From: a virus
Direction: 5' to 3' (one strand)
DNA: 37,462 nucleotides
IMG/VR virus record: IMGVR_UViG_3300027825_000006
Span: 1 to 37,462 of that record
The translations under genes were made by a program, and so were the position numbers. Positions 1 through 37,462 of this stretch are shown here, in pieces (within the stretch, counting starts at the first letter, position 1; the number at the start of each line of letters is the position of its first letter). Under the pieces are notes generated by a model. The model saw only the letters and a program-made list of their open reading frames with translations, searched no databases and had not been told where the DNA came from.

Positions 1-41
1 CACATGATGGCGTACGATTGTACGAAATAAGGAATGAACCT

Positions 42-365
42 ATGGAAAAAGCCCTTGATCAAATTTGGAATTTTGTCAAAAAACACGGGGCTGTACTTAC
101 TTTCGTTGCGACTCTCATGACGGCAAGCTGGTGGTTTCATCATTCTTTAGCTCACCTTGAAGTCAAGATTGTAGAAGGATTGTCGGCCACAAACTCTGCA
201 TTTTCTGATAAACTAGGAGCGCTAGAAGCTAGACTTAACGATAAGATTGATGGTGTAAGAAGCGACCTCCATGCCGTCGAGAAAGATGTTGCGATCATTA
301 AAACGATTCTAATCATGAAAGGCTATATGCCTCCTGAGATGGCCGCTGCTAGAGATGCGATGTAA
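42..365 (+). CDS. Small membrane-anchored coiled-coil protein
   Basis: A 107-residue protein of unknown function. The ATG at 42 is preferred over upstream starts because AAGGA lies 8 nt before it. One hydrophobic segment near residues 17-33 (AVLTFVATLMTASWWF) is followed by a heptad-like region with many E, K, D and L residues, then a short hydrophobic stretch near the C-terminus (VAIIKTILIMKGY). The design, an N-terminal anchor plus soluble coiled coil, recurs in three other small genes of this window (8040-8270, 22398-22769, 22914-23150). A lysis accessory or tail-associated role is possible, but nothing in the sequence proves it. A 40-residue membrane ORF follows after 2 bp. Confidence 0.7.
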   Translation: MEKALDQIWNFVKKHGAVLTFVATLMTASWWFHHSLAHLEVKIVEGLSATNSAFSDKLGALEARLNDKIDGVRSDLHAVEKDVAIIKTILIMKGYMPPEMAAARDAM

Positions 366-367
366 GT

Positions 368-490
368 ATGGATGGCTTTCTTTTCTTCTTTTTCGTCGTG
401 TCTATCGTTGCATTTTTTGTTTTAGTAGTAGCGCTAATCGACATTCATGATTCGATTAAAGAAATCAAGAAGAAACTAGATAATAAGTAA
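368..490 (+). CDS. 40-residue single-pass membrane protein
   Basis: A short ORF starting 2 bp after the stop of the preceding gene, which suggests translational coupling; no good Shine-Dalgarno is seen. The protein begins MDGFLFFFFVVSIVAFF, forming one strongly hydrophobic helix, and ends with a charged amphipathic tail (HDSIKEIKKKLDNK). It ends 3 bp before the convergent gene at 494. The size and layout would suit a small holin or accessory membrane protein, but that is inference from shape only. Confidence 0.5.
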   Translation: MDGFLFFFFVVSIVAFFVLVVALIDIHDSIKEIKKKLDNK

Positions 491-493
491 AAC

Positions 494-832
494 TCATTGG
501 TCTTTCTTCTTCGCCTCTTGCCCGCAGATGGGACAGAATCCTACAATTGATGATATACTCATACCTTCAAAACCGTATATGAAACTCCCATCTGTAGGAC
601 CTTCACAGACCCATGAGCCAAATTGGCATCTATGCAGGTCTCCTGGCTCCTCTGGTACTTCAGGAATCGGAATCTCAGCCCAGCCGTATTCGGGGTTGTG
701 TTGGCCATATTCATCCCACCGGTCCCCTACAGAAGTACAAGCAAATCCGTCCGAAGTCCATACTGAGGTCCAGTCGGTGACGTAGATGATGGTCTTCTTA
801 GGAATCTGGTCTTTGAATTTAGTCCACTTCAT
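494..832 (-). CDS. DUF551-like protein with C-terminal zinc-knuckle motif
   Basis: A 112-residue protein. The start at 832 is chosen because GGAG lies 7 nt upstream and because the N-terminus MKWTKFKDQIP matches those of neighbouring DUF551-like genes (MKWTSFKKKRP, MEWTDFKQTLP). DUF551 is a phage-associated domain of unknown function with an N-terminal W-x-x-x-x-x-x-x-P signature. The C-terminus carries CPICGQE near residues 102-108, a CxxC knuckle, with further cysteines upstream (near residues 68 and 75), so a zinc-ribbon-like unit seems fused to the DUF551-like part. It overlaps the upstream gene by 14 nt and is the last member of a leftward overlapping chain. Confidence 0.75.
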   Translation of the reverse strand: MKWTKFKDQIPKKTIIYVTDWTSVWTSDGFACTSVGDRWDEYGQHNPEYGWAEIPIPEVPEEPGDLHRCQFGSWVCEGPTDGSFIYGFEGMSISSIVGFCPICGQEAKKKDQ

Positions 833-1046
833 TCGGGGGCTCCGGCAAGGGCATCCAATGGGTAAGATTAGATCCACCTGCATCAGTCCAAATAAATCCT
901 TTCCGATAGTGGATTGAGTCTGTGTTTTCTATACAAGCACATGGAATCATCTTGCCGTTTTTTATATGTCTTAAATATTCAAAGGTTATGACTTCCTTGT
1001 TTTTTTTCTTATTAGGTCTCTTTTTCTTAAAACTAGTCCACTTCAT
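819..1046 (-). CDS. DUF551 family protein
   Basis: A 75-residue protein recognised as DUF551: N-terminal MKWTSFKKKRPNK and the C-terminal signature THWMPLPEPP, which is characteristic of the family. The biochemical function of DUF551 is not established; members are common in the accessory regions of phages and prophages. AAGGTG stands 4-5 nt before the ATG. The start overlaps the end of the 21-residue ORF upstream and the stop overlaps the next DUF551-like gene, so it sits inside a translationally coupled leftward chain. Confidence 0.8.
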   Translation of the reverse strand: MKWTSFKKKRPNKKKNKEVITFEYLRHIKNGKMIPCACIENTDSIHYRKGFIWTDAGGSNLTHWMPLPEPPNEVD

Positions 1047-1098
1047 CAGGCACCTTAAATTCTCTATTGACGTTCTTTCTTTCGGATTCTTGGTTCAC
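1033..1098 (-). CDS. 21-residue mini-ORF in the overlapping leftward chain
   Basis: GTG-initiated short ORF whose start overlaps the stop of the 31-residue ORF (GTGA) and whose end overlaps the start of the DUF551 gene at 1046 by 14 nt. The product would be hydrophilic and acidic (VNQESERKNVNREFKVPDEVD). No family is recognised. The case for it is positional only: it fills the gap with the same overlap geometry as its neighbours. It may simply be a coupling ORF or decayed sequence. Confidence 0.3.
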   Translation of the reverse strand: MNQESERKNVNREFKVPDEVD

Positions 1099-1190
1099 AA
1101 AATCACCCTAATTGGTTTGTTTACGGGATCATATCCCCTTTCCATTTGAGGAAATTCGCCGTGGGTGTCGCTGATGCAGTCAATGATCAT
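1095..1190 (-). pseudogene. 31-residue fragment resembling the N-terminus of a metallophosphoesterase
   Basis: The ORF begins MIIDCISDTHGEFPQ. The ISDTHG string matches the first metal-binding motif (D-x-H) of calcineurin-like phosphoesterases, where it also lies within the first 10-15 residues. The reading frame ends after 31 residues, so no further metal ligands or catalytic residues are present. The start overlaps the stop of the 78-residue gene upstream (ATGA) and the stop overlaps the next mini-ORF. I read it as the remnant of a truncated phosphoesterase gene that is still kept in the coupled chain; a genuine short protein cannot be excluded. Confidence 0.4.
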
Positions 1191-1423
1191 GATTGCTCTT
1201 CCTCAAGTTCACAACAATCAGCGCATTTGTCACATATCAGTTTCAGAACTTGATGTATATAACTTCTTCTATCAGATCTCGAAGTAATATACTTAGCTAG
1301 TTGAATGCACATAAAATGAACGACATCTTCACTAGAAAGATCGAGATCTTTGACTGTTTGGTTCATTTTTTCACTGTATTTAACTAGGTTTCCCGCCCAC
1401 TTTTTTTTGTATTCTTCATTCAT
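1187..1423 (-). CDS. Small acidic protein of unknown function
   Basis: A 78-residue soluble protein that I do not recognise. It is probably helical and its C-terminal half has four cysteines (CDKCADCCELEEEQ), with a CxxCxxCC arrangement that could bind metal. Start supported by GAGGAG 8 nt upstream. Its ATG overlaps the end of a 17-residue basic ORF and its stop overlaps the phosphoesterase-like fragment, in the leftward chain 1654-494. Confidence 0.65.
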   Translation of the reverse strand: MNEEYKKKWAGNLVKYSEKMNQTVKDLDLSSEDVVHFMCIQLAKYITSRSDRRSYIHQVLKLICDKCADCCELEEEQS

Positions 1424-1469
1424 GTCTGCTTCTCCTCGGGGGCCTGTGCCCTCTGTAGACTTTCTTCAT
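1416..1469 (-). CDS. 17-residue basic mini-ORF
   Basis: Short ORF MKKVYRGHRPPRRSRHE, very rich in R, K and H. Its ATG overlaps the stop of the preceding gene as ATGA, and its own stop overlaps the start of the 78-residue gene by 8 nt. Without it there would be a gap in an otherwise continuous chain of overlapping ORFs, so it may act by coupling translation. Coding status is unproven. Confidence 0.25.
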   Translation of the reverse strand: MKKVYRGHRPPRRSRHE

Positions 1470-1654
1470 TCATTTGTGATAGTTCCTTTCATGTGACGCC
1501 ATGCTTGTAAGAGAGGGTTATATTTCCATTCTTCCTCGTCTCTCTTGGTCCAGATCGTTTGCTTGGTCGTAGAAGTCCCTAAAATGCTCTTATAAGAGAT
1601 GATGATTTTATCTCCTACTTTGGGAAGCGTCTGTTTAAAATCAGTCCATTCCAT
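1466..1654 (-). CDS. DUF551-like small protein
   Basis: A 62-residue protein, first of the leftward chain. The start at 1654 is chosen over the longer 1687 form because MEWTDFKQTLPKVGDKI aligns with the DUF551 N-terminus (tryptophan at position 3, proline about position 11, then a G-x-x-I strand). The usual C-terminal WMPLP motif is missing; W-R-H-M at the end may be a remnant. The Shine-Dalgarno (AAGAG) is weak. Function unknown. Confidence 0.65.
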   Translation of the reverse strand: MEWTDFKQTLPKVGDKIIISYKSILGTSTTKQTIWTKRDEEEWKYNPLLQAWRHMKGTITNE

Positions 1655-1670
1655 GCATAAACTCTTTGTT

Positions 1671-1706
1671 TTGAAAAGAAATTCCAAAAGCTTTAATGTA
1701 AAGTAA
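1671..1706 (+). promoter_or_regulatory. Candidate promoter of the portal operon with TGTAAAGT motif
   Basis: TTGAAA at 1671-1676, 17 nt spacer, TAATGT at 1694-1699, overlapped by the 12-mer AATGTAAAGTAA (1695-1706), 29 nt before the portal ATG. The same 12-mer occurs exactly at 12032-12043, and TGTAAAGTTAA at 24167-24177, each upstream of a rightward virion operon. The -10 match is poor, so the shared motif may be an activator or phage-sigma site rather than a host box. Confidence 0.45.
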
Positions 1707-1734
1707 ATATTTTAAACCAATCGGGAACCCCTTC

Positions 1735-3756
1735 ATGACATTATTCCCTCAGCTCTCCGATACTTATTACGTGGATAACGATCACGACATCCTCAAATTG
1801 ATGGATTACACATATAACAAGAACATTCAGGTCAACCAAAGTTTTTGGAGCGAGGCTGACACCGACCTCCGTTTTAAGCTTGGCGATCAGACGCTTTGGA
1901 ACGACATCTACGGCAATCTTCCTGCTTTTAGACGTCGTCAGTTCAACTTCAATCGCATTAGGCGCATTGTCAACATGATCACAGGATATCAGCGTCAGCA
2001 TCGTAAGTCAACGGTGGTGACCCCCATTGAGAACTCTGACCAGCAAACTTCCGATCAATTCTCTAAGATTTTGATGTGGATGGATCAGAAACATCATGTC
2101 TTAGAGACTATCTCCGAAGCCTTTGAAGGTGCCGTTACTACCGGTATGAACCTTCTCTCTGTTTGGATGGATTATCGGCATGACCCTGTCAACGGGGATA
2201 TTGCCGTAGACAGCCTCGCTTACAATGCTTATCTTATTGATCCTTACTTCAAGAAAATGGACCTAACTGACTGTAATTCAATATGGACAAGAAAGTATCT
2301 TTCCCGCACACAAGCTCAGGCTTTGTTACCAGGCCGCCAAGATGAAATTAAAAATTTATCTGGTTGGGGAAACCGCGACGGCAAGTTTCAGTTTATGCCC
2401 GAAAGTTACAACTACGGCATGCAAGACTTGCTTATTTACGACGAATTTTGGTACTTAAACTCTAGGAAACAAAAGCTTCTTTGTGATATTCAGACAGGGG
2501 AAACCATTGAATGGAGAGGACAAGATGACGATCTGGAAGAGTTTAAAAGACGGTATCCGCAGATTCTCGTGCTTGACCAGGAAATCCCCACCACTAAGCT
2601 TGCGATCTCAGTACAGGGCAAAGTGTTCTATCATGGCCCCAATCCTATGGGTATTGATCGGTATCCTTTTGTGCCTTGTTGGGCATATTATGAACGACAA
2701 TCGCCTTATATCCCATGGAGAATACAAGGTGTCGTTAGAGGCCTTAGAGACGCCCAGTATCTTTATAATCGACGTAGAGTAATTGAGTTAGACATTTTAG
2801 AGTCTCAGATCACTTCGGGATTCATGTATAAGGAAGACGCTCTCGTCAATCCTAAAGATGTGTTCTTACAAGGCCAAGGAAGAGGTCTAGCTCTAAAGGC
2901 TAGTGCTCAGCCAGGTGTCGATGTTGTTAAGATCGAAGCTCCCCAAGTTCCTCCTTCAATGATCCAGCTTTCTGAGCTTCTCGGTAAGGAAATCGGGGAG
3001 ATTTCCGGCGTCAATGAAGAACTGCTTGGGATGGCCGATGATGATAAAGCAGGTATCTTGTCAATGCTGCGCCAAGGGGCTGGTCTTACCACTTTACAAG
3101 TTTTATTTGATAACTTGGACCAGTGCCAAAAGCTGCTAGGCGATATTCGTATAGACATGATTCAGGCAAATTGGACGCCTGGTAAAGTCCGTAGAGTCAT
3201 TGCAGAAGACCCCAGCGAACAATTTTACAACCGCGCTTTTGGTCAATATAAAGCCATTGTCGAAGATGGCCTTAACACAAGCACTCAACGCCAAATGCAA
3301 TTTGCCCAACTTCTACATCTTAGAGAAGCTGGCCTTCCTGTTCCCGCGGAGTTGCTCGTTAAAAATTCAACCCTACAAAATAAACAGGAGCTCATTGATG
3401 CCCTCAGTCAACAAGAACAGCAACAAAGCCAAATGGCGCAACAACAAGCCCAAACTCAAATCGAGCTTCTCAAAGCCCAAATCGAAGACCTGCATGCACG
3501 TGCGGTCGCAAACCAGGGTCTCGGTCACGAAAGGGCCTCAAGGATTCAAGAGAATCAAGCATTGGCTGTGGAGCGTCGTGCTGCTGCCCAGAAGGATTTG
3601 GATCAGGGCGCGCTTGATCTGGTTCGTGCTGCGCGTGAGCTTCAAGGAGTTGATTTAGAACATCTGCATAAAGCGGTTGAGATTCTGAAGATGTTGCAAG
3701 AGCAACAAAATCCTCAAGAAGAAAGTGGGCCTAACGTATCTAAAAAAGTTGCATGA
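1735..3756 (+). CDS. Portal protein (P22-like podovirus portal)
   Basis: A 673-residue protein typical in size and sequence of P22-type portals, which form the dodecameric ring at the capsid vertex through which DNA is packaged and ejected. The N-terminal half has the family's wing and stem features (GYQRQHRKSTVVTPIEN near residue 90, then a segment that includes NLLSVWMDY and YLIDPYFKKMDLTDCNSIW). The region around residues 440-460 includes SGVNEELLGMADDDKAGI, also characteristic. The C-terminal 110 residues are rich in Q, A and E and likely form the helical barrel or coiled coil. It starts the late gene set; the terminase usually lies upstream, outside this window. Its stop overlaps the methyltransferase start (ATGA). 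Confidence 0.9.
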   Translation: MTLFPQLSDTYYVDNDHDILKLMDYTYNKNIQVNQSFWSEADTDLRFKLGDQTLWNDIYGNLPAFRRRQFNFNRIRRIVNMITGYQRQHRKSTVVTPIENSDQQTSDQFSKILMWMDQKHHVLETISEAFEGAVTTGMNLLSVWMDYRHDPVNGDIAVDSLAYNAYLIDPYFKKMDLTDCNSIWTRKYLSRTQAQALLPGRQDEIKNLSGWGNRDGKFQFMPESYNYGMQDLLIYDEFWYLNSRKQKLLCDIQTGETIEWRGQDDDLEEFKRRYPQILVLDQEIPTTKLAISVQGKVFYHGPNPMGIDRYPFVPCWAYYERQSPYIPWRIQGVVRGLRDAQYLYNRRRVIELDILESQITSGFMYKEDALVNPKDVFLQGQGRGLALKASAQPGVDVVKIEAPQVPPSMIQLSELLGKEIGEISGVNEELLGMADDDKAGILSMLRQGAGLTTLQVLFDNLDQCQKLLGDIRIDMIQANWTPGKVRRVIAEDPSEQFYNRAFGQYKAIVEDGLNTSTQRQMQFAQLLHLREAGLPVPAELLVKNSTLQNKQELIDALSQQEQQQSQMAQQQAQTQIELLKAQIEDLHARAVANQGLGHERASRIQENQALAVERRAAAQKDLDQGALDLVRAARELQGVDLEHLHKAVEILKMLQEQQNPQEESGPNVSKKVA

Positions 3757-5018
3757 TAATCAACGGCGACTGCTTAGATGAGATGAAGAAGATGGAGGAT
3801 AACTCCATTTCTTGCATTGTCACTGATCCACCTTATGGTCTTGGATTTATGGGAAAGGAGTGGGACGCCGGCCTTCCTCATAATGAAATCTGGAAAGAGG
3901 CACTCCGCATAGTTAAGCCAGGCGGTCATCTTTTAGCCTTTGGTGGAACTAGGACCTATCACCGCCTCACTTGTGCAATTGAAGATTCAGGCTGGGAAAT
4001 TAGGGATTGCCTGATGTGGATCTACGGCTCAGGATTTCCTAAAAGTCATAATCACTTCGGAATTGAAGGATATGGAACCGCCCTAAAACCTGCGCATGAG
4101 CCCATCATCATGGCCATGAAATCCTGTGATGGCACGTTCAAGCAGAATGCTGAGAAATGGGGACAGGCGGGGATTAATATTGATGCGTGTAGGATTCCGA
4201 CAAATCAAGAATTAGGAAGGCCTAGTTCATGTAATACCCTCTATAAAGGAGGTTGGAAAAAGATTGATGTGCCCAACCCAAAATATGGCCGCTGGCCAGC
4301 CAACATAATCTTGGATGATGTCGCCGCGGCTCTACTCGATGAGCAGAGTGGGGTATCACGATCTCCCGCAGGAATAGTTAAGGGAGCGGGGCGTTCTGGT
4401 GGAATAATGGGGAAAACAACAGAACCTCATTTTCAGCAAGGACACAATGATTCCGGTGGAGCAAGCCGCTTCTTTTTTAAAGTAGAAGCAGACAAAGAAA
4501 CTCCCATAGAAAGCAAACGGGCGATAGATACAATAAAGAATATCTCGCAAGAAACAGAGAACGAATTAACGCGCAAAGACGTGAGCGATACTCAAAGAAG
4601 ATTCATCTACTGCGCTAAGACCTCGAGAAAGGAGAGGAATGAAGGGTTGGAAGGGATGCCTGAAGTAAAATGCGGGATGATGGAGGATGATAATTATGAA
4701 ATTAAAACGGGAAGCGGGAATTTAAGGGATACTAAAAGACAGAACCACCACCCCACAGTCAAACCTCTCAAACTCATGCGCTACCTCATCACCCTCATCA
4801 TGCCCCCCAAAGACGGCATCCTACTTGATCCTTTCGCTGGATCAGGCTCTACTATCATCGCAGCTCATCAACTCGGCTTTAAAGCCATTGGGATTGAGAA
4901 GCAGCCCGAATACTGCGAGATCGCGCGTCGAAGATTGGAGAATGTCCAACTCATCAAATCAGAAATTTCTCAGCCTGACCTCTTTGACCATGTCCAAGAA
5001 GAAAAAACCACGGCATAA
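3753..5018 (+). CDS. Site-specific DNA methyltransferase (beta class, DPPY)
   Basis: A 421-residue enzyme that transfers a methyl group from S-adenosylmethionine to the exocyclic amino group of adenine (N6) or cytosine (N4). The catalytic motif IV is TDPPYG at residues 24-29, near the N-terminus. HPTVKP is near residue 335 and the cofactor-binding motif I, DPFAGSGST, lies near residue 360, followed by IGIEKQPEYCEIARRRL. The order IV, target-recognition region, I marks the beta class. The middle contains YCAKTSRKERNEGLEG, common in phage versions. No cognate restriction endonuclease is adjacent, so it is probably a solitary enzyme that protects phage DNA. Coupled to the portal gene by ATGA. 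Confidence 0.92.
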   Translation: MIINGDCLDEMKKMEDNSISCIVTDPPYGLGFMGKEWDAGLPHNEIWKEALRIVKPGGHLLAFGGTRTYHRLTCAIEDSGWEIRDCLMWIYGSGFPKSHNHFGIEGYGTALKPAHEPIIMAMKSCDGTFKQNAEKWGQAGINIDACRIPTNQELGRPSSCNTLYKGGWKKIDVPNPKYGRWPANIILDDVAAALLDEQSGVSRSPAGIVKGAGRSGGIMGKTTEPHFQQGHNDSGGASRFFFKVEADKETPIESKRAIDTIKNISQETENELTRKDVSDTQRRFIYCAKTSRKERNEGLEGMPEVKCGMMEDDNYEIKTGSGNLRDTKRQNHHPTVKPLKLMRYLITLIMPPKDGILLDPFAGSGSTIIAAHQLGFKAIGIEKQPEYCEIARRRLENVQLIKSEISQPDLFDHVQEEKTTA

Positions 5019-5056
5019 GTCAGCCATGGTGCTGCTTAAAATAGATCACATGATTG

Positions 5057-5362
5057 TTACCTATTGTACCAGCAACATGATCTGTGCCAGCAACATTCTC
5101 TCTCTCGTTTGCCAATAAAAGCAGCTACAGCACAACAAGCTAATACACCAGCAGTAATTGCTGTTATTCCAACTGCCAGATGACCTGTCTGAGTTAAATA
5201 TGCGGGGTACGATCTTGAAGTTCCAGCTACAATTTCATAAATCCCAAATCCCAGGAGTCCTGACGGTATAAGCATACAGCATTGGTATTGTCCTCCTGGT
5301 TGTACAATGTGGGCCTCCACGATGAGTTTATCTCTATGAGTAGCGTTTGTCATGACTGACAT
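5057..5362 (-). CDS. Two-pass membrane protein with cysteine-rich tail
   Basis: A 101-residue protein of unknown function. The start at 5362 is clear: AGGAGG is 6-7 nt upstream, while the longer upstream frame has no ribosome site and overlaps the divergent promoter. Two hydrophobic stretches are visible, residues about 30-48 (CMLIPSGLLGFGIYEIV) and 65-88 (including GVLACCAVAAFIG). The C-terminus carries a repeated CCW motif (ECCWHRSCCWYNR) encoded by two copies of CCAGCAACAT 20 nt apart. It is convergent with the methyltransferase gene and divergent from the small-protein operon. Confidence 0.7.
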   Translation of the reverse strand: MSVMTNATHRDKLIVEAHIVQPGGQYQCCMLIPSGLLGFGIYEIVAGTSRSYPAYLTQTGHLAVGITAITAGVLACCAVAAFIGKRERECCWHRSCCWYNR

Positions 5363-5479
5363 AAAATTCCTCCTATTGGTTGAAGATGGCCGGGATAGTA
5401 AAACAAAAAACAATTTATCAGCAACCATTTTTCCCCAACTAATTTTAACTGGGCTCAAAAAAATCTGTAAAAAAATTAT

Positions 5480-5508
5480 TTGAATTCGTGTACAGTGAGG
5501 TTTATCAA
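5480..5508 (+). promoter_or_regulatory. Sigma70-type promoter of the small-protein operon
   Basis: TTGAAT at 5480-5485, a 17 nt spacer and TATCAA at 5503-5508, preceded by AAAAATTATT. The site at 8330-8358 has the same upstream A/T block, the same spacing and the same TATCAAG -10, so the two seem to be copies of one promoter design. The first gene starts 23 nt downstream behind AGGAG. Confidence 0.65.
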
Positions 5509-5531
5509 GCCAACCTATAGGAGATACTATT

Positions 5532-5750
5532 ATGGCTAAAAAAATGAGCATGCACGGAAATTCAGAACATGAAGGAAAAGCAATGGGCCATGGTCAACAC
5601 GCCAATATGCCTACTGAAGTTAAAATGTCAGCTTATCCTAAAGCACACGAGTTTGGACCTACAGATTTAGATGATACAATGGGCACAGTTGATAAATCCA
5701 ACCGTCAAGCTCATACACAGGCTCGCAAACACATGTCTAACCAACACTAA
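5532..5750 (+). CDS. Small histidine- and methionine-rich protein
   Basis: A 72-residue hydrophilic protein with at least ten histidines and many methionines in its N-terminal part (MSMHGNSEHEGKAMGHGQH). AGGAG is 9 nt before the ATG. It shares MAKK at the start, G-x-x-AN(M/L)P in the middle and a TMG-x-x-D motif with the next gene, so the two look like diverged duplicates. Metal binding is possible but not shown. It heads an operon of five very small genes leading into the outer-membrane barrel gene. The small size and place among virion genes would suit a minor virion protein. Confidence 0.7.
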   Translation: MAKKMSMHGNSEHEGKAMGHGQHANMPTEVKMSAYPKAHEFGPTDLDDTMGTVDKSNRQAHTQARKHMSNQH

Positions 5751-5758
5751 GGTTATTT

Positions 5759-5965
5759 ATGGCTAAAAAAGCCAAGAACGCTAATTACGATTATAAGCAA
5801 AAAGCTCCTGAACATCGAATAGGATCAGGTTCTTATGCCAATTTGCCAGAGAAGCCCATTTTTGCGACTTTTTCTTCTAAATGCAGCTATCGTGATGGCC
5901 TTAAAAACAATCCCACAATGGGTGTCGATATGCTGTCTCATGTAGATGAAAATGGAGTCAAGTAA
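5759..5965 (+). CDS. Small basic protein, likely paralogue of the preceding one
   Basis: A 68-residue protein of unknown function beginning MAKKAKNANYDYKQK. SYANLPEKP near residue 25 and NPTMGVDM near residue 51 line up with HANMPTEV and DDTMGTVD in the neighbour upstream. AAGG stands 7 nt before the ATG. The stop codon is followed at once by the ATG of the next gene (TAAATG), so the two are coupled. Confidence 0.65.
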   Translation: MAKKAKNANYDYKQKAPEHRIGSGSYANLPEKPIFATFSSKCSYRDGLKNNPTMGVDMLSHVDENGVK

Positions 5966-6097
5966 ATGGCCATGCTTAGACCTCCTGGTAAAGCCAGAAA
6001 AATCGCTGAGCATGTAATGAAAGGTAAAGGGGTGAAAATACCCGCATCTGATCGTACGGAAAAAGTCAAAGTTAACGGCCCTTATTTACAGCATTAG
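5966..6097 (+). CDS. 43-residue basic protein
   Basis: A short ORF starting immediately after the previous stop. The product is basic and glycine/lysine-rich (MAMLRPPGKARKIAEHV, then GKGVKIPASDRTEKV). No family recognised. The direct stop-start junction and the place in a run of similarly small genes support it being translated. Confidence 0.55.
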   Translation: MAMLRPPGKARKIAEHVMKGKGVKIPASDRTEKVKVNGPYLQH

Positions 6098-6106
6098 TGG
6101 ATAGAT

Positions 6107-6247
6107 ATGGATAAGCAAATTCGCAAGATTGAAAAGAAAGTCAAAGGCACAGAAAAGAATCTGAAATCGCTTGAGAAAGCTGATAAGAAGCGGGATAAAA
6201 CCTGTGACTATGGTGCTAAGATGTTGAAGAAGAAAAAGAAGAAATGA
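6107..6247 (+). CDS. 46-residue lysine-rich protein
   Basis: A short ORF with about 40 percent lysine, predicted as a single charged helix (MDKQIRKIEKKVKGTEKN) that ends in a run of lysines (MLKKKKKK). Such proteins may bind nucleic acid, but this is inference. The stop overlaps the next start as ATGA, which supports coupled translation. Confidence 0.5.
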   Translation: MDKQIRKIEKKVKGTEKNLKSLEKADKKRDKTCDYGAKMLKKKKKK

Positions 6248-6402
6248 TCGAAATCCCTTCTAAAATTGTCGATATTCGAGATCATCCTGAATATGACCGT
6301 TACTTGAAATCGGTAAGAGCTAGTCAAGAAAAAAGAGCTCAGGAAACAGGACTTTCTTACGAAGAGTACACTGATAGATTAAACTTAGGGTTCGAGGATT
6401 AA
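6244..6402 (+). CDS. 52-residue acidic protein
   Basis: A short ORF joined to the previous one by ATGA. The product is hydrophilic (MIEIPSKIVDIRDHPEYDR at the N-terminus) with mixed charge and no membrane segment. No family recognised. It is the last of five tiny genes before the outer-membrane barrel gene, 23 bp upstream of it. Confidence 0.55.
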   Translation: MIEIPSKIVDIRDHPEYDRYLKSVRASQEKRAQETGLSYEEYTDRLNLGFED

Positions 6403-6425
6403 ATAATAAAAAATTCAGAGGATTT

Positions 6426-7262
6426 ATGAAATTACGTTCAATATTTGGTCTAGGTCTAGTAGCATCAACTTCTCTTTTGGCAGATTTTCACGAACCTGTC
6501 GTAAATTTCACATATGCCCCCAATTCAGATTCTAAATTTTTCGCAAGCCTAAATCACCAATCTACTCTTAGCATTACAGAATCTACAGACTTAATGCTTT
6601 ATGGATATTCAAATGTTGATAAAAATTCGAAATTTCATCACGAATTGGGAGTTGGATTTCGCAAACATTTCGAAAAGTTCGGAATTGGCTTGAATGTCGT
6701 TTCAAACCATTTCAACAAATTGGATAGGTTTAATCACCAATTCGTGCCAGGTATTGAATTTCTATTCGGAAATTTTCAAATCTGTTTTAACCGATATATT
6801 CCACTTCCACAGATGAGCAAAAGGAAACTCGATCCTATTGTCGAAATGTATGATGTCAGTGAAATTTCAGCGACATATCGCTTCCTCTCCAATTATGAAG
6901 TCGGTATTGCTCCCTATTTCGTACACCAAACTTCTGAAAAGGGAATTGTTGGCCATGTTGCGGGCTACTTCTTCAACAATTGGAAAGTTGCGGTCAACCC
7001 CTACTATCATTCAGATGAAAAAGGAGCTTCAATTTCTTTGGGATTCGATTTTGGTGGTCCCAAATCAAGCATGAATGCTCCGATTCAAAAGTCTCACAGG
7101 TTCTTCTATTCGGTCCCTGCTCTCCCTCCAAGTAAGGCCGAAACATCATTTAATAACTCCTCATCTAATGAAGAGCCTGTGGTTTCTCATACACCTACGG
7201 TTGACCACTTCGCTGAAGTCGTTAAAAAAGAAGACGGTCAAGTCTATCTAAGAGTTCGTTAA
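6426..7262 (+). CDS. Outer-membrane beta-barrel protein, invasin-like
   Basis: A 278-residue protein with a clear signal peptide (MKLRSIFGLGLVASTSLLA, cleavage about residue 19). Then come alternating amphipathic strands to about residue 205, including ELGVGFRKHF, FVPGIEFLFG and a final GASISLGFDFG. The pattern resembles the inverse-autotransporter (intimin/invasin) beta domain, though the periplasmic LysM and passenger domains are absent. The last 70 residues are rich in S, P and N and probably lie outside the barrel. It would insert in the host outer membrane, which fits a lysogenic-conversion or superinfection-exclusion gene rather than a virion part. GAGG precedes the ATG. A terminator follows at 7316. 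Confidence 0.7.
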   Translation: MKLRSIFGLGLVASTSLLADFHEPVVNFTYAPNSDSKFFASLNHQSTLSITESTDLMLYGYSNVDKNSKFHHELGVGFRKHFEKFGIGLNVVSNHFNKLDRFNHQFVPGIEFLFGNFQICFNRYIPLPQMSKRKLDPIVEMYDVSEISATYRFLSNYEVGIAPYFVHQTSEKGIVGHVAGYFFNNWKVAVNPYYHSDEKGASISLGFDFGGPKSSMNAPIQKSHRFFYSVPALPPSKAETSFNNSSSNEEPVVSHTPTVDHFAEVVKKEDGQVYLRVR

Positions 7263-7315
7263 TTGTTGACATAGGATTGTGTTAATTAAAAACCGACGCA
7301 ATGTTACGTCATGTT

Positions 7316-7348
7316 GGGGCATCCTTTCCTATTAGGATAGCCCCTTTT
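7316..7348 (+). terminator. Rho-independent terminator after the barrel gene
   Basis: GGGGC-ATCC pairs with GGAT-A-GCCCC (nine base pairs with one bulged A) around a loop of about 7-8 nt, followed by TTTT. It ends the operon that starts at 5532 and separates it from the gene at 7380. Confidence 0.75.
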
Positions 7349-7379
7349 CAAATAATTTATTTAATGGTATCCGTGGGTT

Positions 7380-7892
7380 ATGGATATCAATAAAAAATTT
7401 GAAAGTCATTTCGTTAAGTCACGCGATCAGATCAAAAAAGACCCATCCGCGGTAGGCCAAGCTGTCTACGACATTCTTAGAAAGCCACAGCAGCCCATGC
7501 TTGTGGAAGACATTCTTGACCAATATCAGCACGCCTATGTTAGAAAAATGCAAGAAGTTGTCCAGGATCAGATAAACAAATATGACCCACCGTTTTACAT
7601 CGTTGTCTTCTCTAAAAAAGAGCATTGGTGCGAACTTGTCATGAGAAATTGGTTTGTGGCTAGGCAAACCTGTCCATCACCTAAGTTCCTTCGACATGAG
7701 TTTCCAAATCACATGCACACTGTCTACTCTTATGATAAAAGAAATGACAGGATTGAAGTGTTATGGACACTTCCGACTAAACAAGATTCCGATACAGTGT
7801 TGAAGAATCCACATCTGTATGATCGGGAGTTGGTGAGGTACATAACTGATTTTGAAAAAAACAATTTACATCCGGCTTGCATAGCGGCTTGA
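7380..7892 (+). CDS. Phage protein of unknown function
   Basis: A 170-residue soluble protein, probably alpha/beta. Similar proteins sit between portal and scaffold genes in other podovirus-like genomes as far as I recall, but I cannot name a family. Visible features: an N-terminal helical part with PQQPMLVEDILDQYQ, a central CELVMRNWFVARQTCPSP segment, and WTLPTKQDSDTVL near residue 128. The ribosome site is weak (GTGGG). The last 116 nt overlap the convergent DUF551-like gene 7777-8043 on the other strand. Confidence 0.75.
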   Translation: MDINKKFESHFVKSRDQIKKDPSAVGQAVYDILRKPQQPMLVEDILDQYQHAYVRKMQEVVQDQINKYDPPFYIVVFSKKEHWCELVMRNWFVARQTCPSPKFLRHEFPNHMHTVYSYDKRNDRIEVLWTLPTKQDSDTVLKNPHLYDRELVRYITDFEKNNLHPACIAA

Positions 7893-8043
7893 ATTGCTGC
7901 CACGCCAGCACGTTATAATCATCATCGCCGAGTCCGAAGCTGTCATTTTCAAAATAGCTCAAAATAGGGCCCTTTTTGACAAGATACACCAAATAATGTC
8001 CATTTTTGCTGGGAAGATCTTCTTCAACTAGTGTCCAGTTCAT
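7777..8043 (-). CDS. DUF551-like small protein
   Basis: An 88-residue protein. The first 55 residues look like DUF551: MNWTLVEEDLPSKNGHYLVY at the N-terminus and VLAWQQFKPL in place of the C-terminal WMPLP signature. The remaining 30 residues run antisense into the 3' end of the gene at 7380 and look unrelated, as if the original stop was lost by insertion or deletion. The start overlaps the stop of the upstream membrane gene (ATGA). It is a fourth DUF551-like copy, about 6 kb from the other three. Confidence 0.6.
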   Translation of the reverse strand: MNWTLVEEDLPSKNGHYLVYLVKKGPILSYFENDSFGLGDDDYNVLAWQQFKPLCKPDVNCFFQNQLCTSPTPDHTDVDSSTLYRNLV

Positions 8044-8270
8044 AAATTACTAGTGCCTGTTTTGTGTCCAAGCAAAAAGGCGATAATTGTTTGCATCATG
8101 CCTTTTATCCCAGCTATTTCCTGTTTAACGCCATTCATCTCGCCCTCCATATGATTTAACCTATTTCCAATGGCTTCTATTTTATCAAAAAGCCTTTCTT
8201 GTCTGAAAAACATCCAAGCAAATGCGGCTAATATTGGTAGCGTAACTTGTAAAAAGATATCCCAATCCAT
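8040..8270 (-). CDS. Small membrane-anchored coiled-coil protein
   Basis: A 76-residue protein. Residues about 5-21 are hydrophobic (IFLQVTLPILAAFAWMFF), followed by a heptad region (residues 25-60) and a second hydrophobic patch near the C-terminus (IIAFLLGH). GAGGTG stands 5-7 nt before the ATG. It is coupled to the DUF551-like gene by ATGA. It has the same build as the genes at 42-365 and 22914-23150. Function unknown; the topology would allow a lysis or exclusion role. Confidence 0.7.
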   Translation of the reverse strand: MDWDIFLQVTLPILAAFAWMFFRQERLFDKIEAIGNRLNHMEGEMNGVKQEIAGIKGMMQTIIAFLLGHKTGTSNL

Positions 8271-8329
8271 TTTTCACCTCGTAAATATCTTAACAATTCT
8301 CCTCATTCCTGCACATATATAAAAATTAT

Positions 8330-8358
8330 TTGACAAATTTATCCCCCATGCCTATCAA
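8330..8358 (+). promoter_or_regulatory. Sigma70-type promoter of the scaffold/capsid operon
   Basis: TTGACA at 8330-8335, a perfect -35 box, 17 nt spacer, TATCAA at 8353-8358, preceded by AAAAATTATT as at 5471. The transcript would have an 85 nt leader before the scaffold start, containing GGCG/GCC and GGG/CCC inverted repeats that could fold. Confidence 0.7.
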
Positions 8359-8449
8359 GTAATTATTAGAGACTGTTTCGCTAGGGCGCGTAAGTCCCAC
8401 AGTTTCAACTTATAGGCGTAATAGGTACTCGCCATACCAAAGGAAGCAC

Positions 8450-9178
8450 ATGTCAGAAGAAGAACAAGAGAGTGTAGAGCAAGAAGTTGCTCAGGCTGTC
8501 ACTCCGGCCGAAGAAGCTGAAAGTGCGAAAGAAGCGCAGAAGGCAGAAGCCTTTGCGAAGAAGTCACAAAATGACCAAGAGCGCAATTGGAAAGAAACCC
8601 GACGCACCATACAAGAACTTGAGAGAAAAGCTAAAGAACAAGAAGAGCTGATCCAGAGATTGACGGCGCCGAAAGCAGAAGAAGATGAACTTGCCAAGCT
8701 TGGAGATGATGACATCATCACATACGGACAGCATAAAAAAGCTGTTAGAAAAGAAGCTAAGCAAATTGCGCGAGAAGCTATTCAGGAATATGTCGCGTCG
8801 ACAGTCGATGAAAGAATTCAGCAGAAGTTCCCAGATTTCACTCAGGTAGTTACGCAAGAAAATATTGATTATTTGAACGAAAATGAACCAGAAATTGCAA
8901 AATCCTTAAAAGACATTGCTGATCCTTATGTTCAAAGCGTTACGGCCTATAAGATGATGAAAATGATCAAAGTAAACACTGTCCCCGAATTATCGGCTCA
9001 AGTGCAAAAAGAGAAAGAACAGGCGATTAGAAACTTGAAAAAGCCAGGTTCTTCACAGTCAATTCCTCAATCTAAAGCTATAGGTAGCGCGCATACCTTT
9101 GACCAAGCCGGTCCTCGAACAAAAGATGAAAAGGCTCGGTTTTATAAAGAAATGCAAGATGCTATTAAAGGATTCTGA
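8450..9178 (+). CDS. Capsid scaffolding protein
   Basis: A 242-residue, highly charged, helix-rich protein placed directly before the major capsid gene, the usual location of a podovirus scaffold. The N-terminal 100 residues are rich in E, K, Q and A and predicted coiled coil; the middle contains QKFPDFTQVVTQENIDYLNE and the C-terminus is basic and helical (DEKARFYKEMQDAIKGF), as in scaffolds that bind the coat protein through their C-terminal end. It would guide procapsid assembly and then leave. AAAGGAAG precedes the ATG. The assignment rests on position and composition rather than on a specific motif. Confidence 0.8.
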   Translation: MSEEEQESVEQEVAQAVTPAEEAESAKEAQKAEAFAKKSQNDQERNWKETRRTIQELERKAKEQEELIQRLTAPKAEEDELAKLGDDDIITYGQHKKAVRKEAKQIAREAIQEYVASTVDERIQQKFPDFTQVVTQENIDYLNENEPEIAKSLKDIADPYVQSVTAYKMMKMIKVNTVPELSAQVQKEKEQAIRNLKKPGSSQSIPQSKAIGSAHTFDQAGPRTKDEKARFYKEMQDAIKGF

Positions 9179-9205
9179 TCTGGTTCCTAACAATTAGGAA
9201 CTAAA

Positions 9206-9498
9206 ATGTCGATCACAACAACGAGCGTTCTGCCAGCTCCAGTGCAGCAGACCTTCTCCTTCAAGTTGCTGTCGGTTCCCGTCCCCTACATGATCCACAA
9301 AATACCTGCGGATCTCAAAGCGATGCCCCGTAATGGCGGTATAGCGCTTCGTATGAGACGTTATAACCCACTGGCAACTGCCCCTGTTCCCCTTGGAAAT
9401 AGTGGAATTACACCACCTCCGCAACAATTGACTGCGGTCAATATTGATGCACAGATGGATTTTTACGGTTCTAGCCAAGTAACTGATTATCAAATGGT
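9206..9498 (+). CDS. Major capsid protein, exon 1
   Basis: First exon of the split coat-protein gene (about 98 residues). It begins MSITTTSVLPAPVQQTF; GAIALRMRR-like sequence (GGIALRMRRYNPLATA) and IDAQMDFYGSSQVTDYQM follow, matching the N-terminal arm and E-loop region of N4-gp56-like HK97-fold coat proteins. In genomic reading it hits a stop at 9503, far too early for a coat protein. The missing part is found in exon 2 at 10240. Joined, the junction reads DYQM-V-TLQNQDPVLNEAAQ and gives 317 residues. AGGA is 7 nt before the start. Confidence 0.85.
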
Positions 9499-10239
9499 TG
9501 CATAATGTGCCGTAACAAGTTGAGCATTGGCATGACATACATATTGCTCAACGAGCAGGTAGACAGAATTGCCTGCTTTAAACCGTTTCTAATATACCGA
9601 GAAACCCTAAATGTGTTACCATCATGGTATTCAAACCAAGAGGTAATATGTACGGCAACTCGAAGGAAGCAGCAATGGGCTATGTAGCTGGGATAATTGA
9701 TGGAGAGGGTGCGATATTTATTACGCACGATTACTTCATTCATAAAAATCCTGTGCATAGACTCGAAATAAGAATTGGAATGATACATAAAGAAGCATTG
9801 GATTTTTTAGTGAAAACTTTGAATGTTGGAAAGGTTGTTTTAGAAAAATCTTATGCAAACAAAAGACCTATGTATCGTTTAGTTTATCAAAACCGAGATG
9901 ATATAAGAAATGTTCTCGATCAGATTTATCCTTATTTATTAGTTAAGAAACAACAAGCAGATATAGCTTACGAATTTTTAGATAAAGCATTGGGTCAAAG
10001 AGGCCGATGGTTATCCGAAGAAAAAAAAGAAATTCGAAAGAATTTATATATCCGCATGAGAGAGCTTAACGGAATTGCCGCACCTGCAACGACTGAACGA
10101 AATGGCAAGCGCGGACGTAGTAGAAGCGTCCGTCTTGAAGCAACAGTCTAAACTCACAGGAAACTGTGAGAGGATGGGTCGAAGCACCCGTCCCGCCAGA
10201 AATGGTCAGTAGGGAGAGAAACCCGAAAGTAATAGTCTG
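9499..10239 (+). ncRNA. Group I intron in the major capsid gene
   Basis: A 741 nt insertion splitting the coat gene in frame. Exon end ATGGT (9494-9498) can pair with GCCGT (9509-9513), ending in the required U-G pair (P1). TTGAGCA...TGCTCAA forms P2. GACTG (10091-10095, inside a GCAACGACTGAACG R-like element) pairs with CAGTC (10144-10148), a likely P7. P9 is CTCACAG-GAAA-CTGTGAG (10153-10170), and a further hairpin spans 10172-10193. The intron would end at G10239. An in-frame alternative is 9500-10246. Folding was done by eye; P3-P6 and P8 are not fully assigned. Confidence 0.8.
9648..10151 (+). CDS. LAGLIDADG homing endonuclease (intron-encoded)
   Basis: A 167-residue protein with one LAGLIDADG motif, GYVAGIIDGEGAIF (residues about 11-24), where the acidic residue near its end coordinates the catalytic metal. 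A single motif means it should act as a homodimer and cut an intronless copy of the capsid gene to spread the intron. AAGAGG 4 nt before the ATG at 9648 decides the start over the longer 9624 frame. The C-terminal basic tail (NGKRGRSRSVRL) is encoded by the intron core, and its TAA follows the P7 3' strand directly. The codon usage is A/T-richer than the capsid exons, as expected for an invading element. Confidence 0.9.
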   Translation: MYGNSKEAAMGYVAGIIDGEGAIFITHDYFIHKNPVHRLEIRIGMIHKEALDFLVKTLNVGKVVLEKSYANKRPMYRLVYQNRDDIRNVLDQIYPYLLVKKQQADIAYEFLDKALGQRGRWLSEEKKEIRKNLYIRMRELNGIAAPATTERNGKRGRSRSVRLEATV

Positions 10240-10900
10240 AACTCTGCAGAACCAAGACCCAGTTCTGAACGAAGCGGCTCAACGTCTCGGCGTTTCCCTT
10301 CGTCAAACTGAAGACCAGTTGATGAGCTCAATGCTCGCTTCAACTGCCTCTTTCATTAACTGCGTGGGTGGTGCTAACGGTGACAACCCAACTGAAATTT
10401 CACGTTCGGACGTGGATACAGTGGTTCGTACCCTCCGCGGAAACAACGCTTACAGCTTCTTAACAGGAGTTGAAGGTGAAGACCGCTTTGGTACCGCTCC
10501 AGTTCGTGATGCCTACTTCGGCCTTGGCCATACCGACCTCATTGGTCAGTTGGACAACGTTCAAGGTTTCATCCAAAAGTGGAACTATCCCAACCAACAA
10601 TCCACGCTCGATGCCGAGTGGGGAACTGTGGCTAATATTCGCTTCTTGCTCTCCTCTATTGGAAGCATTTCCGCGAACGCCTCATTGCTAGGTGCTAACG
10701 TTTATAACATCTTCTGCGTAGGTAGAGAGGCTTATGCCGCTATTGAGCAAGATGGCTATAGCGCTCAATTCATCTATCGTCCGCCAATCTATGATTCACC
10801 ATTAGCCCTCAACGCTTCTGTTGGATACAAGTTTGCAGAAGTTCCAAGAATCACCAACGACACGTGGGTATTTAACCTACGATGCACATTAACAGCTTAA
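10240..10900 (+). CDS. Major capsid protein, exon 2
   Basis: Second exon, about 219 residues, continuing the HK97-fold coat protein. In frame upstream of any start codon the sequence TLQNQDPVLNEAAQRLG is already coat protein, showing that the gene does not begin at the TTG near 10319. Other family features: RQTEDQLMSSMLASTASFIN, DVDTVVRTLRGNNAY, GTAPVRDAYFGLGHTDLIGQ and, at the C-terminus, SVGYKFAEVPRITNDTWVF. About 415-420 copies would form the shell if T=7 as in related podoviruses; that is assumption. AAGGAGAT and the next gene follow 10 bp later. Confidence 0.88.
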
Positions 10901-10910
10901 GGAGATAACT

Positions 10911-11993
10911 ATGTCATATTCATATGCATCTGCCTTAACAGGCGTCGTCACTCAAGCAGCTACAGCTGCTACATTAAACATCCCCATTCCAGGATTTGGC
11001 GATTTGCTCAAATTTGAGATTGTGGATTTAACTCAAACGGCAATTAACAACGCAGCTAATACAAATATGCTTTCAGCTTATTGGTATAAAGATATGAATG
11101 CTGGAACTGCTTATGTCGTTAACCGTGTTAGTGGTCAAAACACTACAACTTTAACGAGCGTATTAACCGGTGGATTTACACTAGTTGATCCGACAGCAAG
11201 CCCATTGCAAGCTGCTCAAACCGGTACTGCTATCACGGCAGCTACACCGGCTGTGGTTACACTCAATGGCCACGGGTATAGCATTGGGGATACTGTTCTT
11301 CTTACAAACACAACTGGAATGCTTCAGATTGCAGGAATGGCTTTCACTATTACTGCGGTCTCTACAAACACCTTTACTTTGGGTTATTTGAGCGCTGTTG
11401 GTTTTGCTGCTGCTGCGACTAACGTTGTAGCTCGTAAGTCGAACTTTTTGTCTCCTTTTGTACCACGTAGAATGCGTATCACAGCTGTCGCTACAGGAAC
11501 ATCATTGGGTGTTCAAGGCGCCGGAACGAGTTCAATTATCACACTTGCTGAAACTAACCTTTATAAAGTTGGTCAAGCAGTGAGAATTTATGTTCCAAGT
11601 ACCTTTATTACAGCTGGAAGTAATCCATTTACTCAGCCTGGAATTATTGGAACAAATTCTACGATAGCGCAAATTGTAACAGCCACAATCACAGCGATTA
11701 ATACAGCTGATGCTTCTGCTGTTACAAACACTATCACAGTCAACATCAACAGCACAGGAACAACTTTTGCATTCCCCACATCAGCAGTAGCTGCTACGGG
11801 CGTGCAACAACCGTTCGTTGAGCCTGTTGGTGAAGCTGCTAGCACAAACGTATCTGGTGTCAACGCAGCAAACTTGCTCGATGACAGAACCCAGAATACT
11901 GGAACTAACATCATGCAACTCGGACTCAACGTCTATGGCGTCGCAAACGATGTCATCCGTTGGTTCGCATGGCGTGGTGCTGTTAATAGCTAA
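10911..11993 (+). CDS. Capsid-associated structural protein (decoration or head fibre)
   Basis: A 360-residue, threonine/alanine-rich, beta-rich protein directly downstream of the coat gene, behind AAGGAGAT. Its middle part (residues about 100-160, VTLNGHGYSIGDTVLL then MLQIAGMAFTITAVSTNTF) looks like the E1 FCCH-type beta module found in many phage structural proteins. The C-terminal QLGLNVYGVANDVIRWFAW is probably the conserved end. Position suggests a decoration or minor head protein; the exact role is inferred. A strong terminator closes the operon. Confidence 0.65.
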   Translation: MSYSYASALTGVVTQAATAATLNIPIPGFGDLLKFEIVDLTQTAINNAANTNMLSAYWYKDMNAGTAYVVNRVSGQNTTTLTSVLTGGFTLVDPTASPLQAAQTGTAITAATPAVVTLNGHGYSIGDTVLLTNTTGMLQIAGMAFTITAVSTNTFTLGYLSAVGFAAAATNVVARKSNFLSPFVPRRMRITAVATGTSLGVQGAGTSSIITLAETNLYKVGQAVRIYVPSTFITAGSNPFTQPGIIGTNSTIAQIVTATITAINTADASAVTNTITVNINSTGTTFAFPTSAVAATGVQQPFVEPVGEAASTNVSGVNAANLLDDRTQNTGTNIMQLGLNVYGVANDVIRWFAWRGAVNS

Positions 11994-12002
11994 CATAACC
12001 TA

Positions 12003-12025
12003 GGGGGCTTCGGCCCCCTTTTTTT
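12003..12025 (+). terminator. Strong rho-independent terminator after capsid operon
   Basis: GGGGGC-TTCG-GCCCCC followed by seven T. A perfect six-pair GC stem with the very stable TTCG tetraloop, 10 bp after the stop of the structural gene. Confidence 0.95.
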
Positions 12026-12031
12026 GAACTA

Positions 12032-12043
12032 AATGTAAAGTAA
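12032..12043 (+). promoter_or_regulatory. Second exact copy of AATGTAAAGTAA
   Basis: Identical 12-mer to 1695-1706, 14 bp before the ATG at 12058 and directly after the terminator. No -35-like box lies at the right distance, because that position is inside the terminator hairpin. So it may be an activator or late-transcription site rather than a standard promoter. Confidence 0.35.
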
Positions 12044-12057
12044 TTTTTTGAGGAACA

Positions 12058-12567
12058 ATGGCTAAAAAATCTGATCTAGATATCGCAAACTCGGTAACAC
12101 CCGTTCTTGAGGCCCCTAATGTGGCAAAGCCTTCGAAAGAAATCGTTAAGGAAAAAATCCAAGAACTAATCAAACAAGAAACTCGCCTTGTAAAAGGTGT
12201 CTTTCAAAGTTTTGAAACACCAGGAGCAACAGTAACTGTCACCTATAGAAAGTATCCTGGTATTCCTGTTTTCAGAAAGGAAATGACCGATGGAATGACT
12301 TATGAGGTCCCTCTTTATATCGCTCGTTTTCTTAATGGAATTGATGTTTCCGCAGGCGCCTTGGGAGATCCCAGTAAGCGCAATCAAAATGTAGGGACCT
12401 GTGGATATGGAGTCCATGGCTTCAAAACTGCCGGAGATGAACTTGTTAGAAGCACTATGGGAGTGGGTCCTGCTGGAGAAGGAGGAATTCCTGTCCCTAT
12501 TGTTGGAATCACCTCTCGGAAACGTCGCTATGGATTCCAGTCGATGGAGTTCGGCGGAGAAGAATAA
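12058..12567 (+). CDS. Conserved phage structural protein, unknown role
   Basis: A 169-residue protein beginning MAKKSDLDIANSVTP. The N-terminal third is charged and helical (SKEIVKEKIQELIKQET), followed by a beta-rich part with VTVTYRKYPGIPVFRKEM and YGFQSMEFGGEE at the C-terminus. Proteins of this size between the coat and adaptor genes are regular in podovirus-like genomes. A head-completion or coat-associated role is plausible but not proved. GAGG is 6 nt before the ATG. The stop overlaps the next start (TAATG). Confidence 0.65.
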   Translation: MAKKSDLDIANSVTPVLEAPNVAKPSKEIVKEKIQELIKQETRLVKGVFQSFETPGATVTVTYRKYPGIPVFRKEMTDGMTYEVPLYIARFLNGIDVSAGALGDPSKRNQNVGTCGYGVHGFKTAGDELVRSTMGVGPAGEGGIPVPIVGITSRKRRYGFQSMEFGGEE

Positions 12568-12914
12568 TGACAACGCCTGTTTGGCAGCCCGCTGCACGGA
12601 TTATTTCATCTATTACAAATGCCAATCCTGGGGTAGTTACAACGACTACCCCTCATGGTTATTTTAATGGGCTCATTATTCTTTTCTTTTTTCCTAGCAA
12701 ATTCGGAATGCAAGAACTTGTAGGTAACAACTATGTCATTACTATTTTAAGTCCTACGACATTTTCTATCAATCAAGATACTACTCTTTTTAATCCTTTT
12801 ACTCTTGCTGTCACAACCCAACAACCTCAAGTCAGTCCCGTTGGTGAAGTGGCATCAACTCTCAAAAATGTTGAGAAAAATCTTTTAATCCCCGTTGGAG
12901 GACCATCCCCATGA
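12567..12914 (+). CDS. Small beta-rich structural protein
   Basis: A 115-residue protein with an FCCH-like beta module: NANPGVVTTTTPHGYFNGLI then a G-M-Q-E-L-V-G-N-N-Y-V-I-T-I pattern and SPTTFSINQDT. The same module is found in the preceding operon's structural protein and three times in the 919-residue tail protein. It is joined on both sides (TAATG and ATGA), so it belongs to the adaptor/tail operon. A role as tail or connector component is inferred. Confidence 0.65.
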   Translation: MTTPVWQPAARIISSITNANPGVVTTTTPHGYFNGLIILFFFPSKFGMQELVGNNYVITILSPTTFSINQDTTLFNPFTLAVTTQQPQVSPVGEVASTLKNVEKNLLIPVGGPSP

Positions 12915-13999
12915 GTACTCTTCCTAATACATTAGCCGATATTCGCACAAAAGTTAGACGAATAACTGGCAGACCATCTCCGACTCAAATATCCGATACA
13001 GATATAGATAAGTATATCAACACCTTCTACGTCTATGACATGCCTGAGCATCTTAAGATGGAGTCTTTGAGATATAACTATGAGTTCACGACTACTGCGA
13101 ATATTCCTACCTATGACATGCCTACCGGGACCTATTTGACTGCTATGCCCCCTGTTTATATCGGCGGTTATGAATCCTATATGACTCAAAGTCGTCAGAA
13201 CTTTTTCAGAAATAACCCTCAACTTAATTTCCTTCAACAGCGAGTTTATACCGGAAATGGTACGATTGGACCTTATAACGGTCAAAATTTGACTAATTTA
13301 CCTATCATTCCTGGATTTAAACCCAATCCACCAGGAGCTTTTGTAGCATGGTCGGGAGCCAATGATATTCCAGCATCATTTCTTAATTGGAATGTATTAG
13401 TCTCCGCATTAGGAACACCCAATGCAACTTCTGGGATATCACCTTCAATTACGCTTATTGACGATGGATTAGGCAATCTTTTTGCCCCCACTGATGCTAG
13501 TATAAATCCTGCCAATAATAGAGGGACCATCAACTACATTACAGGGGCAATAACCATCACGAATTTCCCTTTCGCGATCCCCAATGGGAATGCAATCAAT
13601 GTTCAGTACACACCATATGTAGCAAACCGTCCTCAATCTGTGGTTTTTTTCCAAGATCAGTTCGTTTTGTATCCTATTCCTGACCAAGCTTATACTGTTT
13701 CCTTTGAAGTCTATAAATATCCCACAGCATTTTCTAATACAGACTTTTTAGGGCTTACTAGTCCGCAGGTGAATGAATGGTGGCAAATGGTTGCTCTAGG
13801 AGCGTGCCTCAAGATTTTTGAGGACAATGCTGATTTAGAAAGTTATATGAAGTTCAGACCTTTAATGGAAGAATACATGAAACTTAGTCTTAGACGAACG
13901 ATCGTCCAGCAAACTAGCGAAAGAGCTGCAACGATTTACACAGAGCAATCTAGCCCGTTTAATCAGTGGCCATTCGGGAATGCTTTTAGTGGGTTTTAA
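12911..13999 (+). CDS. Head-tail adaptor protein (P22 gp4-like)
   Basis: A 362-residue protein. The N-terminus (LADIRTKVRRITGRPSPTQ, then DTDIDKYINTFYVYDMPEH) has the helical pattern of podovirus connector proteins that bind below the portal. The middle holds YDMPTGTYLTAMPPVYIGGY and NYITGAITITNFPFA. The C-terminal third contains QSVVFFQDQFVLYPIPDQAY and EWWQMVALGACLKIFEDNAD, similar to the end of gp4-like proteins. At 362 residues it is longer than P22 gp4 (166 residues), with an inserted beta domain. Joined to the gene upstream by ATGA. Confidence 0.75.
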   Translation: MSTLPNTLADIRTKVRRITGRPSPTQISDTDIDKYINTFYVYDMPEHLKMESLRYNYEFTTTANIPTYDMPTGTYLTAMPPVYIGGYESYMTQSRQNFFRNNPQLNFLQQRVYTGNGTIGPYNGQNLTNLPIIPGFKPNPPGAFVAWSGANDIPASFLNWNVLVSALGTPNATSGISPSITLIDDGLGNLFAPTDASINPANNRGTINYITGAITITNFPFAIPNGNAINVQYTPYVANRPQSVVFFQDQFVLYPIPDQAYTVSFEVYKYPTAFSNTDFLGLTSPQVNEWWQMVALGACLKIFEDNADLESYMKFRPLMEEYMKLSLRRTIVQQTSERAATIYTEQSSPFNQWPFGNAFSGF

Positions 14000-14201
14000 G
14001 TTGTTGTAGGAGAAGCAACATTTCCATTTTAGCATCTGAATATCCCTTTTCATACATCATGTAGTCGTTGGAATTGGAAATGCAGGGCTCCACAGTTTGC
14101 ACATTCCTAATCGCTCGTATACAGTCTATTGTTTCTTCTGCTCTTTCTTCATCAATTTCATTTTCCAGAGTGACAAAAAAGCCCTTATATTTATTGCTCA
14201 C
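13986..14201 (-). CDS. Small antisense phage protein (KGFFVTLE family)
   Basis: A 71-residue protein on the opposite strand to the tail genes. It starts at GTG behind AGGAGAAAA and overlaps the 3' end of the adaptor gene by 14 nt. YKGFFVTLENEIDEERAEET is followed by IDCIRAIRNVQTVEP. This pattern, a strand, a D/E-rich segment, then an AI-x-x-I-R-x-V-x-x-V-x-P strand, resembles small phage proteins often found in early operons. Function not established. Confidence 0.7.
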   Translation of the reverse strand: MSNKYKGFFVTLENEIDEERAEETIDCIRAIRNVQTVEPCISNSNDYMMYEKGYSDAKMEMLLLLQQLKTH

Positions 14202-14250
14202 TTTTCTCCTTTTGCGTCAATTCTAACACAATGGTAGGATGAGGGAAATA

Positions 14251-14256
14251 TATAAT
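14251..14256 (+). promoter_or_regulatory. Possible -10 box before the tail operon
   Basis: A perfect TATAAT 18 nt before the ATG at 14274, in a region free of rightward genes. The -35 region (CACAAT or ACAATG) is poor, so strength would depend on an activator. Confidence 0.35.
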
Positions 14257-14273
14257 CTTTATTTGAGGCCAAT

Positions 14274-14873
14274 ATGTCAGGTTATGTTACAGGTGTTCCG
14301 CTTCCCAATCAGTCCCTAGGACAAACTCAGCCAACAATTAATACAAACTTCACAGTTTTGAATGGTAACTTTGCTGTTGATCATGTTGATTTTACGAATG
14401 CTCCTCCAGGAGCTGGAGGGAATGGGGGAAGGCATAATACGGTTACTTTAGTTCAGCAGGCGGCCGATCCAATAGCTGTTACAACATCTCCCATTTTATA
14501 TGGTAAAAGCACAACAGGAAACACCTTAAACAACGATATTTATTTTAGAAGAGCCTCTAACGATGCAAGCACTGTTGTTCAATTGACGACAACAAAGGTT
14601 AATCCTTTGGCCGCTGGGAATGGATCTTCTTTTCTACCAGGTGGATTAATGATCCAATGGGGAAACCAGTCATTTAATGGATCTCAAAATCCTACTGTCA
14701 ATTTCCCAACACCTTTTCCTAATAATTGTTTTAATGTTCAGTTAACGATATTAAATACAAACGCAACGGTACCTGCAACTTGGAGATTAACATCTATTGC
14801 TCCTAATCAATTTGTTTCCAACGTTCAAGCAACAGGAGCCTCTACACTTTATTGGGTGGCGATAGGTAATTAA
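14274..14873 (+). CDS. Tail fibre-type protein with gp53-like C-terminal domain
   Basis: A 199-residue protein. Residues about 120-199 (LPGGLMIQWGNQSFNGSQ, FPTPFPNNCFNVQLTILN, GASTLYWVAIGN) match the gp53-like receptor-binding C-terminal domain of many phage tail fibres. The N-terminal 60 residues (PNQSLGQTQPTINTNFTVL) are the usual particle-proximal part. GAGG precedes the ATG. Start-stop overlap (TAATG) with the large tail protein shows one operon. Confidence 0.75.
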   Translation: MSGYVTGVPLPNQSLGQTQPTINTNFTVLNGNFAVDHVDFTNAPPGAGGNGGRHNTVTLVQQAADPIAVTTSPILYGKSTTGNTLNNDIYFRRASNDASTVVQLTTTKVNPLAAGNGSSFLPGGLMIQWGNQSFNGSQNPTVNFPTPFPNNCFNVQLTILNTNATVPATWRLTSIAPNQFVSNVQATGASTLYWVAIGN

Positions 14874-17632
14874 TGACACTTCAGCCATTTCTAATAGCTG
14901 ATACTCGTATAGGTATCGAAAGGGATTTGGAGCCATGGCTTCTTCCTAACGACGCCTATCCCGATCTTCAAGATGCATATATTTGGAGAGGCCGAGTTCA
15001 CAAACGGAAGGGGTTTCAGTTTCTAGCACGATTGAGACGAATAATTGGAACCACTAATGGTGCGGGAGATCGTACAATTACACTTTTAAATATTCCTCTT
15101 GCTGCGGGAGTTTCTCAATTCGTTTGCGGAGCAGAAACCTATCAAGATAATGGTAGTGCGGGTGCTGCTCAAAACTTACTATCTACAGGAGTCGGTGTCG
15201 CTACTTTAAATCGAACAACCGGAGTCTTTGTTTTAACGGGAGGACCAGCAGCTACCGATGTATTTTATCTTCCAGGGTTGCCGGTTATGGGCCTGCGTTC
15301 TTTGGAAACAGCAACTGAAAATGAAGATAGCCTTATTGGATTTGACACTTCTTATTCTTATCTATTCACTGGAGGAGTTTTTCAAGATTTAACCTCTTAC
15401 AAAACTTCAACAGCTCCTTTCATTTGGCATGGAGCTAATTACGATCTATTTTGGACAAATAATTATGTTCGCGCCATGTTCACCACCAATGGAGTCGGGA
15501 ATGCCGCCGATCTGCATAACTTCTTAGATGGATCAACCATCACGGCTATAACGCAAGCAGCCTCCGCAGTCGTCACGGTTGCCAATGGAGCCAATTTTTC
15601 TCAGGCTCCAGGAGATATTGTATTTTTCAATGAAGTCGCGGGAATGACTCAGATCAATGGACTTTCGGCAACTGTAACAAACGTAGCTGGAAATAATGTC
15701 ACTGTCAACATTAATAGCACAGCTTTTACAGCATATACCAATGGTGGAGTGTTGTTTAATCTCACTCGAAATATCGGAAATGGAGCTAACACAGGCGATA
15801 GTATTAAATGGCTCGATCAAGACAAATCCGGATGGGTCAATTTTCAGCCTTCGTTGAATGGAGCAGGAAATTCCACCAATTACCTTCAATCTGCTGAAAT
15901 GATTTTTCCCTATAAAAATCGTCTGCTAGTCCTTAACACTTTGGAAGGAACTTTTACTGGAACAGCTCAAAATTATTATCAAAGAGCTCGATGGTCACAA
16001 AACGGAACAGTTTATTATTCCACCCCTATACCAACAAACTTTCAGGGAGTTATAGATGCCCAATCATGGAGAGACGATGTTGTGGGTAAGGGAGGATATA
16101 TTGATGCCCCTACTCTTGAGCAAATAACCTCAGCACAATTTGTTAAAGACACGCTTATCGTATATTTCGAAAGGTCTACCTGGCAACTTCGCTATACAGG
16201 AAATGAACTTCTTCCTTTTATTTGGGAGAAAATTAATACAGAACTTGGTGCTGAATCGACGTTTAGTGTAGTCCCTTTTGACAAGACTACTATTGCGTTA
16301 GGAAATGTTGGGATTCATGCTTGTGATAGTGTCAATGTTGAAAGAATTGATGAAAAAATTCCCGATGAAATCTTCAACATTCAAAATAACAATCAAGGAC
16401 CGATGAGAGTCGTCGGTGTTAGAGATTATTTTTATGAGTTTGTCTATTGGTCAGTCCCTTACTCCGGCATTGATACCGAAGATGGCATGGGAACTCCTGT
16501 TACATTTATCTTCCCAAATAAATTAATTGTTTATAACTACAAAGATAATAGCTTCAGCTTTTTCAATGATAGCTTTACTTGCTTCGGATATTATCAAGCT
16601 ACAAATCCAATTATATGGGGATCGTTGTCAGTAAAATGGAATTCCTATGATGCTTTATGGTCAGACCCTGAAGCTGACAATCCTTTCACTTTGAATATCG
16701 CCGGAGGCAATCAGCAAGGTTTTGTTGAAATCTTAATGCAACAATCCACCAATGATCAGTCTCTTTTCATTTCAAATATTGCCGGATCAACCATCACTTG
16801 CCCCAATCATAATCTTCAGCCTGGGCAGTTTGTAAAGATTTTGACGGCAACAGGAATTAACTATGGCGTCGGTCCTATTTTTAAAGTCATTACCATCACT
16901 GATGCTAATAATTTTGTGATTAACTCAGCTTTGACAGGAGTTTTTACTGGAAGTGGAACTCTTGCTGTCGTGAATAATATGAGTATTTTGACGAAAAGAT
17001 TTAACCCATTTATCGAGCAAGGGGTCCAAGTCAGATTAGTTCGTGCCGATCTTTATTTAGACAAAACGACGAATGGACAGATCTCTGTCAACCTCTACAT
17101 CAATGAAGATAGTTCTACACCTATTAATCGAGCAGTAACATTCCCTCTCAGTACCGTTAACGCGCCCATTACTGCGATTACCGCCGCGAATCCTTGTGTT
17201 GTGACGCTAGGCAATGCAATTAACATCTCTGTCAATGATGTAGTTTTTATTACAGCTGTTAATGGTATGACCCAGATCAACCAATTTTCTGCCATTGTTA
17301 CGGCTATCAATGGACTTAACATTACCCTCGGATTAGATTCTTCTACCTTTACCGCCTACACAAATGGTGGGACGCTATGGGATGTTAGCAAAAATAACTC
17401 CAACGTCGTCAATACATTTCCGGAGACAACGTACCAGACAAGTCCAGATAGAACCCTAGTTAATGCGAAACTCTGGAAACGCATCAATTTCCATGATGTT
17501 AGTCAGCTATTTCAATTTAAGTTCACCTATAGCGATAGCCAGATGGTCTGCGATCCAATTGTATCAGAAGATTTTGTACTTCATGGAATCATGCTTTATT
17601 TCTCACCCGCGGGAAGGCTACTTGATGTATGA
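14873..17632 (+). CDS. Large tail protein (tail hub/nozzle type)
   Basis: A 919-residue protein. The N-terminus (DAYPDLQDAYIWRGRVHKR) followed by RKGFQFLARL is typical of the large podovirus tail proteins that follow the adaptor; the family probably corresponds to the nozzle (P22 gp10-like or T7 gp12-like) but I cannot decide which. The middle (LRYTGNELLPFIWEKINTEL, then ALGNVGIHACDSV) looks like propeller strands. Three FCCH-like beta insertions lie near residues 222-295, 630-700 and 762-832; the first and third share GMTQIN and STAFTAYTNGG-type strings, so one is a duplicate of the other. Coupled by overlap to genes on both sides. Confidence 0.75.
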   Translation: MTLQPFLIADTRIGIERDLEPWLLPNDAYPDLQDAYIWRGRVHKRKGFQFLARLRRIIGTTNGAGDRTITLLNIPLAAGVSQFVCGAETYQDNGSAGAAQNLLSTGVGVATLNRTTGVFVLTGGPAATDVFYLPGLPVMGLRSLETATENEDSLIGFDTSYSYLFTGGVFQDLTSYKTSTAPFIWHGANYDLFWTNNYVRAMFTTNGVGNAADLHNFLDGSTITAITQAASAVVTVANGANFSQAPGDIVFFNEVAGMTQINGLSATVTNVAGNNVTVNINSTAFTAYTNGGVLFNLTRNIGNGANTGDSIKWLDQDKSGWVNFQPSLNGAGNSTNYLQSAEMIFPYKNRLLVLNTLEGTFTGTAQNYYQRARWSQNGTVYYSTPIPTNFQGVIDAQSWRDDVVGKGGYIDAPTLEQITSAQFVKDTLIVYFERSTWQLRYTGNELLPFIWEKINTELGAESTFSVVPFDKTTIALGNVGIHACDSVNVERIDEKIPDEIFNIQNNNQGPMRVVGVRDYFYEFVYWSVPYSGIDTEDGMGTPVTFIFPNKLIVYNYKDNSFSFFNDSFTCFGYYQATNPIIWGSLSVKWNSYDALWSDPEADNPFTLNIAGGNQQGFVEILMQQSTNDQSLFISNIAGSTITCPNHNLQPGQFVKILTATGINYGVGPIFKVITITDANNFVINSALTGVFTGSGTLAVVNNMSILTKRFNPFIEQGVQVRLVRADLYLDKTTNGQISVNLYINEDSSTPINRAVTFPLSTVNAPITAITAANPCVVTLGNAINISVNDVVFITAVNGMTQINQFSAIVTAINGLNITLGLDSSTFTAYTNGGTLWDVSKNNSNVVNTFPETTYQTSPDRTLVNAKLWKRINFHDVSQLFQFKFTYSDSQMVCDPIVSEDFVLHGIMLYFSPAGRLLDV

Positions 17633-18129
17633 CATTTAAACCTTCAAACTCTCAAGGGCCTTTCGTTCCTATTAATCAGAACTTTTCTGAGGATGACAAA
17701 CAACGGATCATTCAGATGACAAGTCGCGATCGGGATATGGCTAGATCTATTAATGATCGGGAAATCGCGATCTATTCTTCTCAAGAAACGCCGACGGGGC
17801 AGCAATGGGATAATCCTGCCAATGCCCAACAGAAAATAAGTGGATTTAGGAAGGTATTCACTTTTGGAGCCTTGGGAACTGGAACACAACTTTTAATCCC
17901 AATCGGAGTAACAGGAATTACTAGATACACTCTTATTTGTGGAACGGCATTAACTACTACAGTTTCTGGAAATGGTTTTATTAATGTCCCTCTTCCATAT
18001 GTGAATTTTGCTGCAATAACTACCTGCATTCAATTAGATATCTTAACACCTAATATTGAAGTTTTCGTCGGATCCACGAGTTTTAATTTATCTAGTGGCA
18101 TTGTAATTTTGGAATATCTAAAGAACTAA
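17629..18129 (+). CDS. Tail-associated structural protein
   Basis: A 166-residue protein joined by ATGA to the nozzle-type gene. The N-terminal part is charged (EDDKQRIIQMTSRDRDMARS), the C-terminal half is beta-rich (GTQLLIPIGVTGITRYTLIC and SSGIVILEYLKN). Small proteins at this place in podovirus genomes often are tail-needle or minor tail components; no specific motif allows a choice. A tRNA gene on the other strand begins 1 bp after its stop. Confidence 0.65.
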   Translation: MTFKPSNSQGPFVPINQNFSEDDKQRIIQMTSRDRDMARSINDREIAIYSSQETPTGQQWDNPANAQQKISGFRKVFTFGALGTGTQLLIPIGVTGITRYTLICGTALTTTVSGNGFINVPLPYVNFAAITTCIQLDILTPNIEVFVGSTSFNLSSGIVILEYLKN

Positions 18130-18201
18130 TGCTGACGAAAGGACTTGAACCCTCAACCGTCCGCTTACAAGGCGGATGCTCTACCATTGAGCTACATCAG
18201 C
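18130..18201 (-). tRNA. tRNA-Thr (anticodon UGU)
   Basis: A 72 nt cloverleaf read on the minus strand: acceptor GCTGATG/CGTCAGC (one G-T), D arm GCTC/GAGC, anticodon stem TCCGC/GCGGA with loop CTTGTAA (anticodon TGT), variable loop CGGTT, T arm GAGGG/CCTTT around TTCAAGT, discriminator A. CCA is not encoded. It starts 7 bp after the stop of the ParB-like gene, so it is probably cut from the same transcript. Confidence 0.93.
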
Positions 18202-18208
18202 TGATACC

Positions 18209-18946
18209 CTACTTATCTGCTAATGGCTTTTGGTTTTTCCAGTTATAGATTTTCTTCAACATATCATAATATTCAGCCTGAGTGCCACACAAATGGAGAC
18301 TTTCCAAACGGTACTGAAGTTTTGAAAGAAAAGTTTTGAAATCAGTATCTTTGAGCATAAGAATTTGCATGAGAGAGTCACAGAATCGACCCACTGAGGT
18401 AATTTCTTGGCCTTTGAATTTTTTTGTTTTGATAAGATAAATCGTTTCCCTGTAGTTATCCAAGATTTTTACGACTCTTTTCATTTCTTCGTCCGAAGGA
18501 AATTTAAAATTCCCCAGTCTAAAATCTCTACAAGGATTTGCAGCTCTCCAGAGCATTAAACGCAGTCCATTGCGAAGTGAAATCTCTTGCTCTTCGATAA
18601 ATTCTTCAAATCGAATGTAATCTTCATTTCCCGCGGAAATATAATGTTTCATGAAGTCTTCCAATTTCCACGGATTTTGATGGAGATTGAATAGCAAAAT
18701 GTCCGAAGGCTTAGCATTTTCGTCTATGACGTAGGTGACTTCTAACCCTAGTTGTTTTGCGGCTTCTAAACGGTTCTGCCCGTCAATAATCCTCATGTGC
18801 TTATCGACAATGATAGGCACAAAAGATAGTTTATCAGACTGAGTTAAAGATCTTTCTACTCTTGCAACGTTATTTTCTTTAACATCTCTGTTATACTTTG
18901 TGTATTTGAAAATACTATAATCTTTTGTTGTTCTGAATTCTGGCAT
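18209..18946 (-). CDS. ParB/Srx-fold protein, phage type
   Basis: A 245-residue protein with a ParB N-terminal-like domain: VPIIVDKHMRIIDGQNRLEA followed by AKQLGLEVTYV (residues about 42-75). In ParB this box binds a nucleotide; phage members of the fold include nucleases and regulators. The C-terminal 150 residues are helical and not recognised; no typical HTH is obvious. AGGAG is 6-7 nt before the ATG. It lies leftward inside the rightward tail region, with tRNA-Thr right behind it, as an inserted two-gene unit. A partition role is doubtful because no ParA is present; a regulatory or nicking role is possible. Confidence 0.75.
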   Translation of the reverse strand: MPEFRTTKDYSIFKYTKYNRDVKENNVARVERSLTQSDKLSFVPIIVDKHMRIIDGQNRLEAAKQLGLEVTYVIDENAKPSDILLFNLHQNPWKLEDFMKHYISAGNEDYIRFEEFIEEQEISLRNGLRLMLWRAANPCRDFRLGNFKFPSDEEMKRVVKILDNYRETIYLIKTKKFKGQEITSVGRFCDSLMQILMLKDTDFKTFLSKLQYRLESLHLCGTQAEYYDMLKKIYNWKNQKPLADK

Positions 18947-19094
18947 CTAACACTCCTAAAATGAATTTCACCCATACATGGGGAGCTCTAATTAACACCC
19001 TCTACATGGCACACTAAGTTCGACAATATTTTTTTTCAACCTATGTTATTTAAAATATTTCCTTTCCTGTTACAATGCAGAAAAAAGGTATCCT

Positions 19095-19658
19095 ATGCCA
19101 GCAGGTTATAAAAAGCTTTCTACTCAAAGCGGGGGAGCCCGAGATTTTCTCCGACAACTCTTTAGTCAAATCCAAGGTCAATCAACTAATATCGGCCAAA
19201 ACCCCCTATTCCAACAGGGGCAGTCTTACTTACAAAATCTCTTATCAGGGAGTCCTGAAGCGACACAAGCTTTTGAAGCACCTTATATGAGACAGTTTCA
19301 AGAGCAAATCCTCCCTATGATTGCGGAGAGGTTTTCTGGACTCGGCGCAGGTTCTCAAAGCTCTTCAGCCTTTAAACAAGCTTTAGGACAAGCAGGAGCT
19401 GGATTACAGGAACAATTAGCTTCGCTTAGGTCAGGATTGCAATTTCAGGGAGCAGGGCAGGCTTTAAATTATGCTCAGCAGCCAATATCTAATTTGCTTG
19501 GGTTTGGACAATTAGGGCTCGGGACTCAGACAAAAGCTTATGCCCAAAAACCACAGTCATTTATAAAACAGTTGCTACTTGGATTAAGCGGGGGAGTAGG
19601 GCAGGCAGGAGGAGCGATCGGATCAGCTTATGGCCTCAATAAATTAGGATTAACTTAA
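19095..19658 (+). CDS. Virion internal/ejection-type protein
   Basis: A 187-residue protein rich in G, Q, A, S and L: FQQGQSYLQNLLSGSPEATQ, YMRQFQEQILPMIAERFSG and SSAFKQALGQAGAGLQEQL. The low-complexity, amphipathic helices and the C-terminal glycine-rich hydrophobic stretch (LLLGLSGGVGQAGGAIGS) match podovirus proteins ejected with the DNA to form a channel in the host envelope. Position between tail genes and the 871-residue internal protein supports it. AAGGT precedes the ATG. Confidence 0.7.
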   Translation: MPAGYKKLSTQSGGARDFLRQLFSQIQGQSTNIGQNPLFQQGQSYLQNLLSGSPEATQAFEAPYMRQFQEQILPMIAERFSGLGAGSQSSSAFKQALGQAGAGLQEQLASLRSGLQFQGAGQALNYAQQPISNLLGFGQLGLGTQTKAYAQKPQSFIKQLLLGLSGGVGQAGGAIGSAYGLNKLGLT

Positions 19659-19659
19659 T

Positions 19660-22275
19660 ATGCCTCAAATTCAAATTTTAGATCCTGTCCCTAGCTTTGG
19701 TTCAGAATTAGGTAAGTCATTAGGAACTGGAATATCTCAAGGGATTAACCAAGGTATCAGTGCTAACTTACAAAACATGCTTTCTAGAAAAAAAGAAAGA
19801 GGCAACGTAAGGCGAGATATTAACGCTCTTACGAAAAGGTATGCCAAAGATACGTTTCTTCCCGACCAACTTCATGGATTCGAAAAACGAGCTTTGGAAT
19901 TATTAGAAAGCGGTGAAGCTAGATCATCACAAGAAGCCACATTAGGTGCATTTGAGGAATTTGCTCAGCAAAAGATTCAAGAAGATTTAGGGAAAAAGCC
20001 CGAGAAGAGTTTTCTACAGAAGAATTTTGGTATTGAAAAGCCAGAAAAAGGCCCATTATCCGGAAAATATGGATTAGAAAATCTCAAAGAGGATTTAAAA
20101 GGTGCGGCATCAAAATTTGGATATCCTTTTGCTGCTCTAGCCAGTTTGGGTCCTCAAGCTCTTCAAGGGTTAGGTTATGCAGGAAGATATGGGATCTACA
20201 AAGCTCAGGGGCTAGACGACAAACAAATAGCTGCTCAAGAATCTGCATTGGCTCAAGCGACAAGAGAAGGAGAAGAGGCAACGGGCATTATCAATCCTAT
20301 AGCTCCTGGAGGCACTTCACTTTTAGAAGGATATGAAAGATTTACTGGTGGAAGAGGAGCGGGGGTAACTCCAACTCAAAGAACCATTCAGGGTGGATTA
20401 GTTGGGGGAATTCCTGGTGCTGCCGCAAATGTTGTAAATGAATTAGGCCAAGAATTAGGGCTCCCAGCCCCAGCGCAGGCTGCTATAGATGCATTAACTT
20501 TTGTAGGAACACTGAAAGCGCAGCCACATATCAAATTGCCTTCATTTAAGGCCAACAAGAAGGTTCTTTCAAAAGCAGAAGAAGTCGCCGCTAAAACGGG
20601 ACAAACTGCCGAAGAAGTGATTCAAAATGCTCAGCAAAAATCAGGTGCTAGCCTTGAAAAAGCTCTAGCTGGAGATGCTACAGAAATCAACAAACTTAAT
20701 AGAGCCATCACAGTGGAAGCACCTGCTATTTCCAAAAAAGTAGAGCAGGTGAATAAGAATTTTTTCGATAAAAAAGCTGCCATAAAAGAACGTGAAGCTT
20801 TTGGAGCAAAACTCCCTGAAAGCCCATTTTACGAATACTTTGCCGCTGAAGCTAAAGAAGCTAAAAAACTGGCAAGCAAAAAATCAGAAACTGTAGCTAA
20901 AGAAGCTGAAAATGCTGCTCGCATTAAACCCTTAGAAGAAAAAGTTTCCTCACGTCTTCAAGATGAAAAAAACCAACTGCGCGAACTTCAAAAATCAAAA
21001 GGTGGATTGCAAGGGAACGCCCTAGATCGCGTCGAAGCTAGCATTGTTCTAAAAGAGCGTCAGATTGAAAAAACCTTAGAAGAACTCAAAGACTTGCGAT
21101 ATGAATTGAAATATGGTCGCAAACGTCCATCAGAAGCAGAAATTGATGCGGCTATTAAGAAAAGCGGTGAAGAGATTGCCAAGGAAGCGAAAAATCCAAC
21201 ACCTGCTGGACAAAAGAAGATAGCAGATCAGCTCAAGTTAGATAAAGAATATATTGATCGAGCTGAAAAACTTGCCGCTCGCGGCGAGCTTCCAGGGGAA
21301 ATTCGTCCGGATACTTTTATCAAGATGAAGCAAAAATATCTTGATGGATATAATGCAATGATCCAGGAATTAAGAGCAGAAATTAAGAGCCTAAAAGGTG
21401 CACGTGATGCAGAGTCTCTACAGAAAATCGCAAATAATAGAAAAGCAATAGATGTACTTCAAGGGCGCACAAAACGCCTTAAGGCCGACATTATCAATCA
21501 GACAGATAAAATCAAGGCTATGAAGGCTATTGAAGGTCCTTCGGGGGCCTTCTACCGACAACAGTTGAAAGGATTGCAAAAAGATGTCGCTCAATTTCAA
21601 CACGATTTTTTCCGTAATGTTGGCCAACCAGAAACAGTCCGTCAAGTTGAAACAAACTACATTGCACGAAATAAAATCGCAGAAATCCCTAAGACAAAAA
21701 AATCTGTCGATGAGGCCGTAAAAATAGGTGAAGAAGTTGGGAAAAATCCAACGCAAGAGAATTTAAAAGTGGCAGCTGAACTGACTGGTGAAAAACCTGA
21801 AGTCTTGAAGAAAGAAACTGAAAATTTTGGAGATATAATAAAAAAAAATGGAGAGAAAATAGAAGCAGGCAAAGCTAATGAAATAGATATACAGAAGACA
21901 GAAAAAAAGATAGATGGTTTTTTGAGATTTAAAATGAACTTGGGATCAGCAGGAATTCATTTCTTCGTAGGCGCCTTAACTGGTATTGTTGAGAATGAAA
22001 TGGAAATAAAAATACCAAGGACTTATTTATATGGAGCAGCTTCTATTGCCTATGGAGGTTCGGACCTTATTAGAGGAACACAGAGGAGCACTGGAAGAAG
22101 CATAGGATTCGGAGCTGGTCATTTCTTTGTTAATTATATATATAACACAAAGGAAGCTGACAAACTCAAATCATTAAGACAAAAAGGCCCAAACGAATAC
22201 TCGGAATATGTTCAAAGTTTGAAGAAAAGATACAGCGCAAAAAGAGTGAATGAAATTATAGATCAGTCAAAATAG
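19660..22275 (+). CDS. Large internal virion/ejection-type protein
   Basis: An 871-residue protein, the larger partner of the gene 1 bp upstream. N-terminal glycine/isoleucine-rich segment (GKSLGTGISQGINQGISANL), residues about 150-270 with glycine-rich hydrophobic stretches (GYPFAALASLGPQALQGLGY), then about 350 residues of strongly charged coiled coil (K, E, A rich), and near the C-terminus LGSAGIHFFVGALTGIVE as a possible membrane segment. The layout suits an ejection protein that builds a trans-envelope conduit. No lysozyme motif seen. Other large structural roles are possible. Confidence 0.7.
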   Translation: MPQIQILDPVPSFGSELGKSLGTGISQGINQGISANLQNMLSRKKERGNVRRDINALTKRYAKDTFLPDQLHGFEKRALELLESGEARSSQEATLGAFEEFAQQKIQEDLGKKPEKSFLQKNFGIEKPEKGPLSGKYGLENLKEDLKGAASKFGYPFAALASLGPQALQGLGYAGRYGIYKAQGLDDKQIAAQESALAQATREGEEATGIINPIAPGGTSLLEGYERFTGGRGAGVTPTQRTIQGGLVGGIPGAAANVVNELGQELGLPAPAQAAIDALTFVGTLKAQPHIKLPSFKANKKVLSKAEEVAAKTGQTAEEVIQNAQQKSGASLEKALAGDATEINKLNRAITVEAPAISKKVEQVNKNFFDKKAAIKEREAFGAKLPESPFYEYFAAEAKEAKKLASKKSETVAKEAENAARIKPLEEKVSSRLQDEKNQLRELQKSKGGLQGNALDRVEASIVLKERQIEKTLEELKDLRYELKYGRKRPSEAEIDAAIKKSGEEIAKEAKNPTPAGQKKIADQLKLDKEYIDRAEKLAARGELPGEIRPDTFIKMKQKYLDGYNAMIQELRAEIKSLKGARDAESLQKIANNRKAIDVLQGRTKRLKADIINQTDKIKAMKAIEGPSGAFYRQQLKGLQKDVAQFQHDFFRNVGQPETVRQVETNYIARNKIAEIPKTKKSVDEAVKIGEEVGKNPTQENLKVAAELTGEKPEVLKKETENFGDIIKKNGEKIEAGKANEIDIQKTEKKIDGFLRFKMNLGSAGIHFFVGALTGIVENEMEIKIPRTYLYGAASIAYGGSDLIRGTQRSTGRSIGFGAGHFFVNYIYNTKEADKLKSLRQKGPNEYSEYVQSLKKRYSAKRVNEIIDQSK

Positions 22276-22279
22276 GTTT

Positions 22280-22408
22280 TTATAAAAACTTATAAAACGC
22301 TGCCGCTACTACAAAAAATGCTATCCAAGCAGCATTGTAATACCAAGGGTCCTCTGCTGCGTATTCTTCATAAAGCTCATCTATCTTTCTTTTCGTCTCA
22401 TCGTCCAT
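22280..22408 (-). CDS. 42-residue membrane protein
   Basis: Short ORF with GGAG 11-12 nt before its ATG. Charged N-terminus (MDDETKRKIDELYEEYAAED) and one C-terminal hydrophobic helix (AAWIAFFVVAAAFYKFL), so a tail-anchored topology. It overlaps the 123-residue gene upstream by 11 nt and is the last gene of the leftward membrane cassette. Confidence 0.6.
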   Translation of the reverse strand: MDDETKRKIDELYEEYAAEDPWYYNAAWIAFFVVAAAFYKFL

Positions 22409-22769
22409 TGTTATTTTTCTCCTTCAATATATCATAAAATCTTTGATTCATTTCATAAAATTTCTGGTCAACCTCTTTTCTACTTTGGTCGCCTTCTTTC
22501 CTCAAATCTACAAATCTTTGATTCATTTCATAAAATTTCTGGTCAATCTCTTTTCTACTTTGGTCGCCTTCTTTCCTCAAATCTACAAACATTTCATAAA
22601 GCCTATCCGTTCGAACAGCTTGTTGATCAATCTTGATTTCAATGTGTTTGATTTCTGAAAATAAAAAAAGGAAACAGATGATAAATACACCTATTATGGA
22701 TATCCATTCCACTATAATTATCTTTGGAGTCTTGTAACTTTGCTGGGGAGTTTCAATTGGTATTGCCAT
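22398..22769 (-). CDS. Membrane-anchored coiled-coil protein with 25-residue repeat
   Basis: A 123-residue protein. Hydrophobic helix at about 20-38 (IISIIGVFIICFLFLF-like), then a coiled coil in which a 25-residue unit (DLRKEGDQSRKEIDQKFYEM core) occurs twice with one substitution, then a short tail (KEKNNNGR). AAGGAAAG precedes the ATG. It overlaps genes on both sides. The repeat is encoded by a 75 bp tandem duplication, so repeat number may vary between isolates. Function unknown; spanin-like or exclusion roles are possible. Confidence 0.7.
   Translation of the reverse strand: MAIPIETPQQSYKTPKIIIVEWISIIGVFIICFLFLFSEIKHIEIKIDQQAVRTDRLYEMFVDLRKEGDQSRKEIDQKFYEMNQRFVDLRKEGDQSRKEVDQKFYEMNQRFYDILKEKNNNGR
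22441..22590. repeat. 75 bp tandem repeat, two copies
   Basis: Units at 22441-22515 and 22516-22590 differ at about two positions (ACCTC against ATCTC, and the last bases). The length is a multiple of three, so the protein frame is kept and each unit adds 25 residues of coiled coil. A third, partial unit starts after 22590 (ATTTCATAAA). Confidence 0.9.
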
Positions 22770-22917
22770 ATACTTTCCTTTGGTTAAATTCTACTTCTTG
22801 TTCTTTTGTTGTTTTAAACGCACCGGCAATCGCTTCCTGAACTTCCTCATATGTCGGCTCACGCTCTAGTTCGATCGTTAGCTTTTCGTGAAAATCCCAG
22901 AAGAGGTCATCGGTCAC
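22753..22917 (-). CDS. 54-residue acidic protein
   Basis: A GTG-initiated ORF whose start overlaps the previous stop (GTGA) and whose end overlaps the next gene by 17 nt. The product (MTDDLFWDFHEKLTIELERE at the start) is acidic and helical with no membrane segment. Function not recognised. The double overlap in a row of coupled genes is the main support. Confidence 0.55.
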   Translation of the reverse strand: MTDDLFWDFHEKLTIELEREPTYEEVQEAIAGAFKTTKEQEVEFNQRKVYGNTN

Positions 22918-23150
22918 TCTTGTTCCTTGCCAACACGTTTCATTTTTTCAATTAAAATCGCTTCCGCTAGAGTTTTTCCAGTCGCCATAAGAAACATCCT
23001 TTCTTCAAGAGAGGTGATACGTTCATCTGAGCGGTCCATCCGCCTTTCTAAGGCAGAAAAAGAGTCTTTCATATCAGTTTTAAAGTTTCTAAGAAACGCA
23101 TAAACAAATCCAATGACGCTTAATCCAGTAAGTATTTCAGCCCAAATCAT
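22914..23150 (-). CDS. Small membrane-anchored coiled-coil protein
   Basis: A 78-residue protein: hydrophobic N-terminus (MIWAEILTGLSVIGFVYAFL), a heptad region with ALERRMDRSDERITSLEERM, then a mildly hydrophobic stretch (FLMATGKTLAEAIL) and a charged end. Nearest relatives by build are 8040-8270 and 42-365. GGAG lies close upstream of the ATG (rc of 23151-23165 reads GGAGATAATT). Coupled to the following GTG gene. Function unknown. Confidence 0.65.
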   Translation of the reverse strand: MIWAEILTGLSVIGFVYAFLRNFKTDMKDSFSALERRMDRSDERITSLEERMFLMATGKTLAEAILIEKMKRVGKEQE

Positions 23151-23215
23151 AATTATCTCCTAATTTCCCTCTACTTTACCATAGCGTCCCTTAGCAGACA
23201 ACTCATAATCTTTAT

Positions 23216-23479
23216 TTAAGCCTTTTTATCGGTATAGCAGTGATAGCCTACCATTGATGTAAAAAAGAAATACGTGAGAAGCCCTGAAAAGGCAGCAGCC
23301 TCCCCTATAGAAAAGCCTCTAGAGGCAAGTATGATAGAGATATTTCTTGTATATGCCAAAAGTATTCTTGTTGCAATTGCAGTAACTATTGCCCATTCAT
23401 TAACAAATGATTTAACTTCATGAGGCGCTCTATACCAAAAATTTATTTGATGTTGTGGAAAATTCAAAATTTCTAACAT
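23216..23479 (-). CDS. Membrane protein of unknown function
   Basis: An 87-residue protein with one or two hydrophobic stretches: residues about 29-50 (AIVTAIATRILLAY) and 60-78 (AAAFSGLLTYFFFTSMVGY). The ATG overlaps the stop of the 192-residue gene by one base, with AAGGTG upstream. No known family recognised. Position in a six-gene leftward membrane cassette. Confidence 0.65.
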   Translation of the reverse strand: MLEILNFPQHQINFWYRAPHEVKSFVNEWAIVTAIATRILLAYTRNISIILASRGFSIGEAAAFSGLLTYFFFTSMVGYHCYTDKKA

Positions 23480-24057
23480 TAGTTCACCTTCACATTAATG
23501 ACATTTGTTTTCTCTAACAGCATTTTATTTAACTTTAAATCAAAATAATCCCTAACTTTTAATAGTTGGTCATTATCAATACCAGAAGGACTGGATAAGA
23601 AGGCTTCATCAATTATTCTAATTTTGTTTTTAAGACGACAGATCCTTTCATCAACAATATCTGAATCTAATTCTCTGTATAATTTATCTTTACTAAGAAA
23701 TGAAAAGCCGATGGCCCCAACCAAAAGAGTGACTCCTATCCCCATTATCACCATTCCACCAATAGACTCAGAGGCGCCTTCATCAAAATTTTGCCGAGCT
23801 TTTTTATCCCCCATATTCATTAATAGATAGCCTCCAATGATACATACTACACCGGTTCCTCCATACATGAGTCCATTTCTGATAGATGCGCTCTTCCAAA
23901 GTCCATTTCTTATCAATTCTTCCTTATGATCATGATCCAATAAAGGAAATTCCTCCTGATCCATTTCCTTTAAAAATGGGCATAGCGTTTTGCCTCTTAG
24001 AAGCGGTGTTTCACAAGCTAATACATAAGATCTCGTGTTTACAGTCGTCAGTGCCAT
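23479..24057 (-). CDS. Two-pass membrane protein of unknown function
   Basis: A 192-residue protein, first in the leftward membrane cassette. Soluble N-terminus with two cysteines (residues about 14 and 26), two hydrophobic segments (about 62-80, LMYGGTGVVCIIGGYLLMN, and 100-120, GGMVIMGIGVTLLVGAIGF) and a charged helical C-terminal domain. AAGGA is 5 nt before the ATG. A plausible sigma70 promoter lies at 24090-24117. Exclusion or lysis functions are conceivable; no sequence signature decides. Confidence 0.7.
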   Translation of the reverse strand: MALTTVNTRSYVLACETPLLRGKTLCPFLKEMDQEEFPLLDHDHKEELIRNGLWKSASIRNGLMYGGTGVVCIIGGYLLMNMGDKKARQNFDEGASESIGGMVIMGIGVTLLVGAIGFSFLSKDKLYRELDSDIVDERICRLKNKIRIIDEAFLSSPSGIDNDQLLKVRDYFDLKLNKMLLEKTNVINVKVN

Positions 24058-24089
24058 ATTAATCCTTCGTTCGTTTTTCGAAAGCAGAC

Positions 24090-24117
24090 TCTATACTAAC
24101 CCCTATTTCCCGTGCAA
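24090..24117 (-). promoter_or_regulatory. Candidate promoter of the leftward membrane cassette
   Basis: On the minus strand TTGCAC (24117-24112), 16 nt spacer, TATAGA (24095-24090). About 32 bp upstream of the ATG of the 192-residue gene. One base short of the ideal spacing. Confidence 0.5.
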
Positions 24118-24139
24118 TCCTTAACTTTAAAAATATTTC

Positions 24140-24177
24140 TTTACAACACCTGCGCCAAATGCTATGTGTAAAGTTAA
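24140..24177 (+). promoter_or_regulatory. Candidate promoter of the fibre operon with TGTAAAGT motif
   Basis: TTTACA (24140-24145), 17 nt spacer, TATGTG (24163-24168), overlapped by TGTAAAGTTAA (24167-24177). Same arrangement as at 1671-1706 (box pair with the TGTAAAG string starting inside the -10 box). The first fibre gene starts 25 bp downstream. Confidence 0.45.
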
Positions 24178-24202
24178 ATCTTTAACCACGGGGTAGGTCT
24201 TT

Positions 24203-26806
24203 ATGCCATCAAAGCTAAGACCTGGCGCTGAGAGCCTTTACGGTTTCCCGCAGCCAAGTCAATCAAATCTTTTAGCACCATTAATCGCAAAACGAGATCC
24301 CACATCTGCTGATACCGGTTACCCAATTGGGCTGATATGGATCAATAAAGTTGGCAATACAGTTAACATCCTTTCATCTGTTGCAGGTGGATTAGCTAAC
24401 TATGTTTCCGTCAATGCTGGCTCTGGAAGTGTAAACTCTATCAACAGTTTGGCCCCTAGCGGTGGTAATATTACAATTGCAGGAACCGCAAGCCAACTTA
24501 GCGTTGGAAATGCTGGAAGCACAGTAACTCTAAGCCTTCCCGCTACAATCACAACACCAGGAAGCCTAACTACAAGTGGAGCTTTGACAGCAGGCGGTGC
24601 ATTTACAGCCTCTGCTGGAGCTACCATCACAGGTGGATTGACAACAGATACTCTAGTAGTCACAGGTAACTTCACTATTGGGGGAAGCCCTGGAGATATC
24701 GTTACTATCGGTAACACTGGCGGAGCAACAGCGGTAACGATTTCAGTCGGTACTGGAAATCTCGCCATTACTGGCGCTGCTACTTCTACAATGACAATGG
24801 GAACTGGATTAACCACAGGAACCATTCTGATAGGTGGAACTGCTCAAACAGGAACTATTACTCTTGGGTCATCTTCTGGAACGAATACAGTAGCTATTGG
24901 TGATGGAGCTGGAGCCACAACAGTCAATATCGCAAATGGTGTGACTGGTAATACAGTTGCAATTGCCAACGGAGTAAACACTTCAACTCAAACTGTCAAT
25001 ATCGCTTCAGGCGCTTGCGCAGCTAGTTCAACTGTTAACATTCAAGCAGGCATCGCAACATCTGGAACACAGACAGTTAATATCGCAACAGGTGCTTCTG
25101 CTAGCACAACTAACATCGGTAACATCACAGGAACTAGTGGAATCGTTGCTCTAGTAGGTACAGGAAATTTCTCTCTTGATGGTGCTGCAACTTCGACTTA
25201 TGCAATTGGACCTTCTACTACTTCAGGCACTATTACAATCGGCGGAACAGCGCAAAGTACAGGTGTCATTACATTAGGGTCTTCTAGTGCAACATCCACT
25301 GTAAAAATAGCTTCTGGTGCGGGTGCTTCTACGGTAACGATTGCCGAAGGAACAGCAGCCGCTAATACTGTAAGCATCTTGAATGGTGCTACAGCTGCTA
25401 CAGGAACTGTCAATATTTTAAGCGGCATTGGATCTGCTGGCGGTGGCGCATTACATATGGCTAATAACACCAGAGTAACAGCTATCGATTTAGGGAACAT
25501 TGCTCCTGCTGCTACTCGAACTACCGTGATTTGCGGAGGAAACCAAGCCCAAAATGATACGGTAAGTATCCTCAACGGCAATGCAACAGCTAATACACAG
25601 ACCTTTAATCTTCTATCTGGTGTTGGTTCAGGAACTCATACAAAAGCTGTCAACATCTGTAATACTACAATGTCTGCCGGTACAGCTACAGTCAACATCA
25701 TGAGTGCAACTGCAACAGGTGGAACTCTTGCGGTTAATATTGTTGGAGATTCAGCAAGCACTACAGCAGTAACTACAAAATTGTGTACAGGACCTGCGGC
25801 TCATACTCTAACAATTGGTGATAGCACAGGAAATGGTGGCTTAATTGCAATCAACGCCGGCGCAGGAAATTTCCAATTAAATGCTGGAGCAGCTGGCGCG
25901 ACAATGTCAATTGGATCAGCTACTCAAACGGGTGCGATTACATTAGGAGCTTCAACAGCTGGACAAACAGTCAATATTTCAAGTGCTGCAAGTATTGCAG
26001 GTACAAATGCTGTTAACATCCTCGCTGGAGCTACTCCAGCGGCTAACCAAACCTTGAGTATTATGACAGGTGTTGGAACTGCTGGAACCTATGCTGTTAA
26101 TATTCTGACAGGAAATTCCACAGGAACAACACAATCCGTAAGTATCGGAACGGGTTCTGCTCGTACAGACTTTACAGTAGGTGGAACAGGAGCCAATGTA
26201 ATTGCAATCGGAAATACTCAGACTGCCGGAAGCCTTTCTATCGGTGCTGCGATGACTAGCGGTACAATTTCTATTGGTGGAACCGGTCTACAAGTCGGGA
26301 ATTTCGACTTAGCTCCAGGAACTGGAGCTCAAGCAGTAACTCTTGCTAATGGTGGAACAGGTGTAAAAACCGTATCTATCGCTACGGCAGCTGTTGCTAA
26401 CGTTGTCACAATCGGAAGCACGACAGCTTCTGCTTCTACAACAATACAAGCTGGAAGTGGTACTACAGGATTGAAGTTCAGCGCAGGTGGAAACGTTCAA
26501 ATGGTTCCTGCGATAGTAAGCGCAGCGGCTCTGACAGTAGTTAACAACGCCCGCGTAGGACAAGCCGTCTTCACAGGCCAAACCACTGCTAACGGCTCTA
26601 CAGATGTTTATACAATTACTAATAGCGTCATAAGCGGAACCACACAAGCGATCCTTCTGACTTGCGACAATTTAGGAAGCAATGACGCACAAATGACAAT
26701 CACTAGAATTAAACAATCTGCCGGATCAATTGCAGTATCTTTGAAAAACAATGGTGCTGCTGCTCTTAACGGTGATGTTCATTTAACATTCTGGATATTG
26801 AACTAA
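24203..26806 (+). CDS. Long repeat fibre protein (beta-solenoid-like)
   Basis: An 867-residue protein, extremely rich in G, T, A, S and I. After an N-terminal part (RDPTSADTGYPIGLIWINKV, a phrase also present at the start of the 630-residue fibre as AIGVIWINV) about 600 residues consist of short imperfect repeats of the types GTITIGGTAQTG, TLGSSSGTNTV and TVNIASGA. Regular strands of four or five residues separated by small turns suggest a beta-solenoid or triple-stranded fibre shaft. The last 100 residues (TNSVISGTTQAILLTCDNLG, ALNGDVHLTFWILN) form a distinct terminal domain, possibly receptor binding or trimerisation. First gene of the fibre operon. Confidence 0.75.
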   Translation: MPSKLRPGAESLYGFPQPSQSNLLAPLIAKRDPTSADTGYPIGLIWINKVGNTVNILSSVAGGLANYVSVNAGSGSVNSINSLAPSGGNITIAGTASQLSVGNAGSTVTLSLPATITTPGSLTTSGALTAGGAFTASAGATITGGLTTDTLVVTGNFTIGGSPGDIVTIGNTGGATAVTISVGTGNLAITGAATSTMTMGTGLTTGTILIGGTAQTGTITLGSSSGTNTVAIGDGAGATTVNIANGVTGNTVAIANGVNTSTQTVNIASGACAASSTVNIQAGIATSGTQTVNIATGASASTTNIGNITGTSGIVALVGTGNFSLDGAATSTYAIGPSTTSGTITIGGTAQSTGVITLGSSSATSTVKIASGAGASTVTIAEGTAAANTVSILNGATAATGTVNILSGIGSAGGGALHMANNTRVTAIDLGNIAPAATRTTVICGGNQAQNDTVSILNGNATANTQTFNLLSGVGSGTHTKAVNICNTTMSAGTATVNIMSATATGGTLAVNIVGDSASTTAVTTKLCTGPAAHTLTIGDSTGNGGLIAINAGAGNFQLNAGAAGATMSIGSATQTGAITLGASTAGQTVNISSAASIAGTNAVNILAGATPAANQTLSIMTGVGTAGTYAVNILTGNSTGTTQSVSIGTGSARTDFTVGGTGANVIAIGNTQTAGSLSIGAAMTSGTISIGGTGLQVGNFDLAPGTGAQAVTLANGGTGVKTVSIATAAVANVVTIGSTTASASTTIQAGSGTTGLKFSAGGNVQMVPAIVSAAALTVVNNARVGQAVFTGQTTANGSTDVYTITNSVISGTTQAILLTCDNLGSNDAQMTITRIKQSAGSIAVSLKNNGAAALNGDVHLTFWILN

Positions 26807-26819
26807 GGAATGAATTTGT

Positions 26820-27161
26820 ATGACATACGGCATAAAGGTCCAGTTTAATCCCATAGGAGTTGTTGCAAATGGCAGTATTGGTGCCTCATATGCAGCATTT
26901 GGGCCTCCTATTCCAGGATTTGGAAGAATGATCAGATTGTCAAATGGGACAAATGCAGATATTTTAATTTCTGCTGATGGAACCACGGATCATCTTCGCA
27001 TTGCAGCAAACAGTTTCGTCCTCTTCGACTTCACTGGTAATAAAGTAACCGATGAAGGATTTTTTGTTCCTACAAATACACAATTTTATATCAAATATGT
27101 TTCAGTTCCTAGTACAGGATCTGCATGGATTGAGGTGATCACCGCATCTGGGGGTGCTTAA
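26820..27161 (+). CDS. Small virion protein in the fibre operon
   Basis: A 113-residue beta-rich protein (IRLSNGTNADILISADGTTD and GSAWIEVITASGGA). The pattern, a short beta-sandwich with NGT-x-A-D-I-L-I-S-A-D-G, is common in small phage structural proteins whose exact place in the virion is not always known. AAGG is 11 nt before the ATG. Its stop overlaps the next start (TAATG), so it is co-translated with the fibre genes; a fibre cap or connector is a reasonable guess. Confidence 0.6.
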   Translation: MTYGIKVQFNPIGVVANGSIGASYAAFGPPIPGFGRMIRLSNGTNADILISADGTTDHLRIAANSFVLFDFTGNKVTDEGFFVPTNTQFYIKYVSVPSTGSAWIEVITASGGA

Positions 27162-27952
27162 TGTCCCAAAGCGGTGCACTTACAATCAAGACTGGCGGCG
27201 GAGCTCTCATACAAACTCTAACAGGGAATTCTGGAGGAGCTGTATCTCCAGATCTAGTTAATTTCAACATTAACCTTCTTGGTAACAACACGAGTGGAAT
27301 CAATGTCGTTGGAAACCCTGGAACTAGCACCTTAACAATCACAGCTTATCAAGCTACAACTTCTCAAGAAGGAACGATTCTTCTAGCAACAAACGCCCAA
27401 GCCATTGCTGGGGTTGATGCTGTCAATGCTGTGACTTCGGCAGCTCTTGCTGCAAAATTGGGAACTCAAACCGCACATAGTTTAGCGGTTTTTGAAGGCT
27501 CAACTTCCGCTTTGACAGCTCTGGGGGCGGCCACCAACGGCCAACTTCCTATCGGTTCAACGGGTGTTGATCCCGTTCTTGCTACCTTGACAGCTGGGAC
27601 TGGCATTGCGATCACAAATGGCGCTGGTTCTATCACGATTGCATCTAGTAATATGCTTGCGTACACCAACGTCACTCACCTCATGTCCCCTTATACGGTG
27701 CTCTCTACCGATGATTATATTTCTGTGGATTGTTCAGGTGGAGTAGTGGTCCTGAATTTTCCAAATGCTCCAGCAGCAGCAACGACGTGGGTGGTTAAAG
27801 ATCGTACAGGTAACGCCTTCACAAACAATATTTCGATTACTACTCCTGGTGGAACTGTAACATTTGATGGACTCACAACTTATAAAATCATCTCAAACTA
27901 TGGAGCTATTAATCTTATAGCGAACTCCACACCTACTTATGAGGTCTACTAA
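27161..27952 (+). CDS. Tail fibre protein with SPYTVLSTDD terminal module
   Basis: A 263-residue protein built of exchangeable parts: an N-terminal shaft (NLLGNNTSGINVVGNPGTST), a middle module (AATNGQLPIGSTGVDPVLAT) also found in the 630-residue fibre, and a C-terminal module of about 85 residues starting SPYTVLSTDDYISVDCSGGV and ending PTYEVY, shared with the next gene. The terminal module is likely a compact beta domain for receptor binding or trimerisation. Coupled on both sides by TAATG. Confidence 0.75.
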   Translation: MSQSGALTIKTGGGALIQTLTGNSGGAVSPDLVNFNINLLGNNTSGINVVGNPGTSTLTITAYQATTSQEGTILLATNAQAIAGVDAVNAVTSAALAAKLGTQTAHSLAVFEGSTSALTALGAATNGQLPIGSTGVDPVLATLTAGTGIAITNGAGSITIASSNMLAYTNVTHLMSPYTVLSTDDYISVDCSGGVVVLNFPNAPAAATTWVVKDRTGNAFTNNISITTPGGTVTFDGLTTYKIISNYGAINLIANSTPTYEVY

Positions 27953-29283
27953 TGGCGTATAGAAATTATGCGAATAGTGTCGGGCTCATCGTAGATCCAA
28001 ATGGTCTAGGTGATTTTACAACAATTGGGGCGGCTTTGACAGCTGCGTCATCTGGTCAAACCATCTTTATCCGCCCAGGAACCTATACAGAAAACCCTAC
28101 TCTCAAAGCTGGTGTGAATTTAGTCGCCTTTGAAGCTGACGCCTTCACGCCCAACGTGATCATCCTTGGAAAATGCACGGCTACTTTTGCTGGTTCATGC
28201 TCTCTTGCTGGCATCCAACTTAAAACGAACGGTGACTATGCCCTAGTAATTTCTGGGGCTTCTGTAACAAACGTTACATTGGCGAATTGCTATATTGTCG
28301 CAAACAATAATGCCATAAATTTAACCTCCAGTGGAGGGGCTTCATTAATCTTATATTATTGTCAGGGACAAATTAGAACTAATGGAGCAAACTTCTTCAA
28401 CACTTCTGCTCCTGGTATAACAATTTACGGTGGATCATACACTACTGATGGGAGCACAATAGGAACTAGCGCTATTACAGGTGGAGCATTAAATATTTAT
28501 GCGAGTTGTTATTTTGCATCTCCTGTGACGACAAGTAATGGAGCGAATTTCACCGCCTTCAATTCTGCCGTAACTGGGCTGATAACGATTGGGGATACGA
28601 GTACAGACTCGGAACTCTATAATTCTCTTCTATTTAATGGGTCAAACTCTTGCGTTTCAATATCCGTGGGTTCAATTTGTGTTATATCCCAGTGCACGGT
28701 TCAGTCTTCAGCTGCCAATGTCATTACAGGGGCTGGCACAGTTAAATATGGCAGTCTAGTTTTCACGGGTTCATCTTCAAATATCAATACCACAACGCAG
28801 ACTCCTATTCCTTTTCCAATACCCCAAGGTGGAACAGGGGATTCTTCATTTACCGCCTACTCTGTACTCTGTGGTGGCACAACCACAACAGGAGCTTTAC
28901 AAAATGTCTCCGGATTAGGAACTGCTGGTCAAGTTCTGACTTCCAATGGAGCTTCCTCTCTTCCTACATGGCAGTCTGGCGCTTCCGTGGTGGCGATCAC
29001 TTCCGTAACAAATGGAGCATCGCCCTACACTGTGCTTAGTACAGATGAATTTCTTGCATGTCAGACATCTGGAGGGGTTATTACTATTAAGTTACCTAAT
29101 GCTCCAACGACAGGACGTGTGATAACCATCAAAGACTCTAATGGAGCAGCGGCAACTAGCAACATTAGTATTACTACTGTAGGAGGTGCTGTCACGATTG
29201 ATGGACAAACTACTTATACAATGTCAACCAACTATCAATCTATTAGCGTCATTTTCGATGGCTCAAACTACGAGGTATTCTAA
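27952..29283 (+). CDS. Tail spike/fibre with pectin-lyase-like beta-helix
   Basis: A 443-residue protein. Residues about 10-250 form a right-handed beta-helix of the pectate-lyase/pectinesterase type: DPNGLGDFTTIGAALTAASS, then QTIFIRPGTYTENPTLKAGV, and successive short strands to VKYGSLVFTG. Catalytic residues of a specific polysaccharidase cannot be named by eye, so it may bind or cleave a surface glycan. It is followed by a GGTGDSSFTAYSVLCGGTTT module and the C-terminal SPYTVLSTDEF module (ending NYEVF) shared with the preceding protein. Both neighbours are coupled to it by TAATG. Confidence 0.8.
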   Translation: MAYRNYANSVGLIVDPNGLGDFTTIGAALTAASSGQTIFIRPGTYTENPTLKAGVNLVAFEADAFTPNVIILGKCTATFAGSCSLAGIQLKTNGDYALVISGASVTNVTLANCYIVANNNAINLTSSGGASLILYYCQGQIRTNGANFFNTSAPGITIYGGSYTTDGSTIGTSAITGGALNIYASCYFASPVTTSNGANFTAFNSAVTGLITIGDTSTDSELYNSLLFNGSNSCVSISVGSICVISQCTVQSSAANVITGAGTVKYGSLVFTGSSSNINTTTQTPIPFPIPQGGTGDSSFTAYSVLCGGTTTTGALQNVSGLGTAGQVLTSNGASSLPTWQSGASVVAITSVTNGASPYTVLSTDEFLACQTSGGVITIKLPNAPTTGRVITIKDSNGAAATSNISITTVGGAVTIDGQTTYTMSTNYQSISVIFDGSNYEVF

Positions 29284-30833
29284 TGAGTTATGATGGTCCA
29301 TTTCCAATAATTGTTAAAGATGGCGGCACTGGAGCTGCGACACTGACGGGCGTACTTACTGGCAATGGGACTTCTGCTATGACCGCGACCGCAATCACCC
29401 AATACAATGTATTAACCGCGGGAGCATCCAATGTTCCTAATTCAGTGGCTCCTAGCGCAACAAGTGGAGTCCCACTCATAAGTCAAGGAGCTTCAAGTCA
29501 ACCAGTTTTCGGAACTACTGTTGTAGCAGGGGGGGGAACAGGCCTCGTGAGTGCAACTGCGTACGCCGTTCTTTGTGGAGGAACCACTGCTACAGGGGCT
29601 TTCCAATCTATTGCAGGTGTAGGAACATCAGGCCAAGTATTAACTAGCAATGGCGCAGGAGCTTTACCAACTTTTCAAGCGTCAGGAACCTCTAGTGTTA
29701 CCATTACGGGAGATTCGGGAGGAGGTTTAACGGGTAGTAGCTTCACTTTCACAGGTGGAACGACAGGTTTGTCCTTTGGCGGTTCTGGAACCACTGAAAC
29801 TTTGTCAGGTACGTTGATTGTTGCAAACGGGGGAACAGGACGTGCAACTCTAACAAATCACGGGGTTTTAGTTGGAGCAACGACATCAGCCATCACACAA
29901 CTCGCAGCAGGAAGCGCAGGACAAGTCCTTCAGTCTGGAGGAGCTTCTGCTGATCCTGCTTATAGTACTGCAACTTATCCTACGGTAGCGACCACGACTG
30001 GAACAATATTAAGAGCGGATGGGACTAATTGGGTTAAAACCACTGCGACATATCCGAATACAACGACAAGCCAGCAAATTCTTTATTCAACGGCGACAAG
30101 CGTCATTGGTGAGTTAACAACGGCAAATAGCGCTATAGCTGCTACAAATAGTTCTGGAACATTAGCGATGAGGGCGTTTAGTGTCGTAATTCAATTTTTC
30201 ACAGCCACCGGAACTTACACTCCTACTTCAGGGATGATCTACTGTGACATACAATGTGTAGGTGGTGGGGGTGCTGGAGGAGGGGCAGCGACGACTAATG
30301 GTGCTCAAACCAGTTCAGGAGGAGGAGGCGGTGGCGGAGAATATACAAGAGCAACTTTCAGTGCAGCTACGATTGGGGCTTCAAAGTCTGTAACAATTGG
30401 TGCTGGCGGTACTGGAGCAAGCGGTACTACTGGTGGAACTGGAGGTACTACTTCAGTCGGGTCAACATTAATTTCCGCCATAGGGGGAACCGGAGGAGCT
30501 ACAGGAGCAGCATCAGCCACATCCGTTACTTCGGCTGGGGGTGCTGGAGGAACTGGAGGAACAGGCGGAACAGTGGATATTCCTGGGCAAACTGGTCTTT
30601 ATGGTTATGCCGCTTTTGGATCATGGTCTACTGGAGGGAATGGAGGAAGTTCAGTCTTTGGAGGGGGAGCAGCAGGGAACATTGCCTTTGTAGGAACAAC
30701 ATCTACAGGAACCGCAGCAACGGTATATGGATCAGGAGGTGCAGGATGTGGAAGCGGAATTTCACAATCTGCTGTAACCGGAGGTGCTGGATTCAAAGGT
30801 ATAGTTATCGTCACAGAGTATATCATCGCATAG
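29283..30833 (+). CDS. Tail fibre with glycine-rich C-terminal domain
   Basis: A 516-residue protein. Several GGTG-led repeats (GGTGLVSATAYAVLCGGTTA, GGTGRATLTNHGVLVGATT, each followed by AGQVL-x-S-G/N-GA) make the shaft, as in many phage fibres. The last 180 residues are the glycine-rich domain: FFTATGTYTPTSGMIYCDIQ, then long GGGGAGGG and SGGGGGGGE tracts and the end GFKGIVIVTEYII. This domain forms a tight trimer tip with polyglycine helices in fibres of known structure. The same domain ends the next fibre. Coupled to the previous gene by TAATG. Confidence 0.8.
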   Translation: MSYDGPFPIIVKDGGTGAATLTGVLTGNGTSAMTATAITQYNVLTAGASNVPNSVAPSATSGVPLISQGASSQPVFGTTVVAGGGTGLVSATAYAVLCGGTTATGAFQSIAGVGTSGQVLTSNGAGALPTFQASGTSSVTITGDSGGGLTGSSFTFTGGTTGLSFGGSGTTETLSGTLIVANGGTGRATLTNHGVLVGATTSAITQLAAGSAGQVLQSGGASADPAYSTATYPTVATTTGTILRADGTNWVKTTATYPNTTTSQQILYSTATSVIGELTTANSAIAATNSSGTLAMRAFSVVIQFFTATGTYTPTSGMIYCDIQCVGGGGAGGGAATTNGAQTSSGGGGGGGEYTRATFSAATIGASKSVTIGAGGTGASGTTGGTGGTTSVGSTLISAIGGTGGATGAASATSVTSAGGAGGTGGTGGTVDIPGQTGLYGYAAFGSWSTGGNGGSSVFGGGAAGNIAFVGTTSTGTAATVYGSGGAGCGSGISQSAVTGGAGFKGIVIVTEYIIA

Positions 30834-30841
30834 GATAAATT

Positions 30842-32734
30842 ATGGCATATATTAATCATTCAACTCTAACTTATCCTGCAACGAACGCGTTCCCTAACGG
30901 AATCTGGGAAGATGTTCGGAATCCCACTTCAACTGATTTCAGAAATTACGCCATTGGTGTGATCTGGATCAATGTCATGAATCAAACAGCCTATATCATG
31001 GTCAGAAGAACCAGTACGCTTGGCACATGGGTTCAGATGGCAACAGCGGGAACGGGGATTTTGACGCTGACAGATAATAATGGAGTTCCTGTCGGTCCTA
31101 ACGGGGCTAACAATGTCAATCTCATTGGGGCTGGAACTCTCACCGTTGCTGGCAACATGGGGACTAACACCCTTACCATCTCTCAAAACGGAACAGTTGC
31201 AACCTCTTACGTGACAGATTTATTAGGCCCAGCTATTCCTTTAGCGGGCGTTCTCAGAGTGATTGGAGGTATTGGAGTTCAGACGTCCGGCGTCGGAAAC
31301 ACCCTCACTATTAATGCACAGGCTTCAGTTCCTACTAGATTTACTGCTGATACCCAATTTGCTATACCTGCTGCAAATAATTTGAATGTATTCGGTGGAG
31401 TTGGCATTGCGACATCAGGCGATACAATGTCAACATTAACAATATCAACTAAAGGTTCCGTAGCTATTCAGTACACAACTGACGATACGCTTCATGCAAC
31501 GCCAGCTGGTAACAATTTAAATATCTTCGGAACAGCGGTACAGGGAATTTCAACAAATAGTGCAGGTAGTACTGTTACCATAACGGCCACAAATGCTTCC
31601 GCTGTTCAAAAAGGTGTAGCCTCTTTTAATGGAACTCAATTCACAGTAGCTGCCGGGGCTGTATCTTCCAATCCTATCACCTTAGCAAACGGCAATAATA
31701 TAACTATCACAGGATCTCCAGTAAATCTCGGAGGGACAGCGACAGTCAATGTAAGCGGAACGACGAATCATTCAATCCTTTTAGGAAATGCCACAGGAAG
31801 CATCAATTCTTTAGGCGTGGCTACAAATGGTCAACTTCCTATTGGATCAACAGGGGCAGATCCTGTTCTTTCAACTCTAACGGCCGGAGCTGGAATTAAC
31901 ATTACAAATGGAGCTGGTACAATTACAATAACGAATACATCTGCGGCTTCTCTAACTTTTACAGAAGATTCAGGCAGCACAACGCCAACAGCTGGTGGCG
32001 TGATTTTTATTAGAGGTGGGGCCGGAATTTCTACAATGGGAAATCCACTGACCAACACTATCACTATCACAAATAATGGAGGCGCGGGCGTTAACAAGGT
32101 CATAAATCAAACATTTACATCTGGTGGAACCTATACTCCTTCCAATAACATGCTATACTGCCAAATTCAAATTCTTGGTGGAGGAGGAGCTGGTGGTGGA
32201 GCTGTTAATGCTGGAGTGGCACAGTATTCTTCTGGAGGAGGAGGAGGAGCTGGGGAATATGCTGTGGGTATTTTCACAGCGGCAGCGATCGGGGCATCTC
32301 AGGCAGTAACTATAGGAGCAGGCGGAACTGGAGTTGCTGGTGGTAACGGTAATAGCGGCGGAAACTCAAGCGTTGGAGCTCTTATATCCTCAAATGGTGG
32401 GTCTGGTGGTATATCTGGTCCTCTGAGCACTGGAGGAGGATTAATTGCTGGAGGAGGAGCCGGTGGTACCGGCGGTTCAGGAGGAAACTACAGAACTCCT
32501 GGAGCACCTGGTATTAATGGTCTTTCAGCTGCTAATGTTTCAGTATCTTATGGAGGAACAGGAGCAAGCTCTCAGTTAGGTTCTGGTGGCCTAGAAAGGC
32601 CTGGTTTCAATTCTGGGAATAATGCTTTAGGATATGGAGCTGGAGGTAACGGCGCGAATCAAGGAGCTGGCGGCGCATTAGCCGGAGGAACTGGCACAGC
32701 CGGCATCGTCGTCATTACAGAGTATACCTCTTAA
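30842..32734 (+). CDS. Tail fibre with glycine-rich C-terminal domain
   Basis: A 630-residue protein, the last of six fibre-type genes. N-terminal part (FRNYAIGVIWINVMNQTAYI) resembles the start of the 867-residue protein, presumably the part that attaches to the particle. Then come repeats of the type NNLNIFG/NNLNVFGGVGI, the shared module VATNGQLPIGSTGADPVLST, and the glycine-rich tip (SGGTYTPSNNMLYCQIQILG, GGGGAGGG tracts, GTAGIVVITEYTS). It and the preceding gene are paralogues over the tip domain but differ in the shaft, so they may bind different receptors. Confidence 0.8.
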   Translation: MAYINHSTLTYPATNAFPNGIWEDVRNPTSTDFRNYAIGVIWINVMNQTAYIMVRRTSTLGTWVQMATAGTGILTLTDNNGVPVGPNGANNVNLIGAGTLTVAGNMGTNTLTISQNGTVATSYVTDLLGPAIPLAGVLRVIGGIGVQTSGVGNTLTINAQASVPTRFTADTQFAIPAANNLNVFGGVGIATSGDTMSTLTISTKGSVAIQYTTDDTLHATPAGNNLNIFGTAVQGISTNSAGSTVTITATNASAVQKGVASFNGTQFTVAAGAVSSNPITLANGNNITITGSPVNLGGTATVNVSGTTNHSILLGNATGSINSLGVATNGQLPIGSTGADPVLSTLTAGAGINITNGAGTITITNTSAASLTFTEDSGSTTPTAGGVIFIRGGAGISTMGNPLTNTITITNNGGAGVNKVINQTFTSGGTYTPSNNMLYCQIQILGGGGAGGGAVNAGVAQYSSGGGGGAGEYAVGIFTAAAIGASQAVTIGAGGTGVAGGNGNSGGNSSVGALISSNGGSGGISGPLSTGGGLIAGGGAGGTGGSGGNYRTPGAPGINGLSAANVSVSYGGTGASSQLGSGGLERPGFNSGNNALGYGAGGNGANQGAGGALAGGTGTAGIVVITEYTS

Positions 32735-32758
32735 TCCTTCTATGTTATTCAGATTATC

Positions 32759-32845
32759 ATGACAGTCGCAATAGGAATAGCTCTCGGATTTATGATAGGA
32801 TTTTTCGTTCACATATTCATCTGGATCTCTAAAAACGCGGAATAG
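32759..32845 (+). CDS. 28-residue membrane ORF
   Basis: Short ORF (MTVAIGIALGFMIGFFVHIF then IWISKNAE), almost entirely one hydrophobic helix, after the last fibre gene. No ribosome site is visible and the ORF overlaps the convergent gene at 32829, so coding status is doubtful. The strong hydrophobic character is the only support. Confidence 0.3.
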   Translation: MTVAIGIALGFMIGFFVHIFIWISKNAE

Positions 32846-33104
32846 TTCCTTTTATCTGAAAAGGTCCTTCTGAAGAAGGTCCTGTCACTTGTAGAATTTG
32901 ATCATAATAGTCGAAGCAAGCTTCACACATTTCATAAAACATCTGTCTGGAAAGTTCTGTATCTAGTTCAGATAAAAACATGCGCGACATGATCTGCCAG
33001 TAACAAACTGCATCTTCAACCTTTTCAGAGACGTATTCAAGGCAATCTTCAACATCTTCGAAACATTGATCTATTTCATCGGATTTTGTGAAGTCTTTGT
33101 TCAT
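32829..33104 (-). CDS. Small acidic protein of unknown function
   Basis: A 91-residue acidic, helical protein with several cysteines and aromatic residues (DQCFEDVEDCLEYVSEKVED, YEMCEACFDYYDQIL). AGAGG lies only 2 nt before the ATG, closer than usual. It follows the replication-protein gene on the minus strand and would be cotranscribed with it. No family recognised. Confidence 0.6.
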   Translation of the reverse strand: MNKDFTKSDEIDQCFEDVEDCLEYVSEKVEDAVCYWQIMSRMFLSELDTELSRQMFYEMCEACFDYYDQILQVTGPSSEGPFQIKGTIPRF

Positions 33105-33118
33105 AACCTCTACATAGC

Positions 33119-33982
33119 TTACAACCCATTTGTTGGCAAATTCATCTTCTGAAGCCTCAAAAACACGCGATCTTTAAAACCTGATTCTTGATACGGAATG
33201 AGGTCGGTTACATGACCATAAGCGAAAAGAAGCCCTTTCTGAAGCATTTGAAGATCGTGTCTATTGATAAGCTCTGGAAACTTTGCCTCAACTTTCTTGG
33301 CTAGTGCCTTATTCTCCTCAATTGCGGATTTCTGAGCACTATACGGTTTTGCTTTAGACTGATCGTCTCTAATCCACTTGCGTATCACAGCTCCATGACA
33401 GGCGTATTGCTTGAAGCGTTTAGGGTTGATGTCGGCGTACTCATCAAGTCGTTCCATCATCTCTTTAACCTTGTCTACGCCAAAGTCTAGAACTAGCTGG
33501 TCGTAGCGAGATGACTCTATCCTAACTCTTTTATGGACCTCAAAAGAAGAAGAAGAAGGGGGGGGGAGAGGCGAAGCCTCCTCTCTCTTCTTTTCATTAT
33601 TTAGTACCTTATTATTTAGTAGTGTCGGAGTTTCCGTGTCCGAATTCACCGCGTCCGGATTTCCAGACACAGTAAAGATTTTTTGATTTTTTGTCTCATG
33701 AATAAGATAATCAACTCCTGCGAAAATCCCCTTTTTTTTATTTTCGATTCTTTCAATATACCCATGCTCAATTCCTTCATTTACAATGGCATACAAAGTA
33801 TCTTTTCCTTCTTTTAGAACCTTGGACATTTGTCTAATATGGAATTTCCAATCATCAGGTTTGGATAGGCAATATGCTAAAAATCCTTTTAATTTTAGGG
33901 AGATGTTGGGGTCCTCAAGGAATGCCTTGTTGATCATTACATAAGGATTATTTTTATCTTTGGAGACGCGAAAGATTGTCAT
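33119..33982 (-). CDS. Replication protein with N-terminal winged helix
   Basis: A 287-residue protein. The N-terminal 100 residues (VMINKAFLEDPNISLKLKGF, LAYCLSKPDDWKFHIRQMSK, EHGYIERIENKKKGIFAG) are the winged-helix pattern of phage replication initiators of the lambda O/DnaD-like type. A proline/serine linker (SPLPPPSSSSFE) then leads to a C-terminal helical domain (ERLDEYADINPKRFKQYACH). AAGGAA is 5-6 nt before the ATG. It would bind the origin and recruit the host helicase, though no iterons were recognised inside or around it. The linker is encoded across a run of nine C (see separate entry). Confidence 0.75.
   Translation of the reverse strand: MTIFRVSKDKNNPYVMINKAFLEDPNISLKLKGFLAYCLSKPDDWKFHIRQMSKVLKEGKDTLYAIVNEGIEHGYIERIENKKKGIFAGVDYLIHETKNQKIFTVSGNPDAVNSDTETPTLLNNKVLNNEKKREEASPLPPPSSSSFEVHKRVRIESSRYDQLVLDFGVDKVKEMMERLDEYADINPKRFKQYACHGAVIRKWIRDDQSKAKPYSAQKSAIEENKALAKKVEAKFPELINRHDLQMLQKGLLFAYGHVTDLIPYQESGFKDRVFLRLQKMNLPTNGL
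33558..33566. repeat. Nine-base G/C homopolymer in the replication gene
   Basis: G9 on the given strand, C9 on the coding strand, inside the linker between the two domains, and flanked by AGAAGAAGAAGAAG. Length change by one base would put the C-terminal domain out of frame. Confidence 0.9.
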
Positions 33983-34115
33983 TATCGTTCCTTTTTAGGT
34001 TGGGAAAGGAGACCCCCAAGACTATCAACTAATCATTTGAAAAGATTTCCCTTTTCAGATAATTTCAGGATTAGTTAACATACCAGACATTCTGATGTAT
34101 CTGATATTCTTGATG

Positions 34116-34144
34116 GGAGGCCTTGGTGGGCCTCCTTTCTTTTT
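34116..34144 (+). terminator. Rho-independent terminator, rightward
   Basis: GGAGGCC-TTGGTG-GGCCTCC followed by TTTCTTTTT. A perfect seven-pair stem. No rightward gene lies just before it; it may stop read-through from the fibre operon across the antisense replication gene. The rest of 33983-34190 holds no further gene that I can see. Confidence 0.75.
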
Positions 34145-34190
34145 ATGACGACATCCTAAACAAAGATCTGAATAGTAGTCCACAAGTTCC

Positions 34191-34219
34191 TTGATCGAAC
34201 GCACATACATTGCTATACT
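34191..34219 (+). promoter_or_regulatory. Sigma70-type promoter of the small membrane gene
   Basis: TTGATC (34191-34196), 17 nt spacer, TATACT (34214-34219). The start site at about 34226 lies after the longest possible ORF start (34210), which is why the ATG at 34240 is preferred. Confidence 0.6.
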
Positions 34220-34239
34220 GCGCCGAAAAAAACGGATGG

Positions 34240-34458
34240 ATGTTTATGCTTCTTATTTTTCTTGCAACGATATGGTTTTTCTTCTTCGCTTTCATTGCGA
34301 TGTCGATGGTGAATTCGCATCGCGCGCAAAAAAGATTCGAGCAATATGCTCAAGTTCTGATTGAACTTCAGAAAAATCAAATGCATCCGACTGCGAAGAA
34401 ACGCGGGCCTTATAAGAAAAGAAGAAGATTAGAGCATAAAAAAAACCCGCCAGAGTGA
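34240..34458 (+). CDS. Small membrane protein with basic C-terminal tail
   Basis: A 72-residue protein: N-terminal hydrophobic helix (MLLIFLATIWFFFFAFIAMS), a short amphipathic stretch and a strongly basic tail (KKRGPYKKRRRLEHKKN). GGATGG before the ATG is a weak ribosome site; ATG at 34246 is an alternative. The gene is monocistronic, rightward, between leftward early operons; its end overlaps a leftward terminator. The basic tail might contact nucleic acid or phospholipid heads. Function unknown. Confidence 0.65.
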   Translation: MFMLLIFLATIWFFFFAFIAMSMVNSHRAQKRFEQYAQVLIELQKNQMHPTAKKRGPYKKRRRLEHKKNPPE

Positions 34459-34468
34459 TCTAGCGGGT
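34438..34468 (-). terminator. Rho-independent terminator of the leftward recombination operon
   Basis: Read leftward: ACCCGC, 12 nt loop, GCGGGT followed by a run of T (A8 on the given strand, 34438-34445). It lies 50 bp after the exonuclease stop and inside the last codons of the rightward gene, so DNA is used twice. Confidence 0.85.
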
Positions 34469-34517
34469 CAGTTTAGAAAAGGAAAATATGTTCATGCATA
34501 CGGTTTATTCGTATGAA

Positions 34518-35387
34518 TCATGTTGTATCATTTAAATCTTTTGGTTTGCAAGCAGAAATTCTCCACTTCTGACATGCAGGTTTGCGATATTGATCAAGAT
34601 TGATCCCTTTTAGCTCGGGAATTGCATCATAATCAACCCTTCCTTTTGAAGGAAACCGCGTCATTTGGATACCACCTCCGATCGTATTGTGATCACCTGC
34701 CATTGCAATCAGTTTCTTTCGGAGGATTTCTTCTCGTTCTTCGATATCTTTCAAGGATTTTCCAATCTGCATCCACTCATCGGCGATGAGATTCCACTCA
34801 AAATCTTCGCGGATTGCATAGTCTTTCTCCATCATCTTCGGCGGTTCAAGCGTCTGCATGCACTTATAGAAAGCTTCTTCTTTCTCGATAATCATAGAGG
34901 CCCTATCAGCTTCTATTGAAGTCTCGACTATGACGCCTTTTTCACCATCAAAGCTAAAGTAGATCGCCTTTAATGCACCTGATACGATGAGCTGATGTTG
35001 AACTTGAGATTTATAATGGTCAGGGATTTTCCCATTAACAGCTATCTCATGAATGTCCATATTGGTTGGACATTTGATTTCAACAATGATAGAACCGTCA
35101 AAGGTGATCCCGTCAAGACTTGCCATCTGCCAGTCTCTTTCAGGATGAACCATCACCTTCGGCATCACATGAAGTCCTGTCATTTTCTCGAATACAGATC
35201 GCGCAGCAGGCTCCAGTGCAGTTCCCCGTGCCATCGCCCTATTCTGTTCAGCGGGTTTGTTATAGATTTTCTTTTCCCATAACTGGTAGGGGGTATCCCA
35301 TGGAGACTCCCCCATGATAGCAGGCGCATCACTTGCGCCGATTTTATTACGGCGAAACTCCAACCATTCAGGTGTATTTTGTTCCAT
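34518..35387 (-). CDS. YqaJ-type viral exonuclease
   Basis: A 289-residue nuclease of the YqaJ viral recombinase family (lambda-exonuclease-like, PD-(D/E)xK). It chews one strand of linear DNA to leave 3' tails for the annealase encoded just upstream. Visible active-site residues: E59 (RGTALEPAA), D92 (ASLDGIT), E103-I-K105 (VEIKCPT) and Q130/Q132 (SQVQHQL). The N-terminus NTPEWLEFRRNKIGASDAPA is typical of the family. Start at 35387 because GAGGGG lies directly upstream; it overlaps the annealase gene by 20 nt. The C-terminal third (EEREEILRKKLIAMAGDHNT) is a helical addition common in these proteins. Confidence 0.9.
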   Translation of the reverse strand: MEQNTPEWLEFRRNKIGASDAPAIMGESPWDTPYQLWEKKIYNKPAEQNRAMARGTALEPAARSVFEKMTGLHVMPKVMVHPERDWQMASLDGITFDGSIIVEIKCPTNMDIHEIAVNGKIPDHYKSQVQHQLIVSGALKAIYFSFDGEKGVIVETSIEADRASMIIEKEEAFYKCMQTLEPPKMMEKDYAIREDFEWNLIADEWMQIGKSLKDIEEREEILRKKLIAMAGDHNTIGGGIQMTRFPSKGRVDYDAIPELKGINLDQYRKPACQKWRISACKPKDLNDTT

Positions 35388-36150
35388 TCTTCCCCTCATT
35401 TTTGATGTGGTTCTCAATTGCTTTCATGGCACCTTGATACTTAGACATCGGAAGATCAGAGATGACCTCGATTTCAGCCCAATCCATGAGCTTATTCTTC
35501 AGATCTAAGCGTTCTTGCAAGAGAGACTCCATCTCTTCAGCTTGCGCAGATGAAATCAACGGGTGAGTTTGTTCAACATGAGAAACTGGAGCTGCCGCAG
35601 GTGTAGTTGATTGGGACATCTCTTCAGATGTATATAGACCAGAGAGATCAGCTGGAAAAGCTTTTCTCAAAGCTAAAGACTCAGCACACTTAGCTAACAT
35701 TACGTGAGGCATTCTTTCCCAAAATTGGGTAACTTTTCCCTCTTTTGTCTTTTGGACATACTCGGCGTAGAAAGCGGTCGCAGCCACTTCATGCCAGGTT
35801 CCATCCATAGTCATCTTCTTGACGTAGGTGGTGGCAGAAACAAGCTCTCCATCTTCGTCATAGATGTGAGTTGCCTCTTTTCCAGGGCAATAACGGCCTG
35901 TTCTTTCTGCGATCAAGCGAAATCCATCAATAGATGTTTGGCAAGTCATGACTTCTTTTTTTTCAGCACTTGACCATCTCTTAACCGGATAGATCTGCTT
36001 CATCATCGGATCTAATCCCGTCTTTTTGCAGACGTGGAGAAAGAGTTCAACTTCGTCATTAGAGCATCCCTTAAAAAAGACGCTTTTGATTAGATCTTTC
36101 TTTGAATCGAGATCGTTGTGATTCTCATCATGTTTTTGCAGTGTACTCAT
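35368..36150 (-). CDS. bet: Single-strand annealing protein (Bet/RecT type)
   Basis: A 260-residue recombination protein that anneals complementary single strands, partner of the YqaJ exonuclease. Family features: EVELFLHVCKKTGLDPMMKQ, IYPVKRW, QTSIDGFRLIAERTGRYCPG, and PHVMLAKCAESLALRKAFPA followed by LSGLYTSEEM. These belong to the lambda Bet branch of the RecT superfamily. The ATG at 36150 follows GAGGAG by 6-7 nt; the longer frame to 36204 overlaps the previous gene and lacks a ribosome site. C-terminal residues 185-260 are a helical, less conserved tail. Confidence 0.92.
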   Translation of the reverse strand: MSTLQKHDENHNDLDSKKDLIKSVFFKGCSNDEVELFLHVCKKTGLDPMMKQIYPVKRWSSAEKKEVMTCQTSIDGFRLIAERTGRYCPGKEATHIYDEDGELVSATTYVKKMTMDGTWHEVAATAFYAEYVQKTKEGKVTQFWERMPHVMLAKCAESLALRKAFPADLSGLYTSEEMSQSTTPAAAPVSHVEQTHPLISSAQAEEMESLLQERLDLKNKLMDWAEIEVISDLPMSKYQGAMKAIENHIKNEGKNGTKYT

Positions 36151-36397
36151 TGTAGCTCCTCTCTTCTTGTTCAATAGCATTAAAGTAGGCATCTTCGCCG
36201 TCATAGTCTTCCTCTTGTGGTAGATCTAATTGATAGGGGCCGTCTAGCCACCATTCGTCTTTCATACAAAGCCCTAAAGTATTTATTACTAGGTTGTCTG
36301 TTAAAAGTCGAAGTTTGGCAATTGGGGATAGATTTTCTCTTTTCAGAAAATCAAGGTTGGGGGTATCTTCTCGCATAGGCATCATATATACATCCAT
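36128..36397 (-). CDS. Small acidic protein, first gene of the leftward early operon
   Basis: An 89-residue acidic protein. The longer frame to 36487 would begin upstream of the promoter, so the ATG at 36397 is used. NLDFLKRENLSPIAKLRLLT is followed by a tryptophan-rich patch (KDEWWLDGPYQL) and a very acidic end (EEDYDGEDAYF). It overlaps the annealase start by 23 nt. A host-nuclease inhibitor is a known neighbour type of Bet genes, but I see no specific match. Translation signals are weak except for GAGGGG 16 nt upstream, which is part of a leader hairpin. Confidence 0.6.
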   Translation of the reverse strand: MDVYMMPMREDTPNLDFLKRENLSPIAKLRLLTDNLVINTLGLCMKDEWWLDGPYQLDLPQEEDYDGEDAYFNAIEQEERSYNEYTAKT

Positions 36398-36413
36398 ATT
36401 TATCGATTGCTTT

Positions 36414-36438
36414 CCCCTCGTTTGCGCGAGGGGTTTTT
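36414..36438. promoter_or_regulatory. GC-rich leader hairpin, terminator-like on the plus strand
   Basis: CCCCTCG-TTTGCG-CGAGGGG followed by TTTTT. Rightward it looks like a terminator. Leftward it lies in the leader of the early operon, and its 3' arm holds the only GAGGGG before the start at 36397. So it may sequester that site, or act as an antitermination-type element. Confidence 0.6.
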
Positions 36439-36451
36439 CATTTACGACCTG

Positions 36452-36481
36452 AGTATACGAAAAATGGCTATTTACTGTCAA
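36452..36481 (-). promoter_or_regulatory. Strong leftward early promoter
   Basis: On the minus strand TTGACA (36481-36476), 18 nt spacer, TATACT (36457-36452). Perfect -35. It would drive the annealase-exonuclease operon and ends at the terminator near 34438. Its -35 box shares DNA with the rightward repressor promoter. Confidence 0.75.
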
Positions 36482-36505
36482 CTCCATAGTGAGATATACT
36501 GTACA
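36471..36505 (+). promoter_or_regulatory. Repressor promoter with operator-like TACTGT repeats
   Basis: TATACT at 36495-36500 with TTTACT at 36471-36476 (18 nt apart). TACTGT occurs at 36473 and again at 36497, 24 bp apart, the second in TACTGTACA. The distance from -10 to the ATG at 36508 is only 7 nt, so the mRNA would lack a leader. Confidence 0.55.
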
Positions 36506-36507
36506 TT

Positions 36508-36720
36508 ATGAAATTAAAAGAGTTTTTTTATGGACTCCAAGAGGACTACGACATCTCAGCTTACGAGTTTTGCCTTATGAAAAAGCTCACCTATAACACC
36601 ATCAAGAGGTATTTAGAGGGAGAAAATCCCACCCTCGGAGTAGCGAAGAAAATCATCAAAGCTACAGGAGGAAAGGTTACCTTAAAAGACCTAGGTTTTA
36701 ATTCGACCACAAAAGATTAA
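36508..36720 (+). CDS. Cro/CI-type helix-turn-helix regulator
   Basis: A 70-residue DNA-binding protein: MKLKEFFYGLQEDYDISAYE, then MKKLTYNTIKRYLEGENPTL, GVAKKIIKATGGKVTLKDLG. The third helix region (YNTIKRYLEGENPT) followed by LGVAKKIIKATG fits the XRE/Cro family fold, with the recognition helix around T-Y-N-T-I-K-R-Y. It lies divergent to the leftward early operon whose promoter overlaps its own, the classic switch layout, and should bind the TACTGT sites between them. No Shine-Dalgarno; probably leaderless like lambda cI from PRM. Whether it acts as CI or Cro cannot be said, since no second regulator is in the window. Confidence 0.75.
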   Translation: MKLKEFFYGLQEDYDISAYEFCLMKKLTYNTIKRYLEGENPTLGVAKKIIKATGGKVTLKDLGFNSTTKD

Positions 36721-36809
36721 TTTTTTAATCCCTAGAGGGGAAAAAGTTAATTTTGTAAATCATTAGACAAAAAAATCACGCCTGCTGTAAAAAAAAATAC
36801 AGAGGTTGC

Positions 36810-37253
36810 ATGATTCAACTCCAGCTCGATTGTGAGCCTACTTCTTGGTCAGCCCCGCTCAAGGGGAAAAATGGATTTTATGATAAAAAATCCAAACAGA
36901 AAGAATTCGCACGTTGGCAAATTCTAGGGCAATATCGCGATCAACCTCTTTCGGGTTTTGTTATTCTCGAATTTGTCTTTTTTATTCCTATTCCTAAATC
37001 TACTTCTAAAGTTAAACGCGATCAAATGCTCCGTCGTCTAATACTCCCCACTTCCCCCGACACCACCAACATGCAAAAGTTCTATGAAGATTGTCTTCAG
37101 GGCATCGTTATTGAAAACGATCGCTATGCAAATAAAATTTGCTCTGTTAGATATTTTTCAGAGAAGCCAGGAGTTTTGATACAAGTCAAAAGCTGGCACG
37201 ATGAAAATGGAAAAGTAAAAGAAACACCACAAACAAATTGGATAAAAGTATGA
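36810..37253 (+). CDS. RusA-like Holliday-junction resolvase
   Basis: A 147-residue endonuclease of the RusA family, which resolves branched DNA before packaging. The signature is TSPDTTNMQKFYEDCLQGIV at about residues 84-103, followed by ENDRYANKICSVRYF; aspartates of these three blocks would bind the catalytic metal ions, as in RusA (three conserved Asp). The block before (LRRLILPTSPD) is also typical. AGAGG is 4 nt before the ATG. Joined by ATGA to the next gene, it fits with Bet and YqaJ as the phage recombination set, although read in the other direction. Confidence 0.88.
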   Translation: MIQLQLDCEPTSWSAPLKGKNGFYDKKSKQKEFARWQILGQYRDQPLSGFVILEFVFFIPIPKSTSKVKRDQMLRRLILPTSPDTTNMQKFYEDCLQGIVIENDRYANKICSVRYFSEKPGVLIQVKSWHDENGKVKETPQTNWIKV

Positions 37254-37462
37254 TGACACAAAATGCTCTGATAAAAGTCACAGATTACGATATGAAACTG
37301 GCGACATTCGCTATTCAGTTCTCAATCGAAGCTTCTTTAATGAGTCCCAAAGTTCAAGAACTTGCAAATGAATTACTCGCTTTCGCAACTAAATTCGGCC
37401 GCTGTTCACAAGAATGTCGTGAAGAAGGGTTTAAAGTGGAGTCTATCAATGCCGCTAGCTAA
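37250..37462 (+). CDS. Small protein of unknown function
   Basis: A 70-residue helical protein (MMTQNALIKVTDYDMKLATF at the start, FATKFGRCSQECREEGFKVE later) that ends with the last three bases of the window. The ATG overlaps the RusA stop (ATGA), so it is translationally coupled to it. Not recognised; two cysteines near the C-terminus. ATG at 37253 is an alternative start. Confidence 0.6.
   Translation: MMTQNALIKVTDYDMKLATFAIQFSIEASLMSPKVQELANELLAFATKFGRCSQECREEGFKVESINAAS

What the first reader, a model, noticed from the sequence alone, without database searches (positions are those of the whole stretch)
9206..10900. Major capsid gene interrupted by a group I intron with a LAGLIDADG endonuclease
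Exon 1 ends in a stop inside the E-loop region. Exon 2 is already coat protein (TLQNQDPVLNEAAQ) upstream of every start codon. Removal of 9499-10239 restores one frame of 317 residues. P1, P2, P7 and P9 can be drawn by eye, and the insertion encodes a one-motif LAGLIDADG enzyme. Introns in phage genes are known (T4 td, nrdD; Twort; some capsid or terminase genes), but one in the most abundant virion gene makes particle yield depend on RNA splicing, so it would be a control point.
Basis: partly seen in the sequence, partly recalled or inferred. Interest (0 to 1): 0.85.

Follow-up and report, generated by a model that had tools for sequence, protein, structure and literature searches.

The report
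Core-less mini-intron beside a group I intron
The phage's coat gene is cut not once but twice, by an ordinary self-splicing intron and, just before it, by a tiny 65-base intron that has no enzyme of its own and seems to be removed by its neighbour's RNA enzyme; the same arrangement recurs in 86 other phage genes.

Summary
Correct anatomy: exon 1 9206-9469; 65-nt mini-intron 9470-9534; 26-nt mini-exon 9535-9560; group I intron 9561-10239 with the endonuclease; exon 3 10240-10900. The joined frame then matches relatives without a gap. The mini-intron has group I splice-site marks (P1 with U.G, P10, final G) but cannot hold a catalytic core. Scans found 87 distinct mini-introns (28-65 nt) at this codon. 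All 86 that can be judged are followed at once by the P1 of a group I intron, at four different sites. P10 and a new "bridge" helix covary, and the bridge ends 8-9 nt before the next 5' splice site whether the mini-exon is 26, 48, 50 or 86 nt. Best explanation: the mini-intron is a core-less substrate removed by the neighbouring ribozyme. The gene is a hotspot (about 20 insertion sites, up to five introns). Splicing itself is not shown; a capsid intron with an endonuclease is already known (mycobacteriophage LittleE).

The parts
9206..9469 (+). Exon 1 of the major capsid gene (ends ...GAT TTT TAC GGT, DFYG)
9470..9534 (+). Core-less mini-intron C (65 nt), ends in G
   Evidence: 86 further distinct mini-introns of 28-65 nt at the same codon
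9464..9469 (+). P1 of mini-intron, exon strand UACGGU (U at the splice site)
   Evidence: Present in 86 of 87 mini-intron loci, CACGGU in one
9509..9514 (+). P1 of mini-intron, internal guide GCCGUA (G opposite the splice-site U)
9505..9508 (+). P10 strand AUGU, pairs with ACAU at the start of the mini-exon (9535-9538)
   Evidence: P10 sum 63 vs permuted 37.6, 0/20000, slid 0-3; 400 vs 293, 0/5000 in 87 loci
9503..9505 (+). First in-frame stop when unspliced RNA is read; tail ...QMVA-stop
9519..9526 (+). Bridge helix, mini-intron strand GUUGAGCA
9545..9552 (+). Bridge helix, mini-exon strand UGCUCAAC; ends 8 nt before the next 5' splice site
9535..9560 (+). Mini-exon, 26 nt (TYILLNEQV with the next base)
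   Evidence: Same block in every uninterrupted relative
9561..10239 (+). Group I intron B, 679 nt, ends in G. P1 GCAGGU 9555-9560/GCCUGC 9571-9576; P3 9583-9589/10099-10105; P7 10091-10095/10144-10148; P8 10111-10117/10127-10133; P9 10153-10170
   Evidence: relatives' cores covary
9624..10151 (+). Single-motif LAGLIDADG homing endonuclease gene (175 aa) inside intron B; its ends overlap core strands
   Evidence: AF2 pLDDT 77.5; Foldseek I-CvuI 6e-9, I-CreI 2e-8; Pfam LAGLIDADG_1 only E 0.013
10240..10900 (+). Exon 3 of the major capsid gene (A ACT CTG ... to the stop)

Best explanation
The capsid gene carries two introns that share one ribozyme. Intron B (9561-10239) is an ordinary mobile group I intron. 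The 65-nt mini-intron just upstream (9470-9534) keeps only what a group I ribozyme must recognise: a 5' splice site paired in P1 with its own guide, a P10 guide for the next exon, and a final G. The mini-intron's 3' part pairs with the mini-exon (bridge helix), which sets its P1 and 3' splice site next to the P1 and core of intron B. The core of B would first splice exon 1 to the mini-exon, then remove itself. Shown by comparison: exon structure, P1, P10, bridge, adjacency, intact cores. Inferred: splicing, order, and that the neighbour's core does it in cis. The pair probably spreads as one cassette with the endonuclease.
For: (1) Removing 9470-9534 and 9561-10239 gives a capsid protein 94% identical to uninterrupted relatives over 315 residues without gaps. 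(2) 87 distinct mini-introns, 28-65 nt, all at the same codon. (3) Adjacency: 86 of 86 assessable are followed by P1 plus guide of a group I intron at codon 97, 104, 105 or 117; the scan pattern did not ask for this. The codon-97 intron was never found without the mini-intron; codon-104 introns without it exist. (4) P10 covaries: one position has all four Watson-Crick types; permutations 0/20000 and 0/5000, slides near zero. (5) The bridge ends 8 nt (codons 97, 105, 117) or 9 nt (104) before the next 5' splice site although mini-exons are 26, 48, 50 or 86 nt; fixed-register pairs 7.8, 8.6, 8.8 and 6.7 of 9 against mostly 3-5 when slid. (6) Class-97 covariation 0.341 vs 0.100 shuffled, 0/500; slides at most 0.093. 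(7) Neighbouring introns have real cores: P3, P4, P5, P6, P8 and the P7 pseudoknot 99.6% paired, covariation 0.63 vs 0.20; the model hits the neighbouring intron in each mini-intron locus tested, weakly in L086 and in the window. (8) L098 has a normal-size group I intron ending at the mini-intron's 3' site, so mini-introns may be its reduced remains.
Against: No RNA was seen; all is comparative. Group I ribozymes are not known in nature to serve a core-less neighbour (established knowledge plus limited searches). The 3' splice site would lie upstream of the core, an unusual topology. The window's own core scores weakly: 11.8 bits with the home-made model, 24.6 bits with RF00028, because the endonuclease gene splits it; Rfam missed the relatives' introns too. 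In class 117 (4 loci) the helix does not vary enough to test, and in class 104 the permutation is weaker (152/5000 in fixed register).
Confidence: 0.8

Rival explanations
1. The 65-nt piece is not spliced but skipped by ribosomes (translational bypassing, as in T4 gene 60) or by another recoding trick.
For: Short non-coding gap in a phage gene with a stop early in the gap; hairpins present.
Against: No matching take-off and landing codons (GGT versus ATG, TTG, CTG, AAG). P1 with U.G at the junction, the final G and P10 covariation are splicing marks and have no role in bypassing. It does not explain why a group I intron always follows.
Confidence: 0.04
2. A single intron is removed from the mini-intron's 5' site to intron B's 3' site and the mini-exon is lost (exon skipping, as in Twort orf142).
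For: Group I exon skipping over short exons of 23 and 34 nt is documented (PMC10136302). In class 104 skipping would stay in frame.
Against: In the window and the other codon-97 genes skipping breaks the frame (phase 0 joined to phase 2). The guide's P10 fits the mini-exon (63 pairs) far better than the exon after the second intron (23). The block is kept in every uninterrupted relative.
Confidence: 0.05
3. The mini-intron is spliced by a group I core acting in trans (a freed intron) or by a host or phage protein, and the adjacency only reflects joint inheritance.
For: Engineered trans-acting spliceozymes remove 64-100 nt introns (PMC4094466). The cassette probably moves as a unit: 13 changes on the capsid tree for 14 mini-intron rows.
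Against: The bridge register relative to the next P1 is kept across four different next-intron sites, which a trans mechanism would not need.
Confidence: 0.1
4. One reading: one group I intron 9499-10239.
For: Gives an open frame of 317 residues.
Against: Leaves nine residues found in none of the 33 uninterrupted relatives and discards the conserved block.
Confidence: 0.01

Closest known systems
Group I self-splicing introns (Rfam RF00028)
   Same: Intron B: P1 with U.G, P3-P9, P7 pseudoknot, final G. Mini-intron: P1, P10 and final G only.
   Different: The mini-intron has no P3-P8 core and is 28-65 nt; its partner helix is made with the following exon.
Mycobacteriophage LittleE capsid intron (PMC3706429)
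   Same: A group I type intron with a LAGLIDADG gene in the major capsid gene
   Different: One intron, LAGLIDADG gene on the opposite strand, no core-less neighbour reported
Twort orf142 and Coxiella 23S rRNA tandem group I introns (as described in PMC10136302)
   Same: Two group I splicing units around a short exon (23 and 34 nt)
   Different: There both introns have cores and exon skipping occurs; here the first has none and inclusion is needed
Spliceozymes (engineered, PMC4094466)
   Same: A group I core removes an intron that has no ribozyme of its own (64-100 nt)
   Different: Artificial and acting in trans; here natural and apparently in cis
Euglenoid group III introns and spliceosomal introns (from general knowledge)
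   Same: Small introns that lost their catalytic core and depend on one supplied from elsewhere
   Different: Derived from group II, not group I

Membership tests
Group I intron (intron B, 9561-10239) | P1 with U.G at the 5' splice site and final G | tested here: met
   GCAGGU/GCCUGC, G10239
Group I intron (intron B, 9561-10239) | Conserved core P3-P8 with P7 pseudoknot | tested here: met
   P3, P7, P8, P9 found in the window, RF00028 24.6 bits, below gathering; 18 related introns covary strongly
Group I intron (intron B, 9561-10239) | Self-splicing activity | not testable with these tools
   No RNA data
Group I intron (mini-intron, 9470-9534) | P1 with U.G, P10, final G | tested here: met
Group I intron (mini-intron, 9470-9534) | Own catalytic core | tested here: not met
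   28-65 nt long, no room for P3-P8; no model hit inside in the 13 other loci or in the window
LAGLIDADG homing endonuclease | LAGLIDADG fold | tested here: met
   Foldseek to I-CvuI 6e-9 and I-CreI 2e-8; Pfam models only below cut-off; PHROG names the family HNH
Translational bypassing element (T4 gene 60 type) | Matching take-off and landing codons | tested here: not met
ssrA-like C-terminal degron | Ends in Ala-Ala and is degraded by the host protease | tested here: inconclusive
   Sequence met in 12 of 16 long mini-introns; tmRNA tags of two chlamydial MAGs end QAAA and LMAA; degradation not testable

The most novel reading that the evidence does not exclude
The mini-introns are a natural class of introns with no ribozyme of their own, recognised through P1, P10 and an exon-pairing bridge and removed by a neighbouring group I core: one ribozyme serving two introns, the group I counterpart of what group III and spliceosomal introns are to group II.
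Probability: 0.72. Interest if true: 0.93.

Novelty: new variant of a known kind. Interest (0 to 1): 0.86.

Why it matters
All natural group I introns I know of carry their own catalytic core. If a core can serve a second, core-less intron next to it, group I introns could take the first step towards division of labour between substrate introns and a shared catalyst, a step so far argued for group II and the spliceosome. The smallest examples are 28 nt. It is testable in a test tube with a few hundred bases of RNA. It also shows a viral structural gene with up to five introns and means that gene callers and the standard Rfam model misread such genes. The Ala-stop ends suggest, separately, that some phage introns may tag products of unspliced RNA for destruction.

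Tried and rejected
Bypassing and exon skipping: see rivals. Rfam RF00028 as arbiter: rings weakly in the window only in a narrow search and not at all at E<=1 in eight relatives, so an own model was built. An exact pattern for an ordinary 3' intron end joined to the site-C exon found nothing in the viral collection, but L098 has one with a slightly different end. Degron for all mini-introns: only the long class (>=50 nt) has it; mid-length 1/38 and short 0/33 end in AA, so it cannot be the general purpose. A chance explanation for AA-stop is unlikely in the first intron set: 19/57 in frame against 0/57 in each other frame, but part may follow from conserved P5 sequence in the full introns. Low-score alignments (L097, L099, L107, L109) and L066 were left out of the intron counts. 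GenBank phages have only distant capsid relatives, under 60% identity, so no isolate is at hand. Ten full-text searches found no description of core-less group I introns; the library holds only open-licence papers.

Full report
What the window is. The window is one IMG/VR virus record of 37,462 bases. Neighbours are portal (PF16510, E 4.6e-75) and SU10-type adaptor genes. The nearest cellular matches of the capsid protein lie in a Simkaniaceae MAG, a Parachlamydia MAG and a Methanomicrobiales bin, so the hosts are probably environmental chlamydiae (inference).

The coat gene is interrupted, and the insertion holds a group I intron with an endonuclease gene. A spliced alignment that only allows exons ending in T and introns ending in G gives two insertions, 9470-9534 (65 nt) and 9561-10239 (679 nt). 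The product is 94% identical to relatives L002 and L037 over 315 residues with no gap. No other copy of the gene is in the record. The closest intron-bearing relative, L174, matches the window at 87% over 1,212 gapless bases across both insertions.

The larger insertion is a group I intron. Its P1 is GCAGGU/GCCUGC with U.G at the splice site, and it ends in G10239. P3, P7, P8 and P9 are in place around the endonuclease gene. RF00028 gives 24.6 bits, E 6e-4, in a search of the region alone, below the gathering score. Eighteen short introns (193-243 nt) from the same gene in related phages form a textbook core: P3, P4, P5, P6, P8 and the P7 pseudoknot are 99.6% paired, covariation 0.63 against 0.20 in shuffles, 0/500, and slid versions at most 0.14. 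A model of this core finds full introns throughout the family; in the window it sees both halves weakly, 11.8 and 8.6 bits, because the endonuclease gene splits the core. The endonuclease is an I-CreI-like LAGLIDADG enzyme by predicted structure.

The smaller insertion is the surprise. It has P1 (UACGGU at 9464-9469 with guide GCCGUA at 9509-9514, U.G at the splice site), P10 (AUGU with ACAU of the next exon) and a final G, but no room for a core. Two pattern scans of the viral collection, plus two loci first met through a search for the neighbouring intron, give 87 distinct examples of 28 to 65 nt at exactly the same codon. The patterns fixed only the guide and the mini-exon. The exon end UACGGU (86 of 87; CACGGU in one) and the following intron were not asked for.

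Evidence that it is spliced as a group I substrate. P10 pairing in the first 14 loci sums to 63 against 37.6 when guides and exons are permuted, 0/20000, and 0-3 when slid by one to three bases. In all 87 the sum is 400 against 293, 0/5000. One P10 position shows all four Watson-Crick types. The guide's P10 fits the mini-exon, not the exon after the second intron (63 against 23).

Evidence that it depends on its neighbour. Of 87 mini-introns, 86 are followed at once by the P1 and guide of a group I intron; the 87th contig ends there. The next intron sits at codon 97 (58 cases), 105 (17), 104 (6) or 117 (5). In every class the mini-intron's 3' part pairs with the mini-exon, starting about 3 nt after the guide and ending 8 nt (codons 97, 105, 117) or 9 nt (104) before the next 5' splice site, that is 2-3 nt before its P1. 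This holds although the mini-exon is 26, 50, 48 or 86 nt long, so different codons are used. In the commonest class the three helices reach 93.8% pairing and covariation 0.341 against 0.100 shuffled, 0/500, slides at most 0.093. The codon-97 intron was never seen without the mini-intron, while codon-104 introns without it exist (L065, L070, L075, L101, L105). L098 has a normal-size group I intron ending at the mini-intron's 3' site, which suggests that mini-introns are reduced forms of such an intron.

Mechanism proposed. The core of the downstream intron accepts two P1 helices in turn. First it takes the mini-intron's P1, held close by the bridge; the freed exon 1 attacks after the mini-intron's final G, which lies in the bridge's loop, and exon 1 is joined to the mini-exon. 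This breaks the bridge, the intron's own P1 then docks, and ordinary self-splicing follows. The RNA pairings, the adjacency and the intact cores are shown by comparison; splicing, its order and cis action are inferred. Engineered precedents exist: a Tetrahymena ribozyme that removes 64-100 nt introns in trans (PMC4094466), and tandem introns in which one intron is proposed to act on the other's splice sites (PMC10136302).

A hotspot gene. The capsid gene of this phage group has about 20 insertion sites and up to five introns (L128, L162). On the capsid tree the mini-intron label needs 13 changes for 14 rows, at least 8 forced by well-supported branches, as expected if the pair moves between phages by homing.

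A possible second layer. Read without splicing, the first in-frame stop follows Ala-Ala in 19 of 57 introns of the first set and in 0 of 57 in either other frame. Both Ala codons vary at the third base, as selection on protein would leave. Among mini-introns, the long class ends in AA in 12 of 16 and in A in 15 of 16 (the window ends in VA), the others rarely. The 15 introns directly behind a mini-intron have none. The tmRNA tags of the Simkaniaceae and Parachlamydia MAGs end QAAA and LMAA. A degron on products of unspliced RNA is plausible but untested, and part of the signal in full introns may come from conserved P5 sequence.

What is known. Natural core-less introns served by a neighbouring group I core I could not find in the open-licence library. 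I file the pair as a new variant of group I splicing; the mini-intron alone works like a group I intron at its splice sites but fails the defining test of having a core.

Noticed in passing
window 9470-9505; mini-introns and full introns of L063-L218: In-frame reading of unspliced RNA ends in Ala-Ala-stop far more often than chance (19/57 introns vs 0/57 in other frames; 12/16 long mini-introns), like an ssrA degron.
   Followed up: partly
L128, L162, L088, L094, L095 (capsid gene): Up to five introns in one 945-nt phage gene and about 20 different insertion sites, many with complete group I introns of only about 190-230 nt.
   Followed up: partly
L063-L095, window 9561-10239: Rfam RF00028 misses nearly all of these group I introns even at E<=1, so they are invisible to standard annotation.
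   Followed up: partly
L079-L081, L112: Uninterrupted alleles that carry the exon sequence used by the cassette (TACGGT...CTCAACGAGCAGGT): possible homing targets or precisely cured alleles.
   Followed up: no
L098, 1-647: A normal-size group I intron with an antisense endonuclease-like reading frame ends at the mini-intron's 3' site; a possible ancestor of the mini-introns.
   Followed up: partly
L063, L077, L082, L088, L095 (codon-104 introns): Codon-104 introns behind a mini-intron share a P1 loop TTTAAWAT with a potential P10 of up to 8 bp to GTATTAAA, longer than in codon-104 introns without a mini-intron.
   Followed up: no
window 18130-18201, - strand: tRNA-Thr (TGT) next to a ParB-like gene (18209-18946), 72.5 bits.
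   Followed up: no
window 24203-26806: 867-aa protein of degenerate short repeats (TVNI/TITLG types), probably a tail fibre; three similar genes follow to 32734.
   Followed up: no
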